DNA of 64,000 bases from Streptomyces durmitorensis (GTDB lineage Bacteria; Actinomycetota; Actinomycetes; Streptomycetales; Streptomycetaceae): contig NZ_CP097289.1 of NCBI RefSeq assembly GCF_023498005.1, positions 3,162,001 to 3,226,000 of the forward strand, in the 5' to 3' direction. Each line of letters opens with the position of its first letter. The stretch's first letter is position 1. Below the pieces are notes generated by a model, which was not told the DNA's origin, did not search any database, and saw only the letters and a program-made list of their open reading frames with translations. Made by a program: the position numbers and the translations under genes. Positions 1 to 64,000 of this stretch are shown here, in pieces.

Positions 1-1265
1 TAGCTGGCGAGGCGGGCGGCGCGCTGGTCGGCGGCGACGAGTGAGGGGTCGGCCTCGAGGACCGTCGCGAACCGGCGGCTGATCCGGGAGCGTTCACCGG
101 GCAGCAGGTCGTCGCCGACCGCCTCGCGCACCAGGGAGTGCCGGAAGCGGTAGCCGTCTCCGTCCGGCGACGGCAGCAGGATGTTGGCGCCGACGGCGGC
201 CCGAAGGGCCTCGATCAGGTCGTCCTCCGCGAGCCCTGCGACAGCGGCGAGCAGCGGGTACTCGACGGTCGAGCCGCCCTCGGCGACGATCCTGGCCACC
301 CGCTGGGTGTCCTCGGGCAGCTCCTCGACGCGTACGAGAAGGAGGTCGCGCAGGGAGTCCGTGATGCTCGCGCAGCTGTCGCCGTGCGAGGCGACGGCGA
401 GCTCCTCGACGAAGAAGGCGTTGCCGTCCGAGCGGTCGAAGATGTCGTCCACCAGGGTCTGCGCGGGCTCCGCGCTCAGGATCCCGGCCATCTGCCGGGC
501 GACCTCGACCTTGCTGAAGCGGGCGAGTTCGATGCGGCGCACCGTGCGCAGGCGGTCCAGCTCGGCGAGGAGGGGGCGCAGCGGGTGGCGTCGGTGGATG
601 TCGTCGGCGCGGTAGGTGGCGACGACGACGAGGCTGCCGCTGCGCAGCGTGCGGAAGAGGTAGGCGAGGAGGTGCCTGGTCGAGGCGTCCGCCCAGTGCA
701 GGTCCTCCAGGGCGATCACGACCGGCCGGTCGGTGGCGAGGCGCTCCAGGAGGCGGGCCGTCAGCTCGAAGAGGCGGGCCATGCCTTCCTCGTCGTGCTG
801 GGCGTCGGTGCCGCGGCGGCGCTGCGGGGCCTCGCCCAGTTCGGGCAGGAGCCGGGCGAGTTCGCCCTCCTGGTCGGCGGCCGCGGCGTCCACCTCGTCC
901 GGGAGCTGGCGGCGCAGGGAGCGCAGGGCGCTGGAGAAGGGGGCGAAGGGCAGTCCGTCCGCGCCGATCTCGACACAGCCGCCGAGCGCGACGACGGCGC
1001 CTTCGGCGCGGGCCGCCGCGGTGAACTCCTCGATGAGGCGGGTCTTGCCGACGCCCGCCTCGCCGCCGAGCAGCAATGCCTGCGGCTCGCCCGTGCCGGG
1101 GGTCCTCCCCTTGGCACGGGCGAGCGCGTCGTTCAGAACGCCCAGCTCATCGGCGCGGCCGACGAACACGGGGCTTACGGACCTGGTCTCCACAGCGGTG
1201 AGCATCGCACAGGGTGCGGGCCTCGTGGCAGCGGATATCCCGAGGGCAGAAGACCCCGCGCTCAT
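1..1265 (-). CDS. Large AAA-ATPase transcriptional regulator (LAL type), 3' end cut by window edge
   Basis: About 421 codons are visible; the C-terminal part, where a LuxR helix-turn-helix would be expected, lies outside the window. The N-terminus has FVGRADEL, then a Walker A (GGEAGVGKT) and a Walker B-like VVIALEDLHWAD followed by ATYRADD, the standard order of the NTPase domain in MalT/LAL regulators. Later text (YRFRHSLVREAV) matches the winged-helix linker of that family. I chose the ATG at 1265 because it overlaps the stop of the small upstream gene (TGATG), implying translational coupling; an in-frame ATG at 1205 is the alternative and lies directly before the conserved core. Ligand and target genes cannot be told. 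Confidence 0.85.
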   Translation of the reverse strand, partial: MSAGSSALGISAATRPAPCAMLTAVETRSVSPVFVGRADELGVLNDALARAKGRTPGTGEPQALLLGGEAGVGKTRLIEEFTAAARAEGAVVALGGCVEIGADGLPFAPFSSALRSLRRQLPDEVDAAAADQEGELARLLPELGEAPQRRRGTDAQHDEEGMARLFELTARLLERLATDRPVVIALEDLHWADASTRHLLAYLFRTLRSGSLVVVATYRADDIHRRHPLRPLLAELDRLRTVRRIELARFSKVEVARQMAGILSAEPAQTLVDDIFDRSDGNAFFVEELAVASHGDSCASITDSLRDLLLVRVEELPEDTQRVARIVAEGGSTVEYPLLAAVAGLAEDDLIEALRAAVGANILLPSPDGDGYRFRHSLVREAVGDDLLPGERSRISRRFATVLEADPSLVAADQRAARLAS

Positions 1266-1450
1266 CACGCGGCCCTGGTGAAGCGGGTCCTCCACTGGCC
1301 GGTACTCACCCGCCCCTCGGCTTCCTGGCGGGCCGAGCGACGCTCGGCGCGGGCCGCCTTGGCCTCGCGGGCCTCGCGCAGGAGGCGGCGGCGGTCGGCC
1401 TCGCGGGTGAGGTCGGCGGCGCGGAGCTGGTGCATCTCGTACTCGAACAT
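1265..1450 (-). CDS. Small charged protein coupled to the LAL regulator
   Basis: This 61-residue protein starts with ATG preceded by GGGAG six bases upstream, and its TGA overlaps the ATG of the downstream regulator by one base. It begins MFEYEMHQLRAADL and is then a run rich in Arg, Ala and Glu (READRRRLLREAREAKAARA), likely a single amphipathic helix, with no membrane segment. Similar short proteins are, as I recall, common in Streptomyces, but I know no function. The coupling suggests it is made together with the regulator, perhaps as a cofactor or simply as a translational feeder. Confidence 0.7.
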   Translation of the reverse strand: MFEYEMHQLRAADLTREADRRRLLREAREAKAARAERRSARQEAEGRVSTGQWRTRFTRAA

Positions 1451-1569
1451 TTCGACTCCCTGAGGTGTGACATCCGGTGTCCGGCTTCGCTTTCTGCGAT
1501 GCCCTTACTTTCGTCTGCCAGGGAGGGGCGGCACATCGGAAGAGTGCCGCATCTTGAGGGGGTGGGGGG

Positions 1570-1647
1570 CCTTAGGGAGGCGGGAGGGGGCCTTAGGGCC
1601 TTGCCCGCCTCCCTGAGGCGGGCCCCCGCCTCCCTAAGGCGGGCCCC
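1570..1647. repeat. Tandem palindromic 21-bp repeat with an inverted third copy
   Basis: The core CCCGCCTCCCT(A/G)AGG occurs at 1604-1618 and 1625-1639 in direct orientation 21 bases apart, and its exact complement at 1570-1584. Each direct unit is itself a hairpin (CCCGCCT...AGGCGGG). The block sits in the intergenic region between the 61-codon gene and the membrane-protein gene at 1712, so it is upstream of one gene and downstream of another. It could fold into several competing stem-loops. Confidence 0.7.
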
Positions 1648-1660
1648 TCAGCACGCAGAA

Positions 1661-1691
1661 CGCCGGTGGGGCTGACTCAGCCCCACCGGCG
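1661..1691 (-). terminator. Perfect 15-bp stem-loop terminator
   Basis: CGCCGGTGGGGCTGA and its exact complement are separated by one base. The hairpin begins 20 bases after the stop of the gene ending at 1712 and has no T-tract, as is usual for high-GC actinobacterial terminators. Confidence 0.75.
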
Positions 1692-1711
1692 TATCGAACA
1701 CTGCGCTGCCA

Positions 1712-2329
1712 TCAACTGGTCGACGGCAGTCCGTAGATCAAGTCCGAGTACTTCGCGATGGCCAGCAGCAGGCCGATGACGCCCAGGGCGACACCCGCCC
1801 AGGCCACCGACTTGATCCACGGCGCCTGGACCTGGTCGGGCGCGCCGAACGCGGGCCTGACCAGGACGACGAACCCGACGACCAGCGCGGCGAGCGCGAA
1901 GGCTCCGGCGATCAGCGCCGTGACCTGCCAGGAGTCGCCGTAAAGGGCCTGGATCTGGTCGGCGACGCTCGCCGACTGCTTGGTCTCCAGCTGGCCGACG
2001 ATGTTCGAGCGCGCGGCGGCGACCGTGCCGAGCCAGCCGCCGGACAGACCGATCACACCGAGAGCGGCGGAGACGACGGCCGCGGCGCCCTGGAACACGC
2101 CACTGGACTTGGCCGGAGCGACCTCGTCGACCACGACGAGCTCATCGGCGTCGTCGTCATCGTCGGCCTCGACGGCGTCGTCGGCCGCCGTGGACTTGTC
2201 CACCTTGACGGCGTCCGCCTTGGTGTCGTCCTTGGTGTCGCCCTTGGCGTCCGTGGTGTCCGCGGCCTCCGGCTCTGCGGGCTTTGCGGCCGCCTCGGCC
2301 GCGGTCTCGTCCTCTGTCTTAGTTCCCAT
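1712..2329 (-). CDS. Membrane protein with a long acidic N-terminal region
   Basis: 205 residues starting MGTKTEDE. Residues 1 to about 75 are disordered and dominated by Asp, Glu, Ala, Thr and Lys (for example VEADDDDDADELVVVDE). Three hydrophobic segments follow: AAAVVSAALGVIGLSGGWLG, a segment around ALIAGAFALAALVVGFVVLV, and VAWAGVALGVIGLLLAIA. The product is therefore a small inner-membrane protein with an acidic cytoplasmic tail. A longer open frame exists upstream but overlaps the acetyltransferase gene and has no coding character, so I start at the ATG at 2329. Conserved hypothetical; function unknown. Transcribed in the same direction as the acetyltransferase 35 bases upstream. Confidence 0.75.
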   Translation of the reverse strand: MGTKTEDETAAEAAAKPAEPEAADTTDAKGDTKDDTKADAVKVDKSTAADDAVEADDDDDADELVVVDEVAPAKSSGVFQGAAAVVSAALGVIGLSGGWLGTVAAARSNIVGQLETKQSASVADQIQALYGDSWQVTALIAGAFALAALVVGFVVLVRPAFGAPDQVQAPWIKSVAWAGVALGVIGLLLAIAKYSDLIYGLPSTS

Positions 2330-2364
2330 GCTCCGCACCGTACGGACGGAGTCTGAGAGCTTTC

Positions 2365-2955
2365 TTAACGAGCGGCGCGACGGGCGTCGGCATCCGCCTC
2401 GCGCGCCTCCCGCGCCTTCCGCCACTCCGGTGCGAGCACCGACCACACCTCCATGTCGTGCCGCACCCCCTGCCAGGGGAAGCTCTCCCGCAGCACCCCG
2501 TCCTTGGTCATCCCGAGCCGCTTGGCCACCGCGATGCTGGGGGCGTTCGCCGACGAGGCGAGCCACTCCACGCGGTGCATGCCGCGCGTGTCCACCGCCC
2601 AGTCGATGAGCACGCGGCTCGCCCTGGTGATCAGACCGCGCCCGGCGGCCGAAGGCTCCAGCCAGACGCCGATCTCGCAGCTCTCGTTCGCCGTGTCGAA
2701 GATCCGGAAGAGCACCCCGCCGACGAGCGTGTCGTCCAGCCAGATGCCGTAGAGCCGCCCCGTGTCGGCGGCCTGCTTGTCGGCGAACACCTGGAGCCGC
2801 TCCCGGGCCGACGCGAGGTCCGTCGTCAGCGCGGTCAGGGGGACCCACGGTGCCGCGTACTCGCGCGCCCGGTCGACGTGCGTGAGGAACTCCTGCGCCT
2901 GCCACGGCTCGATGGGCCTCAGCTCAGCGCCCTCGCCCAGCGATATCGCGAACAT
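2365..2955 (-). CDS. GNAT N-acetyltransferase, RimJ/RimL type
   Basis: 196 residues. The pattern ELRPIEPWQAQEFLTHVDRA at the start, the beta4 segment CEIGVWLEPSAAGRGLITRA (acetyl-CoA loop) and the C-terminal NAPSIAVAKRLGMTKDGVLR are typical of the RimJ/RimL subfamily that acetylates protein N-termini or small amines. AAGGAGC stands just before the ATG. The gene begins 32 bases inside the 3' end of the MMPL transporter gene, so the two are probably co-transcribed. Substrate not predictable. Confidence 0.88.
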   Translation of the reverse strand: MFAISLGEGAELRPIEPWQAQEFLTHVDRAREYAAPWVPLTALTTDLASARERLQVFADKQAADTGRLYGIWLDDTLVGGVLFRIFDTANESCEIGVWLEPSAAGRGLITRASRVLIDWAVDTRGMHRVEWLASSANAPSIAVAKRLGMTKDGVLRESFPWQGVRHDMEVWSVLAPEWRKAREAREADADARRAAR

Positions 2956-5197
2956 CCCGCTCCTTCAGTCCGTCCGGCTCCACGACCGGTGCGTCGTGCG
3001 TGTCCCCTTGCTCCGGGATCCTCGCACCCACGACGGCCGAATTCGAACGACATTCCGGGGGCTCGATGCTGATGCGCGGCAGCCACCGGTCGAGGCCGCG
3101 CGGCAGCCACCAGTTGGCGCCGCCGAGCATGTGCATGAGGGCCGGCACCAGCAACGTACGGAGCACGAACGCGTCGAGCGCGACCGCCGCCGCGAGGCCG
3201 ATGCCGAACATCGCGATGACCCGGTCGCCGCTGAGGACGAAGGCGAGGAAGACCGAGATCATGATCACGGCCGCGGAGTTGATCACGCGGCTCGTCTCGG
3301 CGAGGCCGACGCGCACGGCCCGCCGGTTGTCGCCGGTCTCCAGCCACTCCTCGTACATCCGGCTGACCAGGAAGACCTGGTAGTCCATCGAGAGCCCGAA
3401 GAGGACCGACACCATGATCACGGGCAGGAAGGGTTCGATCGGTCCGGCCGCGCCGAGGCCCAGCAGCTCGCTCCCCCAGCCCCACTGGAAGATCGCGACG
3501 ACGACCCCGAAGGCCGATGCCACCGCCGCCACGTTCATCGCGGCGGCCTTCAGCGGAATGCCGATGGACCGGAAGGCGAGAAGGAGCAGGACGCAGCCGA
3601 GGCCGATGACCACGCCCACGAAGAGGGGCAGCTTGCCGACGATGATCTCCGCGAAGTCGTCGTAGCTCGCGGTGACGCCCCCGACGGCCAGGTCGAGCGA
3701 GGTGTCGGCCTCGGCCATGGGCAGCACGTCGTCGCGCAGCCGGTCGACGAGGTCGCTGGTGCGCTCGGACTGCGGGGAGGAGTCCGGTACGACGGTGACG
3801 TAGGCGGCGGTGCCGTCGGCGTCGTACGTGACGGGGCTGACGGAGGCGACGCCCTTGGTCGATTCCAGCGTGGGGACGAGGTTGGTGAGGGCGAGTCGGT
3901 CGCCCGCTCCGTGGACGTCGGTGACCAGCGTGAGCGGGCCGTTCACGCCGGGGCCGAAGCCGTCCGCGAGCAGGTCGTAGGCCTGGCGTGTGGTGGCCGA
4001 CGCCGGGTTGTTGCCCTGGTCGGAGGTGCCCAGATGCAGGGAGAGCGTGGGCAGGGCGAGGAGCGCCATCACGGCGATGGCGACGCCGCCGAGCAGCTTG
4101 GGGTGCCGCTCGACGAAGGCGGACCAGCGGGCGGCGAGCCCGGTGGGCACCTCGGGGGCGGGGCCGTGCTCGGCGAGGGTGCGCCGTTCGCGGCGGCTGA
4201 GCGCGCGCGGCCCGATCCAGGACAGGAGGGCGGGGAGCAGCGTCACGGAGGCGGCGACCGTGAGGAGCACGGTCAGCGAGCCCGCGATCGCGACGCCATT
4301 GAGGAAGCTGAGCCGCAGAATGAGCATGCCGAGCAGGGCGATGCACACGGTGGCGCCCGCGAAGACGACCGCGCGCCCGGTGGTGGCGACCGCGCGTTCC
4401 GCGGCGACGGCCACCGGAAGGCCCTGCTTGAGGCCCTTGCGGTGTCTGGTCACGATGAACAGGGCGTAGTCGATGCCGACGCCGAGCCCGATCAGGGTGC
4501 CCAGCATCGGCGCGAAGTCCGCGACGGTCATGAAGTGCCCGAGCAGCACGATGCCCGCGTACGCCGTGCCGACCGACACCAGCGCCGTGGCGATGGGCAG
4601 GATCGAGGCGGCGAGCGAGCCGAAGGCGAGGAAGAGCACGACGGCGGCCACGGCGACCCCGACGATCTCGGCGGTCTGCGCGCTCTTGGACTCGGTGAGG
4701 CCGACGGCGCTGCCGCCGAGCTCGACGTCCAGGCTGTCCGACGCCGCGGCCTTCGCGGTGTCGACGAGGGCCTGCGCGTCCGCCTTGTCGATGGCGTCGG
4801 CCTGCTCGTGGAAGGTGACGTTCGCGTACGCGATGCGGGCGTCGTCACTGATCTGTGCGGCGCCGCGCTCGGTGTACGGACTGCTGACGGAGGCCACCGC
4901 GGGCATGTCCTCGATCGTGTCGAGGGCGCCGGTCATCGTCTGCTCGACGTCGGCCGCGCGCACGGTGGTGCCCGCCTCGGTCCGCCAGACGACGGTGTTG
5001 CTGTCGCCGCCGATCCCTTCGAAGCCCTCGTTCAGGAGCTGGGTCGCGCGGCCCGACTCGGTGCCCGGCACTTCGTAGTCGTTCGAGTACGCGGATCCGG
5101 CGACGGCCGCGGCGCTCGCGGCGCCGCCGAGGGCGACGAGCCAGAGCAGGACTGCCAGGAGGCGGTGTTTCACACACCACCGTGCGAGTGCTGCCAC
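2924..5197 (-). CDS. MMPL/RND family membrane transporter
   Basis: 757 residues from a GTG at 5197 with AGGGAG nine bases upstream; the frame is open further upstream but that part is not protein-like. The architecture is the MMPL duplication: one N-terminal helix (LLAVLLWLVALGG), an extracytoplasmic loop, a bundle of helices containing GLGVGIDYALFIVTRHR, then a second loop and second bundle with LFGLSMDYQVFLVSRMYEEW. The paired GxxxDY motifs are the proton-relay signature of MmpL proteins, which export lipids or drugs. Substrate is unknown; no lipid-biosynthesis gene is adjacent. The 3' end overlaps the acetyltransferase gene by 32 bases. Confidence 0.9.
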   Translation of the reverse strand: MAALARWCVKHRLLAVLLWLVALGGAASAAAVAGSAYSNDYEVPGTESGRATQLLNEGFEGIGGDSNTVVWRTEAGTTVRAADVEQTMTGALDTIEDMPAVASVSSPYTERGAAQISDDARIAYANVTFHEQADAIDKADAQALVDTAKAAASDSLDVELGGSAVGLTESKSAQTAEIVGVAVAAVVLFLAFGSLAASILPIATALVSVGTAYAGIVLLGHFMTVADFAPMLGTLIGLGVGIDYALFIVTRHRKGLKQGLPVAVAAERAVATTGRAVVFAGATVCIALLGMLILRLSFLNGVAIAGSLTVLLTVAASVTLLPALLSWIGPRALSRRERRTLAEHGPAPEVPTGLAARWSAFVERHPKLLGGVAIAVMALLALPTLSLHLGTSDQGNNPASATTRQAYDLLADGFGPGVNGPLTLVTDVHGAGDRLALTNLVPTLESTKGVASVSPVTYDADGTAAYVTVVPDSSPQSERTSDLVDRLRDDVLPMAEADTSLDLAVGGVTASYDDFAEIIVGKLPLFVGVVIGLGCVLLLLAFRSIGIPLKAAAMNVAAVASAFGVVVAIFQWGWGSELLGLGAAGPIEPFLPVIMVSVLFGLSMDYQVFLVSRMYEEWLETGDNRRAVRVGLAETSRVINSAAVIMISVFLAFVLSGDRVIAMFGIGLAAAVALDAFVLRTLLVPALMHMLGGANWWLPRGLDRWLPRISIEPPECRSNSAVVGARIPEQGDTHDAPVVEPDGLKERDVRDIAGRGR

Positions 5198-5365
5198 TGA
5201 CCGGCTCCCTGATGTGGTTCGTGGATCTTTATCGGGAACAGTCTTGAATGACCTGAACAGCCCGCAAAGAACGCATGAGCGATGACATAAGCGCCAGGGA
5301 CACTTTGGCAGCACCTGGAGATCGTTGGACCGCTTCGTGGCTTTCCTCACAAGAGCACAAAAGGC

Positions 5366-5392
5366 GTGCGAGGCCCCACCGGGACCTCGCAC
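5366..5392 (-). terminator. Stem-loop after the phospholipase C gene
   Basis: GTGCGAGG and CCTCGCAC pair around CCC/GGG with one bulged A and a three-base loop. It starts 22 bases past the stop of the phospholipase gene and precedes the promoter region of the MMPL gene; the rest of 5198-5414 shows no coding sequence. Confidence 0.65.
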
Positions 5393-5414
5393 ACCGTCCT
5401 GAGAAGCGCGGATG

Positions 5415-7520
5415 TCAGCCCGACACGCTCGCGCGCCCGTTCTCTATGTGACCCATCAGGCGCCGCCGGAAGGCGGGCTCGCCCACCGCCGTGACCTCGA
5501 CGTCGTACCAGCCGTGCTCGTCGTCCGTCTGCCAGGCGATCGTGCGGCTGCTGCCCGCCTTGACGCGGACGACCCGCGTGCGCGACCTGACGTGACGTTC
5601 CGGGACATATCCGACAGGTTCGACCTTGAAGACGAGCTCCTTGCGGCCCCGGTTGGCCAGTGTGACGTGGATCTCCCGACGGGTGATCGCGGAGGCGAGC
5701 TGCGCGCTGCCGTCCTTGCCGCCCGCGAACTCGCGCCGGAAGCCGTTCGGCCCGGTGATCGTGAAGGCGTACGCGTCCTTGGCCACCGGAACGGTCCAGG
5801 AGCCCTCGCGGACGACGTCCTGGTGCTGCGGGACCGGGAACTCGTCCGCGTACGGATAGAGCGCGAAGTGCGCGCTGGAGCGGCCGCCGTTGCGCAGCCG
5901 CACCGACAGAGCGCCGCCCTCGCCCGGCTTCACGTACGCGTCGGGCTGGTAGGGCAGCGGGCGGGCGCGGCGGGTGCCGGGCTCCTGGACCGGCATGGAC
6001 TGCTTCAGGGGCGGCTGCGGTGACCAGCGGCCGCTGAACTCCGGGATGGCGCCGGGCTGTTCGACCTCGGGCTGCCGGTGACCGCGCTTGAAGTCGAAGG
6101 CGCCGGTGAGGTCGCCGGTGACCTTGCGGCGCCAGGCGCTGATGTTGGGTTCCTTCACGCCGGTCCACTTCTCCAGGAAGCGCACGACGGAGGTGTGGTC
6201 GAAGACCTCGGACGTGACGTAGCCGCCGACGGTCCAGGGCGAGACGACGAGCATGGGGACGCGCGCGCCGAGGCCAGTGGGCTTCCCCTCCCAGCGCTCC
6301 TCCTTCGCCTCGTCGCTGTCGCCGCCGGGCACGGGCGGCGGGACATGGTCGAAGAAGCCGTCGTTCTCGTCGTAGTTGATGAAGACGGCGGTGCGGCGCC
6401 AGACCTCGGGGTGCGAGGCGAGGGCGTCGAGGACCTTGTAGACGATGGTCGCGCTGTGGATCGGCGAGGAGACGCTGGGGTGCTCGGAGTCGAGGGCTGA
6501 GGGCACCAGGTAGCTGACCTTGGCCAGCTTGCCGCCCGCGACGTCCTTGGCGAACTCATCGGCGAGCTTGCCGGTGGGCACGCGCCGCAGGCCGCGCTCG
6601 AAGAGCGACTTCTCGGCCTTGGTGAGGGTGGCGACGCCCTCCTCCAGGGTGGCCAGCAGCTTCTCGCGCTCGGCGTCGTCCTTGGCGTCGCGCACCTTGG
6701 CGTAGAAGGCCTCCATGAAGGTCAGGCCGGTCTTGGCGAGGACCTTGCGGGCGATGGCCTTGAAGGTGGTGAAGAACTCGATCTGGTTGTCGGTGAAGTT
6801 CTCCCACTCGGTGTACGTCTGCCAGCTCACGCCCGCCTTCTCCAGGCGCTCGGCGTACGTCCCCCAGTCGTAGCCGGGGTGGGTGCCCTCGGCGTACGCG
6901 TCGTTCTCGACGGCCCGCTTGCCGTTCGCCTCATAGCCCGTCTTGCCGCTCCACAGGTGGTTGCGGTTGGGGCTCGTGGAGGTGTGGATGGACGAGTGGT
7001 AGGCGTCGCAGACCGTGAAGGTGTCGGCGAGTTCGTAGTGCAGCGGGATGTCGTCGCGCGTGTAGTACGCCATGGTCGCGGCGGTCTTGGCGGTGATCCA
7101 GCCGTCCATCCAGCCGTCGTGCCAGGCCTTGGCGCCGCCGCTCCAGGAGTGGTCGAGGGCGCCGATGTACTGCAGGTCCTTCTTCTGCGCCGCGGCGGCC
7201 TCGCGGACGGGGAAGGGCATGACCGTGCGCAGCACGCCCGGCTGCTCGAACACGGACTTGCCGCCCGGGAGCCGGATGGCGTTGCGGTCGCCGAAGCCGC
7301 GTACGCCGCGCAGGGCGCCGAAGTAGTGGTCGAAGGACCTGTTCTCCTGCATGAGGATGACGACGTGCTCGATCGAGTCGAGCCCGCCACTGCCGGGTTT
7401 GTGCCGGTCCTGTGCCAGTGCCTGCTGCAACGACGGCGGCAGGAAGGATCCGACGGCGGCGGCGCCGAGTGCGCCACCGCCGACTGCCATCAGCCGCCTG
7501 CGTGAAATCTCCGGGGACAC
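5415..7520 (-). CDS. Secreted phosphocholine-specific phospholipase C (Tat substrate)
   Basis: 701 residues. GTG at 7520 is preceded by GGAGG at the right spacing; a TTG eight codons upstream is a poorer start. The N-terminus SRRRLMAVGGGALGAAAVG is a twin-arginine signal peptide. The phosphoesterase domain follows with EHVVILMQENRSFDHYFGAL, the metal-binding opening of acid phosphatase/PLC family proteins, and INYDENDGFFDHVPPP further on. Two C-terminal beta domains (SVRLRNGGRSSAHFALYPYA; FKVEPVGYVPERHV) match the repeated DUF756 modules of PlcC/PlcN. It should hydrolyse phosphatidylcholine or sphingomyelin outside the cell, freeing phosphorylated head groups. In Streptomyces such genes are often phosphate-regulated, but I see no convincing PHO box here. 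Confidence 0.93.
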   Translation of the reverse strand: MSPEISRRRLMAVGGGALGAAAVGSFLPPSLQQALAQDRHKPGSGGLDSIEHVVILMQENRSFDHYFGALRGVRGFGDRNAIRLPGGKSVFEQPGVLRTVMPFPVREAAAAQKKDLQYIGALDHSWSGGAKAWHDGWMDGWITAKTAATMAYYTRDDIPLHYELADTFTVCDAYHSSIHTSTSPNRNHLWSGKTGYEANGKRAVENDAYAEGTHPGYDWGTYAERLEKAGVSWQTYTEWENFTDNQIEFFTTFKAIARKVLAKTGLTFMEAFYAKVRDAKDDAEREKLLATLEEGVATLTKAEKSLFERGLRRVPTGKLADEFAKDVAGGKLAKVSYLVPSALDSEHPSVSSPIHSATIVYKVLDALASHPEVWRRTAVFINYDENDGFFDHVPPPVPGGDSDEAKEERWEGKPTGLGARVPMLVVSPWTVGGYVTSEVFDHTSVVRFLEKWTGVKEPNISAWRRKVTGDLTGAFDFKRGHRQPEVEQPGAIPEFSGRWSPQPPLKQSMPVQEPGTRRARPLPYQPDAYVKPGEGGALSVRLRNGGRSSAHFALYPYADEFPVPQHQDVVREGSWTVPVAKDAYAFTITGPNGFRREFAGGKDGSAQLASAITRREIHVTLANRGRKELVFKVEPVGYVPERHVRSRTRVVRVKAGSSRTIAWQTDDEHGWYDVEVTAVGEPAFRRRLMGHIENGRASVSG

Positions 7521-7673
7521 GTACGACCTCCAGTCGACGGCCAATGGTTCTCTGCTGATCCATTGACCTACTCGGCGGGACGCTAGTGAAGTCCGGTATC
7601 CGTGTGAAGACTTGGGGACGAAGTCGACGTGAACGGATGGGCCGGGCGGAAGACCCGGGTGCGGGGCGTCGCT

Positions 7674-8897
7674 TCAGAAGCCGATCAGGAGCCCCGCCCA
7701 GAGGGCCACCGTCGACGCCGCGAGCGTGGCGGGGACGGTCAGCACGCCGAGGCGCGTGAAGGTCCCCAACTCCGCGTCCGTGCCGTGGTCGTGCAGGATG
7801 CGGCGCCACAGCAGCGTGGCGAGCGAGCCGACGTAACTCAGGTTCGGGCCGATGTTGACGCCGATCAGGGCGGCGAGGACGGGGCCGGGGCCCGCGGGGG
7901 CGACGGCGGGCAGCAGGGCGAGGATCGCGGGCAGGTTGTTGATGAGGTTGGCGAGCACGGCGGCGACGGCCGCCACGGCGAGCAGCGCGGGCAGCGACGC
8001 GCCGTCCGGCAGGAGCCACTCGATCCCGGAGCCGAGGCCGTTGTCGACGACCGCCTTGACGACGATGCCGAGCGCGAGCACGAACAGGCAGAACAGCGGG
8101 CTCGCGGAGCGGACGAGCCCGGTGGCGGTCGTCCGCTTGCGCCGCAGCGCACGGCCCGCGAGCACCGCCGCCCCGGCCAGGGCGGCCCACAGGGGTTCGA
8201 GGCCCGCGAGCGAGGTCACGACGAACCCGGCGAGCGTGAGGCCGAGGACGACCAGGGTGAAGACCGGCACGGGGGTCGGCTCGGTCTCCTTGGGCTCAAG
8301 GGCGCCCGCGGCCAGATCGGCGGCGAAGTACCGCCGGAAGACCACGTACTCGATCCCGATCGCGACGAGCCAGGGCAACGCCATGAGCATCGCGAACCGC
8401 GTGAAGGTGAGCCCGCTCGCGGTGAGGGCGAGGAGGTTGGTGAGGTTGGAGACGGGCAGCAGGAGCGAGGCCGAGTTGGCCAGGTGGGCGGTGGCGTAGA
8501 CGTGCGGCCGCGGCCTGGCGCCGACGCGGGCGGCGGTGGCGAAGACGACCGGCGTGAGCAGCACGACGGTGGCATCGAGGCTCAGCACGGCGGTGATCGC
8601 GGCGGCGACACCGAAGACGCCGCCGAGCAGCGCCTTGGTCCGCCCGCCGCACAGCCGGGCGACGAGATCCCCGGCGGCGGCGAAGAGCCCGTCGTCGGCG
8701 CAGAGTTGAGCGAGCACGAGCACGGCGGCGAGGAACCCCACGACCGGCAGCAGGCTCTCGACCTCCGCGAGCGCGTGCTGCGGCGAGACGGCCCCGAGCG
8801 CCACGACGAGCCCGGCGGCGGGCAGCGCGGCGGCGGCCTCGGGCCACTGCTTGGGCCGTATGACGGCGAACGCGAGCACGGCGAGCAGCAGGCCCAC
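7674..8897 (-). CDS. ArsB/SLC13-like anion transporter
   Basis: About 407 residues with 10 to 12 hydrophobic helices. SLDATVVLLTPVVFATAARV and ANSASLLLPVSNLTNLLAL in the first half and LANLINNLPAILALLP plus LIGVNIGPNLSYVGSLATLL in the second are the inverted-repeat substrate loops of the ion-transporter superfamily (ArsB, NhaD, SLC13). The predicted cargo is an oxyanion or dicarboxylate; arsenite is possible but no arsenic genes are nearby. I use the GTG at 8897; a CTG at 8927 would add MNTVTAEILS, which looks native to the protein, so the true start may be there. Confidence 0.82.
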   Translation of the reverse strand: MGLLLAVLAFAVIRPKQWPEAAAALPAAGLVVALGAVSPQHALAEVESLLPVVGFLAAVLVLAQLCADDGLFAAAGDLVARLCGGRTKALLGGVFGVAAAITAVLSLDATVVLLTPVVFATAARVGARPRPHVYATAHLANSASLLLPVSNLTNLLALTASGLTFTRFAMLMALPWLVAIGIEYVVFRRYFAADLAAGALEPKETEPTPVPVFTLVVLGLTLAGFVVTSLAGLEPLWAALAGAAVLAGRALRRKRTTATGLVRSASPLFCLFVLALGIVVKAVVDNGLGSGIEWLLPDGASLPALLAVAAVAAVLANLINNLPAILALLPAVAPAGPGPVLAALIGVNIGPNLSYVGSLATLLWRRILHDHGTDAELGTFTRLGVLTVPATLAASTVALWAGLLIGF

Positions 8898-8946
8898 GGA
8901 GAGGATCTCGGCGGTGACGGTGTTCAGGGGGCGCTCCGTGGCCCGA

Positions 8947-8982
8947 GGTGGGGCGGTGGTTCGGGGTGGGGCGGTGGTTCGG
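8947..8982. repeat. Two exact tandem 18-bp units
   Basis: The unit GGTGGGGCGGTGGTTCGG is present twice head to tail, just upstream of the transporter gene on its 5' side. Nothing coding is seen in the 264 bases between 8898 and 9161. Confidence 0.8.
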
Positions 8983-9021
8983 CGGGACGGATGCTCCCCA
9001 TGGAGCGACGGCTGACAGCGC

Positions 9022-9069
9022 CCCGCCCGCCCACTCGATCGCTCCGGGGCAATCGGGTGGGCGGGCGGG
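9022..9069 (-). terminator. Long stem-loop downstream of gatB
   Basis: Eighteen-base arms 9022-9039 and 9052-9069 pair with a single T/G discrepancy around a 12-base loop. A second, smaller hairpin (CCGCCG, GAAG loop) follows near 9076-9092, closer to gatB. Together they probably terminate the gat operon. Confidence 0.7.
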
Positions 9070-9161
9070 AAAGATCCGCCGCGAAGCGGCGGTTCAGGCA
9101 GCCTCTGCTTCAGGCCGGCGCATGCGTGGCGCCGCCCTGGATCCCGTACAAGCCGTGGAGG

Positions 9162-10673
9162 CTAACCCTCCACGCCCAGCTTCTCCAGGATCAGTTCCTT
9201 GACGCGGGCAGCGTCGGCCTGACCCCGGGTCGCCTTCATGACCGCGCCGACCAGCGCACCGGCCGCCGCGACCTTGCCGCTGCGGATCTTGTCGGCGATG
9301 GCGGGGTTGCCCGCGATCGCCTCGTCCACGGCGGTCGTCAGCGCGCCCTCGTCGGACACGACCTTCAGGCCGCGCTTCTCGACGACCTCGTCCGGCGTGC
9401 CCTCGCCGGCCAGGAGGCCCTCGAAGACCTGACGGGCCAGCTTGTCGTTCAGGTCGCCCTTGGCGACGAGCTCGGCGACCCGGGCGACCTGCACCGGGGT
9501 GACCCCCAGCTCGTCCAGGGCCTTGCCCGACTCGTTCGCCGCGCGGGCCATCTCGCCCATCCACCACTTGCGCGCGGCGGCCGAGTCGGCCCCCGCCTCG
9601 ATGGTGGCGACGATCGGGTCGACCGCACCGGCGTTCAGGATCGACTGCATGTCGTGCTCCGAGACACCCCACTCCTCGCGGAGGCGGTTGCGGCGCACGC
9701 GCGGCATCTCGGGGAGACCGGCACGCAGTTCCTCGACCCACGTACGGGCCGGGGCGACGGGGACGAGGTCGGGCTCCGGGAAGTACCGGTAGTCCTCGGC
9801 GTTGTCCTTGATGCGACCCGACGTCGTGGAGCCGTCCTCCTCGTGGAAGTGACGGGTCTCCTGGATGATCGTGCCGCCGCCGTTCAGGACGGCCGCGTGA
9901 CGCTGGATCTCGAAGCGCGCCGCACGCTCCACGGAACGGAGCGAGTTGACGTTCTTCGTCTCCGAGCGCGTACCGAACTCCTCGCGGCCGTGCGGCCGCA
10001 GGGAGAGGTTCACGTCGCAGCGCATCTGGCCCTTGTCCATGCGGGCCTCGGAGACGTCGAGCGCCTTGATGACCTCGCGCAGCTCGGCGACGTACGCCTT
10101 GGCGACCTCGGGAGCCCGCTCGCCCGCGCCCTCGATCGGCTTGGTGACGATCTCGATGAGCGGGATACCGGCGCGGTTGTAGTCCAGGAGCGAGTGCGAC
10201 GCGCCGTGGATACGGCCCGTCGCGCCGCCCACGTGGGTGGACTTGCCGGTGTCCTCCTCCATGTGGGCGCGCTCGATCTCCACGCGGAAGACCTCGCCGT
10301 CCTCCAGCTGGACGTCCAGATAGCCGTTGAAGGCGATCGGCTCGTCGTACTGGGAGGTCTGGAAGTTCTTCGGCATGTCCGGATAGAAGTAGTTCTTCCG
10401 GGCGAAGCGGCACCACTCGGCGATCTCGCAGTTCAGCGCGAGGCCGATCTTGATGGCGGACTCGACGCCGATCTCGTTGACGACCGGCAGCGCGCCGGGC
10501 AGTCCGAGACAGGTCGGGCAGGTCTGGCTGTTGGCGTCCTGCTTGAGCTCGGTGGAGCAGCCGCAGAACATCTTGGTCTTGGTGCCCAGCTCGACATGGA
10601 CCTCAAGGCCCATGACGGGGTCGTACGTCGCGAGGGCATCCTCGTACGACACCAGGTCAGTCGTGACAGTCAC
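9162..10673 (-). CDS. gatB: Aspartyl/glutamyl-tRNA amidotransferase subunit B
   Basis: 503 residues, full length for GatB. The N-terminal kinase-like domain shows [20 protein letters not shown], then the zinc cysteines C-G-C and [12 protein letters not shown] and the conserved [16 protein letters not shown]. The C-terminal helical/YqeY domain ([20 protein letters not shown] onward) binds the tRNA elbow. With GatA and GatC it converts Glu-tRNA(Gln) to Gln-tRNA(Gln) in the cytoplasm; GatB phosphorylates the glutamate and docks the tRNA. It starts with GTG and is the last gene of the gatC-gatA-small protein-gatB operon. Confidence 0.98.
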
Positions 10674-10689
10674 GGTGAAACTTTCCCTC

Positions 10690-10932
10690 TCAACCCAGCA
10701 GGACGTCGTCGTCGCCGAGCTTCTTCAGCTCGCGATAGAGCAGAGCAAGACCGGTGACGATGGCGGCGGCGGAGACAGCGGCGTCGACGAGACGGAGCGT
10801 GTCGTTCTCCTTGCGGGCCATCCTGGCCTGCTTGACGACGGAGACCGCCCCGAACGCGGTGGTGGCCATCGACAGGTACGCGCCGGGCTTCGACTTCCTG
10901 AAGCCCTTCGCCTTGGCAGTCATCGGACTCAT
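10690..10932 (-). CDS. Small conserved membrane protein embedded in the gat operon
   Basis: 80 residues. Its ATG overlaps the gatA stop (ATGA), so translation is coupled; an ATG at 10923 (MTAKAKG) is an alternative start. A basic N-terminus ([13 protein letters not shown]) leads to one weakly hydrophobic stretch ([12 protein letters not shown]), a charged linker and a clear transmembrane helix ([19 protein letters not shown]). I recall the gene between gatA and gatB in other Streptomyces, but no function is known. It could be a passenger or a membrane tether; there is no evidence for a role in tRNA amidation. Confidence 0.8.
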
Positions 10933-12434
10933 AGTGACGGTGCCTCCTCAAGCAGCGGGTGACCCCACCTTTCCACGAAGGCGGCCTCGACGGCGGCTCC
11001 CACCTTGTAAAGGCGGTCGTCCTTCATGGCGGGGGCGATGATCTGCAGCCCGACGGGCAGGCCGTCCTCCGGCGCGAGGCCGCAGGGCAGCGACATGGCG
11101 GCGTTGCCCGCCATGTTCGACGGGATGGTGCACACGTCCGCGAGGTACATCGCCATCGGGTCGTCGGCGCGCTCGCCGATCGGGAAGGCGGTGGTGGGCG
11201 TCGCGGGCGAGACGATCACGTCGACCTGCTCGAAGGCCTTCTCGAAGTCCTTCGTGATCAGCGTGCGGACCTTCTGGGCGCTTCCGTAGTACGCGTCGTA
11301 GTAGCCGGAGCTCAGGGCGTACGTGCCCAGGATGACGCGGCGCTTGACCTCGTCGCCGAAGCCCGCCTCGCGGGTCAGCGCGGTGACGTCCTCGGCGGAC
11401 TTCGTGCCGTCGTCACCGACGCGCAGGCCGTAGCGCATGGCGTCGAAGCGCGCGAGGTTCGACGAGCACTCGGAGGGCGCGATCAGGTAGTACGCGGAGA
11501 GCGCCAGGTCGAAGGACGGGCAGTCAAGATCGACGATCTCGGCGCCGAGCTCCTTGAGCAGCGCCACCGACTCCTGGAAGCGCTGGACGACACCGGCCTG
11601 GTAGCCCTCGCCCGCGAACTGCTTGACGACACCGACGCGCATGCCCTGTACGGAGCCGTTGCGGGCCGCCTCGACGACCGAGGGCACCGGGGCGTCGATG
11701 GACGTCGAGTCGAGCTCGTCGTGCCCGGCGATGACCTCGTGCAGCAGGGCCGCGTCGAGGACCGTGCGGGCACAGGGGCCGCCCTGGTCCAGGGAGGACG
11801 AGAACGCCACCATGCCGTAGCGCGAGACGCCGCCGTAGGTGGGCTTGACGCCGACCGTGCCGGTGACGGCCGCGGGCTGGCGGATGGAGCCGCCGGTGTC
11901 CGTGCCGATGGCGAGGGGGGCCTCGTACGACGCGAGCGCGGCGCTGGAGCCGCCGCCCGAGCCGCCGGGGATGCGGGTGAGGTCCCACGGGTTGCCGGTG
12001 GGGCCGTACGCGCTGTTCTCGGTGGAGGACCCCATGGCGAACTCGTCCATGTTGGTCTTGCCGAGGATGACGACGCCGGCTTCCTTCAGCTTGCGCGTGA
12101 CGGTCGCGTCGTACGGCGGGATCCAGCCTTCGAGGATCTTGGAACCGACCGTGGTCGGAACGCCCTCGGTGGTGAAGATGTCCTTGAGCGCGAGCGGGAC
12201 GCCGGCCAGCGGGCCCAGCTTCTCGCCCTTCTCCCGCTTGGCGTCGATGGCGCGGGCCTGCGCGAGCGCGCCCTCACGGTCGACGTGCAGGAAGGCGTGC
12301 ACCTTCTCGTCGACGGCCTCGATGCGGGCGAGGTGGGCCTCGGTGACCTCGACGGCCGTGAGCTCGCCGGAGGCGATCCTGGAGGCGATCTCGGCGGCGG
12401 TGAGCCTGATGATGTCGATCTTGCTGTCCGTCAT
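10929..12434 (-). CDS. gatA: Aspartyl/glutamyl-tRNA amidotransferase subunit A
   Basis: 501 residues. It is an amidase-signature glutaminase with the catalytic triad visible: Lys84 in LALKDIF, cis-Ser159 in [12 protein letters not shown] and nucleophile Ser183 in [12 protein letters not shown]. It releases ammonia from Gln or Asn and channels it to GatB. Six bases separate it from gatC, and its stop overlaps the small downstream gene. Length and motifs are standard, so this is the essential translation enzyme rather than a generic amidase. Confidence 0.98.
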
Positions 12435-12440
12435 GGTGGG

Positions 12441-12737
12441 TTAGTCCTCCCCCAGGATCTGCGGCACCTTGAAACGCTGCTGCTCTTGGGCCGGGGCTCC
12501 GGAGAGCGCCTGCTCGGGGGTGAGCGACGGACGGACCTCGTCCGCGCGCATGACGTTCGTCAGCGGCAGCGGGTGGGAGGTCGGCGGTACGTCTTGGTCG
12601 GCGACCTCGGAGACGCGGGCGACCGCGCCGATGATGTCGTCGAGCTGTCCGGCGAAGTGGTCGAGCTCTTCTGCCTTCAGCTCCAGACGTGCAAGGCGGG
12701 CGAGGTGGGCGACCTCCTCGCGCGTAATGCCAGGCAT
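12441..12737 (-). CDS. gatC: Aspartyl/glutamyl-tRNA amidotransferase subunit C
   Basis: 98 residues starting [20 protein letters not shown], the typical GatC N-terminus; the C-terminus [20 protein letters not shown] is the conserved tail that wraps GatA. The ATG at 12737 has GAGGATC upstream; a longer open frame extends 22 codons but has no coding character. GatC stabilises the GatA-GatB complex. First gene of the operon; the promoter should lie in 12738-12882, which contains no other gene. Confidence 0.97.
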
Positions 12738-12882
12738 GCGGCGATCCTCTGGGGGTGAGTGTGTGGTTTGTGGCCCAATCCTATGGGGCCGCACCCCGTG
12801 CACGTGAAACGGATTCCCTCGGCAGGCCTCCGGGCAGGCCCAGGCCGTCGTTCCACCCCCGGCAGCCGGGCCGGTCCCGCGG

Positions 12883-15279
12883 CTACTTCACGGCGTCCGC
12901 CTCCGCGGCGGCGCGAGCCGCCGCCGCCTCCTCGGCGGCGACATCCACCGGCCTGCGCCAGCCGCGCGAGCCCCGCGCCCGCAGCCAGGCGGTCGTCTCG
13001 TCCGGCGGCATCGCCGCCGCGACGAGCCACCCCTGCACCGCGTCGCACCCCAGGTCGCGCAACCGCTCCCACGTCTCGTCGTCCTCGACGCCCTCGGCGA
13101 CGACGAGCAGTCCCAGGGAGTGTGCGAGGTCGACGGTGCAGCGGACGATCTCCGCGTCTTCGTTGTCGATGGCAAGGCGCGCCACGAACGAGCGGTCGAT
13201 CTTCAGCTCGCTGACCGGCAGCCGCCGCAGATGCACCAGGGACGAGTACCCCGTGCCGAAGTCGTCGAGCGACATCTTGACCCCGTGGCCGGTCAGACCG
13301 GCCAGCGTGTCCGCGGCCCGCTGCGGGTCCTCGAGGAGGACGTGTTCCGTTATCTCCAGTTGGAGCGCTCCCGCGGGTACGCCGTGCCGGGCCAGGCGTG
13401 CCGCGACCGCTCCGGCGAAGCCGGGGGTGTGCACGTCGCGCGGCGAGACGTTCACCGCGACGGGGACCTTGAGCCCCATCGCCTGCCACTTCGCCACCTG
13501 GGCGAGGGCCGTCTCCAGGACGTACTCCGTCAGGTGCGGCATGAGCCCGGACGACTCCGCTATGGCGATGAACTCGTCCGGCGGCACCTTCCCGCGTTCG
13601 GGATGCACCCACCGCACCAGCGCCTCGAGCCCCGCGACGCGACCGTCGAACTGGACCTTCGGCTGGTAGTGGAGCTCGACGTCACCCGCGTCAAGGGCCC
13701 GCCGCAGATCGCCCAACAGGCCCAGCCGGTCGGGGGTGTTGGAGTCGCGCTTGGACTCGTACACCTCGACGCCCGTGCGGTCCCGCTTGGCCTGGTACAT
13801 CGCGACGTCCGCCCGCCGCAGCAGGCCCTCCGCGTCCATCGCGTGGTCGGGGAAGACCGCGAGCCCGGCGCTGGCCTCGAGGACCAGCGTCAGGCCGTCG
13901 AGATCGAGGGGCGAGCCGAGGGCCGCGACGAGCGACCGGGCCACGCGGGTGGCCGACGTCGTGGAGTCGGCGACCGGCAGCAGGACGGCGAACTCGTCAC
14001 CGCCGAGCCGCGCGGCCTCCGCACCGCGGGGCAGGGCGAGGCGCAGCCGGTCGGCGATCTGCAGCAGCAGACGGTCGCCCGCGAGGTGGCCGAGGGTGTC
14101 GTTCACCGAACGGAAGCGGTCCATGTCGATCAGCATCAGGGCGGAGCGCGCCCCGATCCGCTCGGCGTCGTCCAGGGCCGTCCAGGTCCGTTCGAGCAGC
14201 CACTCCCGGTTGGGCAGGCCCGTGAGCGGGTCGCGGAGCTGATCCTCGGCCCTGGCCCGCGCGATCCACAGCGTCGAGTCGAGGGCGACGAGGGGGATCG
14301 CGAAGAGCGGCAGCAGGATGGGCGTCGAGGCCGCGACCACGCAGATCAGCGGGGCGATGCCGAGCAGCGCGACGCCGACCAGGCCCTGTCTGACCAGGGC
14401 GGTGCGGGTGACCGTGGGCAGGGCGCCGGTGCGCGGCGCGTGGACGTACCAGAGCAGGACGCGGGTGACGACGAGGTAGGCGACCGCGGCGAGCGCCACT
14501 TCGGGGGCCGAGTACAGGTCCCAGGTCTCGGGGAGCCAGGGCGACTGCACCGACGGCGCCGTGCCGAACGCGGCCATGGCGAGCGCGCCCGCGCCGATGC
14601 CGAGGATGTCGACGGCGCCGTGCAGGATGCCCTGGCGCCAGCGGTGGCGGCGCGCGATGCCGACCAGGACGACGACGGTGAGGCTGACCATTCCGGCGGG
14701 CACCCAGCCGTACAGCAGGAGCACCGCGACGGTGAGTGCGCCGCCCGATCCGGTGCCGCCCCACCAGCGGTCGCGGCCGAGCGCGACGAGGTGGCCGACG
14801 ATCAGGCCCGTGAGGACGGCGAGGGACCAGCCGACCGTGCCGGAGGGAAAGAGCGTGCCGCGTCCGGTGAACGCGTGGAAGAAGCCCGTGCCGAGCACGA
14901 CGGCGGCGACGGCCACGACGGCAACCGGAAGCACCGGCCAGGGGTCGCGCTCGCCGGACGCGTCGTCCGGGTCGTGCGCCTCGGAGCCGCGCCAGAGCGT
15001 CCTGCGCCGTCCGTCGGCGCCGGACTTGGCGGCGCAGGGCCCCGCCGCGTCCCTGCCGCCCGAGGCCTCGCCCACGTCGAGCTCCTGTGTGCCGTACCCG
15101 CCGACGGTGCTCCAGGCCCGCTCGCGTCGCTCAACTGCGGTGCTCGGGACGGCGGGGCGCCTGCTCTCGGCTTCGCGCGCCTCCCGTTCCGCTCTGCGTC
15201 CGCTGAGCCACGCGCCCGGTCCGCGCCGCAGGCGCGCGCGCAGCCGGGAGTCCGGTGCGGCGCTCTCGGTCGGTTCCAT
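12883..15279 (-). CDS. rmdB: Membrane-bound GGDEF-EAL cyclic-di-GMP protein (RmdB-like)
   Basis: 798 residues from the ATG at 15279, preceded by GAGGGACGGG. Residues 1-110 are charged and probably cytoplasmic, about 115-335 form roughly eight membrane helices, a GGDEF domain covers about 345-500 with an intact GGDEF at 426-430, and an EAL domain covers about 515-770 with EAL at 552-554 and [11 protein letters not shown] later. Both active-site motifs are intact, so either or both activities (diguanylate cyclase, phosphodiesterase) are possible. In S. coelicolor the gene next to ligA (SCO5495, from memory) is RmdB, a c-di-GMP phosphodiesterase controlling development; the same neighbourhood here supports that name. 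Confidence 0.9.
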
Positions 15280-15479
15280 TCCCGTCCCTCTCACAGCCGG
15301 CGGTGCCCACGCCACGCGGACTCGGTCCAGAAGTCAGCCGCGTCTGAAACTCCTTCCCTTGCTCCCGGTGAGCAGGGGATACCCCAATCGCAGCGGGGCA
15401 CGGCAGGCGCACACCTCAACAGTAGGCCGCAGAAGGCTTCTACGGGCAGCGGTCCACTACGGTTGCCCGAATGCGACCC

Positions 15480-15519
15480 GGCCACCCGTATGCCTCTGGT
15501 ATGCGCTGAACGGGTGGCC
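15480..15519 (-). terminator. Stem-loop just after ligA
   Basis: GGCCACCCGT (15480-15489) and ACGGGTGGCC (15510-15519) are exact complements around a 20-base loop, nine bases beyond the ligA stop codon. It is likely the ligA terminator. Confidence 0.7.
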
Positions 15520-15527
15520 TTCAACCG

Positions 15528-17726
<2,199 letters not shown>

Positions 17727-17741
17727 TTACGTCATACCCAA

Positions 17742-18740
17742 TTACTCAGGGTTGTCCGCGAGTGATCTCGCCGCCCTGGCGCAGTGGGCGAGCACCGCGC
17801 GCGCGTACGCGGGGGAAGCCCCTGCGAGCCCGCACGACGGAGTGACCACGACCGACTCCGCGAGAGAACCCGGATTCAGCCCCAGCCTGCGCCACAGCGT
17901 CCTGACACCCATGACGCTACCGGCAGGGTCTGACAATGAGCCGTCCACGCCCGCCACGACACCGGCGAAGAGCTTCGTGCCCCCCTCGACGGCCTCACCG
18001 ATCGCCTCGTCGTCACGCTCGGTGAGGAGCGAGAAGTCGAACGAGATCGCGTCGGCCCCGGCACGGCGCAGGAGCGCGAACGGCACGTCGGGCGCGCAGG
18101 AGTGCACGACGGCGGGCCCGTCCGCGTGGACGCCGATGACGTCGCGCAGGGTGCTCTCCACGAGCTGCCGGTCCACGGCGCGGTGGGTGCGGTACTCGCT
18201 CGCCGTCTTGATGTGTCCGCGCAGGACGGCGACGAGCGAGGGTTCGTCGAGCTGCAGCACGATCTGGGCGCCGGGGATCCTGCGGCGTACGTCGGCAAGG
18301 TGGGCGCGCAGGCCCTCGGCGAGGGATCCGGCCAGGTCACGGCAGGCGCCGGGGTCGGAGAGAGCGGACTCGCCGTTCTTCAGCTCAAGCGCTGCCGCCA
18401 GCGTCCACGGCCCCACGGCCTGCACCTTGACCGGACCTTCGTACCCCTGGGTGAACTCCTCCAGGGCGTCGAGGTCTTCGCCGAGCCACGCCTTCGCGCG
18501 GCGCGTGTCCCGGCCGGGCCGGTCGCCGATGCGCCAGCCGCTGGGCTCCACGCGCGCGTAGAGCTCGACCAGCATTCCGGCGGTCCGGCCGATCATGTCG
18601 GCGCCCGGCCCGCGCGCGGGCAGCTCCGCCAGATACGGGAACTCCTCGAAGCTGCCCGTGACGGTCTTCGCGGTCTCCCGGGCGTCGCCGCCCGGCATGG
18701 ACCCGATGCCGGTGGCCGGGCCCCAACTGATGTCGGTCAC
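17742..18740 (-). CDS. Cobalamin-independent methionine synthase-like protein (MetE C-terminal fold)
   Basis: 332 residues, the size of the catalytic C-terminal half of MetE rather than the full 750. It has GIGSMPGGDARETAK at the start, QLDEPSLVAVLRG, VVHSCAPDVPFALL and VTPSCGLAGASP, which provide the His/Cys/Glu/Cys set of the MetE zinc site. Such short forms may act on a methyl donor other than folate or on another thiol; the exact reaction is not established. The frame overlaps the upstream SDR gene by four bases (GTGA), so the pair is translationally coupled. Confidence 0.85.
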   Translation of the reverse strand: MTDISWGPATGIGSMPGGDARETAKTVTGSFEEFPYLAELPARGPGADMIGRTAGMLVELYARVEPSGWRIGDRPGRDTRRAKAWLGEDLDALEEFTQGYEGPVKVQAVGPWTLAAALELKNGESALSDPGACRDLAGSLAEGLRAHLADVRRRIPGAQIVLQLDEPSLVAVLRGHIKTASEYRTHRAVDRQLVESTLRDVIGVHADGPAVVHSCAPDVPFALLRRAGADAISFDFSLLTERDDEAIGEAVEGGTKLFAGVVAGVDGSLSDPAGSVMGVRTLWRRLGLNPGSLAESVVVTPSCGLAGASPAYARAVLAHCARAARSLADNPE

Positions 18741-19426
18741 TGTCCCGGCCGCACCGTCAGGTCGTTGACCTCGGCGTCGCGCGGCAGGTCGATCGCCATC
18801 AGGATCGTCGTGGCGACCGACTCCGGGTCGATGAAGCGGGAGGGGTCGTACGCCTTGCCCTCCTGCTGGTGGACCTTGGCCTGCATGGCGCTGGCCGTGC
18901 GGCCCGGGTACACGGAGGTGACCCGCACGCCGTTGGCGTGCTCCTCGGCGCGCAGGGCGTCGGCCAGGGCCTTGAGGCCGTGCTTGGAGGCGGCGTAGGC
19001 GGACCAGTCGGCGTGGGCGCTCAGGCCCGCGCCCGAGTTGACGAAGACCACGTGGCCCTGTGCGACGCGCAGTTGGGGCAGGAAGTGCCGGGTCAGCTCG
19101 GCAGGGGCGATGAGGTTGACGTTGAGCTGGTGGCGCCAGGACTTGGGGGTGAGGTCACCGACCCGGCCCAGGTCGACGACGCCCGCGATGTGGAGCAGGG
19201 AGTCCACCCGGTCGGGCAGCGACTGGTGGCCGAACGCCCAGGAGAGCTTGTCCGGGTCGGAGAGGTCGCCCACGAGCGTGTCCGCCCCGGGGAATTGCGC
19301 GGCCAGTTCCTTCGCGCGGCCCGCGTCCCGTGCGTGCAGGACGAGGGCGTCGCCGCGTGCGTGGAGGCGGCGGGCGACGGCGGCGCCGATGCCTGAGCCC
19401 GCCCCGGTGATCACATGTGTTGCCAT
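18737..19426 (-). CDS. Short-chain dehydrogenase/reductase
   Basis: 229 residues. TGAGSGIGAAVARRL is the cofactor-binding glycine motif, HIAGVVDLG is the NNAG-equivalent strand, and the catalytic Ser (FVNSGAGLS), Tyr and Lys (YAASKHG) are all present. The Arg pattern after beta2 (HARDAGRAK) favours NADPH. Substrate unknown. The start ATG is six bases from a GACGAT box, suggesting a leaderless transcript. Its coupling to the MetE-like gene suggests a shared pathway, which I cannot name. Confidence 0.88.
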   Translation of the reverse strand: MATHVITGAGSGIGAAVARRLHARGDALVLHARDAGRAKELAAQFPGADTLVGDLSDPDKLSWAFGHQSLPDRVDSLLHIAGVVDLGRVGDLTPKSWRHQLNVNLIAPAELTRHFLPQLRVAQGHVVFVNSGAGLSAHADWSAYAASKHGLKALADALRAEEHANGVRVTSVYPGRTASAMQAKVHQQEGKAYDPSRFIDPESVATTILMAIDLPRDAEVNDLTVRPGQ

Positions 19427-19457
19427 GCGTCCATCGTCGCACCCCGGCAGGTGCAGG

Positions 19458-20003
19458 TCAGCGCACGCCCATGGACTCCTCCAGGTGGGCGAGCGCGCCG
19501 ACCGGCTCCTCGGCGAAGAAGACGAGACCGGTCAGCGGCACCGGCAGGAAGCCCTCGTCCTCCATGCGCTGGAACTGCTCCTTCAAGCCGTCGTAGAAGC
19601 CCGCCGAGTTGAGCAGGACCACCGGCTTGGTGTGCTTGCCGTGCTTCTTCAGTTCGAGGATCTCGGTGGCCTCGTCCAGCGTGCCCGTGCCGCCGACCAT
19701 GATCACGACGGCGTCGGACTTCTCCAGGAGCAGCGCCTTGCGCTCGGCGAGGTCGCGCGCGATCACCATCTCGTCGGGCGCGGAGACAGCACGGGCCTTG
19801 GCGGCGAGGAAGTCGACGGAGACTCCGACGAGCCGCCCGCCCGCCTCCTCCACTCCATCGGCGACGACCTTCATCAGGCCGCTCTCCGAACCGCCCCACA
19901 CCAGGGTGTGGCCGCCCCTGCCGAGCAGCTCGGCGAACTCGCGCGCGGGGCGGGTGTAGCGGTCGGGGAGGTCGGCTGCGGAGAGGAAGACACAGATGTT
20001 CAT
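19458..20003 (-). CDS. LOG-family protein (TIGR00730-like) with altered PGG motif
   Basis: 181 residues with Rossmann fold. HTLVWGGSESGLMKVVADG corresponds to the first LOG motif (GGGxxGLM), and IMVGGTGTLDEATEILELKK to the second (PGGxGTxxE) with Val replacing the usual Pro. LOG enzymes remove the base from nucleoside 5'-monophosphates (cytokinin riboside monophosphate phosphoribohydrolase). The Glu and Arg that matter for catalysis appear present, but the altered motif leaves activity open. ACCGTA on the plus strand (TACGGT on the coding strand) ends six bases before the ATG, so the transcript is probably leaderless. Confidence 0.85.
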   Translation of the reverse strand: MNICVFLSAADLPDRYTRPAREFAELLGRGGHTLVWGGSESGLMKVVADGVEEAGGRLVGVSVDFLAAKARAVSAPDEMVIARDLAERKALLLEKSDAVVIMVGGTGTLDEATEILELKKHGKHTKPVVLLNSAGFYDGLKEQFQRMEDEGFLPVPLTGLVFFAEEPVGALAHLEESMGVR

Positions 20004-20066
20004 GGCTTCACCGTACGATCCGGCACAGACTGGGTGGGACGCGGCCGCTCACAGAAGGAGACCACG

Positions 20067-20408
20067 GTGACAGCAGGACACACGATCACCATCGAGCAGG
20101 GCACCGACCTCGTACGGGTGGTGCGGGACGGCCAGGTCGTGGCCGAGAGCCGACGCCCGCTGCTGCTGCGCGAGACGGGCTACCCGGTGCGCCACTACCT
20201 CCCGCCCCAGGACGTGCGCACCGATCTCCTGACCCCCTCGGACACCACCACGTACTGCCCGTTCAAGGGGACGGCGTCCTACTGGTCGCTGCCCGGCGCC
20301 GAGGACGGCAAGGACGCGGTCTGGGGTTATCCCGAGCCCAAGGACGCGGTGGCGCAGATCAAGGACCACTTCTGCTTCTACTCGTACGAAGTGGAAGCGG
20401 CCGACTAG
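20067..20408 (+). CDS. DUF427 family protein
   Basis: 113 residues from a GTG at 20067 with AAGGAG six bases upstream. The short beta-rich fold shows VRVVRDGQVVAESRRPLLLR, YPVRHYLPPQDVR and TTYCPFKGTASYWSL, which are signature strings of DUF427. The family is widespread and uncharacterised biochemically. It faces the LOG-like gene across a 63-base divergent promoter region and converges on mnmA. Confidence 0.9.
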   Translation: MTAGHTITIEQGTDLVRVVRDGQVVAESRRPLLLRETGYPVRHYLPPQDVRTDLLTPSDTTTYCPFKGTASYWSLPGAEDGKDAVWGYPEPKDAVAQIKDHFCFYSYEVEAAD

Positions 20409-20429
20409 CGAGCGGGACGGACGGAGGGC

Positions 20430-21566
20430 CTAGGCCGCCGCCGTGGCCCTCTCCGTCGTCGCGATCGTCGCCGACCCCACCACGCGCGTGCCGTCGTACA
20501 GCACGATCGCCTGGCCGGGGGCCACGCCGCGCACGGGCTCGTCGAAGGACACCCGCAGCTCCGAGCCGTCGACCAGCTCCGCGCGCACCGGCGTCTCGCC
20601 GCCGTGCGCCCGCAGCTGCGCGGTGTACGTGCCGGGCCCGGAGGGGGCCACTCCGCACCAGCGGGGCTTGATGGCCGTCAGGCCCGTGACGTCCAGGGCG
20701 GCCGCCGGGCCGACCGTCACGGTGTTGTTCACCGGGGAGATGTCCAGGACGTAGCGCGGCTTGCCGTCGGGGGCCGGGGTGCCGATCCGCAGGCCCTTGC
20801 GCTGGCCGATGGTGTAGCCGAAGGCGCCCTCGTGGGTGCCCAGCTTGTTGCCCTCGGCGTCGACGATGTCGCCCTCCGCCTTGCCGAGGCGGTCCGCGAG
20901 GAAGCCCTGGGTGTCGCCGTCGGCGATGAAGCAGATGTCGTGGCTGTCGGGCTTCTTGGCGACGGCCAGGCCCCGCTCCTCGGCCTCCGCGCGGATCTCC
21001 TCCTTGGTGGTGAGCGTGTCACCGAGGGGGAACATCGCGTGGGCGAGCTGGCGGTCGTCCAGGACCCCCAGGACGTACGACTGGTCCTTGGCCATGTCCG
21101 AGGCGCGGTGCAGCTCGCGCGTGCCGTCCTCGTTCACGACGACCGTGGCGTAGTGGCCGGTGACGACCGCGTCGAAGCCCAGCGCGAGCGCCTTGTCCAG
21201 GAGCGCCGCGAACTTGATCTTCTCGTTGCAGCGGAGGCACGGGTTGGGGGTGCGCCCCGCCTCGTACTCGGCGATGAAGTCATCGACGACGTCCTCGCGG
21301 AACCGCTCGGCCAGGTCCCAGATGTAGAAGGGGATGCCGATGACGTCCGCGGCGCGGCGGGCGTCGCGGGAGTCCTCGATGGTGCAGCAGCCTCGCGCGC
21401 CCGTGCGGAACGACTGCGGGTTCGCCGAGAGTGCCAGGTGCACTCCGGTCACGTCGTGCCCTGCTTCGGCGGCGCGCGCGGCGGCGACGGCGGAGTCCAC
21501 GCCGCCCGACATGGCGGCGAGTACGCGAAGGGGGCGGGGGTGCTGCGGGGTCCGGTTCTCAGTCAT
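20430..21566 (-). CDS. mnmA: tRNA-specific 2-thiouridylase
   Basis: 378 residues. SGGVDS (20-25) is the PP-loop that adenylates uridine 34; catalytic Cys110 lies in TPNPCLRCN and the second catalytic Cys212 in [18 protein letters not shown] and GQRKGLRIG are further MnmA signatures. It makes 2-thiouridine in the wobble position of tRNAs for Lys, Glu and Gln using persulfide from a cysteine desulfurase, and a desulfurase gene lies 2.3 kb away on the same strand. Confidence 0.97.
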
Positions 21567-21627
21567 AGCTCTAACAGGGTACGGGCCCGCGGGAACCAGC
21601 CGCCCGTGAGTAAGCGTTGACGATCAC

Positions 21628-22305
21628 ATGGGGGAAGAAAAGGACACGACGGCGGAGCAGGGCCGGGGGCGCCGGGGCGTCAATCGGCGGACGCTCCTGA
21701 TCGGCGGCGCGGCGGCGGCCGTCGGCACGGCCGCGCTCGCTTCGGACCAGCTGGGCCGCCTGTGGTGGCGGCTGCCCGGCGTCGTCAAGAAGCGCAAGGA
21801 GGGCGAGGTCGACGCCCGGGGCGCCCAGTGGGTCGCCGCGTCCGACTACAACTGGCGCCGCGCGGACCGCCCCGACGACTACGGAATCGACATGGTCGTC
21901 ATCCACGTGGTGCAGGGCGGGTACGCGACGGCGCTGAGGGTGTTCAAGGACCCGGCGCACGGCGCGGCGGCCCATTACGTGGTGCGCAAGGACGGGCACG
22001 TCGCCCAGATGATCCGCGAGCTGGACGTGGCGTTCCACGCGGGGAACAAGAGCTACAACGAACGGAGCATCGGCATCGAGCACGAGGGCTTCGTCGACCG
22101 GAAGTCCTCGTTCACCGATGCCATGTACGAGTCGTCGGCGCGGCTCACGGCCGGGATCTGCGAGCGGTACGACATCCCGGTGGACCGGAAGCACATCATC
22201 GGGCACGTGGAGGTGCCGGGCACGGACCACACGGATCCCGGGCCGCACTGGGACTGGGACCGGTACATAGGGCTGGTGAAGAAGGCCCGCACCGCCCTCG
22301 GGTGA
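21628..22305 (+). CDS. Tat-exported N-acetylmuramoyl-L-alanine amidase (Amidase_2)
   Basis: 225 residues. NRRTLLIGGAAAAVGTAALA is a twin-arginine signal. The amidase_2 zinc site is visible: the first His in MVVIHVVQGG, AAHYVVRKDG, AFHAGNKSYNERSIGIEHEG, and the second His with the following Asp in HVEVPGTDHTDPGPHWDW. It should cut the bond between N-acetylmuramic acid and L-Ala in peptidoglycan at the cell surface. Divergent from mnmA over 61 bases. Confidence 0.92.
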   Translation: MGEEKDTTAEQGRGRRGVNRRTLLIGGAAAAVGTAALASDQLGRLWWRLPGVVKKRKEGEVDARGAQWVAASDYNWRRADRPDDYGIDMVVIHVVQGGYATALRVFKDPAHGAAAHYVVRKDGHVAQMIRELDVAFHAGNKSYNERSIGIEHEGFVDRKSSFTDAMYESSARLTAGICERYDIPVDRKHIIGHVEVPGTDHTDPGPHWDWDRYIGLVKKARTALG

Positions 22306-22339
22306 GACGTCCTGCCGAGGGTGCGCCGGGTGACGCGGC

Positions 22340-23629
22340 CTACCGAAGGTGCACCGGCAGCGACTCCACCCCGTACACGATCGACAGCTTGCGGAACGCG
22401 AGCTCCTCGGGGTCGACCGCGAGCCGCATCCCGGGGAAGCGCTTCACCAGGGCCGGGTAGGCGGCGCGCAGCTCCATGCGGGCCAGTTCGGCGCCGATGC
22501 AGCGGTGGATGCCGTAGCCGAAGGCGAGGTGGCCCGAGGCCTTGCGGTGCGGGTCGAAGCCGCCGCCGTCGGGGGTGTACTTGGCGTCGCGGTTGCCGCC
22601 GCTGAGGGAGCACAGGACCAGGTCGCCCTTGGGGATGAGCACCCCGGCTATCTCGATGTCCTCGCGGGCGAAGCGCGGGAAGGCCACCTGTACGACGGTG
22701 AGGTAGCGCAGGGCCTCCTCGACGAAGGGGGCGGCCGCCGATTCGTCGTCCCGCAGCCGTGCGGCGGTCTGCGGGTCCTGCAGGAGCAGCAGGGAGCCGA
22801 GGGCCACCATGCTCGCGGTGGTCTCGAAGCCGCCGGTGAGGATGCCGTCGGCGAGACCGGCGAGCTCCTCGTCGTCGACCGTGTCGCCGTGCTCCTTCAC
22901 GATCATGCCGAGCAGTCCGTCGCCCGGGTTCTCGCGCTGCTTCTTGACGACGTCCCGGAAGTAGGAGAGCGAGGCGGATATGGCCCCGAAGGGAGCGGTC
23001 GCCCCGCCGAAGAGGTCGAAGCGCTCCATGGCCAGCTGCTGGAAGTCGTGGCGGTCCTCGTACGGCACGCCGAGCAGTTCGCAGATCGTCAGCGACGGGA
23101 TCGGCAGCGCGAAGGCCTCGACGAGGTCGACGGGCCCTTCGGCGGCTTCCATCGCGTCGAGCCGCTCCTCGACGATGGCCTCGATCCGGGGCGTGAGGCG
23201 GCGCAGCCTGCGCATCGTGAACTCGGGCGTGAGGATGCGGCGCAGATGCGTGTGGACCGGGGGGTCGCTGAAGCCGAGGCCGCCGGGGTTGTGGTCCTCG
23301 ACCACGCCCGCGTTGCCCGCGAGGTTCGTGAAGTCGTTGCTGAAGCCGCCGGTCGCGCCGAGGACGGCCTTCACCTCGTCGTAGCCGGTGACCACCCAGG
23401 CGTCCATGCCGAACGGCAGCGGCACCTTGGAGACCGGCTGCTCCGCCTGGTGCTCGGTGAGCCGGGCCACCGGGTCGAGCCCGTCGCGGCGCATCGGCGC
23501 CAGCAGGGGCTCGGGCAGCCGCGAGATCGCCGAGGCGCTGATCCCGTTCTTCTGGATCCTGGAGAGATAGATGCGCCCGAGCCGCGCGGCGATGCGAGAG
23601 CGGAGGTTCGCCTTCAATGTGAACTCCAT
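22340..23629 (-). CDS. Cytochrome P450
   Basis: 429 residues from the ATG at 23629, which has no evident ribosome-binding site; a longer frame exists upstream but lacks coding character. The I-helix oxygen-binding motif is GGFETT (266-271), the K-helix is EALR (305-308), and the heme loop is FGYGIHRCIGAELAR with ligand Cys377. It is a soluble class I bacterial P450 needing ferredoxin and reductase; neither is adjacent. The N-terminal extension of about 30 residues is a little longer than usual. Substrate unknown. Confidence 0.93.
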   Translation of the reverse strand: MEFTLKANLRSRIAARLGRIYLSRIQKNGISASAISRLPEPLLAPMRRDGLDPVARLTEHQAEQPVSKVPLPFGMDAWVVTGYDEVKAVLGATGGFSNDFTNLAGNAGVVEDHNPGGLGFSDPPVHTHLRRILTPEFTMRRLRRLTPRIEAIVEERLDAMEAAEGPVDLVEAFALPIPSLTICELLGVPYEDRHDFQQLAMERFDLFGGATAPFGAISASLSYFRDVVKKQRENPGDGLLGMIVKEHGDTVDDEELAGLADGILTGGFETTASMVALGSLLLLQDPQTAARLRDDESAAAPFVEEALRYLTVVQVAFPRFAREDIEIAGVLIPKGDLVLCSLSGGNRDAKYTPDGGGFDPHRKASGHLAFGYGIHRCIGAELARMELRAAYPALVKRFPGMRLAVDPEELAFRKLSIVYGVESLPVHLR

Positions 23630-23845
23630 GAGGGGGTTGTCGTGCAGCCCCGAACGCGCGGAGCGGACTCGCGAGCGGCAAGCATAGATCGGCGAGCTGT
23701 GGGCGCCGTAGCCCGCTCCTGTGCCTGTCCGCCCGATAGCGGCTGAAACCGGCATCAACTCCGGGCGGGATCAACCGAGTCGTGCGTCACCCTGGTCACG
23801 TATCGTCGCGAACCGGGACCAAACTGGCGCCGCAGGAGGCCGGAC

Positions 23846-25009
23846 TCAGCTCAGCCCCGCCGTCCGTGCCCGTTCCACCGCCGGGCCGATCGCCTGGGCC
23901 ACCGCCGCCACGTCCGCCTTCGTCGAGGTGTGCCCGAGAGAGAAGCGCAGTGTGCCGCGGGCCAGGTCGGGGTCGGTCCCGGTGGCGAGCAGGACGTGGC
24001 TCGGCTGGGCCACGCCCGCCGTGCACGCCGAGCCGGTGGAGCACTCGATGCCCTGGGCGTCGAGCAGCAGCAGGAGGGAGTCCCCCTCGCAGCCGGGGAA
24101 GGTGAAGTGCGCGTTCGCGGGCAGGCGGTCGACCGGGTCTCCGCCCAGGAGCGCGCCGGGGACCGCCTCGCGCACGGCGGAGACCAGATCGTCCCGCAGC
24201 GCGCCGATCTCGCGGGTGAACCACTCGCGCTGCCCGGCGGCGTGCCGCCCCGCCACCGCGAACGCGGCGATCGCGGGCACGTCGAGCGTCCCGGAGCGCA
24301 CATGACGCTCCTGCCCGCCACCGTGCAGGACGGGCACGGGGCTGTACTCGCGGCCGAGGAGCAGTGCCCCGATGCCGTACGGACCGCCGATCTTGTGCCC
24401 GGAGACGGTCATCGCGGCGAGGCCCGACGCCCCGAAGTCGACGGGCACCTGGCCGAAGGCCTGCACCGCGTCGGCGTGCAGGGGGATGCCGAACTCCGCC
24501 GCCACGTAGGCGAGTTCGCGGATCGGCATGATGGTGCCGATCTCGTTGTTGGCCCACATGACGGTGGCGAGGGCGACGTCGTCGGGGTTGCGCTCGATCG
24601 CCTCGCGCAGCGCCTCGGGGTGCACGCGGCCGTACGTGTCGACGGGGAGGTACTCGACGGTGGCGCCCTCGTGCTCGCCGAGCCAGTGCACGGCGTCGAG
24701 GACGGCGTGGTGCTCGACGGGGCTGGAGAGGACCCGGGTGCGCGCGGGGTCGGCGTCGCGCCGCGCCCAGTACAGGCCCTTCACGGCGAGGTTGTCGGCC
24801 TCGGTGCCGCCCGCGGTGAAGACGGTCTCGCTGGGGCGCGCGCCGAGCGACTCGGCGAGCGTCTCGCGGGCCTCCTCGACGGTGCGTCGCGCCCGGCGCC
24901 CCGCGGCATGCAATGAGGACGCGTTGCCGGTGACGGCGAGCTGGGCGGTCATCGCCGCGATCGCCTCCGGGAGCATCGGAGTGGTCGCTGCGTGGTCGAG
25001 GTAGGCCAT
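23846..25009 (-). CDS. Cysteine desulfurase, NifS/IscS family
   Basis: 387 residues starting [11 protein letters not shown], the family hallmark. The PLP lysine is Lys206 in SGHKIGGP; the persulfide-forming cysteine is Cys329 in STGSACTAG, and short spacing in this loop suits group I enzymes. It converts cysteine to alanine and passes sulfur to acceptors. Because mnmA lies nearby on the same strand it is the likely sulfur source for tRNA 2-thiolation. An upstream in-frame GTG four codons earlier is an alternative start. Confidence 0.93.
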
Positions 25010-25057
25010 GGTGGGCACGATTCTACGAGCCTCGCGGGGCCCCGCGTCCAAGCGGTG

Positions 25058-25372
25058 TCAGCCCGCGAGACCCCACGACACGGTGTTGTCCATGGACATC
25101 AGCACGGCGAGCACGACGAGATCGGCCACACCGAGCCCGAGTCCGAGGAGTGCGCGGCCCTTTCGGCTGGTCCCGCGCAGGAGCGCGATGCCCGCGAGGA
25201 CGATCGCGATCGGGCCGAGGAAGAGGTTGAGGACGAGCAGTCCGAGCAGGCCGAGGACGAACGAGGCGACGGCCATGCCGTCGGTGTCACGCCGGCCGGT
25301 GGGGGCGGGGGCAGGGACGGGGTCGGGGGTGGAAGCGGTGGTGGGCTTGCGGGTGAGGGTGGTGAGTTCCAT
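25058..25372 (-). CDS. Small membrane protein, DUF4190-like
   Basis: 104 residues with AGGAGT upstream of the ATG. A Pro/Ala/Thr-rich head (TPDPVPAPAPTGRRDTDG) precedes two membrane helices: MAVASFVLGLLGLLVLNLFL and a segment GLGLGVADLVVLAVLM. The text between them, GPIAIVLAGIALLRG, is characteristic of DUF4190. Located downstream of the 51-codon membrane-protein gene and in the same orientation, so the two are probably one transcript under control of the divergent TetR regulator. Confidence 0.75.
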   Translation of the reverse strand: MELTTLTRKPTTASTPDPVPAPAPTGRRDTDGMAVASFVLGLLGLLVLNLFLGPIAIVLAGIALLRGTSRKGRALLGLGLGVADLVVLAVLMSMDNTVSWGLAG

Positions 25373-25407
25373 GGTGCGACTCCTTGCAGGTGCCGTACGG
25401 ATCAGTG

Positions 25408-25508
25408 GTGACGCGCTCCGGGGTGGTGGCGCGCCCAGGACCAGTGGCGCGATCAGGACCGGCGACGCGCTCAAGACCGGCGACGCGCTCAGGACCGGCG
25501 ACGCGCGT
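25408..25508. repeat. 18-bp minisatellite, about five to six units
   Basis: Units of the form GACGCGCTCAGGACCGGC follow each other; three are nearly exact (about 25452-25508) and earlier ones are degenerate (GGCGCGATCAGGACC, GGCGCGCCCAGGACC, GTGACGCGCTCCGGG). The array runs between two membrane-protein genes and into the last codons of the 51-codon gene. An 18-base period keeps the reading frame. Confidence 0.75.
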
Positions 25509-25644
25509 GCCGCTCGCGGACCGCGAACACCATGAGCCAGACGCCGATGACGACGGCGGCGACGAGGGTGACGGGGAGCGGCGCGTGGGCCACGGAGCCC
25601 AGTGCCACACCGAGCAGCAGGAGAGCGGCGACGAGGAACAACAT
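25489..25644 (-). CDS. 51-residue two-helix membrane protein
   Basis: ATG at 25644 with GAGAGG seven bases upstream. The product starts MLFLVAALLLLGVALGSVAH, continues to a second helix (VTLVAAVVIGVWLMVFAV) and ends in a basic tail (RERHARRRS). GC at third codon positions is high and the two-helix hairpin with positive ends looks genuine. The stop codon lies inside the 18-bp repeat array. It is the first gene opposite the TetR regulator and one operator copy lies 37 bases before its start, so it is a likely target. Function unknown. Confidence 0.7.
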   Translation of the reverse strand: MLFLVAALLLLGVALGSVAHAPLPVTLVAAVVIGVWLMVFAVRERHARRRS

Positions 25645-25680
25645 GGGATGCCTCTCGTTGAGAATTCGGTGAACGCTTGT

Positions 25681-25752
25681 GGTAACAACTGTTCACTGAC
25701 TCTGGAGTCTACCGCCTCTCCGGCTTCCCAATCTCGGAGAACAGTTGTTAAC
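25681..25752. promoter_or_regulatory. Inverted pair of TetR operator-like sites
   Basis: GAACAGTTGTTAAC at 25739-25752 ends nine bases before the TetR start codon. Its near-exact inverse, GGTAACAACTGTTC, is at 25681-25694 in front of the divergent membrane-protein gene. Each site contains the palindrome AACA-NN-TGTT. GTGAAC...GTTCAC also brackets the left site (25670-25696). The layout indicates one regulator controlling both promoters. Confidence 0.75.
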
Positions 25753-25760
25753 TGCATGGC

Positions 25761-26402
25761 ATGAGTCACACTCTCGGCATCCGGCAGGCCCAGAAGCAGA
25801 AAACCCGGCAGGCACTCCTGGACGCGGCGCTCCAGCTGCTCGAGGAGCAGAGCCTGAGCAGCCTGGGTCTGCGCGAGGTCACCCGCGCCGTGGGCGTGGC
25901 CCCCACCGCCTTCTACCGCCACTTCCGCGACATGGCCGACCTGGGCGTGGCCCTGGTCGAGGAAGCCCTGAGCAGCCTGCACACCACGCTCGTCGCCCTC
26001 CTGGCGGCGACCGGCGACAGCGAGGGCGACGACGAGGGCGAGGAACGCATCGCGGCCACGGTCGAGTTGATCGTCGTCTATGTGCGCACCCACCCCGCCC
26101 ACGTGCGCTTCATCGCGCGCGAGCAGCACGGCGGAGTACAGGCCGTGCGCTCCGCGATAGGCGGTCAACTCACCTTGTTCGCAAGGGAGGTGAAGGACCA
26201 GTTCGCCCGGGAGCCCGAGTCGGCGGGCTGGGACGAGGACGACCTCCTGATGCTGGCCAGGATGTACGTCGACCACATGGTGATGACCGCGTCCGCCCTC
26301 CTGGAGGCGTCGCCCGACACCGAGGAGCGGGTGGCGGCCAGCGCGCGCCGGCAGCTGCGCCTGGTGTCGCTCGGGCGACGCCACTGGCTGGACGAGCGGT
26401 GA
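25761..26402 (+). CDS. TetR-family repressor, FabR-like
   Basis: 213 residues. The helix-turn-helix reads SLGLREVTRAVGVAPTAFYR followed by HFRDMADLG, and the C-terminal part RFIAREQHGG and RRQLRLVSLGRRHW resemble, from memory, E. coli FabR, the unsaturated fatty-acid regulator. The ligand could therefore be an acyl-CoA or acyl-ACP, though no fatty-acid gene is adjacent. Operator copies upstream indicate autoregulation and control of the divergent small membrane proteins. Confidence 0.88.
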   Translation: MSHTLGIRQAQKQKTRQALLDAALQLLEEQSLSSLGLREVTRAVGVAPTAFYRHFRDMADLGVALVEEALSSLHTTLVALLAATGDSEGDDEGEERIAATVELIVVYVRTHPAHVRFIAREQHGGVQAVRSAIGGQLTLFAREVKDQFAREPESAGWDEDDLLMLARMYVDHMVMTASALLEASPDTEERVAASARRQLRLVSLGRRHWLDER

Positions 26403-26467
26403 CCGGGGACGCGACGGGCGCCCCGCGAGCCTCGACTCTCCCGTAAGGAGCTACTAGCCTTACGGTC

Positions 26468-27310
26468 ATGACGACCGACCGCGACTGGACGCTCGACCAG
26501 ACCTTCGCAGGACCGACCGGCGCCGTCCGCTGGACCGCGCTGGGACCCCAGGACGCGCCGCCCGTCGTCCTGGTCCACGGCACGCCCTTCTCGTCGTACG
26601 TCTGGCGGGGCGTGGCCCACGCGCTCTCCCGCGAACACCGGGTGTACGCATGGGACCTGCCCGGCTACGGGACGTCGGAGATGCGCTCCGGGCAGGACGT
26701 GACCCTGGCCGCGCAGGCCCGCGTCCTCACCGGGCTCCTCGCGCACTGGGGCCTTGACGAACCCGCCGTCGTGGCCCACGACTTCGGCGGATGCGTCGCG
26801 CTGCGCGCCCACTTCCTGCACGGCGCCCGCTATGAGCGCCTCGCCGTCGTCGACCCGGTGGCCCTCGCCCCCTGGGGCTCCCCCGCCTACCGCCTGCTCG
26901 GCGCGAACGCCGACGTCTTCGCCCAGCTGCCGCCCGCCCTGCACGAGGCACTGGTGCGCAGTTACGTCGGTTCCGCGAGCCACCGCGGCCTGCACCCCGC
27001 GGTGCTCGACCGCCTGGTGGAGCCCTGGTGCACGCAGGAGGGCAGGCCCGCCTTCTACCGGCAGATCGAGCAGAACGACCAGCGGTTCACCGACGAGATC
27101 CAGGGCCGATACGGGGAGTTGGCGCTGCCCGTCCTCATCTGCTGGGGCACGGACGACACCTGGATCCCGGTCGAGCGCGGCCACGAGCTCGCCAAGCTGA
27201 TCCCCGGCGCCCGGCTGCGTCTGATCGAGGGCGCGGGACATCTCGTACAGGAGGACGCGCCCGCCGAACTCACCGGCGAGCTGAGCCGTTTCCTGCGTAC
27301 AGATCGGTGA
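26468..27310 (+). CDS. Alpha/beta hydrolase with aspartate nucleophile
   Basis: 280 residues. VLVHGTPFSSYVWR is the oxyanion-hole strand. The nucleophile elbow is VVAHDFGG with Asp105 instead of Ser, as in haloalkane dehalogenases, epoxide hydrolases and fluoroacetate dehalogenases; the halide-stabilising Trp that follows Asp in haloalkane dehalogenases is Phe here. The acid is in CWGTDDTWIP and the His in EGAGHLVQED. TAGCCT stands seven bases before the ATG, implying a leaderless transcript. The last 41 bases overlap the convergent WYL regulator gene. Confidence 0.9.
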   Translation: MTTDRDWTLDQTFAGPTGAVRWTALGPQDAPPVVLVHGTPFSSYVWRGVAHALSREHRVYAWDLPGYGTSEMRSGQDVTLAAQARVLTGLLAHWGLDEPAVVAHDFGGCVALRAHFLHGARYERLAVVDPVALAPWGSPAYRLLGANADVFAQLPPALHEALVRSYVGSASHRGLHPAVLDRLVEPWCTQEGRPAFYRQIEQNDQRFTDEIQGRYGELALPVLICWGTDDTWIPVERGHELAKLIPGARLRLIEGAGHLVQEDAPAELTGELSRFLRTDR

Positions 27311-28259
27311 CCGCGGCGGCGGCGCCCTCCAGCTCGGCCCGCACCTCGGGCGGCGAGAGCACCTCCACACTCGCGGCGAACGGGAGCAGCGTGCGGGCGT
27401 CACCGACGACACCGAAACCAAGCCGGACGGTGATCCACTCGCTCTCCCCGTCGTCCTCGGGACGTGCGCTGAGGAACTGCCCCTTCAGGCGCAGGAACTG
27501 GGCGAAACGATCGCGCGCGACCCGCGCCGTCACGTCGACGCCGACCGGACGGTCCTCGACCTGGCGCTTCAGCACACGCCAGACGTCGGCGAGTTCGACA
27601 CCGGGCCTGCGCCGCACGGGCACATCCGTGAGCGTCGCGGCCCGCACCCGGTCGGCGCGGAAGAGCTGGGGCGTGCCGCGCCGGTCGGCGACCAGATACC
27701 AGACGCCCGCCTTGGAGACGAGGCCGTAGGGGTCCACCGTGTACGTGCTCGGCTCCGCGTCGCCGCTGTGCCGGTAGCGCAGGCGCAGCCGACGGTCGGA
27801 GAACACGGCGTCCTGCAGCACGTCGAGGTCGGCGGTGACCGGATCCGATCCGCGCGGCCCCGGCATCCAGCGCGCCGCGTCGACGAGGATGCGCCGGCTC
27901 GTCAGCTCGGCGGCGGGACGGTGCGGTGCGGGCAGGGCCGCCATGACCTTGCGCAGCGCGGAGCCGATCGCGTCCCCGAGTCCGAGCGCGGCGTGCGCGC
28001 CCTGGGCGGCCAGGATGAACAGCGCCCGCGACTCGTCCGCCGTGAGCCCCGTGACGTCGGTGCGGAACCCGGGCAGGAGCGCGATGCCCCCGTGCCGCCC
28101 GCGCTCGGCGTACACCGGGACGCCGGAGGCCGAGAGCGCCTCGATGTCGCGGTAGATGGTGCGCACCGAGACTTCGAGACGGTCGGCGAGTTCATGGGCG
28201 GGGACCTGCCCGCGGGTCTGGAGCAGCAGCAGGATCGAGAGCAGCCGGTCGGATTTCAC
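27270..28259 (-). CDS. WYL-domain transcriptional regulator (YafY/DeoR-like HTH)
   Basis: 329 residues. The N-terminal HTH is MKSDRLLSILLLLQTRGQ with the recognition segment LEVSVRTIYRDIEALSASG. The WYL domain follows: YRHSGDAEPSTYTVDPYGLV then KAGVWYLVADRRGTPQLFRA, and a WCX-like C-terminal domain. Such proteins respond to nucleic-acid or nucleotide ligands in several systems, but house regulators of this size are common in Streptomyces and their genes are usually local. It may control the hydrolase with which it overlaps tail to tail. Confidence 0.9.
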   Translation of the reverse strand: MKSDRLLSILLLLQTRGQVPAHELADRLEVSVRTIYRDIEALSASGVPVYAERGRHGGIALLPGFRTDVTGLTADESRALFILAAQGAHAALGLGDAIGSALRKVMAALPAPHRPAAELTSRRILVDAARWMPGPRGSDPVTADLDVLQDAVFSDRRLRLRYRHSGDAEPSTYTVDPYGLVSKAGVWYLVADRRGTPQLFRADRVRAATLTDVPVRRRPGVELADVWRVLKRQVEDRPVGVDVTARVARDRFAQFLRLKGQFLSARPEDDGESEWITVRLGFGVVGDARTLLPFAASVEVLSPPEVRAELEGAAAAVTDLYAGNGSARR

Positions 28260-28356
28260 GCAGCCAAGGATGGCGGACGACGGCGTCGACGGCTGTCAGG
28301 TGATGCCGGGAAGGGGGACCTGTCGGCTCCTCCCGGGGCCTGCCTATGATTCAGGC

Positions 28357-29262
28357 GTGTTCGATTCCCGGCACATCAGGTCATTCCATGAAGTGGTCCG
28401 CACCGGTTCCTACTCCGCCGCCGCCCGCTCGCTCGGCTATACGCAGCCGGCGATCACCCAGCAGATGAAGGCGCTCGAACGGTCCGTCGGCACGGTCCTG
28501 TTCACCCGCGTCGGCCGCAGGATGCGGCTGACCGAGGCGGGCGAGGCGCTGTCCCGGCACGCGGGGATCATCCTCGGGAACATCAACGCCGCCGAGCAGC
28601 AGATGAACGCCATCACGGGCCTGCGCACCGGACGCGTCCGCATCTGCGCCTTCCCCAGCGCCAACGCCACCCTCATCCCCGAGGCGCTGGCCCGGCTCGC
28701 GAAGAGCCATCCCGGTGTGCGCGTCGAGCTCCAGGAGAACGAACCGCCCGAGTCGCTCCAGCGCCTGGTGGACGGCGACTGCGACATCACGCTGGCCTTC
28801 CACTACCCCGGCCTGCACGAGGACGTGCCGGACGAGGTGATGGAGATCCCGCTGATGGAAGACCAGTTGACGGTCCTCATGCCGGCCCGCCACCCGCTCG
28901 CCCGGCGCCGCTCCGTCCGGCTCGTCGACCTCGCGGACGAGCGCTGGATCGCGGGCTGCCTGCGCTGCCGCGCCAACTTCCTGCACGAGTGCGCCGAGCA
29001 GGGCTTCGCGCCGGACATCGCCTTCACCACGGACGACAACCTCGTCATCCAGAGCCTGGTCGCCGAGGGGCTCGGCATCGCGATGATGCCGGGGCTCGTC
29101 CTCAACTTCCTGCGCCACCGGGAGGTGACGGGCCGGGCCCTCGATCCGGCGTCGCGGCGGCAGGTCTCGGCGTACGCGCTCCGGGAGCACCTGCGGATTC
29201 CCGCGACGGCGCTGGTCCTTGAGGAGTTGAAGGCGGTCGCGGCGAACCGGATCGGCTGCTGA
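28357..29262 (+). CDS. LysR-family regulator of the thiol dioxygenase-exporter unit
   Basis: 301 residues starting at GTG 28357. The HTH reads SFHEVVRTGSYSAAARSLGY then TQPAITQQMKALE; the effector domain has VRICAFPSANATLIPEAL. Cys residues in GCLRCRANFLHECAEQ are unusual for the effector domain and could sense thiols or metal (inference). A perfect TATGAT sits six bases before the GTG, so the mRNA is leaderless. It lies immediately upstream of, and in the same direction as, the dioxygenase and YeiH genes, and is likely to regulate them. Confidence 0.9.
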   Translation: MFDSRHIRSFHEVVRTGSYSAAARSLGYTQPAITQQMKALERSVGTVLFTRVGRRMRLTEAGEALSRHAGIILGNINAAEQQMNAITGLRTGRVRICAFPSANATLIPEALARLAKSHPGVRVELQENEPPESLQRLVDGDCDITLAFHYPGLHEDVPDEVMEIPLMEDQLTVLMPARHPLARRRSVRLVDLADERWIAGCLRCRANFLHECAEQGFAPDIAFTTDDNLVIQSLVAEGLGIAMMPGLVLNFLRHREVTGRALDPASRRQVSAYALREHLRIPATALVLEELKAVAANRIGC

Positions 29263-29366
29263 GGCGCTCGGCGGCCCTCCGAACACCCCGATCCATAAGC
29301 GGAAGTTGGGGCGAGGCTTAGAAACTGTCGTTGGACGTGATGGAAGCGCGGCAGGACGCTGCCTTT

Positions 29367-29936
29367 ATGAGTGCCTCCATCACCGCGTACCGCGCAGCCC
29401 GCACCACCGGGCGTCTGGACGACCTCGTCGCCGGCGTCCGCGAGGCCGTCGGCCGTGGCCTGCCGCCGGACCTGACCGCGTATCTCGTCGGCGAGCGGCT
29501 CGCGCCCCACCTGGGCGCGGCCGATCTGCTCACCGACGAGCAGTGCGAGGGCGACGACGAGCGCTACCGGCAGCATCTGCTGCACGCCGAGCACGACGGC
29601 AGCTTCTCGGTGGTCGGCCTGGTCTGGCTGCCGGGCCAGCACACGCCGGTCCACGACCATGTCTCCTGGTGCGTCACCGGCGTCCACGAGGGCGCGGAGC
29701 ACGAGCGGCGCTACCGCCTCGTCCCGGCCGCGTCCGGCTCCCCGGCGCGGCTCGTCGCCACCGAGGACCTGGTCAACCCGCAGGGCGCGGTGTGCGGCTT
29801 CGCACCGCCCGGCGACATCCACCGGGTCTGGAACGCCGGTACGGAGCGGGCGATCTCGCTCCACGTGTACGGCGCGGACATATCCCGCCTGGGCACCAGC
29901 GTGCGCCGGGTGTACGAGCTGCCGGCCGACCGCTGA
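29367..29936 (+). CDS. Cupin thiol dioxygenase, cysteine dioxygenase family
   Basis: 189 residues from the ATG at 29367 (AGGA ten bases upstream); ATG at 29340 and TTG at 29331 are in-frame alternatives. The iron-binding cupin motifs are clear: HTPVHDHVSWC gives His96 and His98, and GDIHRVWN gives His152. Cys102 and Tyr116 are placed where the Cys-Tyr crosslink pair could form. The family oxidises cysteine or mercaptopropionate to the sulfinate with O2. The stop overlaps the start of the YeiH exporter (TGATG), so the two are translated together, which points to removal of sulfur oxidation products. Confidence 0.85.
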   Translation: MSASITAYRAARTTGRLDDLVAGVREAVGRGLPPDLTAYLVGERLAPHLGAADLLTDEQCEGDDERYRQHLLHAEHDGSFSVVGLVWLPGQHTPVHDHVSWCVTGVHEGAEHERRYRLVPAASGSPARLVATEDLVNPQGAVCGFAPPGDIHRVWNAGTERAISLHVYGADISRLGTSVRRVYELPADR

Positions 29937-30985
29937 TGGCGCTGCTCGGGCAGCGGCCGCGCGCCGCCACCACGCCGCCCCGCCCCAGCGGCCCCCTGCC
30001 GGGACTCGCTCTCGCAGCCCTCGGCGTCGCGGCGGCCTGGGCGACGCATGCGCTGCTCCCCGCCGTCCCGATGCTGACGGCGGCGGTGGTGCTGGGCCTC
30101 GCGGCGGCGCATGTCCCGGGTGTGCGTGCCGTCGTACGCGGCCGGGGCAGGGCGGGGCTCTCCCTCGCGGGCAAGCGGCTGATGCGGCTCGGCATCGTGC
30201 TGCTCGGCCTGAAGCTGAGCCTGGACGACGTCCTTGGCCTCGGCTGGGCGACGGTGGCGATGGTGCTCGGAGTGGTCGCGGCGACGTTCTTCGGTACGTG
30301 GTGGCTTGGCCGCAGGCTCGGCCTGCCCGGCGACCAGCCGCTCCTGATCGCCACCGGCTACTCGATCTGCGGTGCGTCCGCGATCGGCGCGGTCAGCGAG
30401 GTGTCCGAGAGCGAGGAGCGGGACGCGGCGGTCTCGGTGGCCCTCGTGACGCTCTGCGGGACGCTCGCCATCGCCGTACTGCCCCTGTTGCAGGGGCCGT
30501 TGGGGCTGAGCGACGCGGAGTTCGGGCGGTGGGCCGGTGCGAGCGTGCACGACGTGGGGCAGGTGGTGGCCACCGCGCAGACCGCAGGGGCGGGGGCGCT
30601 GGGTGACGCGGTCCTGGTGAAGCTGATGCGGGTGGCGGTGCTCGCGCCGCTGGTGGCGGCGGTGGGTCTCTCCCTGCGGGCGCGGTCCGCCGCGCGCGGG
30701 GCGGGGGCGACTGCGGGGAAACGCAGGCCGCCGGTGCTGCCGCTGTTCGTGGCGGGGTTCCTGGGGATGGTCGCGGTGCGGAGCACCGGCTGGGTGCCGG
30801 GATCCGCCCTGGACCTGGCGGGTCACGTCCAGGAACTGCTCCTCGCGGCGGCCCTGTTCGGGCTCGGCGCCGCGGTGGACCTGCCCTCGCTCACCCGAAC
30901 GGGCGGGCGCGTGGCGGCACTTGGGCTGTCCGCCTGGGTGGTGGTGGCGGGGGTTTCCTACGTGGGCGTCGTCCTCACGGCCTGA
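29936..30985 (+). CDS. YeiH/YadS family putative sulfate exporter
   Basis: 349 residues with about ten membrane helices. KRLMRLGIVLLGLKLSLDDV and TGYSICGASAIGAVSEVSE are signatures of PF03601 (YeiH), with LGLGAAVDLPSL-like sequence near the end. The family is annotated as putative sulfate exporters on limited evidence. Being coupled to a thiol dioxygenase and preceded by a LysR regulator, it may expel sulfite or sulfate formed from cysteine sulfinate (inference). Confidence 0.88.
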   Translation: MALLGQRPRAATTPPRPSGPLPGLALAALGVAAAWATHALLPAVPMLTAAVVLGLAAAHVPGVRAVVRGRGRAGLSLAGKRLMRLGIVLLGLKLSLDDVLGLGWATVAMVLGVVAATFFGTWWLGRRLGLPGDQPLLIATGYSICGASAIGAVSEVSESEERDAAVSVALVTLCGTLAIAVLPLLQGPLGLSDAEFGRWAGASVHDVGQVVATAQTAGAGALGDAVLVKLMRVAVLAPLVAAVGLSLRARSAARGAGATAGKRRPPVLPLFVAGFLGMVAVRSTGWVPGSALDLAGHVQELLLAAALFGLGAAVDLPSLTRTGGRVAALGLSAWVVVAGVSYVGVVLTA

Positions 30986-31003
30986 CCGGGGCAGGAAGGC
31001 CCG

Positions 31004-31065
31004 CCCGGGGGAAAGAAGGCCCGCCCGGGGAAAGAAGGCCTGTCCGGCGCCGACCCGCCGGACAG
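31004..31065. terminator. Bidirectional terminator with short direct repeats
   Basis: CTGTCCGGCG (31040-31049) and CGCCGGACAG (31056-31065) form a perfect 10-bp stem with a six-base loop between convergent genes. Just before it the string GAAGGCCCGCCCGGGG is repeated twice with AAAGAAGGCC in between, and a third partial copy abuts the stem. Confidence 0.7.
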
Positions 31066-31086
31066 ACCCCGTCTAGTGGACCCCCG

Positions 31087-31956
31087 TCAGGAGAGCCGGA
31101 CCCGGGCAAGCTGGCGCGACTGGGCGACCAGGCGATCCGCCGCGTCCCAGACCTCCGCGTCCTCCTCCAGGAAGCCCCCGGCGAGGTTCCGCGTGGTGAT
31201 GGAAACCCGCAGGGGACCGGGCGCGGGCCTGGCCCGCACATGCACCGTCAGCTCCACGGTGGGGACCCAGCCGGAGAGGCCGAGCTCGAAGGCCGTCGGC
31301 GGCAGCGCGTCCACCGCGAGCAGCAGCGACAGCGGGTCGGCGTCACGGCCGTCCGCGAGGCCGAACCAGGCCCGCATCTCCCCCTTGCCCGAGGGCTGGC
31401 CGACGGCCCACCCGACGGTGGACGGGTCCAGCTTCAGGAAGAGCCGGTCACTGATCGCCGAACTGCCGGGCACAGGGCGGTGGTCCGGAGCGTCCTGCGG
31501 ACCGAAGCACTGCTCGATCGGCGGCAGGGCGGGCGGCTTGGCCGTCGTGCGGACGTCGTCGGGAAGCCCCGCCAGATCTCCGTACGAGGCGAGCACGCGG
31601 ATCCGCTCGACCTCGCGCCCCTCGTCGTCGTACTGGAAGAGGGAGGCCTGCCCGGTCGACAGGGTCCGCCCGGCCCGCGCCGTGTCCGTGCGGATGACGG
31701 CGGGCCCGGGGTGGGACGCCGTGAGGTAGTGCGCGGAGACCGTGAAGGGATCCGCGTGCGGCAGGGCGTCGGCCAGCGCGCGGCCGATGACCGCGAGGAG
31801 ATAGCCGCCGTTGACGGCGTTGATGATCGTCCACCCGGCGGAGAGCTCGATGTCATAGACACCGGGCTCCCGCCGGGTGACCGCGGTGTCGCGGTCGAAC
31901 TCGCTGTCGCCGATGCTCGCGGGCACCGCTGCCGGTATGGATGCTGCCTCTGCCAT
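31087..31956 (-). CDS. Acyl-CoA thioesterase-like double hotdog protein
   Basis: 289 residues starting MAEAASIP at 31956, with no Shine-Dalgarno sequence; a TTG/ATG region upstream adds MLYVAG. WTIINAVNGGYLLAVIGRAL (VNGG helix) and DPFTVSAHYLTASHPGPAVI are typical of the TesB-like thioesterase superfamily family (PF13622). The N- and C-terminal halves form two hotdog folds; VELTVHVRARPAPGPLRV is the matching strand pair in the second half. It should hydrolyse or bind acyl-CoA thioesters. The start codon lies inside a perfect 11-bp palindrome. Confidence 0.82.
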   Translation of the reverse strand: MAEAASIPAAVPASIGDSEFDRDTAVTRREPGVYDIELSAGWTIINAVNGGYLLAVIGRALADALPHADPFTVSAHYLTASHPGPAVIRTDTARAGRTLSTGQASLFQYDDEGREVERIRVLASYGDLAGLPDDVRTTAKPPALPPIEQCFGPQDAPDHRPVPGSSAISDRLFLKLDPSTVGWAVGQPSGKGEMRAWFGLADGRDADPLSLLLAVDALPPTAFELGLSGWVPTVELTVHVRARPAPGPLRVSITTRNLAGGFLEEDAEVWDAADRLVAQSRQLARVRLS

Positions 31957-31963
31957 ACCGGCA
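31930..31963. promoter_or_regulatory. 11-bp inverted repeat spanning the thioesterase start codon
   Basis: TGCCGGTATGG (31930-31940) and CCATACCGGCA (31953-31963) are exact complements 12 bases apart. The right arm includes the ATG of the gene on the minus strand. In mRNA this would hide the start codon in a stem; at DNA level it could be an operator. Confidence 0.65.
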
Positions 31964-32017
31964 ACGTACAACATCTAATTACTGAGCGGTAGCTTTTTCT
32001 GAGCGGTGGCTTTTTCG

Positions 32018-32692
32018 TCACGACGACGCGACGTCCTCCACCTCCACCGCCGTCGACCGCCGGTGCCAGGCACGCGGCGCGCGCCAGTGGTAGCGCAGGG
32101 CGAGCAGTCGCAGGACGAAGGCCGTGACCACGGCGAGGCTGCTGGTGAAGGCGTTCACCATGTCGTAGTTGATGCAGAGCGCGACCATCGCGGAGCCGAC
32201 GATCGCGGGCACGGCGTACAGGTCGCGGTCCCAGCGCACCAGTGAGGGCACCTCGTTGGCGATGATGTCGCGCAGCACGCCACCGCCCACCGCGGTGGCC
32301 AGGCCCAGGGCGGCCGACGCGGTGAGCCCGAGGCCGTAGTCGTACGCCTTGGTCGTGCCCGTGACGCAGAAGAGGCCGAGGCCCGCCGCGTCGAAGACGT
32401 TCACCGCGAGCTGGGTGCGCTCCACCTCGGGGTGCAGGAAGAACACCAGGAGGGCCGCGAACAGCGGAGTGATGAAGTAGCCGAGGTCGGTGAAGGCCGC
32501 GGGCGGCACCGCACCGATGACCACGTCACGGATGAGCCCTCCGCCCAGCGCGGTGACCTCGGCGAGCACGGCGATGCCGAACACGTCGAAGTTCTTCCGC
32601 ACGGCGAGCAGCGCCCCGGAGATCGCGAAGACGAAGATCCCGACGATGTCGAGCGCGTGCTGGACGGAGGGACTGAACAGATCCTGAATCAC
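32018..32692 (-). CDS. TRIC-type cation channel family membrane protein
   Basis: 224 residues, seven predicted membrane helices arranged as two repeats of three plus one. Each repeat carries the family motif: GGGLIRDVVIG and GGGVLRDIIANEVP. These motifs define the UPF0126/TRIC family, whose bacterial members form trimeric K+/Na+ channels. TAAGAA lies six bases before the GTG start, consistent with a leaderless transcript. C-terminal tail is charged. Confidence 0.9.
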   Translation of the reverse strand: MIQDLFSPSVQHALDIVGIFVFAISGALLAVRKNFDVFGIAVLAEVTALGGGLIRDVVIGAVPPAAFTDLGYFITPLFAALLVFFLHPEVERTQLAVNVFDAAGLGLFCVTGTTKAYDYGLGLTASAALGLATAVGGGVLRDIIANEVPSLVRWDRDLYAVPAIVGSAMVALCINYDMVNAFTSSLAVVTAFVLRLLALRYHWRAPRAWHRRSTAVEVEDVASS

Positions 32693-32762
32693 GCGACATT
32701 CTTACCTGCCCGCCGGCGCGGGCCTCACCAGGGCGGCACCGCAGGGCGGCACCGCGCGGCGA

Positions 32763-34154
32763 CTACAGGGCGGGCTTGCCCTTCGTGAACAGCCACGTCT
32801 CGAACAGCGCGTCGAGCTGCTTGCCCGAGATCTTCTCGGCGAGCCGGATGAAGTCGGCGGTGCTCGCGTTCCCGTACTTGTTCTGCTCGGCCCAGGCCGG
32901 GAGCAGCTTGAAGAACGCCTTGTCGCCGATGCGCTCGCGCAGGACCTGGAGCGTCATCGCGCCGCGCTGGTAGACGGCGGAGGCGAACATCGTGTCGCGC
33001 TGCGGGTCGCCGACGACGATCTGCCAGAAGGGCGCGTCGGCGGGGCGCGAGTTGTAGCCCGCGAGGAAGGCGTCACGGGCGGTCTGCGTGCCCTTGTGCT
33101 CGCTCCACAGCCACTGGGAGTAGGTGGCGAAGCCTTCGTTGAGCCAGATGTCGTTCCACTTGTCGGGCGTGACGGAGTCGCCGAACCACTGGTGGGCGAG
33201 CTCGTGGGCGATGGTCGACTCGCTGCGGATCGCGGAGTAGACCGGCTTGGTCTGGGTCTCCAGGGAGAAGCCGGCCTGTGGCATGTCGTCGACGATCGCG
33301 CCGGTCTCCTCGAAGGGATAGGGGCCGAAGATCTTCGACCAGTAGTCGGTGACCTCCGCGGTGACGCCGTACACGTCGACGTTGTTGCTGTTCTCCAGGA
33401 CCGGGTCGATGGCGACGTAGATCGGGGTCCCCGCCGGGGTCTTGCCCCTCTTCACGTCGAACTTCCCGATCGTGGCGGTCGCGAGGTAGGTCGCCATGGG
33501 CCTGGACTCGCGCCAGTGGGCGACGGTCTGTCCGCCCTTGTCGTACGTGCCGACGAGGCGGCCGTTGGAGACTCCGGTCAGGCCCTTGGGCGCCTTGATG
33601 CGGATGTCGAAGGCGGCCTTGTCCATCGGGTGGTCGCTGGAGGGGAACCAGGTCGACGCGGCGTTGGGCTCGCAGGCGACGAAGACGCCGTCGGTGGTCT
33701 TCATCCAGCCGTAGTCGGAGCCGAAGACGATGGGGCCGCTCAGCGGCTCGGGCACACCGCCGTAGGTGACGCTCGCGGTGAAGTTCTTGTTCTTGCGCAG
33801 GCTGTCGCGGGGGCTGATGCGGATCTCGTCGCCCTTGCGCGTGAAGTGCGCCCGTCTTCCGTTCACCTCGATTCTCGTCACCTCCAGCTTCTGGAGGTCG
33901 AGGTTGAAGGAGGAGAGGTTCTGGGTGGCGCGCGCGGTGATGGTGGTGCGGCCGTCGAGGCGGTCGGTGTCGGGGTTGTACGCCACGTCGAGGCCGTAGT
34001 GGCGTACGTCGAATCCGCCGTTGCCCAGCTGCGGGAAGTACGGGTCTCCGACGCCGTCGGAGCCCGGGTGGGGCCCGGGTGCGGCGGCGATCAAGCAGAA
34101 GGAGGCGGCGGCGGTGGCCAGTGCCCCCAGACGTGCCGAACGGGAGAGTGCCAT
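32763..34154 (-). CDS. Secreted M1-family metallopeptidase
   Basis: 463 residues. A signal peptide (MALSRSARLGALATAAASFC...AAAPG) indicates export. The M1 catalytic signature is complete: HELAH at 317-321, second zinc ligand Glu340 in WLNEGFATY, and the substrate Gly-rich strand in the degenerate form MPQAGFSLETQT around 301-312 rather than canonical GAMEN. It lacks the large C-terminal helical domain of aminopeptidase N, as the short Streptomyces secreted members do. It probably releases amino acids from extracellular peptides, suiting the peptide importer encoded just upstream on the same strand. Confidence 0.9.
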   Translation of the reverse strand: MALSRSARLGALATAAASFCLIAAAPGPHPGSDGVGDPYFPQLGNGGFDVRHYGLDVAYNPDTDRLDGRTTITARATQNLSSFNLDLQKLEVTRIEVNGRRAHFTRKGDEIRISPRDSLRKNKNFTASVTYGGVPEPLSGPIVFGSDYGWMKTTDGVFVACEPNAASTWFPSSDHPMDKAAFDIRIKAPKGLTGVSNGRLVGTYDKGGQTVAHWRESRPMATYLATATIGKFDVKRGKTPAGTPIYVAIDPVLENSNNVDVYGVTAEVTDYWSKIFGPYPFEETGAIVDDMPQAGFSLETQTKPVYSAIRSESTIAHELAHQWFGDSVTPDKWNDIWLNEGFATYSQWLWSEHKGTQTARDAFLAGYNSRPADAPFWQIVVGDPQRDTMFASAVYQRGAMTLQVLRERIGDKAFFKLLPAWAEQNKYGNASTADFIRLAEKISGKQLDALFETWLFTKGKPAL

Positions 34155-34262
34155 GAGTCATCCCTTCGCGCATGTTCCGATGAAACGGACACGCAGACTC
34201 TGCACTCTCCCGTATGGGCGTGTACATGACCTGGTGACTGATTTTTACCAAGTCATCAGGCA

Positions 34263-35537
34263 CTACTTGCCAGTTGGCTCCTGACCCGCGACTTCCGCTT
34301 CCGGGGCGGCCTTCGGGGCTTCGTCCTTCGCGGCGGCCTTCGGGGCTTCGTCCTTCGCGACGGTCTTCTTCGGGGTCGCGGCCTCCTCGGCCGTCTCCTC
34401 GGCCTTGCTCACCACCGACACCACGTCGATCGCCTCCTTGGCGACCTGCAGCAGCTTGGTGTCGCCCGGCTGCTGGTCCTCGGCGTTCTCCGGGTGGTGG
34501 CACGCCACCTGGTGGCCGGAGGCGAGGGCGATCAGCGGCGGCTCGGTCTTCGCGCAGATCTCCGTCGCCTTCCAGCAGCGCGTGTGGAAACGGCAGCCGG
34601 TGGGCGGGTCGATCGGCGAGGGGACGTCACCGCGCAGCAGGATGCGCTCGCTCTTGACGCCGCGTCGCCGGGGGTCGGGCACCGGAACGGCGGACAGGAG
34701 CGCCTTGGTGTACGGGTGCATCGGTGTGGAGTAGAGGTCCTTGCGGTCCGCGAGCTCCACGATCTTGCCGAGGTACATCACCGCGATGCGGTCAGAGACG
34801 TGCCGGATGACCGAGAGGTCGTGCGCGATGATCACGTACGTGAGGCCGAGCTCGTCCTGGAGGTCGTCCAGGAGGTTGACCACCTGCGCCTGGATGGAGA
34901 CGTCCAGGGCGGAGACGGGCTCGTCGGCCACGACCAGCTTGGGCCGCAGCGCGAGCGCACGGGCGATGCCGATGCGCTGGCGCTGACCGCCGGAGAACTC
35001 GTGCGGGTAGCGGTTGTAGTGCTCGGGGCTGAGCCCCACGCGCTCCAGCATCTCCTGCACGTGCTTCTTCAGGCCGCCCTCGGGCTTGACGCCCTGCAGC
35101 TTGAACGGCGCACCGACGATCGTGCCGATGGTGTGCCGCGGGTTCAGCGACGAGTACGGGTCCTGGAAGATCATCTGGACGTCGCGGCGCAGCGGCCGCA
35201 TCTTCCCGGTGTTCAGGTGCGTGATGTCCACGCCCTCGAACTCCACGCGGCCCGCGGTCGGTTCGAGCAGGCGCGTGATCAGACGGCCCATCGTCGACTT
35301 GCCGCAGCCCGACTCGCCCACGACGCCGAGCGTTTCACCGGGACGTACGTCGAAGGTGAGACCGTCGACGGCCTGCACCGCCGCCACCTGGCGCTGCAAC
35401 AGCCCCTTCTTGATGGGGAAGTGCTTCACCAGGCCGTCGACCTTGAGCAGCGGCTCGGGCGAGCCGGAGGAACTCTTCGTCTGCGCCGGGATCGTCATCT
35501 CCTGGCCCTTCGCCTGATCTTTCGCATCGTCTTTCAC
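34263..35537 (-). CDS. Peptide ABC importer ATPase (DppF/OppF type)
   Basis: 424 residues. Walker [11 protein letters not shown]-loop [11 protein letters not shown], signature [15 protein letters not shown], Walker [12 protein letters not shown] and switch His in IAHDLSV are all intact. The oligopeptide-type C-terminal cysteine cluster ([16 protein letters not shown]) is present, which in this family can bind an Fe-S cluster. After it comes an unusual tail of about 80 residues rich in Lys, Glu and Ala with two copies of [11 protein letters not shown] start overlaps the DppD stop (GTGA). Last gene of the operon. Confidence 0.95.
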
Positions 35538-36631
35538 AGCTTCGGCGCAATCTCTTCGGTCCAGATGCGGGTGCGCTCACCCTGCGACATGTGGCAGGCG
35601 GTGAAGTGACCCGGCGCGACCTCGTGCAGGTCGGGGCGCTCACGGCGGGTGATCTGGTCCTTGGGGATGTCGGCGTACGGGCAGCGCGGGTTGAAGGCGC
35701 AGCCGTCCGGCAGGTTGATCAGGCTGGGCGGGGAGCCCTTGACCGGCACGAGACGGTCGGTCTCCTCGCGGTCGATGCGCGGCATCGACCCCAACAGGCC
35801 CCAGGTGTAGGGGTGCTGGGGCTCGTAGAAGACCTTCTCGGCGGTGCCGCGCTCGACGCAGCGCCCGCCGTACATCACGAGCAGCTCGTCCGCCATCTCG
35901 GCGACCACGCCCAGGTCGTGCGTGATCATGATGACCGCGGAGCCGAACTCCTTCTGCAGATCCCGGATGAGGTCGAGGATCTGCGCCTGGACGGTGACGT
36001 CAAGGGCGGTCGTCGGCTCGTCGGCGATGAGCAGTTCGGGGTTGTTCACCAGGGCCATCGCGATCATCGCGCGCTGGCGCATGCCGCCCGAGAACTCGTG
36101 CGGGTAGCTGTCGACCCGCTTGTCCGGCTGGGGAATGCCCACCCGGTCGAGCATCTCGATGGCGCGCTTGCGGGCGACCTTCTTGTCCACGTTGTTGTGG
36201 ACCCGGTACGCCTCCATGATCTGCTTGCCGATGGAGTAGTACGGGTGCAGCGCGGACAGCGGGTCCTGGAAGATCATCGCCATGTCGCGGCCGCGCAGCT
36301 TGCGCACCTGGTTCGGGTCCGCGCTGAGCAGCTCCGTGCCGTTCAGCCAGATCTCGCCGGACAGCTGGGCCTTGCGGCTGCCGTACTGCCCCGCGGTGTG
36401 CAGGCCGAGGATGCCGAGCGAGGTGACCGACTTGCCGGATCCTGACTCGCCGACGATGCCGAGGGTCTTGCCCTTCTCCAGCTGGAAGCTGAGCCCGTCG
36501 ACGGACCTGACCAGGCCGTCGTCGGTCGGGAAGTGCACCTTGAGGTCGCGCACCTCGAGGAAGGCGGTGGGAGCGACCGCAGTGGCGACGGGTTCTCCGA
36601 CCGCCGCTCCGGTCTTGTGCAGTTCGGTCAT
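35534..36631 (-). CDS. Peptide ABC importer ATPase (DppD/OppD type)
   Basis: 365 residues from the ATG at 36631. Walker [22 protein letters not shown], signature [15 protein letters not shown], Walker [21 protein letters not shown] and the cysteine motif [10 protein letters not shown] are present. It pairs with the downstream ATPase to power import by the two permeases. Overlaps the upstream permease stop by ATGA and the downstream ATPase start by GTGA, so the three genes are translationally coupled. Confidence 0.95.
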
Positions 36632-37629
36632 CCCAGCCTCACTCGCGGGTCGATGACGGCGTACAGAAGGTCGACGACGAGGTTGGCGAGCGCGATCGCG
36701 AGCGACGCGCACAAGGTCACGCCGAGGATCACCGGCAGGTCCTTGTTGCTGATGGCCTTGACCGCCTCCAGGCCGAGCCCCGGCAGGTTGAACGTGGACT
36801 CGGTGAGGACGGCGCCACCGAGGAGCACACCGAGGTCGAGGCCGAAGACCGTGAGGATCGGCGTCATGGCGGAGCGCAGCGCGTGCCGTCTGATGACGAC
36901 GGCCTCGCCGAGCCCCTTGGCGCGCGCGGTGCGGATGTAGTCCTCACCGAGCACTTCCAGCATGGTCGCGCGGGTGAGCCGTGCGTACATGGCGGCGTTG
37001 AGGAACGCGAGCACGATCCAGGGAAGGATCAGGGTCTCGAACCAGATGTTGATCGGATCGTCCGTGGTGAGGGTGTCCTCGATCTTCACCCAGCCGAGCG
37101 TGTGGACGAAGAGCCCCATCGCGATCATGCCGGTGAAGAAGATCGGGAGCGAGACGCCGCCGAGGGCGGTGATCATCGCGGAACGGTCCCAGATGGTGCC
37201 CCGCTTGAGCGCGGAGAGCACACCGGTGGCGACACCGGCGACCAGCCACAGCACACACGCACCGGCGGCGAGCGCCGCGGTGACGGGCAGGGCGTCCTTG
37301 AGGGTCTCCCAGACGGGCGCCTCGGTACGGAAGGAGTATCCGAAGCAGGGGGCCGGACAGTGGGTGACGTCGGCCCCGTTGGCGTAGTCACGCCCCATCG
37401 GGATGCCCTTGACGAAGTCCCAGAACTGGACGAGCAGAGGATCGTCCAGACCCAGTTTGATCCGGATGCCAGCGAGCTGCTCGGCTCCGGACGACTTGCC
37501 GGCGAAGAGGACGGCGATGTCCTGTCCCGCCCACTTGGGCAGCATGAAGAAGACGGTGAAGGTCGCGAGCAGTACGACCAGCACCATGACGACAACGGCG
37601 ATCAGGCGCCGGATGAGATAAGCAAGCAC
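36628..37629 (-). CDS. Peptide ABC importer permease (DppB/OppB type)
   Basis: 333 residues if translated from the GTG at 37629, giving the typical MLAYLIRRLIAVVVMVLVVL start. The EAA motif is EDYIRTARAKGLGEAVVIRR, and the family's large loop before helix 2 is present. No ribosome-binding site precedes this GTG; immediately upstream is an 18-bp hairpin. An alternative GTG at 37680 lies inside that hairpin. About six membrane helices. Coupled to the DppD gene downstream. Confidence 0.92.
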   Translation of the reverse strand: MLAYLIRRLIAVVVMVLVVLLATFTVFFMLPKWAGQDIAVLFAGKSSGAEQLAGIRIKLGLDDPLLVQFWDFVKGIPMGRDYANGADVTHCPAPCFGYSFRTEAPVWETLKDALPVTAALAAGACVLWLVAGVATGVLSALKRGTIWDRSAMITALGGVSLPIFFTGMIAMGLFVHTLGWVKIEDTLTTDDPINIWFETLILPWIVLAFLNAAMYARLTRATMLEVLGEDYIRTARAKGLGEAVVIRRHALRSAMTPILTVFGLDLGVLLGGAVLTESTFNLPGLGLEAVKAISNKDLPVILGVTLCASLAIALANLVVDLLYAVIDPRVRLG

Positions 37630-37636
37630 TGTGCGC

Positions 37637-37691
37637 GGCCCGGCGGTGGCCGGGGCCCCCTTGTGAGGGGTCCCGGCCACCGCCCGGGGCC
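37637..37691 (-). promoter_or_regulatory. Long intra-operon hairpin between binding-protein and permease genes
   Basis: Arms 37642-37659 and 37667-37684 are 18 bases long with one mismatch and a seven-base loop, and the pairing extends imperfectly outward to 37637 and 37691. It begins about 58 bases after the binding-protein stop and ends about eight bases before the permease GTG. Such structures typically cause partial termination or protect the upstream mRNA so that the binding protein exceeds the membrane components. Confidence 0.75.
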
Positions 37692-37748
37692 ATCACCTGC
37701 CCTTCGGACTGGCGGGATTCGGCGGTGGGACTGCCTTGGTGGCGGGGA

Positions 37749-39518
37749 CTACTTCTTGTCGTTCACACCGAGCGAGACGTAGTCGTAACGACCGCTGTAA
37801 GCGGCGGACGAGTAGACGTTGGTCGCCCGCGAGGAACGCCACGAGATGTTCTTCTCGTAGATGAAGGGCATCCAGTAGGCCTTGTCCACGATCTCGTGGG
37901 CCAGGTCGGTGTAGATCTCACCGGCCTTGTTGGGGTCGACCGTGGCGATCGCGTCGTCGAAGTACTTGTCGATCTTCGGCTCGTCGATCTGCGACTCGTT
38001 GTAGTTGCCGTTCTCAGCGATGAAGCGGCTGTCGAACAGCGGCTGGGCGTAGCCCTGGCCGGTGGGGAAGTCAGGACCCCAGCCCGCCATCGTCATGCCG
38101 ATGCCGCGCTTCTTCACCACCGAGGGAGAGCCGGTGATGCTGGAGGAGTCGGCGCCGTCGATCTGGTCGACGTCGGCGTTGATGTTGACCTTCTTCAGCT
38201 GCTCCTGGAGCGCCGTGGCGGCGTCCACCTCACCCGGCTGGTTGGTGCGCGCCGAGATCTTGGTCGAGAAGCCGTCCGGCTTGCCGCACTCCTTGAGCTG
38301 AGCCTTCGCCTTGGCGACGTCCGGCTTGCCCTTGCGCTCCTTGATGCCGTACGGGTCGTAGTCGTCGTGACCCTTGATCGACTTCGGGAAGACGTTGGTG
38401 GCGATCTCACCGGCGGCGACCTCGCCGCCACGGGTCTTCTGCAGGCTCGCGAAGTCCGTGGCGTAGAAGACGGCCTTGCGGCAGGCCTCGTTGTCGAACG
38501 GCTTCGTCTTGGTCACCAGGGCGACGTAACGGACGAAGTCCGTCTGCATGTTGTCGACGTTGTCCTTGTGATCCTGAATGGCGGTGGTACGACCCGACTG
38601 GGTCATGCCGGTGCCATTCATGTCGATGTCGTAGTCGCCTTCCATCAGGCGCTTGTCGTTCTCTTCGAGGTTCGCCGAGATGGTGACCGAGATCTTGTCC
38701 GGCAGGGCGGGACGGACCGGGTCGGACGACTTCTTCCAGTTCGGGTTGCGCACGAGCGTGATGCTCTTGCCGGCGCTGTAGTTCTGGAACTTGTACGGGC
38801 CGGAGGAGAACGGGCGCTGGGTGTACTTGGCGCCGGTGTCCTCGGACTGCTTCACCGGGGTGCCCGACGGCATCGCGAGCATCTGCTCGAAGTCGCCGTT
38901 CTTCTTGGGCAGCTTGAAGATGATGGTGTTGTCGTCCGGCGTCTCGATCGCCTTCAGACCCAGCTTGTCCTTCGACTTGTCCTCGTAGGGGCCCTTGTAC
39001 TCGCCCTTGGGGTCGAGCGTCGTCTTCAGGTACGCGGGCCCACCGGTGATGACCTTGGTCGCCCAGATGCGCTCGATGCCGTACTTGATGTCCTTGGAGG
39101 TCAGCTTCGAGCCGTCCTCCCAGGTGAGGCCGGAACGCAGCTTGTACGTGTAGGTCTTCCCGTCGTCGCTGATCTTCGCCGTGGACTCGGCGAGGTCGGG
39201 GACGAGCTTGTTGGACGCGGCACCCGGCTTGGTGTCGTACGTGATCAGCGTGCGGGTGTAGTACCGCATGAAGTCCCACGTCATGCCGTAGTACGCGCGC
39301 TGCGGGTCGGCCGAGTCCAGGTCCTGCTTGGCGATGAACTTGAGCGTTCCGCCCTTCTTCGCCGACTTGTTCGCGACGTTGCCGATCGCCTTGTTGTAGC
39401 CGGCACCCTTGCTGTCGTCGTCGTCGCTGCCGCCGCCGCACGCCGTGGTGGTCACCAGCGCCGCCACGACGAGGGCCGCGCCTGCGGTCAACCGTCGTTT
39501 AGAGGAACCTGTGGGCAT
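37749..39518 (-). CDS. Peptide-binding lipoprotein, SBP family 5
   Basis: 589 residues from the ATG at 39518 (GGAGG seven bases upstream). The lipoprotein signal SSKRRLTAGAALVVAALVTT ends in TAC, with acylated Cys27 followed by GGGSDDDD, a typical flexible linker. GGTLKFIAKQDLDSADPQRA begins the SBP_bac_5 domain and LTWEDGSKLTSKDIKYGIER is the family signature. It sits outside the membrane and delivers oligopeptides or similar solutes to the permeases. Encoded between the two permease genes; hairpin downstream. Confidence 0.95.
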   Translation of the reverse strand: MPTGSSKRRLTAGAALVVAALVTTTACGGGSDDDDSKGAGYNKAIGNVANKSAKKGGTLKFIAKQDLDSADPQRAYYGMTWDFMRYYTRTLITYDTKPGAASNKLVPDLAESTAKISDDGKTYTYKLRSGLTWEDGSKLTSKDIKYGIERIWATKVITGGPAYLKTTLDPKGEYKGPYEDKSKDKLGLKAIETPDDNTIIFKLPKKNGDFEQMLAMPSGTPVKQSEDTGAKYTQRPFSSGPYKFQNYSAGKSITLVRNPNWKKSSDPVRPALPDKISVTISANLEENDKRLMEGDYDIDMNGTGMTQSGRTTAIQDHKDNVDNMQTDFVRYVALVTKTKPFDNEACRKAVFYATDFASLQKTRGGEVAAGEIATNVFPKSIKGHDDYDPYGIKERKGKPDVAKAKAQLKECGKPDGFSTKISARTNQPGEVDAATALQEQLKKVNINADVDQIDGADSSSITGSPSVVKKRGIGMTMAGWGPDFPTGQGYAQPLFDSRFIAENGNYNESQIDEPKIDKYFDDAIATVDPNKAGEIYTDLAHEIVDKAYWMPFIYEKNISWRSSRATNVYSSAAYSGRYDYVSLGVNDKK

Positions 39519-39620
39519 TTCTCGCATCCTCCGAGATTCGCGGTCCTTGGCTTTGACTGCCTTAAGAACCATGGGAAGAGCCACCTGACGCTGCGGCAGG
39601 GGCAAGCCAGTTGGAGCTGT

Positions 39621-40625
39621 TTACCGAGTTCCCTTGGGGTCCAGGGCGTCGCGCAGCCCGTCACCGAAGAGGTTGAAGGCAAGCACGGTCACGAAGATCG
39701 CCAGGCCGGGGAAGACCATGAACATCGGGTCGTGCTCGTACGTCGCGAGCGCGTCCCGGAGCATGCCGCCCCAGGAAGCCGTCGGCGGGCGTACACCTGC
39801 GCCGAGGAAGCTGAGTGCCGCTTCGGTGAGGATGTTGGTGGGGATCATGAGCGTGGCGTACACGGTGATCGGAGCGACCAGGTTCGGCAGCAACTCACGG
39901 AAGAGGATGTGCCGTTGACCGCCGCCGAGACTGCGGGCCGCTTCGACGTACTCGCGTTCGCGCAGGCTGAGGGTCTGGCCTCGGACGATGCGCCCGACGT
40001 AGGGCCAACCGAAGAAGCCGATCACCAGGATCAGTACGGCGATGCGGACGCCGCTGCCGGTGAGCCCGAGCAGGTCGTCGGGCAGGACCGAGACCAGGGA
40101 GATCACGAAGAGCAGCTGCGGGAAGGCGAGCAGCACGTCCATGACCCGGCTGATCAGCGCGTCGATCCAGCCGCCGAAGTATCCGGCGATGATCCCGAAG
40201 AAGGTGCCGAGCACCACGGCCACCACGGCGGCGAGGAACGCCACGAGGAGCGAGATCCGGGCGCCGTAGACGATCCGGCTGAAGACGTCGCGTCCCTTGT
40301 TGGGCTCCACCCCGAAGAGGAAGTCCCAACTCATGCCGCCGAACGCGCCCTTGGGCAGGTTCGTGAGGTCTTCCAGCTCGTCCTGGTGGAACTCGTTGGG
40401 CGGGTGGCCCAGCAGGGAGACGATCAGGGGCGCGAAGACGGCGACAAGGACCAGGACGAGCACGGTGATGCCGCCGGCCAGGGCGACCTTGTCCCGCTTC
40501 AGGCGGTTCCAGGCGATCTGCTTGAGGGACCGCCCCTCGACCTTCTTCACCCCTGCATCAGCTGCGGGAGCGACGTCCGCTGTCGGGTCCGCGTCCGCAG
40601 GTGTGTCATGCAATGGTGCCGTCAT
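39621..40625 (-). CDS. Peptide ABC importer permease (DppC/OppC type)
   Basis: 334 residues from the ATG at 40625. The cytoplasmic N-terminus is long and Ala/Asp/Pro-rich (DTPADADPTADVAPAADAG), followed by the DppC N-terminal segment WNRLKRDKVALAGGITVLV. The EAA motif is EREYVEAARSLGGGQRHILF. It is the first gene of the operon, ahead of the binding protein, which is unusual; 102 bases separate it from the binding-protein gene. The upstream intergenic region should hold the operon promoter. Confidence 0.93.
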   Translation of the reverse strand: MTAPLHDTPADADPTADVAPAADAGVKKVEGRSLKQIAWNRLKRDKVALAGGITVLVLVLVAVFAPLIVSLLGHPPNEFHQDELEDLTNLPKGAFGGMSWDFLFGVEPNKGRDVFSRIVYGARISLLVAFLAAVVAVVLGTFFGIIAGYFGGWIDALISRVMDVLLAFPQLLFVISLVSVLPDDLLGLTGSGVRIAVLILVIGFFGWPYVGRIVRGQTLSLREREYVEAARSLGGGQRHILFRELLPNLVAPITVYATLMIPTNILTEAALSFLGAGVRPPTASWGGMLRDALATYEHDPMFMVFPGLAIFVTVLAFNLFGDGLRDALDPKGTR

Positions 40626-40989
40626 CGTGGCAGGGACCCCTCTCAACCGGTGGTGACCGGCCCGCACTTGTCGCTGTAGCGATGTGATCAGTCCGTCGTA
40701 CACAGGGGCGAAGCGCCCCTGGTGCGGGAGTCTTCATCGGGGTCGCGATCTGTTACCAGCCTTGACGGTGAATGGATGCGCAACCGTGATGCTGATCGAG
40801 GTGTTCCGTTATCCGGACGCACGTGAACGAGGGGCGAACACGGGGCAGTTGGGTCGCAAGGTGCCACGAGAGCCCATAGGGCCCCTCCGCCATCAGAACG
40901 GACATCGTGACGGTCAGGGCAGGTATACGAGCCGCGGTGGCCGGTTCAAGACCCCTTCAGGGGCCTCCGAACGCCGCGTCGCGGCCGCT
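40626..40989. other. Intergenic region upstream of the peptide importer operon
   Basis: No coding sequence could be supported on either strand. It contains the hairpin CAGGGGCG-AAG-CGCCCCTG at 40702-40720 in what would be the leader of the importer operon, and a small CCCCTTCAGGGG palindrome at 40952-40963 just after the sseB-like stop, a candidate terminator. I could not assign a -10/-35 pair with confidence. Confidence 0.5.
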
Positions 40990-41763
40990 TCAGTACTGCG
41001 CGGGGTAGCCGTATCCGCCCGCGGGTGCCGGGGCCGGCTGGGCCTCGCGGTCGTAGAAGGGCCTGACGTTGGCGCGCAGCCACATGGCCACGGGGTCGTA
41101 CGCGTCCGACATCGCGACGGTCGACACGGGCAGGCCGTCGGGGACGGCGGCGATCGACTGCTGCATCATCGTGCGCACCCCGTCGACCGACGACGGCGAC
41201 GTGTCGTACACATCGAGGCCGATGGCCAGGTACGGCGCGCCGAGCGCGGGCTGCACCCAGGCGCGGCGCAGCGAGCGGACCGCGGGGGTGCGGTGCGCGT
41301 TCTGCGTGAGCAGGGCGTAGAACTGGGGGATCTCGATGGCCGGCTCGGTGAGCCGCAGCGGTCCTGCGGGCAGCAGGTCGAGGCCCGACGCGATGCGCCG
41401 CAGGTCGAGCCAGGGGATGCCGACGCCGCCGCCGGGGGCGTGCGGGTTGAGCCAGAGGCCGTAGTGGTCGGGGTAGAGGGTGCGGGAGATGTCGAGGCCG
41501 CTGACCACCTCGTACGAGCGGTTCCAGCCACTGGCGGAGAGCTCCTGGGCGGAGGTCACGCACGGCGCGTACCCGAGGCCCTCGACCTCCATGTTTCCGT
41601 ACTGCGCGTCGGGGGATCCGGCCTGGCCGTGCCAGAGCAGCATCCACACCTGGTCGGCGGCGAGCGCCCGCAGGAGCGCCTCGTAGGCGTCGTAGCGCCC
41701 CGGTGTCACCTGGCGCAGCATGTGCTCGACCTGCCCGGCCGCAGCCGTGCCCGACGCACTCAC
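40990..41763 (-). CDS. SseB-family protein (enhanced serine sensitivity), first copy
   Basis: 257 residues, GTG start at 41763. Segments VWMLLWHGQAGSPDAQYGNM, PWLDLRRIASGL, RLTEPAIEIPQFYALL (SseB C-terminal domain) and the Pro/Gly/Tyr-rich tail are consistent with the SseB family, in which overexpression in E. coli alters serine sensitivity. Mechanism is unknown. It is the downstream member of a pair with the next gene, and both lie beside the glycine/serine catabolic cluster, which fits a role in serine homeostasis (inference). A second in-frame start, MLRQVTPG, is possible. Confidence 0.75.
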   Translation of the reverse strand: MSASGTAAAGQVEHMLRQVTPGRYDAYEALLRALAADQVWMLLWHGQAGSPDAQYGNMEVEGLGYAPCVTSAQELSASGWNRSYEVVSGLDISRTLYPDHYGLWLNPHAPGGGVGIPWLDLRRIASGLDLLPAGPLRLTEPAIEIPQFYALLTQNAHRTPAVRSLRRAWVQPALGAPYLAIGLDVYDTSPSSVDGVRTMMQQSIAAVPDGLPVSTVAMSDAYDPVAMWLRANVRPFYDREAQPAPAPAGGYGYPAQY

Positions 41764-41886
41764 CCTTAACCGCCCCTTCGCGATGACCCGCTGACCCGGT
41801 GGCCCCGGGTCATGAAACCAGCTTAAGCGGCGATCCTGACGCCGACTTGACGTACGGCACCCTCACACACGTACCTGCACATGTCC

Positions 41887-42696
41887 TTACACAGGTCCGT
41901 GCTCGTGCCCCGGGCTCCGGCCGAAGAAAGGCCTGACCCGCTCGCGCAGCCAGTCCCCGACCGGATCCTGGGCCACGTCGAGCAGCACCAGGTTCACCGG
42001 CCAGGCCACCGGGGCCTGGCCAAGAGCACGACCCACGGCCTCCATCGGCAGCTCGCGCGCGTTGCCCTCCCAGGAGGTCAGTTCGACGCCGACGAACAGC
42101 GTGGGGTCCTCGCCCTCGACGCTCGCCAGGCAGCGGCGTGCGCTCAGGACGACCCCGGTGGCCTCGAACTCACGGGCGGCGGCGGACAGGAAGTCCACCG
42201 GGTCCTCCTGCCAGTCCGGTTCGAAGAGGCGTACGCGGCCGCCGCTCGCGGGCCCGTCCAGCGGGGTGCGCCCGGCGCGGCAGAGCTCGGCGACGGCAGG
42301 CGGCGGCAGCGGGACCCCGACCGTGCCGTCCGGGTTGACCGCGATGCCCAGCTGCGGGGGCAGGCCGCGCGCGAACTCCACGGCGGGCGCCACGGTGCAG
42401 CCCATCCGGCCGCCGGTGGCCTGCTGGAACTGCTGCTCGGAGCTGAAGACGGGGACGTAGGCCTGGCCCTCGATCTCCAGCGTGGGCAGGTCCAGGGTGC
42501 CGCTGTCCGGGGCTCCGCCGTTCGGCAGCGGGACCCAGACGTGGCTGCGGCCGAGCACCTCGACGATGCGGGCCCCCGCGGAGGCACCGGTCGGGGGCGC
42601 CCCCGGCGTGGCCAGCGATGCCGCCAGCACCTCTTCGAGTTCGTTGCCCGGCCATCCTCCGTAGGGATGGGCGTGTGCCTGCGCCGGAAAGTCCAT
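41887..42696 (-). CDS. SseB-family protein, second copy
   Basis: 269 residues from the ATG at 42696. VWVPLPNGG, VPVFSSEQQFQQATGG and LPPQLGIAVNPDGTVGVPLP are the core SseB domain; RVRLFEPDWQEDPVDFLSAA and SWEGNARELP form the C-terminal SseB_C domain. It is more canonical than the adjacent paralogue and shares the WLRERVRPFF/WLRANVRPFY ending with it, showing that the two arose by duplication. Soluble, probably cytoplasmic. Confidence 0.85.
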   Translation of the reverse strand: MDFPAQAHAHPYGGWPGNELEEVLAASLATPGAPPTGASAGARIVEVLGRSHVWVPLPNGGAPDSGTLDLPTLEIEGQAYVPVFSSEQQFQQATGGRMGCTVAPAVEFARGLPPQLGIAVNPDGTVGVPLPPPAVAELCRAGRTPLDGPASGGRVRLFEPDWQEDPVDFLSAAAREFEATGVVLSARRCLASVEGEDPTLFVGVELTSWEGNARELPMEAVGRALGQAPVAWPVNLVLLDVAQDPVGDWLRERVRPFFGRSPGHEHGPV

Positions 42697-42759
42697 CTCT
42701 TTAACCCCTGCTCGGTCCCGCTCTGCCTGCGGCACGACCCTAACGTGGCGGCGGGCGGC

Positions 42760-43446
42760 TCAGTCGCCGAAGCCGATCCCCCGCAGCACGCCCGCCGCCG
42801 TCCGGTCGAGCAGCACCGCCGAGCCGCAGCCGCGCGGCAGATCGCCCCGCTCGGCGGCGCCGACCAGGCGGCCGACCGTCCTGCGGTGGCGCGCGAAGGC
42901 GTACCGCGACACGCCGCGGCCGCGCGAGAGCTGGCCCTCTATGGCGGTGTCCGGCGGCACGTCGAGCAGCAGCAGGTGCAGCGTCGTGCCGCGCCGCGCG
43001 GCCTCGCGGGCCAGCCAGCGGCGCACCCAGGTCTGGGTGCCGCAGTCGTGCACCACGACGCTCTCGCCGGAGCGCAGGGCCCTGCGCAGCCCCGCGTAGT
43101 GCGCGAGGCGCACCAGGGGGCGGTACACCGCGTACGGCAGCAGACCCGGCATGCGCCGGGCCCAGCGGTCGCGGGTGTCCTGCGAGTCGATGCGCGGGCC
43201 CGTGACGGCTCTGCGCATCAGCGTGGACTTGCCGCTGCCCGGCAGCCCGGAGACGACGATCAGGTCGCCGTCGCCGAACGTCAGCCGGTGCGGGCTGTGA
43301 CCGGCCCGCTGCCGCAGGTCGCGGACGACGGCCGTCGGCAGGGCGCCGCAGCTCTCCCTGGTGGGGGCGGCGGCCTGTTTGGGCAGGGCCACCCCTGTGT
43401 TGGTCGCGTAGACACTCGTCCTGCGCACCGTGATCGGCCTCCCCAT
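42760..43446 (-). CDS. P-loop ATPase / kinase-like protein
   Basis: 228 residues from the ATG at 43446 (GTG at 43455 is an alternative). IVVSGLPGSGKSTLMRRAV is a Walker A typical of AAA_33/zeta-toxin-like and gluconate-kinase-like proteins, followed by DSQDTRDRWARRMPG, a candidate base-recognition or catalytic loop, and VVVHDCGTQTWVRRWLAREA then LHLLLLDVPPDTAIEGQ, the strand and lid. It probably phosphorylates a small molecule. No toxin signature beyond the P-loop. Divergent from the glycine riboswitch operon. Confidence 0.78.
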   Translation of the reverse strand: MGRPITVRRTSVYATNTGVALPKQAAAPTRESCGALPTAVVRDLRQRAGHSPHRLTFGDGDLIVVSGLPGSGKSTLMRRAVTGPRIDSQDTRDRWARRMPGLLPYAVYRPLVRLAHYAGLRRALRSGESVVVHDCGTQTWVRRWLAREAARRGTTLHLLLLDVPPDTAIEGQLSRGRGVSRYAFARHRRTVGRLVGAAERGDLPRGCGSAVLLDRTAAGVLRGIGFGD

Positions 43447-43593
43447 AGCGGTCACGTACCTGCTTCCCGCAGCTTCCCCGGCAAGTGTAAAGAGAAGGTA
43501 ATGCGGCACAAGGGCATTACTGGACTGGCACTGCCCTGTGACGCGGGCGCGTGCAATGATGTGCCCGCAAACTCCATACAGGCCGTTTGAATC

Positions 43594-43816
43594 CGCGCGG
43601 GAGAGTCCCCGGCCATCGTCGTACGACGTTATGACGCACCGGGGCGCCGAAGGAGCAAGTCCCTCCCTTGAATCTCTCAGGCCCCGTACCGCGCGGGCGA
43701 GGCACATCTGAAAAGCGGGCCGCCCCGGCGGCTCCACCCAAGGTGCAAGTCATGACCCCCTGTACGTGCGGGTCGTGGTGAACCTCTCAGGTTCCGATGA
43801 CAGATGGGGAGGATCG
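43594..43816 (+). promoter_or_regulatory. Tandem glycine riboswitch
   Basis: Two aptamers lie in series ahead of gcvT. The first has GGGAGAG (43599-43605), CCGAAGGAGCAAG (43647-43659) and AATCTCTCAGG (43671-43681); the second has AAGGTGCAAG (from 43740), AACCTCTCAGG (43781-43791) and GACAGATGGGG (43798-43809). These are the conserved glycine-aptamer cores. In Streptomyces griseus this riboswitch raises gcv expression with glycine (known); the same is expected here. Confidence 0.95.
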
Positions 43817-43848
43817 ACCTCGCCCGTCATGCCCTGGGAGTTCCACGT

Positions 43849-44982
43849 ATGAGTACCGCCCCCCGTCTGACTGCCCTCGATGCCGTGCATCGCGCGCTCG
43901 GCGCGACCATGACCGACTTCGCGGGCTGGGACATGCCGCTGCGCTACGGCAGCGAGCGTGACGAGCACATCGCCGTCCGCACCAAGGCCGGTCTCTTCGA
44001 CCTCTCCCACATGGGCGAGATCACGGTCACAGGCCCCGAGGCCGTGGACTTCCTGAACTTCTCGCTGGTCGGCAACATCGGCTCCATCGGTGTCGGCCGC
44101 GCCCGCTACACGATGATCGTCGACGCGGACGGCGGCATTCTGGACGACCTGATCGTCTACCGCCTCGGCGAGGCCGAGGCCCCCGAGTACATGGTGGTCG
44201 CCAACGCCTCGAACGCGCAGGTCGTGCTCGACGCGCTCACCGCCCGCGCCGACGGCTTCGACGCCGAGGTCCGCGACGACCGCGACGCGTACGCCCTGCT
44301 CGCCGTCCAGGGTCCCGAGTCCCCCGGCATCCTGAAGTCACTCACGGACGCCGACCTGGACGGCCTGAAGTACTACGCGGGCCTGCCCGGCACGGTCGCC
44401 GGTGTCCCCGCGCTGATCGCCCGCACGGGCTACACCGGCGAGGACGGCTTCGAGCTCTTCGTCGCGCCCGGCGACGCCGAGAAGCTCTGGGGCGCACTCA
44501 TGGAGGCCGGCGAGCCCGTCGGCCTGGTCCCGGCCGGGCTCTCCTGCCGCGACACGCTCCGCCTTGAGGCGGGCATGCCGCTGTACGGGCACGAGCTGAC
44601 CGCTGAGCTGACGCCCTTCGACGCCGGTCTCGGCCGGGTCGTGAAGTTCGAGAAGACCTCGCAGTCCGACACCTTCGTGGGGCGCGCCGCGCTCGCGGCC
44701 GCCGCCGAGCGCGCCGAGACCGCTCCCCCGCGCAAGCTGGTGGGCCTGGTCGCCGCGGGCCGCCGCGTCCCGCGCGCGGGCTTCTCCGTGGTGGCGGACG
44801 GCAAGGTCATCGGCGAGGTCACCTCCGGCGCCCCGTCCCCGACGCTTGGCAAGCCGATCGCCATCGCGTACGTCGACGCGGCGCACGCCGCCCCCGGCAC
44901 CGAGGGCGTGGGCGTGGACATCCGGGGCACGCACGAGCCGTACGAGGTCGTGGCGCTGCCGTTCTACAAGCGCCAGAAGTGA
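43849..44982 (+). CDS. gcvT: Glycine cleavage system T protein (aminomethyltransferase)
   Basis: 377 residues from the ATG at 43849, GGGAG nine bases upstream. [28 protein letters not shown] and [11 protein letters not shown] are standard GcvT folate-binding motifs. It takes the methylene group from lipoyl-bound aminomethyl on GcvH to tetrahydrofolate, releasing ammonia. Translation follows the riboswitch directly; 58 bases separate it from gcvH. Confidence 0.98.
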
Positions 44983-45040
44983 CACCCCGCACAACAGCCT
45001 CGTTCATCAGCACTCCCCCGCGTACAGGAGAATTCAGGTC

Positions 45041-45418
45041 ATGAGCAACCCCCAGCAGCTGCGTTACAGCAAGGAGCACGAGTGGCTCTCGGCCGTCGTG
45101 GAAGGTGTGGCCACCGTCGGCATCACCGAGCACGCGGCCAACGCGCTCGGTGACGTCGTCTTCGCCCAGCTCCCCGAGGTCGGCGAGACGGTGACCGCGG
45201 GCGAGACCTGCGGCGAGCTCGAGTCGACGAAGTCCGTCAGCGACCTGTACTCGCCGGTGACCGGTGAGGTCGTCGAGTCGAACCAGGACGTCGTGGAGGA
45301 CCCGTCGCTGGTCAACTCCGCGCCCTTCGAGGGCGGCTGGCTGTTCAAGGTGCGTGTCGCGGATGAGCCGCAGGACCTGCTCTCCGCCGACGAGTACACC
45401 GAGTTTTCCGGCAGCTGA
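45041..45418 (+). CDS. gcvH: Glycine cleavage system H protein
   Basis: 125 residues. The lipoyl attachment lysine is Lys64 in [15 protein letters not shown]. It shuttles the aminomethyl intermediate between the P, T and L proteins. The P protein gene is not in this window. AGGAG lies upstream of the ATG at 45041, and glyA begins 30 bases beyond the stop. Confidence 0.98.
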
Positions 45419-45448
45419 AGCCTCCTAAAGACCCCTAGGGACCACCTG

Positions 45449-46711
45449 ATGTCGCTTCTCAACACCCCTCTCCACGAGCTGGACCCGGACGTCGCCGCCG
45501 CCGTCGACGCCGAGCTCCACCGCCAGCAGTCCACCCTGGAAATGATCGCCTCGGAGAACTTCGCTCCGGTCGCCGTCATGGAGGCCCAGGGCACGGTCCT
45601 GACCAACAAGTACGCCGAGGGCTACCCCGGCCGCCGCTACTACGGCGGCTGCGAGCACGTCGACGTCACCGAGCAGATCGCGATCGACCGGATCAAGGAC
45701 CTGTTCGGCGCCGAGTACGCCAACGTCCAGCCGCACTCCGGCGCCTCCGCCAACCAGGCCGCCCTCTTCGCCATCGCCAAGCCCGGCGACACGATCCTCG
45801 GCCTGGATCTGGCGCACGGCGGCCACCTCACGCACGGCATGCGCCTGAACTTCTCCGGCAAGCAGTTCAACGTGGTCGCGTACCACGTGGACGAGGCCGG
45901 TCTGGTGGACATGGCCGAGGTCGAGCGCCTGGCCAAGGAGAACAGCCCGAAGGTGATCATCGCGGGCTGGTCCGCCTACCCGCGCCAGCTGGACTTCGCG
46001 GAGTTCCGCCGGATCGCCGACGAGGTCGGCGCGTACCTGTGGGTCGACATGGCGCACTTCGCCGGGCTCGTCGCCGCAGGGCTGCACCCGAACCCGGTGC
46101 CGTACGCGGACGTGGTCACCTCCACGACGCACAAGACGCTCGGCGGCCCGCGCGGCGGCGTCATCCTGGCCCGCAGCAAGGAGTTCGCCAAGAAGCTGAA
46201 CTCCGCGGTCTTCCCCGGCTTCCAGGGCGGCCCCCTGGAGCACGTGATCGCGGCCAAGGCCGTCTCCTTCAAGGTCGCGGCCTCCGAGGAGTTCAAGGAG
46301 CGCCAGCAGCGCACCCTGGACGGCGCCCGCATCCTGGCCGAGCGCCTGGTGCAGGACGACGCGAAGGCCGTCGGCGTCGACGTCCTGTCCGGCGGCACGG
46401 ACGTGCACCTGGTCCTGGTGGACCTGCGCAACTCCGAGCTCGACGGCCAGCAGGCCGAGGACCGCCTCCACGAGGTCGGCATCACGGTCAACCGCAACGC
46501 GGTCCCGAACGACCCGCGCCCCCCGATGGTCACCTCGGGCCTGCGGATCGGTACGCCCGCGCTCGCGACCCGTGGCTTCCAGGAGGACGACTTCCGTGAG
46601 GTCGCCGACGTCATCGCCGAGGCGCTGAAGCCGGGCGACGTCGACACGGAGTCGCTCAAGGCCCGCGTCTCGGCCTTGGCAGCCAAGCACCCGCTGTACC
46701 CCAACCTGTAG
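45449..46711 (+). CDS. glyA: Serine hydroxymethyltransferase
   Basis: 420 residues with the PLP lysine Lys229 in [14 protein letters not shown], and the N-terminal EMIASENF plus GGCEHVD motifs. It interconverts serine and glycine with methylene-tetrahydrofolate. Together with gcvTH it channels glycine to serine, and the following sdaA can then drain serine. A promoter or terminator structure follows at 46716. Confidence 0.98.
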
Positions 46712-46715
46712 CATT

Positions 46716-46791
46716 TTCGTACGCTTTCCTTCGTACGAATCTTCGGGGCACCGCGCACACTGGACAGTGAAGACAGTGAGTGCGGTGCCCC
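46716..46791 (+). promoter_or_regulatory. Two stem-loops in the glyA-sdaA gap
   Basis: TTCGTACG / CGTACGAA (46716-46723, 46732-46739) forms a perfect 8-bp stem, and GGGGCACCGC pairs with GCGGTGCCCC around a 25-base loop just after. The 158-base gap contains no other gene. They may terminate part of the gcv transcript or regulate sdaA, whose GTG is about 80 bases further on. Confidence 0.6.
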
Positions 46792-46869
46792 GGCTCATGC
46801 CCCGCGTTCGTAGTTTTCTGCACCACCCCGGCAGACAACGGCGTCTACCAACCACCATTGGAGTTTCTC

Positions 46870-48255
<1,386 letters not shown>

Positions 48256-48260
48256 GCCTG

Positions 48261-48308
48261 CGACAGGGCTCGCCTAGCAGGTGGCGACAGGGCTCTCCTA
48301 GCAGGTGG
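48261..48308. repeat. Exact 24-bp tandem duplication with one mismatch
   Basis: CGACAGGGCTCGCCTAGCAG GTGG is followed at once by the same 24 bases with C to T at one position. The second copy contains the stop codon (TAG, minus strand) of the hydrolase remnant. Confidence 0.85.
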
Positions 48309-48580
48309 CGTCGGGGCGGACCGGCTTCAGGTCGGTGAGGTAGGCGTCGACGGCGTCCGTGACGCAGGCGCTGCTGCGGCCGTACGCGGTGTGGCCCAGG
48401 CCCTCGTAGGTCAGGAGCATCCCGCCGGGGAACTGGTCCGCCAGGCTCTCGGCCTCCTCGTACGGGGTGGCCGGGTCGCCGGTGGTGCCGAGGCCAGTCC
48501 TCGCAGGAGAGTTCGTCGGTCACGCTCGTGGTGCCGTAGCCGTGGGCCGCCCAGGCCGCGATGGAGAGGCCGAGGCCCGT
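48298..48580 (-). pseudogene. Remnant of a TAP-like alpha/beta hydrolase (C-terminal end)
   Basis: From 48489 to 48298 the minus strand reads GTTGDPATPYEEAESLADQF, then a stretch with GHTAYGRS, and ends DATC, which is the C-terminal end of tripeptidyl-aminopeptidase-like hydrolases (acid Asp and catalytic His regions). Upstream, in another frame, the text GYGTTSVTDELSCEDWP abuts it at a one-base frame change, and the nucleophile half is gone. No start codon with a signal peptide is present, so this is decayed. The 24-bp tandem duplication overlaps its stop. Confidence 0.75.
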
Positions 48581-48624
48581 CGGCCCCGCCCTGTGCCCCC
48601 TGCCCCCAGCACCCAGCACCGTGC

Positions 48625-49284
48625 TCACCGCGCGAAGAACAACGCCTCCGCGCCCACCGGCCGGTACCCCGCCGCCTGAAAGGCCCGCACACTGCGTGCG
48701 TTGCCCGCGGACTGCTGCGACCACACCGGGGATCCGCCGGGCACCAGATGCCGGGCGGCGAGCGCGAGCGCCCGGCCGAGCCCCCGGTGCCGTACGTCCT
48801 CCTCGACCTCGATCGCTGCCTCCCAGCGCCCGGCGAGCCCGCGCCCGAGCACGAGGACGCCGCCGCCCGCGCAGGCCCATACCCGCACGTCGTCGCGGCG
48901 CTTGCGGGCCCGTACCACCCGGGGGTGGTCCGGGTCGTCGATCTCGCGCAGGCCGAGGGCCGGTTCGGGGCCGCCCGGCAGGGCGTCGGCCACGGTCAGG
49001 AGGTCGGTGGTGTCCGTCGCGCGTCCCGTGCGCGCCAGGAAGGCGGCGAGGAACAGGGGGTTCATCGTGGCGGCCAGCGGATCGCAGTCGAGCGCGGCGA
49101 GGGTGTCGTGCACCCATGCCGGGTCCTCGTCCGTGAAGACCACCGAGTGCGCGGTGAAGGCGATCACGCCCGCGTCGCGGTGGCAGGGCTGCGGCACGAC
49201 GGTGGTGGTGCCGTCGGGCGGCGGGAACCGCCCGTGGGCCGCCGCGTCGAGGATCGCCCCGAGCGTGGCAGGGGTGCTGGCCAT
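48625..49284 (-). CDS. GNAT N-acetyltransferase
   Basis: 219 residues with AAGGAG eight bases before the ATG. The acetyl-CoA loop is VRHRGLGRALALAARHLVPG, followed by SAGNARSVRAFQAAGYRPVG, the typical last helix-strand of the fold. The N-terminal half (PPDGTTTVVPQPCHRDAGVI) is not typical and may bind the substrate. Divergent from the EF-hand gene over about 80 bases. Confidence 0.85.
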   Translation of the reverse strand: MASTPATLGAILDAAAHGRFPPPDGTTTVVPQPCHRDAGVIAFTAHSVVFTDEDPAWVHDTLAALDCDPLAATMNPLFLAAFLARTGRATDTTDLLTVADALPGGPEPALGLREIDDPDHPRVVRARKRRDDVRVWACAGGGVLVLGRGLAGRWEAAIEVEEDVRHRGLGRALALAARHLVPGGSPVWSQQSAGNARSVRAFQAAGYRPVGAEALFFAR

Positions 49285-49365
49285 GGGCGTACTCCTTGTG
49301 ATCGCGTCCCCGGACGGCCGATACCCTAGCCCTCGTCAGTAGTGCACCAAGAAGGGGTGGATCCG

Positions 49366-49578
49366 GTGGCGGACATCGAGGAAGCGCGCAAGACGTTCGA
49401 CCAGTTCGACGCGGACGGCGACGGCTTCATCACGGCGGCCGAGTGGAAGTCGGCGATGGCGAAGATGGGGGACTTCTACGTCACCGAGACGGTGGCCGAG
49501 GCCGTGATCGGCACGAAGGACACCGACAAGGACAAGCGTCTCTCCTTCGACGAGTTCTGGGCGAGCCTTAACAAGTAG
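49366..49578 (+). CDS. Small calcium-binding EF-hand protein (calerythrin/Cab type)
   Basis: 70 residues from the GTG at 49366, GAAGGGG upstream. Two EF-hands are readable: the first loop is DADGDGFITAAE, fully canonical at positions 1, 3, 5 and 12; the second is DTDKDKRLSFDE, with Lys replacing Gly at position 6. Streptomyces has several such Cab proteins (the coelicolor neighbour SCO5464, from memory). It is predicted to be a cytoplasmic Ca2+ buffer or sensor. Confidence 0.93.
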   Translation: MADIEEARKTFDQFDADGDGFITAAEWKSAMAKMGDFYVTETVAEAVIGTKDTDKDKRLSFDEFWASLNK

Positions 49579-49603
49579 CGGCCTGAACAATTAGCGGGAC
49601 ACG

Positions 49604-49649
49604 ACGCGGAAGGGGTCCGGCACGCGCGAGCGCCGGGCCCCTTCCGCGT
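49604..49649. terminator. Strong bidirectional terminator
   Basis: ACGCGGAAGGGG pairs with CCCCTTCCGCGT, continuing through CCGGC/GCCGG with single unpaired bases, closing a ten-base loop. It sits between the ends of convergent genes (EF-hand protein and ABC ATPase) and would serve both. Confidence 0.85.
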
Positions 49650-49652
49650 ACC

Positions 49653-50444
49653 TCAGCGGGCGCGCCGCGCCGCCCGCACGCTCCACCGGCCCTCGGTGCG
49701 CTCGAGCCGCACCGGGTGGTCGAAGCACTTGCTGATCTGATCGCTGGTCAGTACGTCGTCCACGGCGCCGGAGGCGAGCGCGCGGCCGTCGCGAAGCAGC
49801 AGCGCGTGCGTCGTACCGGCCGGGAGCTCCTCCAGGTGGTGCGTGACCAGGACCGTGGCGAGCTCGGGGTGTGTCTCGCGCAGGGTGTCCAGGCTGTCGA
49901 GGAGGCGTTCGCGGCCCGCGAGGTCCAGCCCGGTGGCCGGTTCGTCGAGCAGCACGAGCCGCGGCCTCGGCATCAGCGAGCGCGCGATCAGGGTCCGTCC
50001 GCGCTCGCCCTGCGAGAGCGTGGGCCAGCGCGCGTCCGTGCGGTGCGCGAGGCCGAGCATGGCGATCAGGCGGTCGGCCTGCTCCTCCTGCTCGGGTGTG
50101 GGGCGCCAACGGGGCAGCGGTTCCACGCTGTTGGTGAGCCCGGTGAGGACGACGTCGCGCACGCGCAGGGGTGAGCGCAGCGGGTGACGCGGGTTCACAT
50201 GACCTACGTACGCGCGGAGTTCGCGCAGGTCGACGCTGCCCAGGCGACGGCCGAGCACCTCGACCGTGCCGTGCGTGGGGTGGGTGACGGCGCCGCAGAG
50301 GCCGAGCAGGGTCGACTTGCCCGCGCCGTTCGCGCCGAGCAGCGCCCAGTGCTCGCCGGGGCGGACGGTGAGGGTGACCTCTTCGAGGATGGGGCGCCCC
50401 TCGCGCACGACGGTGACGGTGTCGGCGTGCAGGACCGGGGTCAT
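49653..50444 (-). CDS. ABC transporter ATP-binding protein
   Basis: 263 residues. Walker A is [11 protein letters not shown], signature [16 protein letters not shown], Walker [13 protein letters not shown], switch THHLEELP. The first domain text [21 protein letters not shown] is usual for ModF/YlmA-like soluble ATPases; no permease is adjacent. The ATG overlaps the leuA stop (ATGA), so expression depends on leuA translation. Possibly a stand-alone ATPase; cargo unknown. Confidence 0.9.
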
Positions 50445-52222
50445 CGGGCGACCGCCGCTCGGTTGACCGCCGCTCGGTTGACCGCCGCGAGCACGGCCTG
50501 CACGGACGCGGTCAGGACCGAGGTGTCCAGGCCCGCGCCCCAGCGCACGGCATCGCCCACCCGGCACTCCGCGTACGCGATGGCCTCGCTGCCGCCGCCC
50601 GCCTCGGTGGCGTGTTCGGAGTAGTCGAGGATGCCGACGGTGATCCCGGCCGCGGCGAGCGCCTCGACGAACGCGGACAGCGGGCCGTTGCCCACGCCTT
50701 CGAAGTCCCCTGTGCGGTCGCCGACTTGGAGGGTGCAGACGAAGCGGTGGGCTCCGTCAGGGGCCCGGTCGGTGGTCCAGGAACTCAGCTCCACGTCGCC
50801 GCCACCGCCCTGTCCCGGTGCGACGTAGGTCGCGCGGAACAGCTCGTACAGCTCCTTGGCGCTCGCCTCCCGCCCGCTGTCGTCGGTGGCCTCCTGCACC
50901 ACGCGCGAGAAGTCGGGCCGCATGCGCTGCGGGAGGTCGAGGCCGTGCCGGGTCTGCAGCAGGTACGCCATTCCACCCTTGCCGGACTGGGAGTTGACCC
51001 GGATGACGGCTTCGTAGGACCGGCCGATGTCGGCGGGATCGATGGGCAGATACGGCACGTCCCACGGCGCCTGGCTCTCCGGGACCCCCAACTCGGCCGC
51101 GCGGCGGGCGTGATGGGCGAATCCCTTGCTGATGGCGTCCTGGTGGGTGCCGGAGAAGGCGGTGTGGACGAGGTCGCCCGCGTACGGGTGGCGGGGGTGC
51201 ACGGGCAGCCGGTTGCAGTGCTCGACGACCTCGCGCACGGCGTCAATGTCGGAGAAGTCGACCATGGGGTCGACGCCTTGGGCGTACAGGTTCAGGGCGA
51301 GGGTCACCAGGTCCACGTTGCCGGTGCGCTCGCCGTTGCCGAAGAGACAGCCCTCGACGCGCTGGGCCCCGGCCAGGACGGCGAGTTCGGCGCAGGCTAC
51401 GCCCGTTCCGCGGTCGTTGTGGGGGTGGACGGAGAGGATGACAGAGCCGCGCCGGGAGAGGTTGCGGTGCAGGTACTCGATCTGGTCGGCGTACACGTTC
51501 GGGGTCGCGATCTCCACGGTCGCGGGCAGGTTGTGGGTGACGGGCCGGTCGGGGCTCGCGTCCCACAGCTCGGTCAGACCGTCGCAGACTTCGAGTACGT
51601 AGTCGGGCTCGGTGAGGTTGAAGGTCTCCGGCGAGAACTGGAACCGGATGTCCGCGCCCGGCCGCGCGTCGGCCAGGCGGGCCATGTGCGTGGCGGCCTC
51701 CGTGACGACATCGTGCACCTGCGCGCGCGACCGGCCGAGCACGACGTCGCGCCAGACGGGCGAGGTGGGGATGTACAGGTGCACGACCGCGCGGGGCAGT
51801 CCCTCGATCGACTCGAAGGTGCGGTCGATGAGTTCGGGCTTGGCGGGGGTGAAGACGACGATGCTGACGTCTTCGGGGAGACCGCCGCTCGCGCTCAGCG
51901 CGGCGAGGTCGCGCACGAAGTCGAAGTCGGCGCGGCTGGCCGACGGATAGCCGACCTCGATCTCCTTGAAGCCCATCGAGACGAGCAGATCGAAGAAGCG
52001 CCGCTTGCGACCGGTGTCCATCGGCTCGGCGAGCGCCTGATTGCCGTCGCGCAGGTCGACGGGGACCCAGAGGGGGGCGCGCTCGATGCGGGAGCTGGGC
52101 CAACTGCGCTGGATCGAGGGGACGTTGACCCGGTCTTGGTACGGGCGGTAGCGGTGGTGCGGCATGGGGCCGGGGCGCTGCGGGTTCCAGTCGTACGCGA
52201 TGTCGTACGCGGTGGCGCTCAT
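50441..52222 (-). CDS. leuA: 2-isopropylmalate synthase
   Basis: 593 residues, full actinobacterial LeuA2-type length. [13 protein letters not shown] is the metal- and acetyl-CoA-site motif, and [19 protein letters not shown] provides the catalytic His pair. The C-terminal regulatory domain ([20 protein letters not shown]) binds leucine for feedback inhibition; the very end contains three AAVNRA-type repeats matching 15-base duplications near 50450-50480. First step of leucine synthesis. Preceded by a leucine-rich leader peptide and hairpins. Confidence 0.97.
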
Positions 52223-52268
52223 CGGAAGCGGTGTCCTTCGGCTCGCGATCGGTTGCCGACCGGCAGCA

Positions 52269-52313
52269 CGGCACCCCGCGGCGGGGTGCCGGTCGCTTCA
52301 GGCCCCGCCGCGG
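52269..52313 (-). promoter_or_regulatory. leuA transcription attenuator: terminator and anti-terminator hairpins
   Basis: On the minus-strand RNA the terminator stem is CGGCACCCCGC / GCGGGGTGCCG (52291-52281 with 52279-52269). Its left arm overlaps 52286-52276, whose sequence CCCCGCCGCGG can instead pair perfectly over 11 bp with CCGCGGCGGGG at 52313-52303 inside the leader peptide's last codons. The two pairings are mutually exclusive, as in classical amino-acid attenuation. A third option pairs 52294-52287 with 52265-52258. No T-tract, as usual for the genus. Confidence 0.8.
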
Positions 52314-52345
52314 CAGCCGAGAAGAAGGAGACCGCAGAAGATCAT
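52298..52345 (-). CDS. leuA leader peptide with four consecutive leucine codons
   Basis: ATG at 52345, TGA at 52300-52298, product MIFCGLLLLGCRGGA. Leu codons CTC-CTT-CTT-CTC occupy 52330-52319. A ribosome waiting there leaves the anti-terminator segment 52313-52303 free; one reaching the stop covers it. There is no Shine-Dalgarno sequence and the predicted transcript start is the A of the ATG, so the peptide is leaderless. Too small for ordinary gene calling. Confidence 0.8.
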   Translation of the reverse strand: MIFCGLLLLGCRGGA

Positions 52346-52381
52346 GGCGGTAGACTAGCCACACCTCAGCTCCTCAGACAA
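52346..52381 (-). promoter_or_regulatory. Sigma-70-type promoter of the leuA leader
   Basis: -35 TTGTCT (52381-52376) and -10 TAGTCT (52357-52352) have an 18-base spacer. The predicted start is position 52345, seven bases past the -10, coinciding with the ATG of the leader peptide. Confidence 0.7.
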
Positions 52382-52398
52382 GTACTCCTCAGACAAGT
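52371..52398. repeat. Direct repeat of TCCTCAGACAAGT at leuA/gntR promoter
   Basis: Two copies start at 52371 and 52386, period 15. The repeat covers the -35 region of the leuA leader promoter and lies between leuA and the divergent GntR gene. Further GAGGAGT/ACTCCTC elements follow to 52446. Candidate operator for the GntR regulator. Confidence 0.6.
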
Positions 52399-52492
52399 TG
52401 ATCCTCCGCTCCTCCGAGGAGTCGCCCCTCAGAGGAGTCACTCCTCCCGGGAGCCGCCCCCTCCCCCGACCCCACCCCGAAAGGTCCCCCGG

Positions 52493-53185
52493 ATGCCGCT
52501 AGGCTCCCTGCGCCCCAGCCCCCTGGTCGAACAGGCCACCAAGCGCCTGCGCGAGCAGATCACCGGCGGCCACTGGCCCATCGGCAGCAGACTCCCCGGC
52601 GAGACGACCCTCGCCAAGGAGCTCGGCATCGGCCGCTCCACCGTCCGCGAGGCACTGCGCTCCCTCGCCGGAGCCGGTCTCGTCCAGCCGCGGCAGGGCG
52701 CCGGCGTCTTCGTCATCGCGACGCAGCCGGTCGCGGACTGGCCGACGCGGTTGCGGCGGGCGGCGGTGTCGGACGTGTACGAGGTGCGGATGCTGGTGGA
52801 GGTGCAGGCCGCGCGGCTCGCGGCGATGCGGCGCACCGACGAGGACATCACGGCGATGCGCGCCGCGCTCGAAGGCCGCAGGGCCACCGCGTCGGCGAGC
52901 GACGCCGCCTTCATCGACGCCGACATCGCCCTGCACGCGGCGGTCGTGGCGGCGGCCCGCAACCCCGTCCTCACGGATCTCTTCGCGGAGTTCGCCCCCG
53001 TACTCCGGGAGGGCCTGATCAGCCTGCTCGACCTGATCGACGTACGCACGGAGGAGACGAACCACGGGGACGCCGCCCACGCCGCGCTCGTACGGGCCGT
53101 CGAGGCGAGGGACGCCGAGGAAGCGGCACGCGTGGCGCAGGCCGAACTCCAGGACACCCTGGGCCGGTTGCTGGCCCGCGGCTAG
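52493..53185 (+). CDS. GntR-family regulator, FadR subfamily
   Basis: 230 residues, ATG at 52493, AAGG upstream. The winged HTH reads GSRLPGETTLAKELGIGRST then VREALRSLAGAGLVQPRQGA, and the FCD ligand domain follows with the metal-binding histidines IALHAAVVAAARNPVL and NHGDAAHAALVRAVEARD. FadR-type regulators usually sense acyl or sugar acids, and often control a neighbouring MFS transporter; none remains here, only gene remnants. May regulate leuA through the repeats in the shared promoter region. Confidence 0.9.
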   Translation: MPLGSLRPSPLVEQATKRLREQITGGHWPIGSRLPGETTLAKELGIGRSTVREALRSLAGAGLVQPRQGAGVFVIATQPVADWPTRLRRAAVSDVYEVRMLVEVQAARLAAMRRTDEDITAMRAALEGRRATASASDAAFIDADIALHAAVVAAARNPVLTDLFAEFAPVLREGLISLLDLIDVRTEETNHGDAAHAALVRAVEARDAEEAARVAQAELQDTLGRLLARG

Positions 53186-53186
53186 C

Positions 53187-53439
53187 TGGTGGGGGTCGGC
53201 GAACCAGAGTCCGCCCAACACCGTGAACACCGCGTCCAGCGGCGAAGGTGGTGGCCGGTGCCACACCCCAGCTCGGAGACGCTCGCGCCGGTCAGAGGAC
53301 CAAGGAGTTCGACACCGGGTCCGGGTGCGTCGCGAGAGTGCCAGTACAAGGCGGGTTCTTTGCCGGTGCGGGTCATGACGAGGGTGTCCCAGGCTTTGCG
53401 GTTGAACGCGGCGTCGTGCTCGGCGACAGCGCTGCGCAT
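53187..53439 (-). pseudogene. Remnant of a SAM-dependent methyltransferase
   Basis: It begins MRSAVAEHDAAFNRKAWDTL and continues to ASVSELGCGTGHH, the N-terminus and SAM-binding motif I. The frame then changes and PLDAVFTVLGGLWFADPHQL follows directly, which is the motif-IV/V region normally some 60 residues later. The rest is missing, the remnant ending against the GntR gene. An internal deletion with frameshift plus loss of the 3' part explains it. Confidence 0.78.
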
Positions 53440-53458
53440 GCGTGCGCCTCCCGAGGAG

Positions 53459-53769
53459 TCAGATGCAAGTTCCTGTTGAGTCGGTGGTGACCGGCAGGTG
53501 GCTGAGCTCCTCGGCCTTGCGGGCCAAGAGATAGGCGAGTTGGCCTCCGCGCTCGGTCTCGTGGATCAGATCGAAGCCCTGACGGTCTCGGTAGTAGCCC
53601 ACCAGCCCCAGGTGTCCACAGCCGCGCCGCACCCAGAGCTTTCCGGTCCGCGCGGCGTGCCCCAGGGGGCGACGGCGAGTCCTTCGGCGCGGTGGACTGC
53701 GTTGTCGACGAGGGCCAGGTCCACGGGGGCGCCGGTCTGGTGGGGGTGAGGTGTGGTCATGAGGGTCAC
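53459..53769 (-). pseudogene. Frameshifted gene of about 100 codons next to an HTH/TPR regulator
   Basis: GTG at 53769 (GGGAG upstream) or ATG at 53760 starts VTLMTTPHPHQTGAPVDLAL, continuing to HRAEGLAVAPWG. Beyond that point the protein-like text is in another frame: GHAARTGKLWVRRGCGHLGL and the following YYRDRQGFDLIHETERGG until the TGA at 53461-53459. One extra G in the run GGGG near 53657 would restore a single 100-residue frame. Either a recent mutation or a sequencing error. Function unknown; such small genes often accompany regulators of the neighbouring type. Confidence 0.65.
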
Positions 53770-53911
53770 CGTGGGCTCCCTGGCTGGACGTGATGGTTCC
53801 GTCTTGTTCCTTACGTACAGCCAACTACCGGTCACGCAGCGCGGGTACCGTGGAGGAACAACGCGCACGTAAACGCCGTAAAAGCAGTCGGAGCTGTCGG
53901 GAGAATCACCC

Positions 53912-55261
53912 ATGGCAGGCACACCGCGTACGCCGAACACCAGGCTGGCCACCCTGCTTGACCAGGGACCATGCCAGCGCGAAGAGCTCGCCCGCGCCGT
54001 GAACCGCATCGGCACCCTCGCCGGGATGCCACTGACCTACAGCGGACAGTCCGTCTCCATGTGGCTTCGCGGACACCAGCCAAAGCAACAGGTCAGGGCG
54101 ATAGTGGTGGCTGCCCTGTCGGAGAAGCTCGACAGGCCCATCACCCACGAGGAAGCGGGCCTGACCCCCGCCACGTACTCCGAAGGCTCTCAACACCTCG
54201 ACACTGTTGAGGAGTTGATCGACCTGGGAAGGGCGGACATGGATCCCTCTCGACGCGGCGTTCTCGCAGCCGGTGTATTCACTGCGGCGCTGGCCGTGCC
54301 CGTCTTCGGCACAGCGACAGCGCACGCCAGTGAGCCGGTCTCGCCGGGCAAGGCCACCACGCGGATCGGCGGCTCGCAGGTCGCCTCGGTGCGGCGTACG
54401 ACCATCAGGATCGCGGACATCCTGGACGAGGACGGTGCAGGTCACGCACGGCCGATGGCAGCCGCATTCCTCGTGAACACGGTGGGGCCGTGGATGAAGG
54501 CCCAGGCATCAGGAACGGTCGCGGCCGACATGAAGGCCGCGGCCTCGGATCTGACGTATCTGACCGGCTGGATGGCGATGTACGAGAAAGACCACGCCGC
54601 CGCCCAGCGCTGGTACCTCAAAGCCCTCTCCCTCGCCGACGAAGCCGGGGACCATGTGACGTACTGCCGCACACTGCGGGGCATGTCATTGCAGATGACC
54701 AGCCTTCGCCACGGCCGCAAAGGGTTGGAGTTCGCCGACAGCGCCGCCGAAGCCGCACCGCAGGCCGGTCCTCGTCTGGTGGCGTTCCTGCGAGGCCAGC
54801 AGGCCCACGCCGCGTCCATGGTGAAGGACCGCAGGCAGGCTCACGCGCGGCTGAGCGAGGCCGAGGCCGCGCTGTCGAAGGCCGACAACCGGCGGGACGC
54901 CGTGGGCGGATACGACCGCACCGCATGGCTCTTCCACCTCTCGCACGTCCTGTACGAGGAGCGGGACCTGCCCGGCAGCATCAAGGCGTTGCAGGACTCC
55001 ATCAAGGTGCAGCCGGCACAGGAGCGGCAGGGCCGTGTGCATTCCTACGCCTTGCTGGCTCAACGGCAGCTCGCCCACGGGCATCTGGACGCGGCGTGTG
55101 CCTCCTGGAACCGGTTCCTGGACGAGTACGAGCTCGTCTCCTCCGCTCGCGGCGACGAGCACTTCGGGACGATGCGAAGGGAGATGCGCGCTCACACCGG
55201 CGCGCGGCCGGTGAAGCAACTGGCGGGACGGGCCAGGGAAGTCGCCGCCCTTAAAGCCTGA
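53912..55261 (+). CDS. HTH/TPR regulator (Streptomyces Xre-like type)
   Basis: 449 residues, GGGAGAA before the ATG. The N-terminal 85 residues resemble a divergent HTH (LAGMPLTYSGQSVSMWLRGH then QPKQQVRAIVVAALSEKLDR), then a Ser/Arg-marked hydrophobic stretch (SRRGVLAAGVFTAALAVPVF), which looks like a Tat-style segment retained in this family, and several TPR-like helices (MAMYEKDHAAAQRWYLKALS). Such proteins are abundant in Streptomyces; partners are unknown. It is transcribed away from the frameshifted gene. Confidence 0.82.
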   Translation: MAGTPRTPNTRLATLLDQGPCQREELARAVNRIGTLAGMPLTYSGQSVSMWLRGHQPKQQVRAIVVAALSEKLDRPITHEEAGLTPATYSEGSQHLDTVEELIDLGRADMDPSRRGVLAAGVFTAALAVPVFGTATAHASEPVSPGKATTRIGGSQVASVRRTTIRIADILDEDGAGHARPMAAAFLVNTVGPWMKAQASGTVAADMKAAASDLTYLTGWMAMYEKDHAAAQRWYLKALSLADEAGDHVTYCRTLRGMSLQMTSLRHGRKGLEFADSAAEAAPQAGPRLVAFLRGQQAHAASMVKDRRQAHARLSEAEAALSKADNRRDAVGGYDRTAWLFHLSHVLYEERDLPGSIKALQDSIKVQPAQERQGRVHSYALLAQRQLAHGHLDAACASWNRFLDEYELVSSARGDEHFGTMRREMRAHTGARPVKQLAGRAREVAALKA

Positions 55262-55415
55262 GGACTCGAGGACGCGGAAAGCCCGCGAGGAAACTCGCGA
55301 GGAAACTGCCGGGCTCCTCGCCGCCGGTGGGCCGGAGGTCGAGGCGCATGCCATTGGACGCAGGCCGCCCGTCTGGCCACCCGACGGGCACCGGATCGAA
55401 GCAGAGCTCGACCAC
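55251..55415 (-). other. Possible 54-codon gene or remnant opposite the HTH/TPR regulator
   Basis: From GTG 55415 the minus strand reads VVELCFDPVPVGWPDGRPAS and later SFLASFLAGFPRPR to TAA at 55253. Codon third positions are mostly G or C, as in real genes here, but there is no ribosome-binding site and no recognised family. A 12-base tandem duplication (55284-55307) encodes the repeated SFLA. The rest of 55262-55475 shows nothing. Confidence 0.3.
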
Positions 55416-55475
55416 AGCCGCGGACCGGGAAGTCTTGGATGAAAGGCACCCGCCGACGGGGGACGTACGGGGTGC

Positions 55476-56129
55476 CTACCGGTTTCCGCCTCGCTCCTCA
55501 CCGTCGTCCCCGTACAGCCGCGCCGACGCGTTCACATGCGCCATCCGCCGCATCGCGTTGAACACCGCCTCCCCCAGCACGGTGCCGATCACCACGCTCT
55601 CCACCAGGTCCTCGACCGCCACCCGCCGGTCCACATAGCCGAGGTCGGCGCGGGCGACCATTTCGGCGGCGTCGGCGTACTCGTCGAGCAGTTCCGCGAA
55701 CGCTCCGTGGCCGACGCGACCCATGGCGGCCAGGGCCCGTGACAGGTCGGCCGCGGCGGGGTTCGATTCGTTGGTGTGCCAGCCGCGGCGCGCGATCAGC
55801 TCCCCGACCGCCGCACGCGCGGCTGCCGCCTCGGCGTCGTCGTCGGCCTCCCCCGCCGCACCGAGCCGGTCGGCGGCCGCGCCGAGCACCTTGTGCAGCG
55901 GGCGCCCGGGGTCGTCGACCGCGCCGAGCACGTCCGCGATCGCGGCCACCTTCAGGCCGCCCACGTCGAGCAGCGCACGGATGAGGCGCAGCCTTCGCTC
56001 GTGGGCCTCGCCGTACTGCGCCTGGTTCGGGCTGCTCAGCTCGCCCGGCGGCAACAGCCCTTCACGGACGTAGTACTTGATCGTCGGCACCGGCACGCCG
56101 GTCCTGCGGCTCAACTCGCCAATACGCAC
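55476..56129 (-). CDS. MerR-family regulator
   Basis: 217 residues, GTG start at 56129. The HTH is RIGELSRRTGVPVPTIKYYV followed by REGLLPPGE, and the dimerisation helix region DVGGLKVAAIADVLGAVDDP follows. The C-terminal 130 residues have no metal-binding Cys motif and may bind an organic ligand. Palindromes in the divergent promoter (56211-56249) are its likely operators. Confidence 0.9.
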   Translation of the reverse strand: MRIGELSRRTGVPVPTIKYYVREGLLPPGELSSPNQAQYGEAHERRLRLIRALLDVGGLKVAAIADVLGAVDDPGRPLHKVLGAAADRLGAAGEADDDAEAAAARAAVGELIARRGWHTNESNPAAADLSRALAAMGRVGHGAFAELLDEYADAAEMVARADLGYVDRRVAVEDLVESVVIGTVLGEAVFNAMRRMAHVNASARLYGDDGEERGGNR

Positions 56130-56210
56130 GGCCTGCCCACTCTCCTGTTCGCGCTCCCGCTCGCCACTCTGCCACCGGCTCCGCCCTTGCCATCCCCGAC
56201 CCCCATCATA

Positions 56211-56249
56211 GATAGTGGCGCTATCGGATAGTGGACAGCTCCACTATCC
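56211..56249. promoter_or_regulatory. Palindromic MerR operators
   Basis: GGATAGTGGA (56226-56235) and TCCACTATCC (56240-56249) are exact complements around CAGC. Directly before it GATAG-TGGCG-CTATC (56211-56225) is a second palindrome with a 5-bp arm. Both lie between the MerR gene and the membrane-protein gene at 56281, the standard place for a MerR regulator to act. Confidence 0.8.
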
Positions 56250-56280
56250 ATTCTCAGCGACCACCATCTCGGGGATTCCT

Positions 56281-57297
56281 ATGTCTTCATGGCGTACATG
56301 GCACCGGCCACTCGTGGCGTTCTCCGCGTCCATGGCCGTTCTGGCCGTCTTATCCGGCATCGGCCTGGTCGTCGACGACCGCGTCCTCACCGGCTCGCCG
56401 ATCTGGTTCAAGCCGTTCAAGTTCTCGGTCTCGTTCATCGCCTACGGGCTCTCGCTCGCCTGGATGCTGTCGCTGCTCGACCGCGGCCACAGGGCGGGCT
56501 GGTGGGCGGGCACGGTCGTCGCCGTGTCGAGCCTCGCCGAGATGGTGATCATCACCGGACAGGTGGTGCGGGGGAAGCGCAGCCACTTCAACCATCAGAC
56601 CCCGTTCGACGAAGCGCTGTTCAACGCGATGGCCGTCACCGTCGTCATCCTGTGGCTCGGCACCCTGCTCATCGCGATCCTGCTGCTGCGCGCCCGCATC
56701 GCCGACCGCGCCTCCGCCTGGGCGATGCGCTGCGGAATCGCCATCGCGCTCGCCGGCGCCGCCGTCGGCTTCCTCATGACGCAGCCGACACCCGATCAGG
56801 AGCGGGGCTCCTCGTCGATCGTCGGCGCCCACAGCGTCGGCGTACCGGACGGCGGCCCCTCCATGCCGCTGACGGGCTGGTCGACCACCGGCGGCGATCT
56901 GCGCATCCCGCACTTCGTCGGCATGCACGCGCTGCAGTTGCTCCCCTTGCTCCTCATGGTCCTCACGACACTCGCGGCACGCCCCCGTCCAGGCCGTCCC
57001 CACCGCATTGGCGACGAGCGGACACGGCTGCGGATCGTGCTCGTCGCCTCGGGTGCGTACGCGGCCTTCTTCGCCCTGGTCACCTGGCAGGCCCTGCGCG
57101 GCCAGCCGCTCCTGCGCCCGGACGGCGCGACGCTGACGGCGGCGGGACTGATCCTCGCCGCCACGGCCGCGGGCGCGTACGGAGCCTTGCGCACCCCAAC
57201 TCACCTCAAGCAGCGCCTGGTTCACACGCCCGGAAGCAACGAAATAGACGAAATAGACGAAGAAGACGAAGACAACGACAAGGAGCTTGTGTCATGA
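56281..57297 (+). CDS. Polytopic membrane protein, MerR target
   Basis: 338 residues from ATG 56281. About eight hydrophobic segments: LVAFSASMAVLAVLSGIGLV, the segment with FKFSVSFIAYGLSLAWML, WWAGTVVAVSSLAEMVIIT, a segment near VTVVILWLGTLLIAILLL and others. An extracellular loop with DGGPSMPLTGWSTTGGDLRI precedes HFVGMHALQLLPLLLMV. The acidic C-terminus (NEIDEIDEEDEDNDKE) is coded by short direct repeats. Overlaps the next gene by ATGA. Function unknown. Confidence 0.8.
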   Translation: MSSWRTWHRPLVAFSASMAVLAVLSGIGLVVDDRVLTGSPIWFKPFKFSVSFIAYGLSLAWMLSLLDRGHRAGWWAGTVVAVSSLAEMVIITGQVVRGKRSHFNHQTPFDEALFNAMAVTVVILWLGTLLIAILLLRARIADRASAWAMRCGIAIALAGAAVGFLMTQPTPDQERGSSSIVGAHSVGVPDGGPSMPLTGWSTTGGDLRIPHFVGMHALQLLPLLLMVLTTLAARPRPGRPHRIGDERTRLRIVLVASGAYAAFFALVTWQALRGQPLLRPDGATLTAAGLILAATAAGAYGALRTPTHLKQRLVHTPGSNEIDEIDEEDEDNDKELVS

Positions 57298-57758
57298 CCG
57301 GATTCCTCTTCGAACTCTCCTTCTGGCTGGCCGCCCCGGTCTGGCTGCTCATGATCTTCGCCCCGGGGTGGCGGACGACCGCCCGCGTCGCCGCCTCCCC
57401 CCTCACCGTCGTACCGGTCCTCGCCGTCTACGTCGCGATGGCGCTGCCCGTCATGCCCGAACTCTGGACCGCCGTCAGCAGCCCGGACATCGACGGATTC
57501 CGCGACCTGCTCGTCCTCGCCAACGGGGCAGGCGCGATCTGGGCCCAGGTCATCGCCTGGGACCTGCTGATCGGACAGTGGATGTACCGCGAGGCGCGGC
57601 GCATCGGCATCCACCCGCTGGTGATGGGACCGCTCCTGGTCCTGACGATTCTCCTCTCACCGTTCGGACTGCTGCTCTTCCTGGCGATACGAGCCGTGCT
57701 GACCCAGCGGACGCACCGCGATCAGCCGCTCTCGCCCGCGGGCTCCATGCCGCGCTGA
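57294..57758 (+). CDS. ABA4-like (DUF4281) membrane protein
   Basis: 154 residues with four helices. FLFELSFWLAAPVWLLMIF, the segment with SPLTVVPVLAVYVAMALP, LANGAGAIWAQVIAWDLLIG and VMGPLLVLTILLSPFGLLLF are characteristic of the ABA4-like family known from plant neoxanthin synthesis. Bacterial role unknown. Translationally coupled to the membrane protein upstream, converging on and overlapping the CU044_5270-type gene by 37 bases. Confidence 0.8.
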   Translation: MTGFLFELSFWLAAPVWLLMIFAPGWRTTARVAASPLTVVPVLAVYVAMALPVMPELWTAVSSPDIDGFRDLLVLANGAGAIWAQVIAWDLLIGQWMYREARRIGIHPLVMGPLLVLTILLSPFGLLLFLAIRAVLTQRTHRDQPLSPAGSMPR

Positions 57759-58837
57759 TCGACGACGGCGCGCTCCAGGACGGCCACGCTGCCGTTGAGC
57801 ACCTCGGGGTTGCCCGCCTTGCCCGGCTTGCCTCCCGGCTTGTGGTCCTTGGTCATGTAGCCGCGCGAGCCGAGGTAGGCGAGGGACTTCTTGTCGAAGA
57901 TCCATTCGCTGCGCGTCGCGTACGACGACTCATCGAGAGTGATGCCGATCCCGTGCCGGCCCGCCGCGTCCACCGCGTCGGGCACCTCGGTCACACCGGG
58001 GAGCTTCGCGACGGCCTTGTAGAAGGCGGCGGCGTTCTCCGGCGGCATGATCGTCTCGGCGAGCAGGTCACCGATCCTGTCGAAGACGGCCTGCGCCTTC
58101 GTCTCCCGCCCGTCGCTCACCCGCGTCTCGGCGTACAGCTTCTTCAGCAGGGCGTCGGGGTCGGTGGGCAGCGAGGCGAGCCAGTCGTACGTGGGCCGGC
58201 CGGGCCCCTCCGGGATGGCCCCGGTGTCTTCGGAACCGTCCACGGCGGACGCCTCGACGGGCAGGTCCTGGCCGGGCATCGACGCGCCCTCTCCACTCTC
58301 CCGGATCATGCCGATGTCCGTGACGGGGGCGGGGTTCTGCGACATCCAGACCTGCCGCTCGAACGGAGTGCCGAGCTTCACCTTGCCGTTGAACTCGCCC
58401 TCGTTCTCCTGGACCAGGCTGCGTACGTAGACGAACTGGCTGTCCTTCACCCTCTCCGTATCGGACTTCAGGGACGCGGTGGCGATCCGGTCGAGCGTGA
58501 CGGTCGCGCCGGGGGTGGCGCCCCGGCCCGCGCCCATGTCACGTACGCCGTCGGCGCCCCCGGAGGGGAGCGTGGCTGCCAGGACCCCGGCCACCGCGAG
58601 CGCGGCGGCCGCGGGCATCAGCACCGCGGGGCGCAGCAGCCGCCGGCGGGGGGACGCGGGGGCGCTCACACCCCGGGGGTCGTGGGCGGTGTCGCGGTCG
58701 ATCTGCTGCATCAGGACGTCCTTGTGGTGAAGGTGACGCCCCGGCGGAAGGTCCCATTCGTCTTCGCCCGAATCCGGCAGCAGGCGCGCCAGTTCAGCGG
58801 CCTCGGCCTCTCCCCGGGACGGGGTGGCGGCGCTCAT
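57722..58837 (-). CDS. CU044_5270-family membrane protein, partner of the ECF sigma factor
   Basis: 371 residues. The cytoplasmic N-terminus includes EAEAAELARLLPDSGEDEWD, then a single helix (LLRPAVLMPAAAALAVAGVL) and a large extracytoplasmic part. The family (CU044_5270) is usually paired with ECF sigma factors in actinobacteria and takes the position of an anti-sigma factor. The ATG overlaps the sigma-factor stop (ATGA), so the proteins are made together. Whether it directly binds the sigma factor is unproven. Confidence 0.85.
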   Translation of the reverse strand: MSAATPSRGEAEAAELARLLPDSGEDEWDLPPGRHLHHKDVLMQQIDRDTAHDPRGVSAPASPRRRLLRPAVLMPAAAALAVAGVLAATLPSGGADGVRDMGAGRGATPGATVTLDRIATASLKSDTERVKDSQFVYVRSLVQENEGEFNGKVKLGTPFERQVWMSQNPAPVTDIGMIRESGEGASMPGQDLPVEASAVDGSEDTGAIPEGPGRPTYDWLASLPTDPDALLKKLYAETRVSDGRETKAQAVFDRIGDLLAETIMPPENAAAFYKAVAKLPGVTEVPDAVDAAGRHGIGITLDESSYATRSEWIFDKKSLAYLGSRGYMTKDHKPGGKPGKAGNPEVLNGSVAVLERAVVDQRGMEPAGESG

Positions 58838-59511
58838 CGGAATTCCTCCCGCAGGGGCAGGGCCGCGAACGCGGCCTCACTCTCTACCTCTCCGCGGCCA
58901 CGGAGAGGTTCCGTCACGTTCTTCACTCGCGTCACACCGGTCACGTCAGCCACGGCGCTCCGGTCGTCGCTGAGCCGCCGCAGCCGCGCACGGGCCCGCG
59001 AGAGCCGCGACCGCACCGTGCCGACCGGAACGCCGAGCGCCTCGGCGGCCTGCGCGTAGTCGAGCCCGGACCACACGCACAGGACTAGCACCTCACGCTC
59101 CTGACGGCGCAGCCGGCGCAGCGCGCCATACACCGCCGCAAGCCGCCGCGCGTCGTCCATCCGCCCCGCCGACTCCTCCGCGAAGTCCGCCACTTGGGGC
59201 GGGGACGGCTGACGGGACAGAAAAGCGAGCCGCCGTCTCAGACCGCGGTTGGCGTTCTGCGCCTTGTGCGTCGCGATGCCGAGCAGCCACGGCTTGAGCG
59301 AACCACCGTCCGGTTCGAGCCGGTCACGGGTGCGCCAGGCCGCCAGGAAGGTCTCGGACATGACCTCCTCGGCGGTCGACCAGTCGCCGGTCAGCCGCAG
59401 GGCGTGGTTGTAGACCGTCCGCGCATACGCCTCGTACAACTCACCGAACGCTCCCCGCTCACCTGCGCGTATCCGTGCATGGATGCCATCTCCCAGTTCA
59501 GTAGGCCTCAC
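58834..59511 (-). CDS. ECF RNA polymerase sigma factor
   Basis: 225 residues, GTG start. Sigma region 2: FGELYEAYARTVYNHALRLT with the W-rich AEEVMSETFLAAWRTRDRL; region 4: VLVLCVWSGLDYAQAAEALG then VPVGTVRSRLSRARARLRRL. A 40-residue tail follows. With the downstream CU044_5270 protein it forms a regulatory pair; regulon unknown. Confidence 0.92.
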   Translation of the reverse strand: MRPTELGDGIHARIRAGERGAFGELYEAYARTVYNHALRLTGDWSTAEEVMSETFLAAWRTRDRLEPDGGSLKPWLLGIATHKAQNANRGLRRRLAFLSRQPSPPQVADFAEESAGRMDDARRLAAVYGALRRLRRQEREVLVLCVWSGLDYAQAAEALGVPVGTVRSRLSRARARLRRLSDDRSAVADVTGVTRVKNVTEPLRGRGEVESEAAFAALPLREEFR

Positions 59512-59556
59512 ACCACGTATCTCTCCGCGCCCCCCGACGAGTTCCTGTGCCCCTCG

Positions 59557-60516
59557 TCACACCACTTCACTGACCGGCTGCCCCACGGGCCGCAGCCTCC
59601 GGTACTGCCCCGGCGCCACCCCGAACTCCCGCTTGAACGCCTTGGAGAACGCGAACTCCGATGTGTAGCCCGCCCGCTCGGCGACCTGCCGCAGCGGCAG
59701 ATCACCCTCGCGCAGCAGCCGCCCGGCCGTCGTCATCCGCCACCACGTCAGATACGCCAGCGGGGGCGACCCCACGGTCGCCGCGAACCGGCGCGCGAAC
59801 GGGGCCCGCGACAGACCCGCGAGCGCACCGAGTTCCTCCACCGTCCAGGGATGCGCCGGATCGCCGTGGACAGCCCCCAGCGCGGCCGCCACCACCGGGT
59901 CGGCGAGCGCGGCGGACCAGCCGGTCGGGTGCCCGGAGCCGTGCCGCTCCCGGAGCCACCACGCCCGCAAGATGTAGAGCAGCATCGTGTCGAGCAGCGC
60001 CGAGACGATGATGTCGGCGCCCGGCTGCGGCTCCTCCAGCTCGGCACCGAGCAGTTCGACGGCGGCCCGCAACGAGAGGTGCGCGCCGACCCTCGCAGGC
60101 AGATGAACCACCTCGGGAAGCTCCGACAGAAGCGGGTGCGCGCGGGCCCGGTCGAGCCGGTAGGCCCCGCAGAGCAGCACGGTGGCGGGCCCCTCGCCCG
60201 TGACGGAACCCCGCTCCGGCGGCGCGGGCCAGGACCCGTCGGGCTCCAGCTCGAACCGCTCCAGCGGCGCACCCGGATCGCTGGCCAGCGCGTGGCCGTA
60301 GCCGTGCGCGAGGAACACCACGTCACCGGGGCCGAGTTGGACGGGTTCGGCACCCTCCCGGTCCGGGATCAGCCAGGCCGAGCCCTGCAGCACCACATGG
60401 AACCCGGCACCCTCGTGCGTATCGAAGTGCACACCCCAAGGGGCGTACGCGTCCCGGATGCTGGAGTGCGGGCGCCCCGTCCGCATCGCCGCGATCACGT
60501 CGCTGAGTACGTCCAT
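59557..60516 (-). CDS. AraC-family regulator with cupin_6 N-terminal domain
   Basis: 319 residues from ATG 60516. The first 180 residues are a cupin_6-like ligand domain (GVHFDTHEGAGFHVVLQGSA; LGPGDVVFLAHGYGHALASD). The paired AraC helix-turn-helices are WTVEELGALAGLSRAPFARR and DLPLRQVAERAGYTSEFAFS followed by KAFKREFGVAPGQYRR. TACCGT stands six bases before the ATG on the coding strand, implying leaderless transcription. It probably controls the divergent oxidoreductase. Confidence 0.9.
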   Translation of the reverse strand: MDVLSDVIAAMRTGRPHSSIRDAYAPWGVHFDTHEGAGFHVVLQGSAWLIPDREGAEPVQLGPGDVVFLAHGYGHALASDPGAPLERFELEPDGSWPAPPERGSVTGEGPATVLLCGAYRLDRARAHPLLSELPEVVHLPARVGAHLSLRAAVELLGAELEEPQPGADIIVSALLDTMLLYILRAWWLRERHGSGHPTGWSAALADPVVAAALGAVHGDPAHPWTVEELGALAGLSRAPFARRFAATVGSPPLAYLTWWRMTTAGRLLREGDLPLRQVAERAGYTSEFAFSKAFKREFGVAPGQYRRLRPVGQPVSEVV

Positions 60517-60617
60517 GTCCGTACGGTAGCGCCAAGCGCGAGCAGCGAGACGCACGGACAGAAAACCGAGACCGGCAAGCATGGTTCGTCTCGCGCGCCC
60601 CGCCTAGCGTTCTCGGC

Positions 60618-61631
60618 ATGACAACGAACGGCGTATCGACAACCACCACTCGCACCGTGTTCTTCGACGAGATCGGCGACTCCGGGGTCCTCCAGATCCG
60701 CGAGGTGGACCTGCCCGCCCCCGGCCCGGGTGAACTCCTCATCCGCGTCGAGGCCCTGGGCCTCAACCGCGCCGAAGTCCTCTTCCGCTCCGGCGGCTAC
60801 TACTACCCGCCCACCCTGCCCGGCTCACGGCTCGGCTACGAAGCCGCGGGCACCGTCGAGCAGATCGGCGAGGGAGTCACCGAATTCGCCGTGGGCGACA
60901 CGGTGTTCACCGGCCCCGGCATCGAGATGAGCGCACAGGGCGTGTACGCCGAGCGCGTCGTCCTGCCCGAGTCGGCCGTCGTGCCACGCCCCGCCGAGGT
61001 GGACGCGGTCACCGGCGCCGCGGCCTGGCTCACCTACACCACGGCATACGGCGGCATGATCGAGACGGGTGGCCTGCGGCCCGGCGACCACGTCCTGATC
61101 ACCGGCGCGTCCAGCGGGGTGGGTACGGCAGCCATCCAGGTGGCCCGGCGCATCGGCGCCGTCCCCGTCGCCACGACGCGCACCGAGGCGAAGAAGCAGC
61201 GGCTCCTCGATCTGGGCGCGGCGCACGTCGTGGTCACCGACGACGAGGATGTCGTGAAGGAGACCAAGAGGTACACCGGCGGACGCGGCGTCGAGCTCGT
61301 CTTCGACGCGATCGGCGGCCCCGGCTACCGCACCCTGGCCGAGACACTCGTACCGGAGGGCGGCACCATCGTCTCCTACGGCTGGCTCGACCCACGCCCC
61401 GCCGAGCTCCCCTGGATCGCCGGGCTCAGGATCCACGTGTACGCCAACCTCCAGCTGACCACCACGCCGGGCGGCCGCCGCCGCTCCACGGCCTTCCTCA
61501 ACCAGGGCCTGCGGGACGGCGCCTTCCGGCCGCCGATCGCCGAGGTCTTCGAGGGCCTCGACCGCATCCGGGACGCGCACCGCCTGATGGAGTCCAATAC
61601 ACACACCGGCAAGATCGTGGTGAAACTCTGA
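60618..61631 (+). CDS. Medium-chain zinc-independent alcohol dehydrogenase / quinone oxidoreductase
   Basis: 337 residues. ALGLNRAEVLFRSGGYYYPP is the QOR substrate loop; the Rossmann motif is VLITGASSGVGTAAIQVARR. It lacks the structural and catalytic zinc cysteines, so it is likely an NADPH-dependent enone or quinone reductase. TAGCGT seven bases before the ATG suggests a leaderless transcript. The AraC gene diverges from it. Confidence 0.9.
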   Translation: MTTNGVSTTTTRTVFFDEIGDSGVLQIREVDLPAPGPGELLIRVEALGLNRAEVLFRSGGYYYPPTLPGSRLGYEAAGTVEQIGEGVTEFAVGDTVFTGPGIEMSAQGVYAERVVLPESAVVPRPAEVDAVTGAAAWLTYTTAYGGMIETGGLRPGDHVLITGASSGVGTAAIQVARRIGAVPVATTRTEAKKQRLLDLGAAHVVVTDDEDVVKETKRYTGGRGVELVFDAIGGPGYRTLAETLVPEGGTIVSYGWLDPRPAELPWIAGLRIHVYANLQLTTTPGGRRRSTAFLNQGLRDGAFRPPIAEVFEGLDRIRDAHRLMESNTHTGKIVVKL

Positions 61632-61750
61632 GAGAGGCCGACCCGTCCACCCGGAAACACCCGATCGGAAACGCCCGGCCGGAATACCTCAGCCGTTCCG
61701 GAGGTTGGCTCCGCTACGACACCAGCGAACCAACCCCGGAAGGGTCAGTC

Positions 61751-62410
61751 ATGAAGATCGGCATCATCGGCGCGGGCAACATCGGCGGCAACCTGACGCG
61801 CCGCCTCACGGCCCTCGGCCACGACGTCTCCGTCGCGAACTCCCGTGGCCCGCAGACCCTCACCGCCCTCGCCGAGGAGACCGGAGCGACGCCGGTGACG
61901 GTCGAGGAGGCCGCACGCGGTGCCCAGGTCGTCGTCGTGACGATCCCCCTGAAGGCCGTGCCGGACCTGCCGTCCGGTTTCCTCGACGGCGCGGCCGAGA
62001 ACGTCGCCGTCATCGACACCGGCAACTACTACCCGCAGCAGCGTGACGGCAAGATCGCCGAGATCGAGGACGGCCTGACCGAGAGCCGCTGGACCGAGCG
62101 CCAGATCGGCCACCCGGTCATCAAGGCCTTCAACGGCACGTACGCCCAGGACATCCTCGACAAGCCGCAGCCGGTCGGCACCCCCGGCCGCGTCGCCCTC
62201 CCGGTGTCCGGCGACGACGAGGCCGCCAAGAAGGTCGTACGCGACCTCATCGACGAGATCGGCTTCGACACCGTCGACACGGGCGGCCAGGACGAGTCGT
62301 GGCGCCAGCAGCCGGGCACCCCGGTCTACGGCCTGGCCGCGGACACCGAAGCAGTCGCCAAGGCGCTGACCGAGGCATCCTCGGAGCGCACGGCGGAGTG
62401 GCGCGCCTGA
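61751..62410 (+). CDS. NADPH-F420 reductase-like dinucleotide-binding protein
   Basis: 219 residues starting MKIGIIGAGNIGGNLTRRL, the NADP-binding fold of the F420-dependent NADP oxidoreductase (NpdG/Fno) family, with VANSRGPQTL for the 2'-phosphate and HPVIKAFNGTYAQDIL later. Members exchange hydride between F420 and NADP; others act on small carbonyls. The gene has GGAAGGGTCAGTC upstream. Same orientation as the oxidoreductase 119 bases upstream. Confidence 0.85.
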   Translation: MKIGIIGAGNIGGNLTRRLTALGHDVSVANSRGPQTLTALAEETGATPVTVEEAARGAQVVVVTIPLKAVPDLPSGFLDGAAENVAVIDTGNYYPQQRDGKIAEIEDGLTESRWTERQIGHPVIKAFNGTYAQDILDKPQPVGTPGRVALPVSGDDEAAKKVVRDLIDEIGFDTVDTGGQDESWRQQPGTPVYGLAADTEAVAKALTEASSERTAEWRA

Positions 62411-62437
62411 CCGCCACGGGTCGCGCGGCGGGGGTGG

Positions 62438-62989
62438 CTAGGGCGTGGCCCAGTCCCGCAGCGCGTCCTCGCTCGCGAAGTCCGCGACGTTCTTGTCCAG
62501 CGGCGTCGACGTGTACTGATGGATCCGCCACTTCGCCTGGATGCGGGGCTTGCCCGCCGTGACGTAGTCGGCGATCCAGAGGCCGTCGCCCGCGTAGGAC
62601 GTGGTGTCGTGGTTCAGCCAGAAATCGCGGTTCGTATAGAGCACGATCCTGTGGTTCGGGCGCAGCCGCTTCACCTCGCGGATGAACCGGTCCTTCTCCG
62701 CGTTGCTCGCGCGCGTGTGCTCGCCCGTCCATTCCCAGTCCACCGCCAGCAAGTCCCCCGCCTTCTCGGGGGCCTTGCTCACGAAGTACGCCGCCTGGGC
62801 CGTGATGTTCCCCGGCCACAGGAAGTGGTAGAAGCCGACCACGCAGCCGCCGTCCCTGGCCCGCTTCGTCTGTGCGGTCAGTCTTGGGTTGACGTACGAA
62901 CGGCCCTCTGTCGCCTTGATGATGACGAAAGATATGCCGTCCGTGTTGAACGTGGACTGGTACGAGCTGACGTCGATGCCTTTGAGCAC
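62438..62989 (-). CDS. GH25 lysozyme-like muramidase without signal peptide
   Basis: 183 residues from the GTG at 62989 (AGGAGG six bases upstream). GIDVSSYQ gives catalytic Asp6 and LLAVDWEW gives Asp84 and Glu86; HRIVLYTNRDFW and LWIADYVTAGKPRI are typical of GH25. No signal peptide or cell-wall binding domain is present, so export would need another route, or it may act during autolysis. Size equals the bare catalytic domain. Confidence 0.9.
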   Translation of the reverse strand: MLKGIDVSSYQSTFNTDGISFVIIKATEGRSYVNPRLTAQTKRARDGGCVVGFYHFLWPGNITAQAAYFVSKAPEKAGDLLAVDWEWTGEHTRASNAEKDRFIREVKRLRPNHRIVLYTNRDFWLNHDTTSYAGDGLWIADYVTAGKPRIQAKWRIHQYTSTPLDKNVADFASEDALRDWATP

Positions 62990-63072
62990 GCGCGGCCTCC
63001 TGCGTGGCAGAGGGGAGGGGTCGATCTACCCTTCTGGTGCCCGGTGGCCGTGATGGTCAACCGTTGAATGAC

Positions 63073-64000
63073 TCAGCGGAAGATCCCCGTGTGGCCGAGC
63101 GAGTAGCGGCCGGGCTGCGGGTACACCGCGAGGCCGTGCGGGCCGCCGCCGACGGGGATGCGGGCCGTCTGGACTCCGGTGCGGGTGTCGATGGCGTACA
63201 CCTCGGAGTCGTAACGCCCCGACAGCCAGAGGGTGTTGCCGTCCGCCGAGACGCCGCCCATGTCGGGGCTGCCGCCCTGGGGGAGCTTCCACTTCTTGGT
63301 GAGCTTGTTCTTGGGGAAGTCGAAGACGGAGACGGTGCCCTCGCCTCGGTTGGACACGTACATCTCGCGTGAGTCCCGGCTGACGTACAGGCCGTGGGTG
63401 CCCTTGCCGGTGGGCAGCAGCTTCGGCTTCCCGAACTTCTCGCCGTTCAGGACCCACATGCCGTCGGCCATCATGTCGGCCACGTAGAACGTCTTGCCGT
63501 CGGGCGAGATCTTCACGTCCTGCGGCATGGCGCCCTCGAAGGGCAGCTTCTGCTGGTCGATGACCTTCATCTTCTCCGTGTCGACCTTGAGGAGTTCGCC
63601 GGAGAACTCGCAGGAGACGATGAAGTACCGCCCGTCTGCCGAGAAGTCGGCGTGGTTGACGCCGTAGCAGCTGACCGGTTCGGTCTTGACCTTCTTCATG
63701 GTGTGCGGGTCGCGGAAGACCAGCTCGCGGTCCATCGAGGCCATCACGATGGCGTACTTGCCGTTGGGCGTGAAGTAGAGGTTGTACGGGTCGTGGACGT
63801 CGACCGGCTTGCCCGCCTTGCCGGTCCTGGGGTCGATGGGGGTGAGCGTGTGGCCGCGGTTGTTGTTGACCCAGAGCGTCTTCATGTCCCAGGAGGGCAC
63901 GACGTGCTGGGGCTGGACGCCGACGTCGATCGTGTCGACGACTTCGTACGTCTTGGGGTCGATGACCGAGACGGTGTTGGAGTTGGTGTTGGGGACGTAG
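63073..64000 (-). CDS. YVTN beta-propeller protein, 5' end beyond the window
   Basis: 309 codons are visible; the start is outside. Repeats include YNLYFTPNGKYAIVMASMDR, PQDVKISPDGKTFYVADMMA, HGLYVSRDSREMYVSNRGEG and SPDMGGVSADGNTLWLSGRY, each with the (S/T)PDG...YV pattern of surface YVTN propellers. It ends GRYSLGHTGIFR. An extracellular or periplasmic binding or scaffold role is likely. A signal peptide cannot be checked. Confidence 0.88.
   Translation of the reverse strand, partial: YVPNTNSNTVSVIDPKTYEVVDTIDVGVQPQHVVPSWDMKTLWVNNNRGHTLTPIDPRTGKAGKPVDVHDPYNLYFTPNGKYAIVMASMDRELVFRDPHTMKKVKTEPVSCYGVNHADFSADGRYFIVSCEFSGELLKVDTEKMKVIDQQKLPFEGAMPQDVKISPDGKTFYVADMMADGMWVLNGEKFGKPKLLPTGKGTHGLYVSRDSREMYVSNRGEGTVSVFDFPKNKLTKKWKLPQGGSPDMGGVSADGNTLWLSGRYDSEVYAIDTRTGVQTARIPVGGGPHGLAVYPQPGRYSLGHTGIFR

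Follow-up and report, generated by a model that had tools for sequence, protein, structure and literature searches.

What does the RNA in front of a second leuA gene of Streptomyces durmitorensis do: does it end transcription early, or does it hide and expose the site at which ribosomes begin leuA? The window, i.e., the whole stretch of 64,000 nucleotides analysed here, carries this gene on its minus strand. The first-pass annotation had read the region upstream of the gene as a complete classical attenuator, with a promoter, a leucine-rich leader peptide, a terminator and an antiterminator.

Leader elements before actinobacterial leuA

Elements of this kind are already on record (PMC1262725, PMC8079986). 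The LEU element, as described by Seliverstov in 2005 (PMC1262725), lies before leuA of actinobacteria and comprises a leucine leader, a pseudoknot, a base stem between the Leu codons and the Shine-Dalgarno (SD) sequence, and an alternative hairpin. There, classical attenuation is judged unlikely and a binding protein is favoured, partly from mutation data in S. coelicolor: that work is cited as misfitting classical attenuation, which left the mechanism of the actinobacterial leuA leader open, and the discussion describes the Leu codons as being without influence. In S. lividans TK24 there is a leader of 15 residues before leuA, LeuL1 (MRFGLLLLSCRGEGL), which is reported to be leaderless by RNA-seq and for which the account given states no typical terminator (PMC8079986). 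The leu leaders of Corynebacterium glutamicum and C. diphtheriae are listed as attenuator leaders (PMC4046766, PMC5784534), and have the Leu run before leuA in common with the window. Searches of the open-licence literature found no more recent mechanistic work on this leader of leuA, and the available text of two articles on the ilvB leader (PMC13236596, PMC10272879) makes no mention of leuA. Rfam gave no family match in 2 kb of the window (the best E-value was 3, to an unrelated family) and tRNAs only at eight related loci. The present analysis contributes a second leuA copy, more loci, covariation counts, a terminator control, and a test of folding with a stalled ribosome.

An accessory leuA and its relatives

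The gene (50441..52222, minus strand, ATG at 52222) encodes a divergent second paralogue of 2-isopropylmalate synthase, 593 amino acids long, with the Pfam domains HMGL-like, IPMS_D2 and LeuA_dimer. There are three leuA copies in the genome: the window copy; L082, the canonical leuA of the genome, whose product is 51% identical to the window LeuA and whose leader is MRYGLLLLSCRGEGL; and L083, with 52% identity to the window copy. L083 has no short open reading frame with Leu-Leu in the 500 bases before its mechanically assigned start, and that start is uncertain. One further match in the genome, short and weak (E 1.8e-4), was not counted. All 121 genomes of the same family, this one included, have a LeuA match, and only 26 of the 121 have a copy of the window type, defined by an E-value below 1e-229, a cut of our own choosing. 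Thus, judged by its distribution, the window leuA is an accessory second leuA.

For comparison, the 80 loci among the matches listed whose LeuA is most similar to that of the window (53–80% identity) were taken; about ten of the weakest resemble the canonical leuA type. Leaders are found at 76 of these 80 loci, 74 of them ordinary and two irregular: in L056 the stop stands directly behind the Leu run, and L047 is without the usual stop. The other four loci of the 80 (L001, L027, L051, L052) have no leader. At L001, L051 and L052, leuA seems to begin directly behind the same promoter box, as if the LEU element had been lost there naturally. Alignment A1 has 76 rows (the window, L082 and the 74 ordinary leaders); the loci are kin, so that the shuffle tests and P values below are optimistic.

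Leader, promoter and upstream box

The leader, MIFCGLLLLGCRGGA, is read directly from the sequence as 15 codons from ATG at 52345 to TGA at 52298 (52298..52345, minus strand). Its four successive Leu codons, CTC CTT CTT CTC (52319..52330, minus strand), stand out by their sequence and by the codon bias described below. Similar leaders precede leuA at related loci: the 15-residue peptide with four successive Leu codons that had been proposed for this locus is there to be read, and conservation supports a leaderless, leucine-codon leader well, such leaders being present at 76 of the 80 leuA loci that are closest by protein similarity among those listed. The window leader resembles LeuL1 of S. 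lividans, as described in PMC8079986, in size, position before leuA, probable leaderless start and lack of a typical terminator; however, the leader of this genome nearest to LeuL1 is that of L082, not that of the window copy.

Upstream of the leader, the -10 hexamer TAGTCT, of the form TAnnnT (52352..52357, minus strand), ends 6 bases 5′ of the leader ATG and lies 18 bases from TTGTCT, the -35 hexamer (52381-52376). With leader starts chosen by a script, a few of which may be wrong, a TAnnnT ending 4–8 bases 5′ of the leader start is present in 68/76 leaders, compared with 0/76 in each of four shifted control windows. Because the position of this motif is conserved in the leaders and absent from the controls, transcription probably starts at the leader ATG itself (52345), which would make the transcript leaderless. 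A strict sigma-70 scan of the leader region finds no promoter. The -35/-10 promoter of the first-pass annotation is supported for its -10 hexamer, with its -35 hexamer lying inside a conserved operator-like box.

This box, CTTGTCTGAGGAG, is present in tandem (52370-52397): its proximal copy (52370..52382, minus strand) contains the -35 hexamer, and its distal copy (52385..52397, minus strand) is an exact match. These are the only two exact copies in the genome. The sequence TTGTCTGA occurs in 63/76 leaders, within 80 bases 5′. A divergent gene for a regulator of the GntR/FCD family (52493..53185, plus strand, with a start of our choosing) is a neighbour outside the RNA element, and a divergent homologue is found at 64/80 of the best leuA loci among the matches listed; the conserved box may serve this regulator as its operator. 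Three near copies of the box stand in tandem elsewhere (G000:C1:3322132-3322219), and the box is a perfect palindrome in L021 (CTTGTCTGACAAG) and L026 (GTTGTCTGACAAC).

Two helices that cross

The 5′ arm of the first helix, H1 (52303..52313, minus strand), pairs perfectly over 11 bp with the 3′ arm (52276..52286, minus strand). When the 123 bases between the start of the leader and that of leuA were dinucleotide-shuffled, 4/1000 shuffles held a Watson-Crick stem of at least 11 bp. The second helix, H2, pairs GACCGGC (52288..52294, minus strand) with GCCGGTC (52258..52264, minus strand); in the window this 7-bp core extends to 52295-52287 and 52265-52257. The 11 bp of H1 and the 7-bp core of H2 cross, and thus would form a pseudoknot.

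Both helices are maintained across the 76 rows: 95.9% of H1 and H2 cells are paired, compared with 92.7% in shuffled alignments (0/500) and 36.4–61.1% when the arms are slid by 1–3 columns. Double-sided changes occupy 55 cells, compared with 13.8 in shuffles (sd 3.0; 0/500 shuffles), and are found in 8 pairs, compared with 4.4 (6/500); a 46-row subset gave a similar outcome. One arm of H1 is coding, and Arg-to-His changes in the leader accompany compensating changes downstream, one H1 pair having gone from G-C to A-U in 23 rows. The pairing of 52313-52303 with 52286-52276, which had been called an antiterminator, is thus perfect in the window and kept by compensatory changes in the 76 aligned elements. 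That description contained neither helix H2 nor the pairing between the Leu codons and the SD sequence of leuA. In L056, L249 and L256 the leader stop falls before or inside the H1 5′ arm, the arm itself being retained.

The element in the window is almost certainly a LEU element. It shares with the published one (PMC1262725) the open reading frame with a Leu run, the two-helix pseudoknot, the base stem of Leu codons and SD sequence, and the position before leuA, the published helices being matched to H1 and H2 by description only; it differs in that it lies on a divergent second leuA beside a GntR regulator.

The hairpin read as a terminator

A terminator stem had been placed at 52291-52281 and 52279-52269. 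As given, this leaves a loop of one base; the version which can form, H3, has 9 bp and a 5-base loop (52291-52283 with 52277-52269; 52269..52291, minus strand), and may correspond to the alternative hairpin of PMC1262725. In classical transcription attenuation H3 would terminate, H1 would prevent H3, and a ribosome stalled on the Leu codons would favour H1. The mutual exclusion claimed for the two stems is real in the window, where H1 and H3 cannot coexist, and it counts in favour of classical attenuation. So does the pairing of H3 cells (73.9%, above the 72.6% of shuffles, 10/500 as high, and the 44.0–61.1% of slid versions), part of which presumably follows from the H1 arm. Strong GC stems without a U-tract have also been proposed as terminating in actinobacteria.

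Covariation, however, does not exceed that of shuffles, whether taken as the score (124/500 as high), as pairs with a double change (437/500) or as double-change cells (13 compared with 9.7 shuffled, 55/500; 17–23 in slid versions). A terminator scan of the window leuA leader gave 0 terminator-like sites and no U-tract, although the leuS leader of the same genome (L093), the positive control, gave 3 sites that overlap or lie close together (chief among them 754-775; 0.1 expected) and is followed by a terminator-like site with a U-tract. A run with at least 5 T in 8 bases occurs within the 80 bases that follow the leader stop in 5 of 76 cases. Furthermore, LeuL1 of S. lividans is reported to be without a typical terminator (PMC8079986). 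With no U-tract despite the leuS control and covariation within that of shuffles, H3 was set aside as a terminator, and classical attenuation is unlikely at this locus. Of the two stems put forward, covariation across leuA leaders speaks for H1 (with H2) and not for H3, and what had been called the antiterminator of a classical attenuator is a pseudoknot helix.

Termination might instead depend on Rho, under the control of leader translation. The leader is conserved and has no intrinsic terminator-like site, as this would require, and Rho has been suggested for actinobacterial cys leaders (PMC1262725); nevertheless, such a mechanism has no need of a conserved pseudoknot, and we consider it improbable.

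Leucine codons and the Shine-Dalgarno sequence

In the minimum free energy (MFE) structure of the window RNA (z -2.55), the leuA SD sequence GAAGGA (52234..52239, minus strand) pairs with UCCUUC of the Leu run (52329-52324), forming the base stem H0 with a probability of 1.00. This probability falls to 0.48 when the codons are redrawn from leuA usage, and is 0.97 with all codons CTC. The comparison was extended to 62 loci, after 14 of the 76 were dropped for a leuA start outside 55–110 bases after the leader stop (12 under 55, 2 over 110). The mean probability over these is 0.488 for native codons, compared with 0.205 redrawn (native higher in 45/62) and 0.368 for all-CTC runs (native higher in 43/62). 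The pairing is not uniform: its probability is above 0.3 in 40/62 loci and 0.3 or less in 22/62, in some near zero, and in L082, the canonical leuA, it is 0.47 native compared with 0.57 for redrawn codons.

The duplexes themselves carry no clear signal of this kind. Cognate pairs of Leu run and SD sequence score -6.06 over the 76 loci, which include the 14 with a doubtful leuA start, compared with -5.96 for swapped pairs (sd 0.17; 1312/5000 permutations as low), and -6.41 compared with -6.21 over the 62 loci (sd 0.19; 711/5000 as low); runs drawn from leuA codon usage pair equally well (-6.64 for 76 loci, -6.44 for 62).

Codon choice in the leaders is extreme. CTT accounts for 120/266 Leu codons in leader runs, compared with 23/2971 in leuA coding sequence, and the Leu run closes with CTC or CTT in 77/77 leaders; on this count the choice of Leu codon in the leaders is restricted by more than the residue encoded. 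The leuS leader of Streptomyces, which like the window leader has Leu codons and is reported to be leaderless (PMC1262725, PMC8079986), is also rich in CTT: 12/21 Leu codons in the 7 leaders found at 25 leuS loci. Because leuS leaders are CTT-rich too, the bias is not specific to SD pairing and is weakened as proof of it; stalling at rare codons is, therefore, an alternative reason for the bias.

The bias bears on the proposal of 2005, in which leuA is regulated by a protein bound to the LEU pseudoknot and the leader peptide is incidental. The pseudoknot is indeed kept more evenly from locus to locus than the base stem, and orthologues of a DEAD-box protein were favoured for this part (PMC1262725). 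Extreme codon bias inside the leader, a conserved leaderless start and the replacement of Leu by Val codons before another gene all point, however, to ribosomes reading the leader, and a protein acting with an incidental peptide seems very improbable.

A proposed switch acting on translation

The element more likely hides and exposes the leuA ribosome-binding site than ends transcription early, and it is somewhat more probable than not that this LEU element, on a second leuA, acts by translation attenuation. In the proposed course of events, the transcript would begin at the leader AUG. When leucine is plentiful, ribosomes would translate straight through the run of four Leu codons and come off at UGA; the transcript would then fold into the H1/H2 pseudoknot, with the Leu codons pairing with the leuA SD sequence in the closing base stem, and leuA would be poorly translated. 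When leucyl-tRNA is scarce, a ribosome would stall on the Leu codons, which could then no longer pair, leaving the SD sequence free; H1 and H2 could still form downstream, and leuA would be translated. The leader, its codons, H1, H2 and the lack of a U-tract are read from the sequence; the start site, the folding in the cell, the direction of regulation and the level of control are inferred.

Fold predictions, which leave out the pseudoknot and take an assumed ribosome footprint as a mask, are consistent with such a course. In the window, SD pairing is 1.00 with the RNA free, 0.35–0.47 with a stalled ribosome and 1.00 with a ribosome at the stop codon; the means of the 62 loci are 0.76, 0.53 and 0.74, respectively. 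With the mask at the second Leu codon (Leu2), SD pairing is lower by more than 0.2 in 32/62 loci and higher in 3.

Against translation attenuation stand the comparison of cognate with swapped duplexes and the S. coelicolor mutations, cited as showing the Leu codons to be without influence (PMC1262725). Should these codons double as the anti-SD strand, a change of codon alters two things at once; thus, this double role could explain the S. coelicolor result.

LEU-type leaders before other genes

A model, R1, which includes H1, was trained on 46 rows that include the window and L082, both of which match by construction. In this genome its two strong matches (E 1e-14 and 1.3e-6) each precede a leuA, and the third-best stands at 0.0065; of the 20 matches with E up to 10, 8 of the other 18 were checked and had no leuA-type gene nearby. 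With strict filters, R1 is found in 14/149 genomes of the phylum (E 0.001) and in 41/41 genomes of one family (E 0.01), and it is found in 33/39 genomes of one order (E 0.01).

In a selection of these matches (124 loci, L150-L273), the downstream gene is leuA in 81, leuB in 2, leuC in 2, a gene for a stand-alone domain in 27 and unassigned in 12. NCBIfam identifies leuB at L159 and leuC at L263; the leuB of L165 and the leuC of L212 were assigned by similarity. The leaders before leuB (L159 and L165) are MRHALILRCRGGA and MARQLVILSSRGEFR; before leuC, that of L263 is MRAQRLLLRCRGGASS and the peptide of L212 ends in VLLLSSRDETSF.

The 27 pseudoknot leaders before a stand-alone LeuA regulatory domain are at L166-L168, L229-L232, L234, L235, L237-L251, L253, L256 and L257. 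The domain is 131–183 amino acids long, apart from two proteins made longer by start choice. Two proteins tested had no Pfam match, and two of three weakly matched the C-terminus of a 2-isopropylmalate synthase model; hhalign aligned the domain with the C-terminal domain of LeuA with a probability of 98.7 (E 2.3e-16, 126 columns, 21 vs 3 sequences).

Most of these leaders have an end of the form LVV.RRSGV; in some there is just one Val, and L247 barely shows the pattern. Of the 50 Val codons close to the leader end in 25 leaders, 37 are GTA, L249 and L256 being read out of frame and contributing none; in the domain genes the figure is 0/145. In the literature searched, no description of Val-codon LEU-type leaders before a stand-alone LeuA domain was found. 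Alignment A5 has 27 rows; it omits L246, which had no anchor, and takes in L252. In it, H1 is paired in 99.7% and H2 in 96.8% of cells. The Val codons are predicted to pair with the bases lying between the 3′ arms of H1 and H2: 65% of cells are paired over 6 pairs, of which 4 show double changes, and a seventh pair reaches 44%.

Leu codons before leuA and leuC, and mostly Val codons before the stand-alone domain, argue that ribosomes read the leader. LEU elements may even be a single actinobacterial family of pseudoknot switches acting by translation attenuation, an idea we hold tentatively and rate somewhat below even. In such a family the sensing codons would pair with the region controlled and would follow the target: Leu before both leuA paralogues and leuC, mixed Leu/Ile/Val before leuB, and mostly Val-Val (GTA GTA or GTA GTT) before the stand-alone LeuA regulatory domain. 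If true, one scaffold, fitted with different codons in front of different branched-chain genes, would be a wider RNA switch. At L235, L243 and L244 (3/5 loci scanned), the gene for the stand-alone LeuA domain lies near tRNA-Gly/Cys/Val genes.
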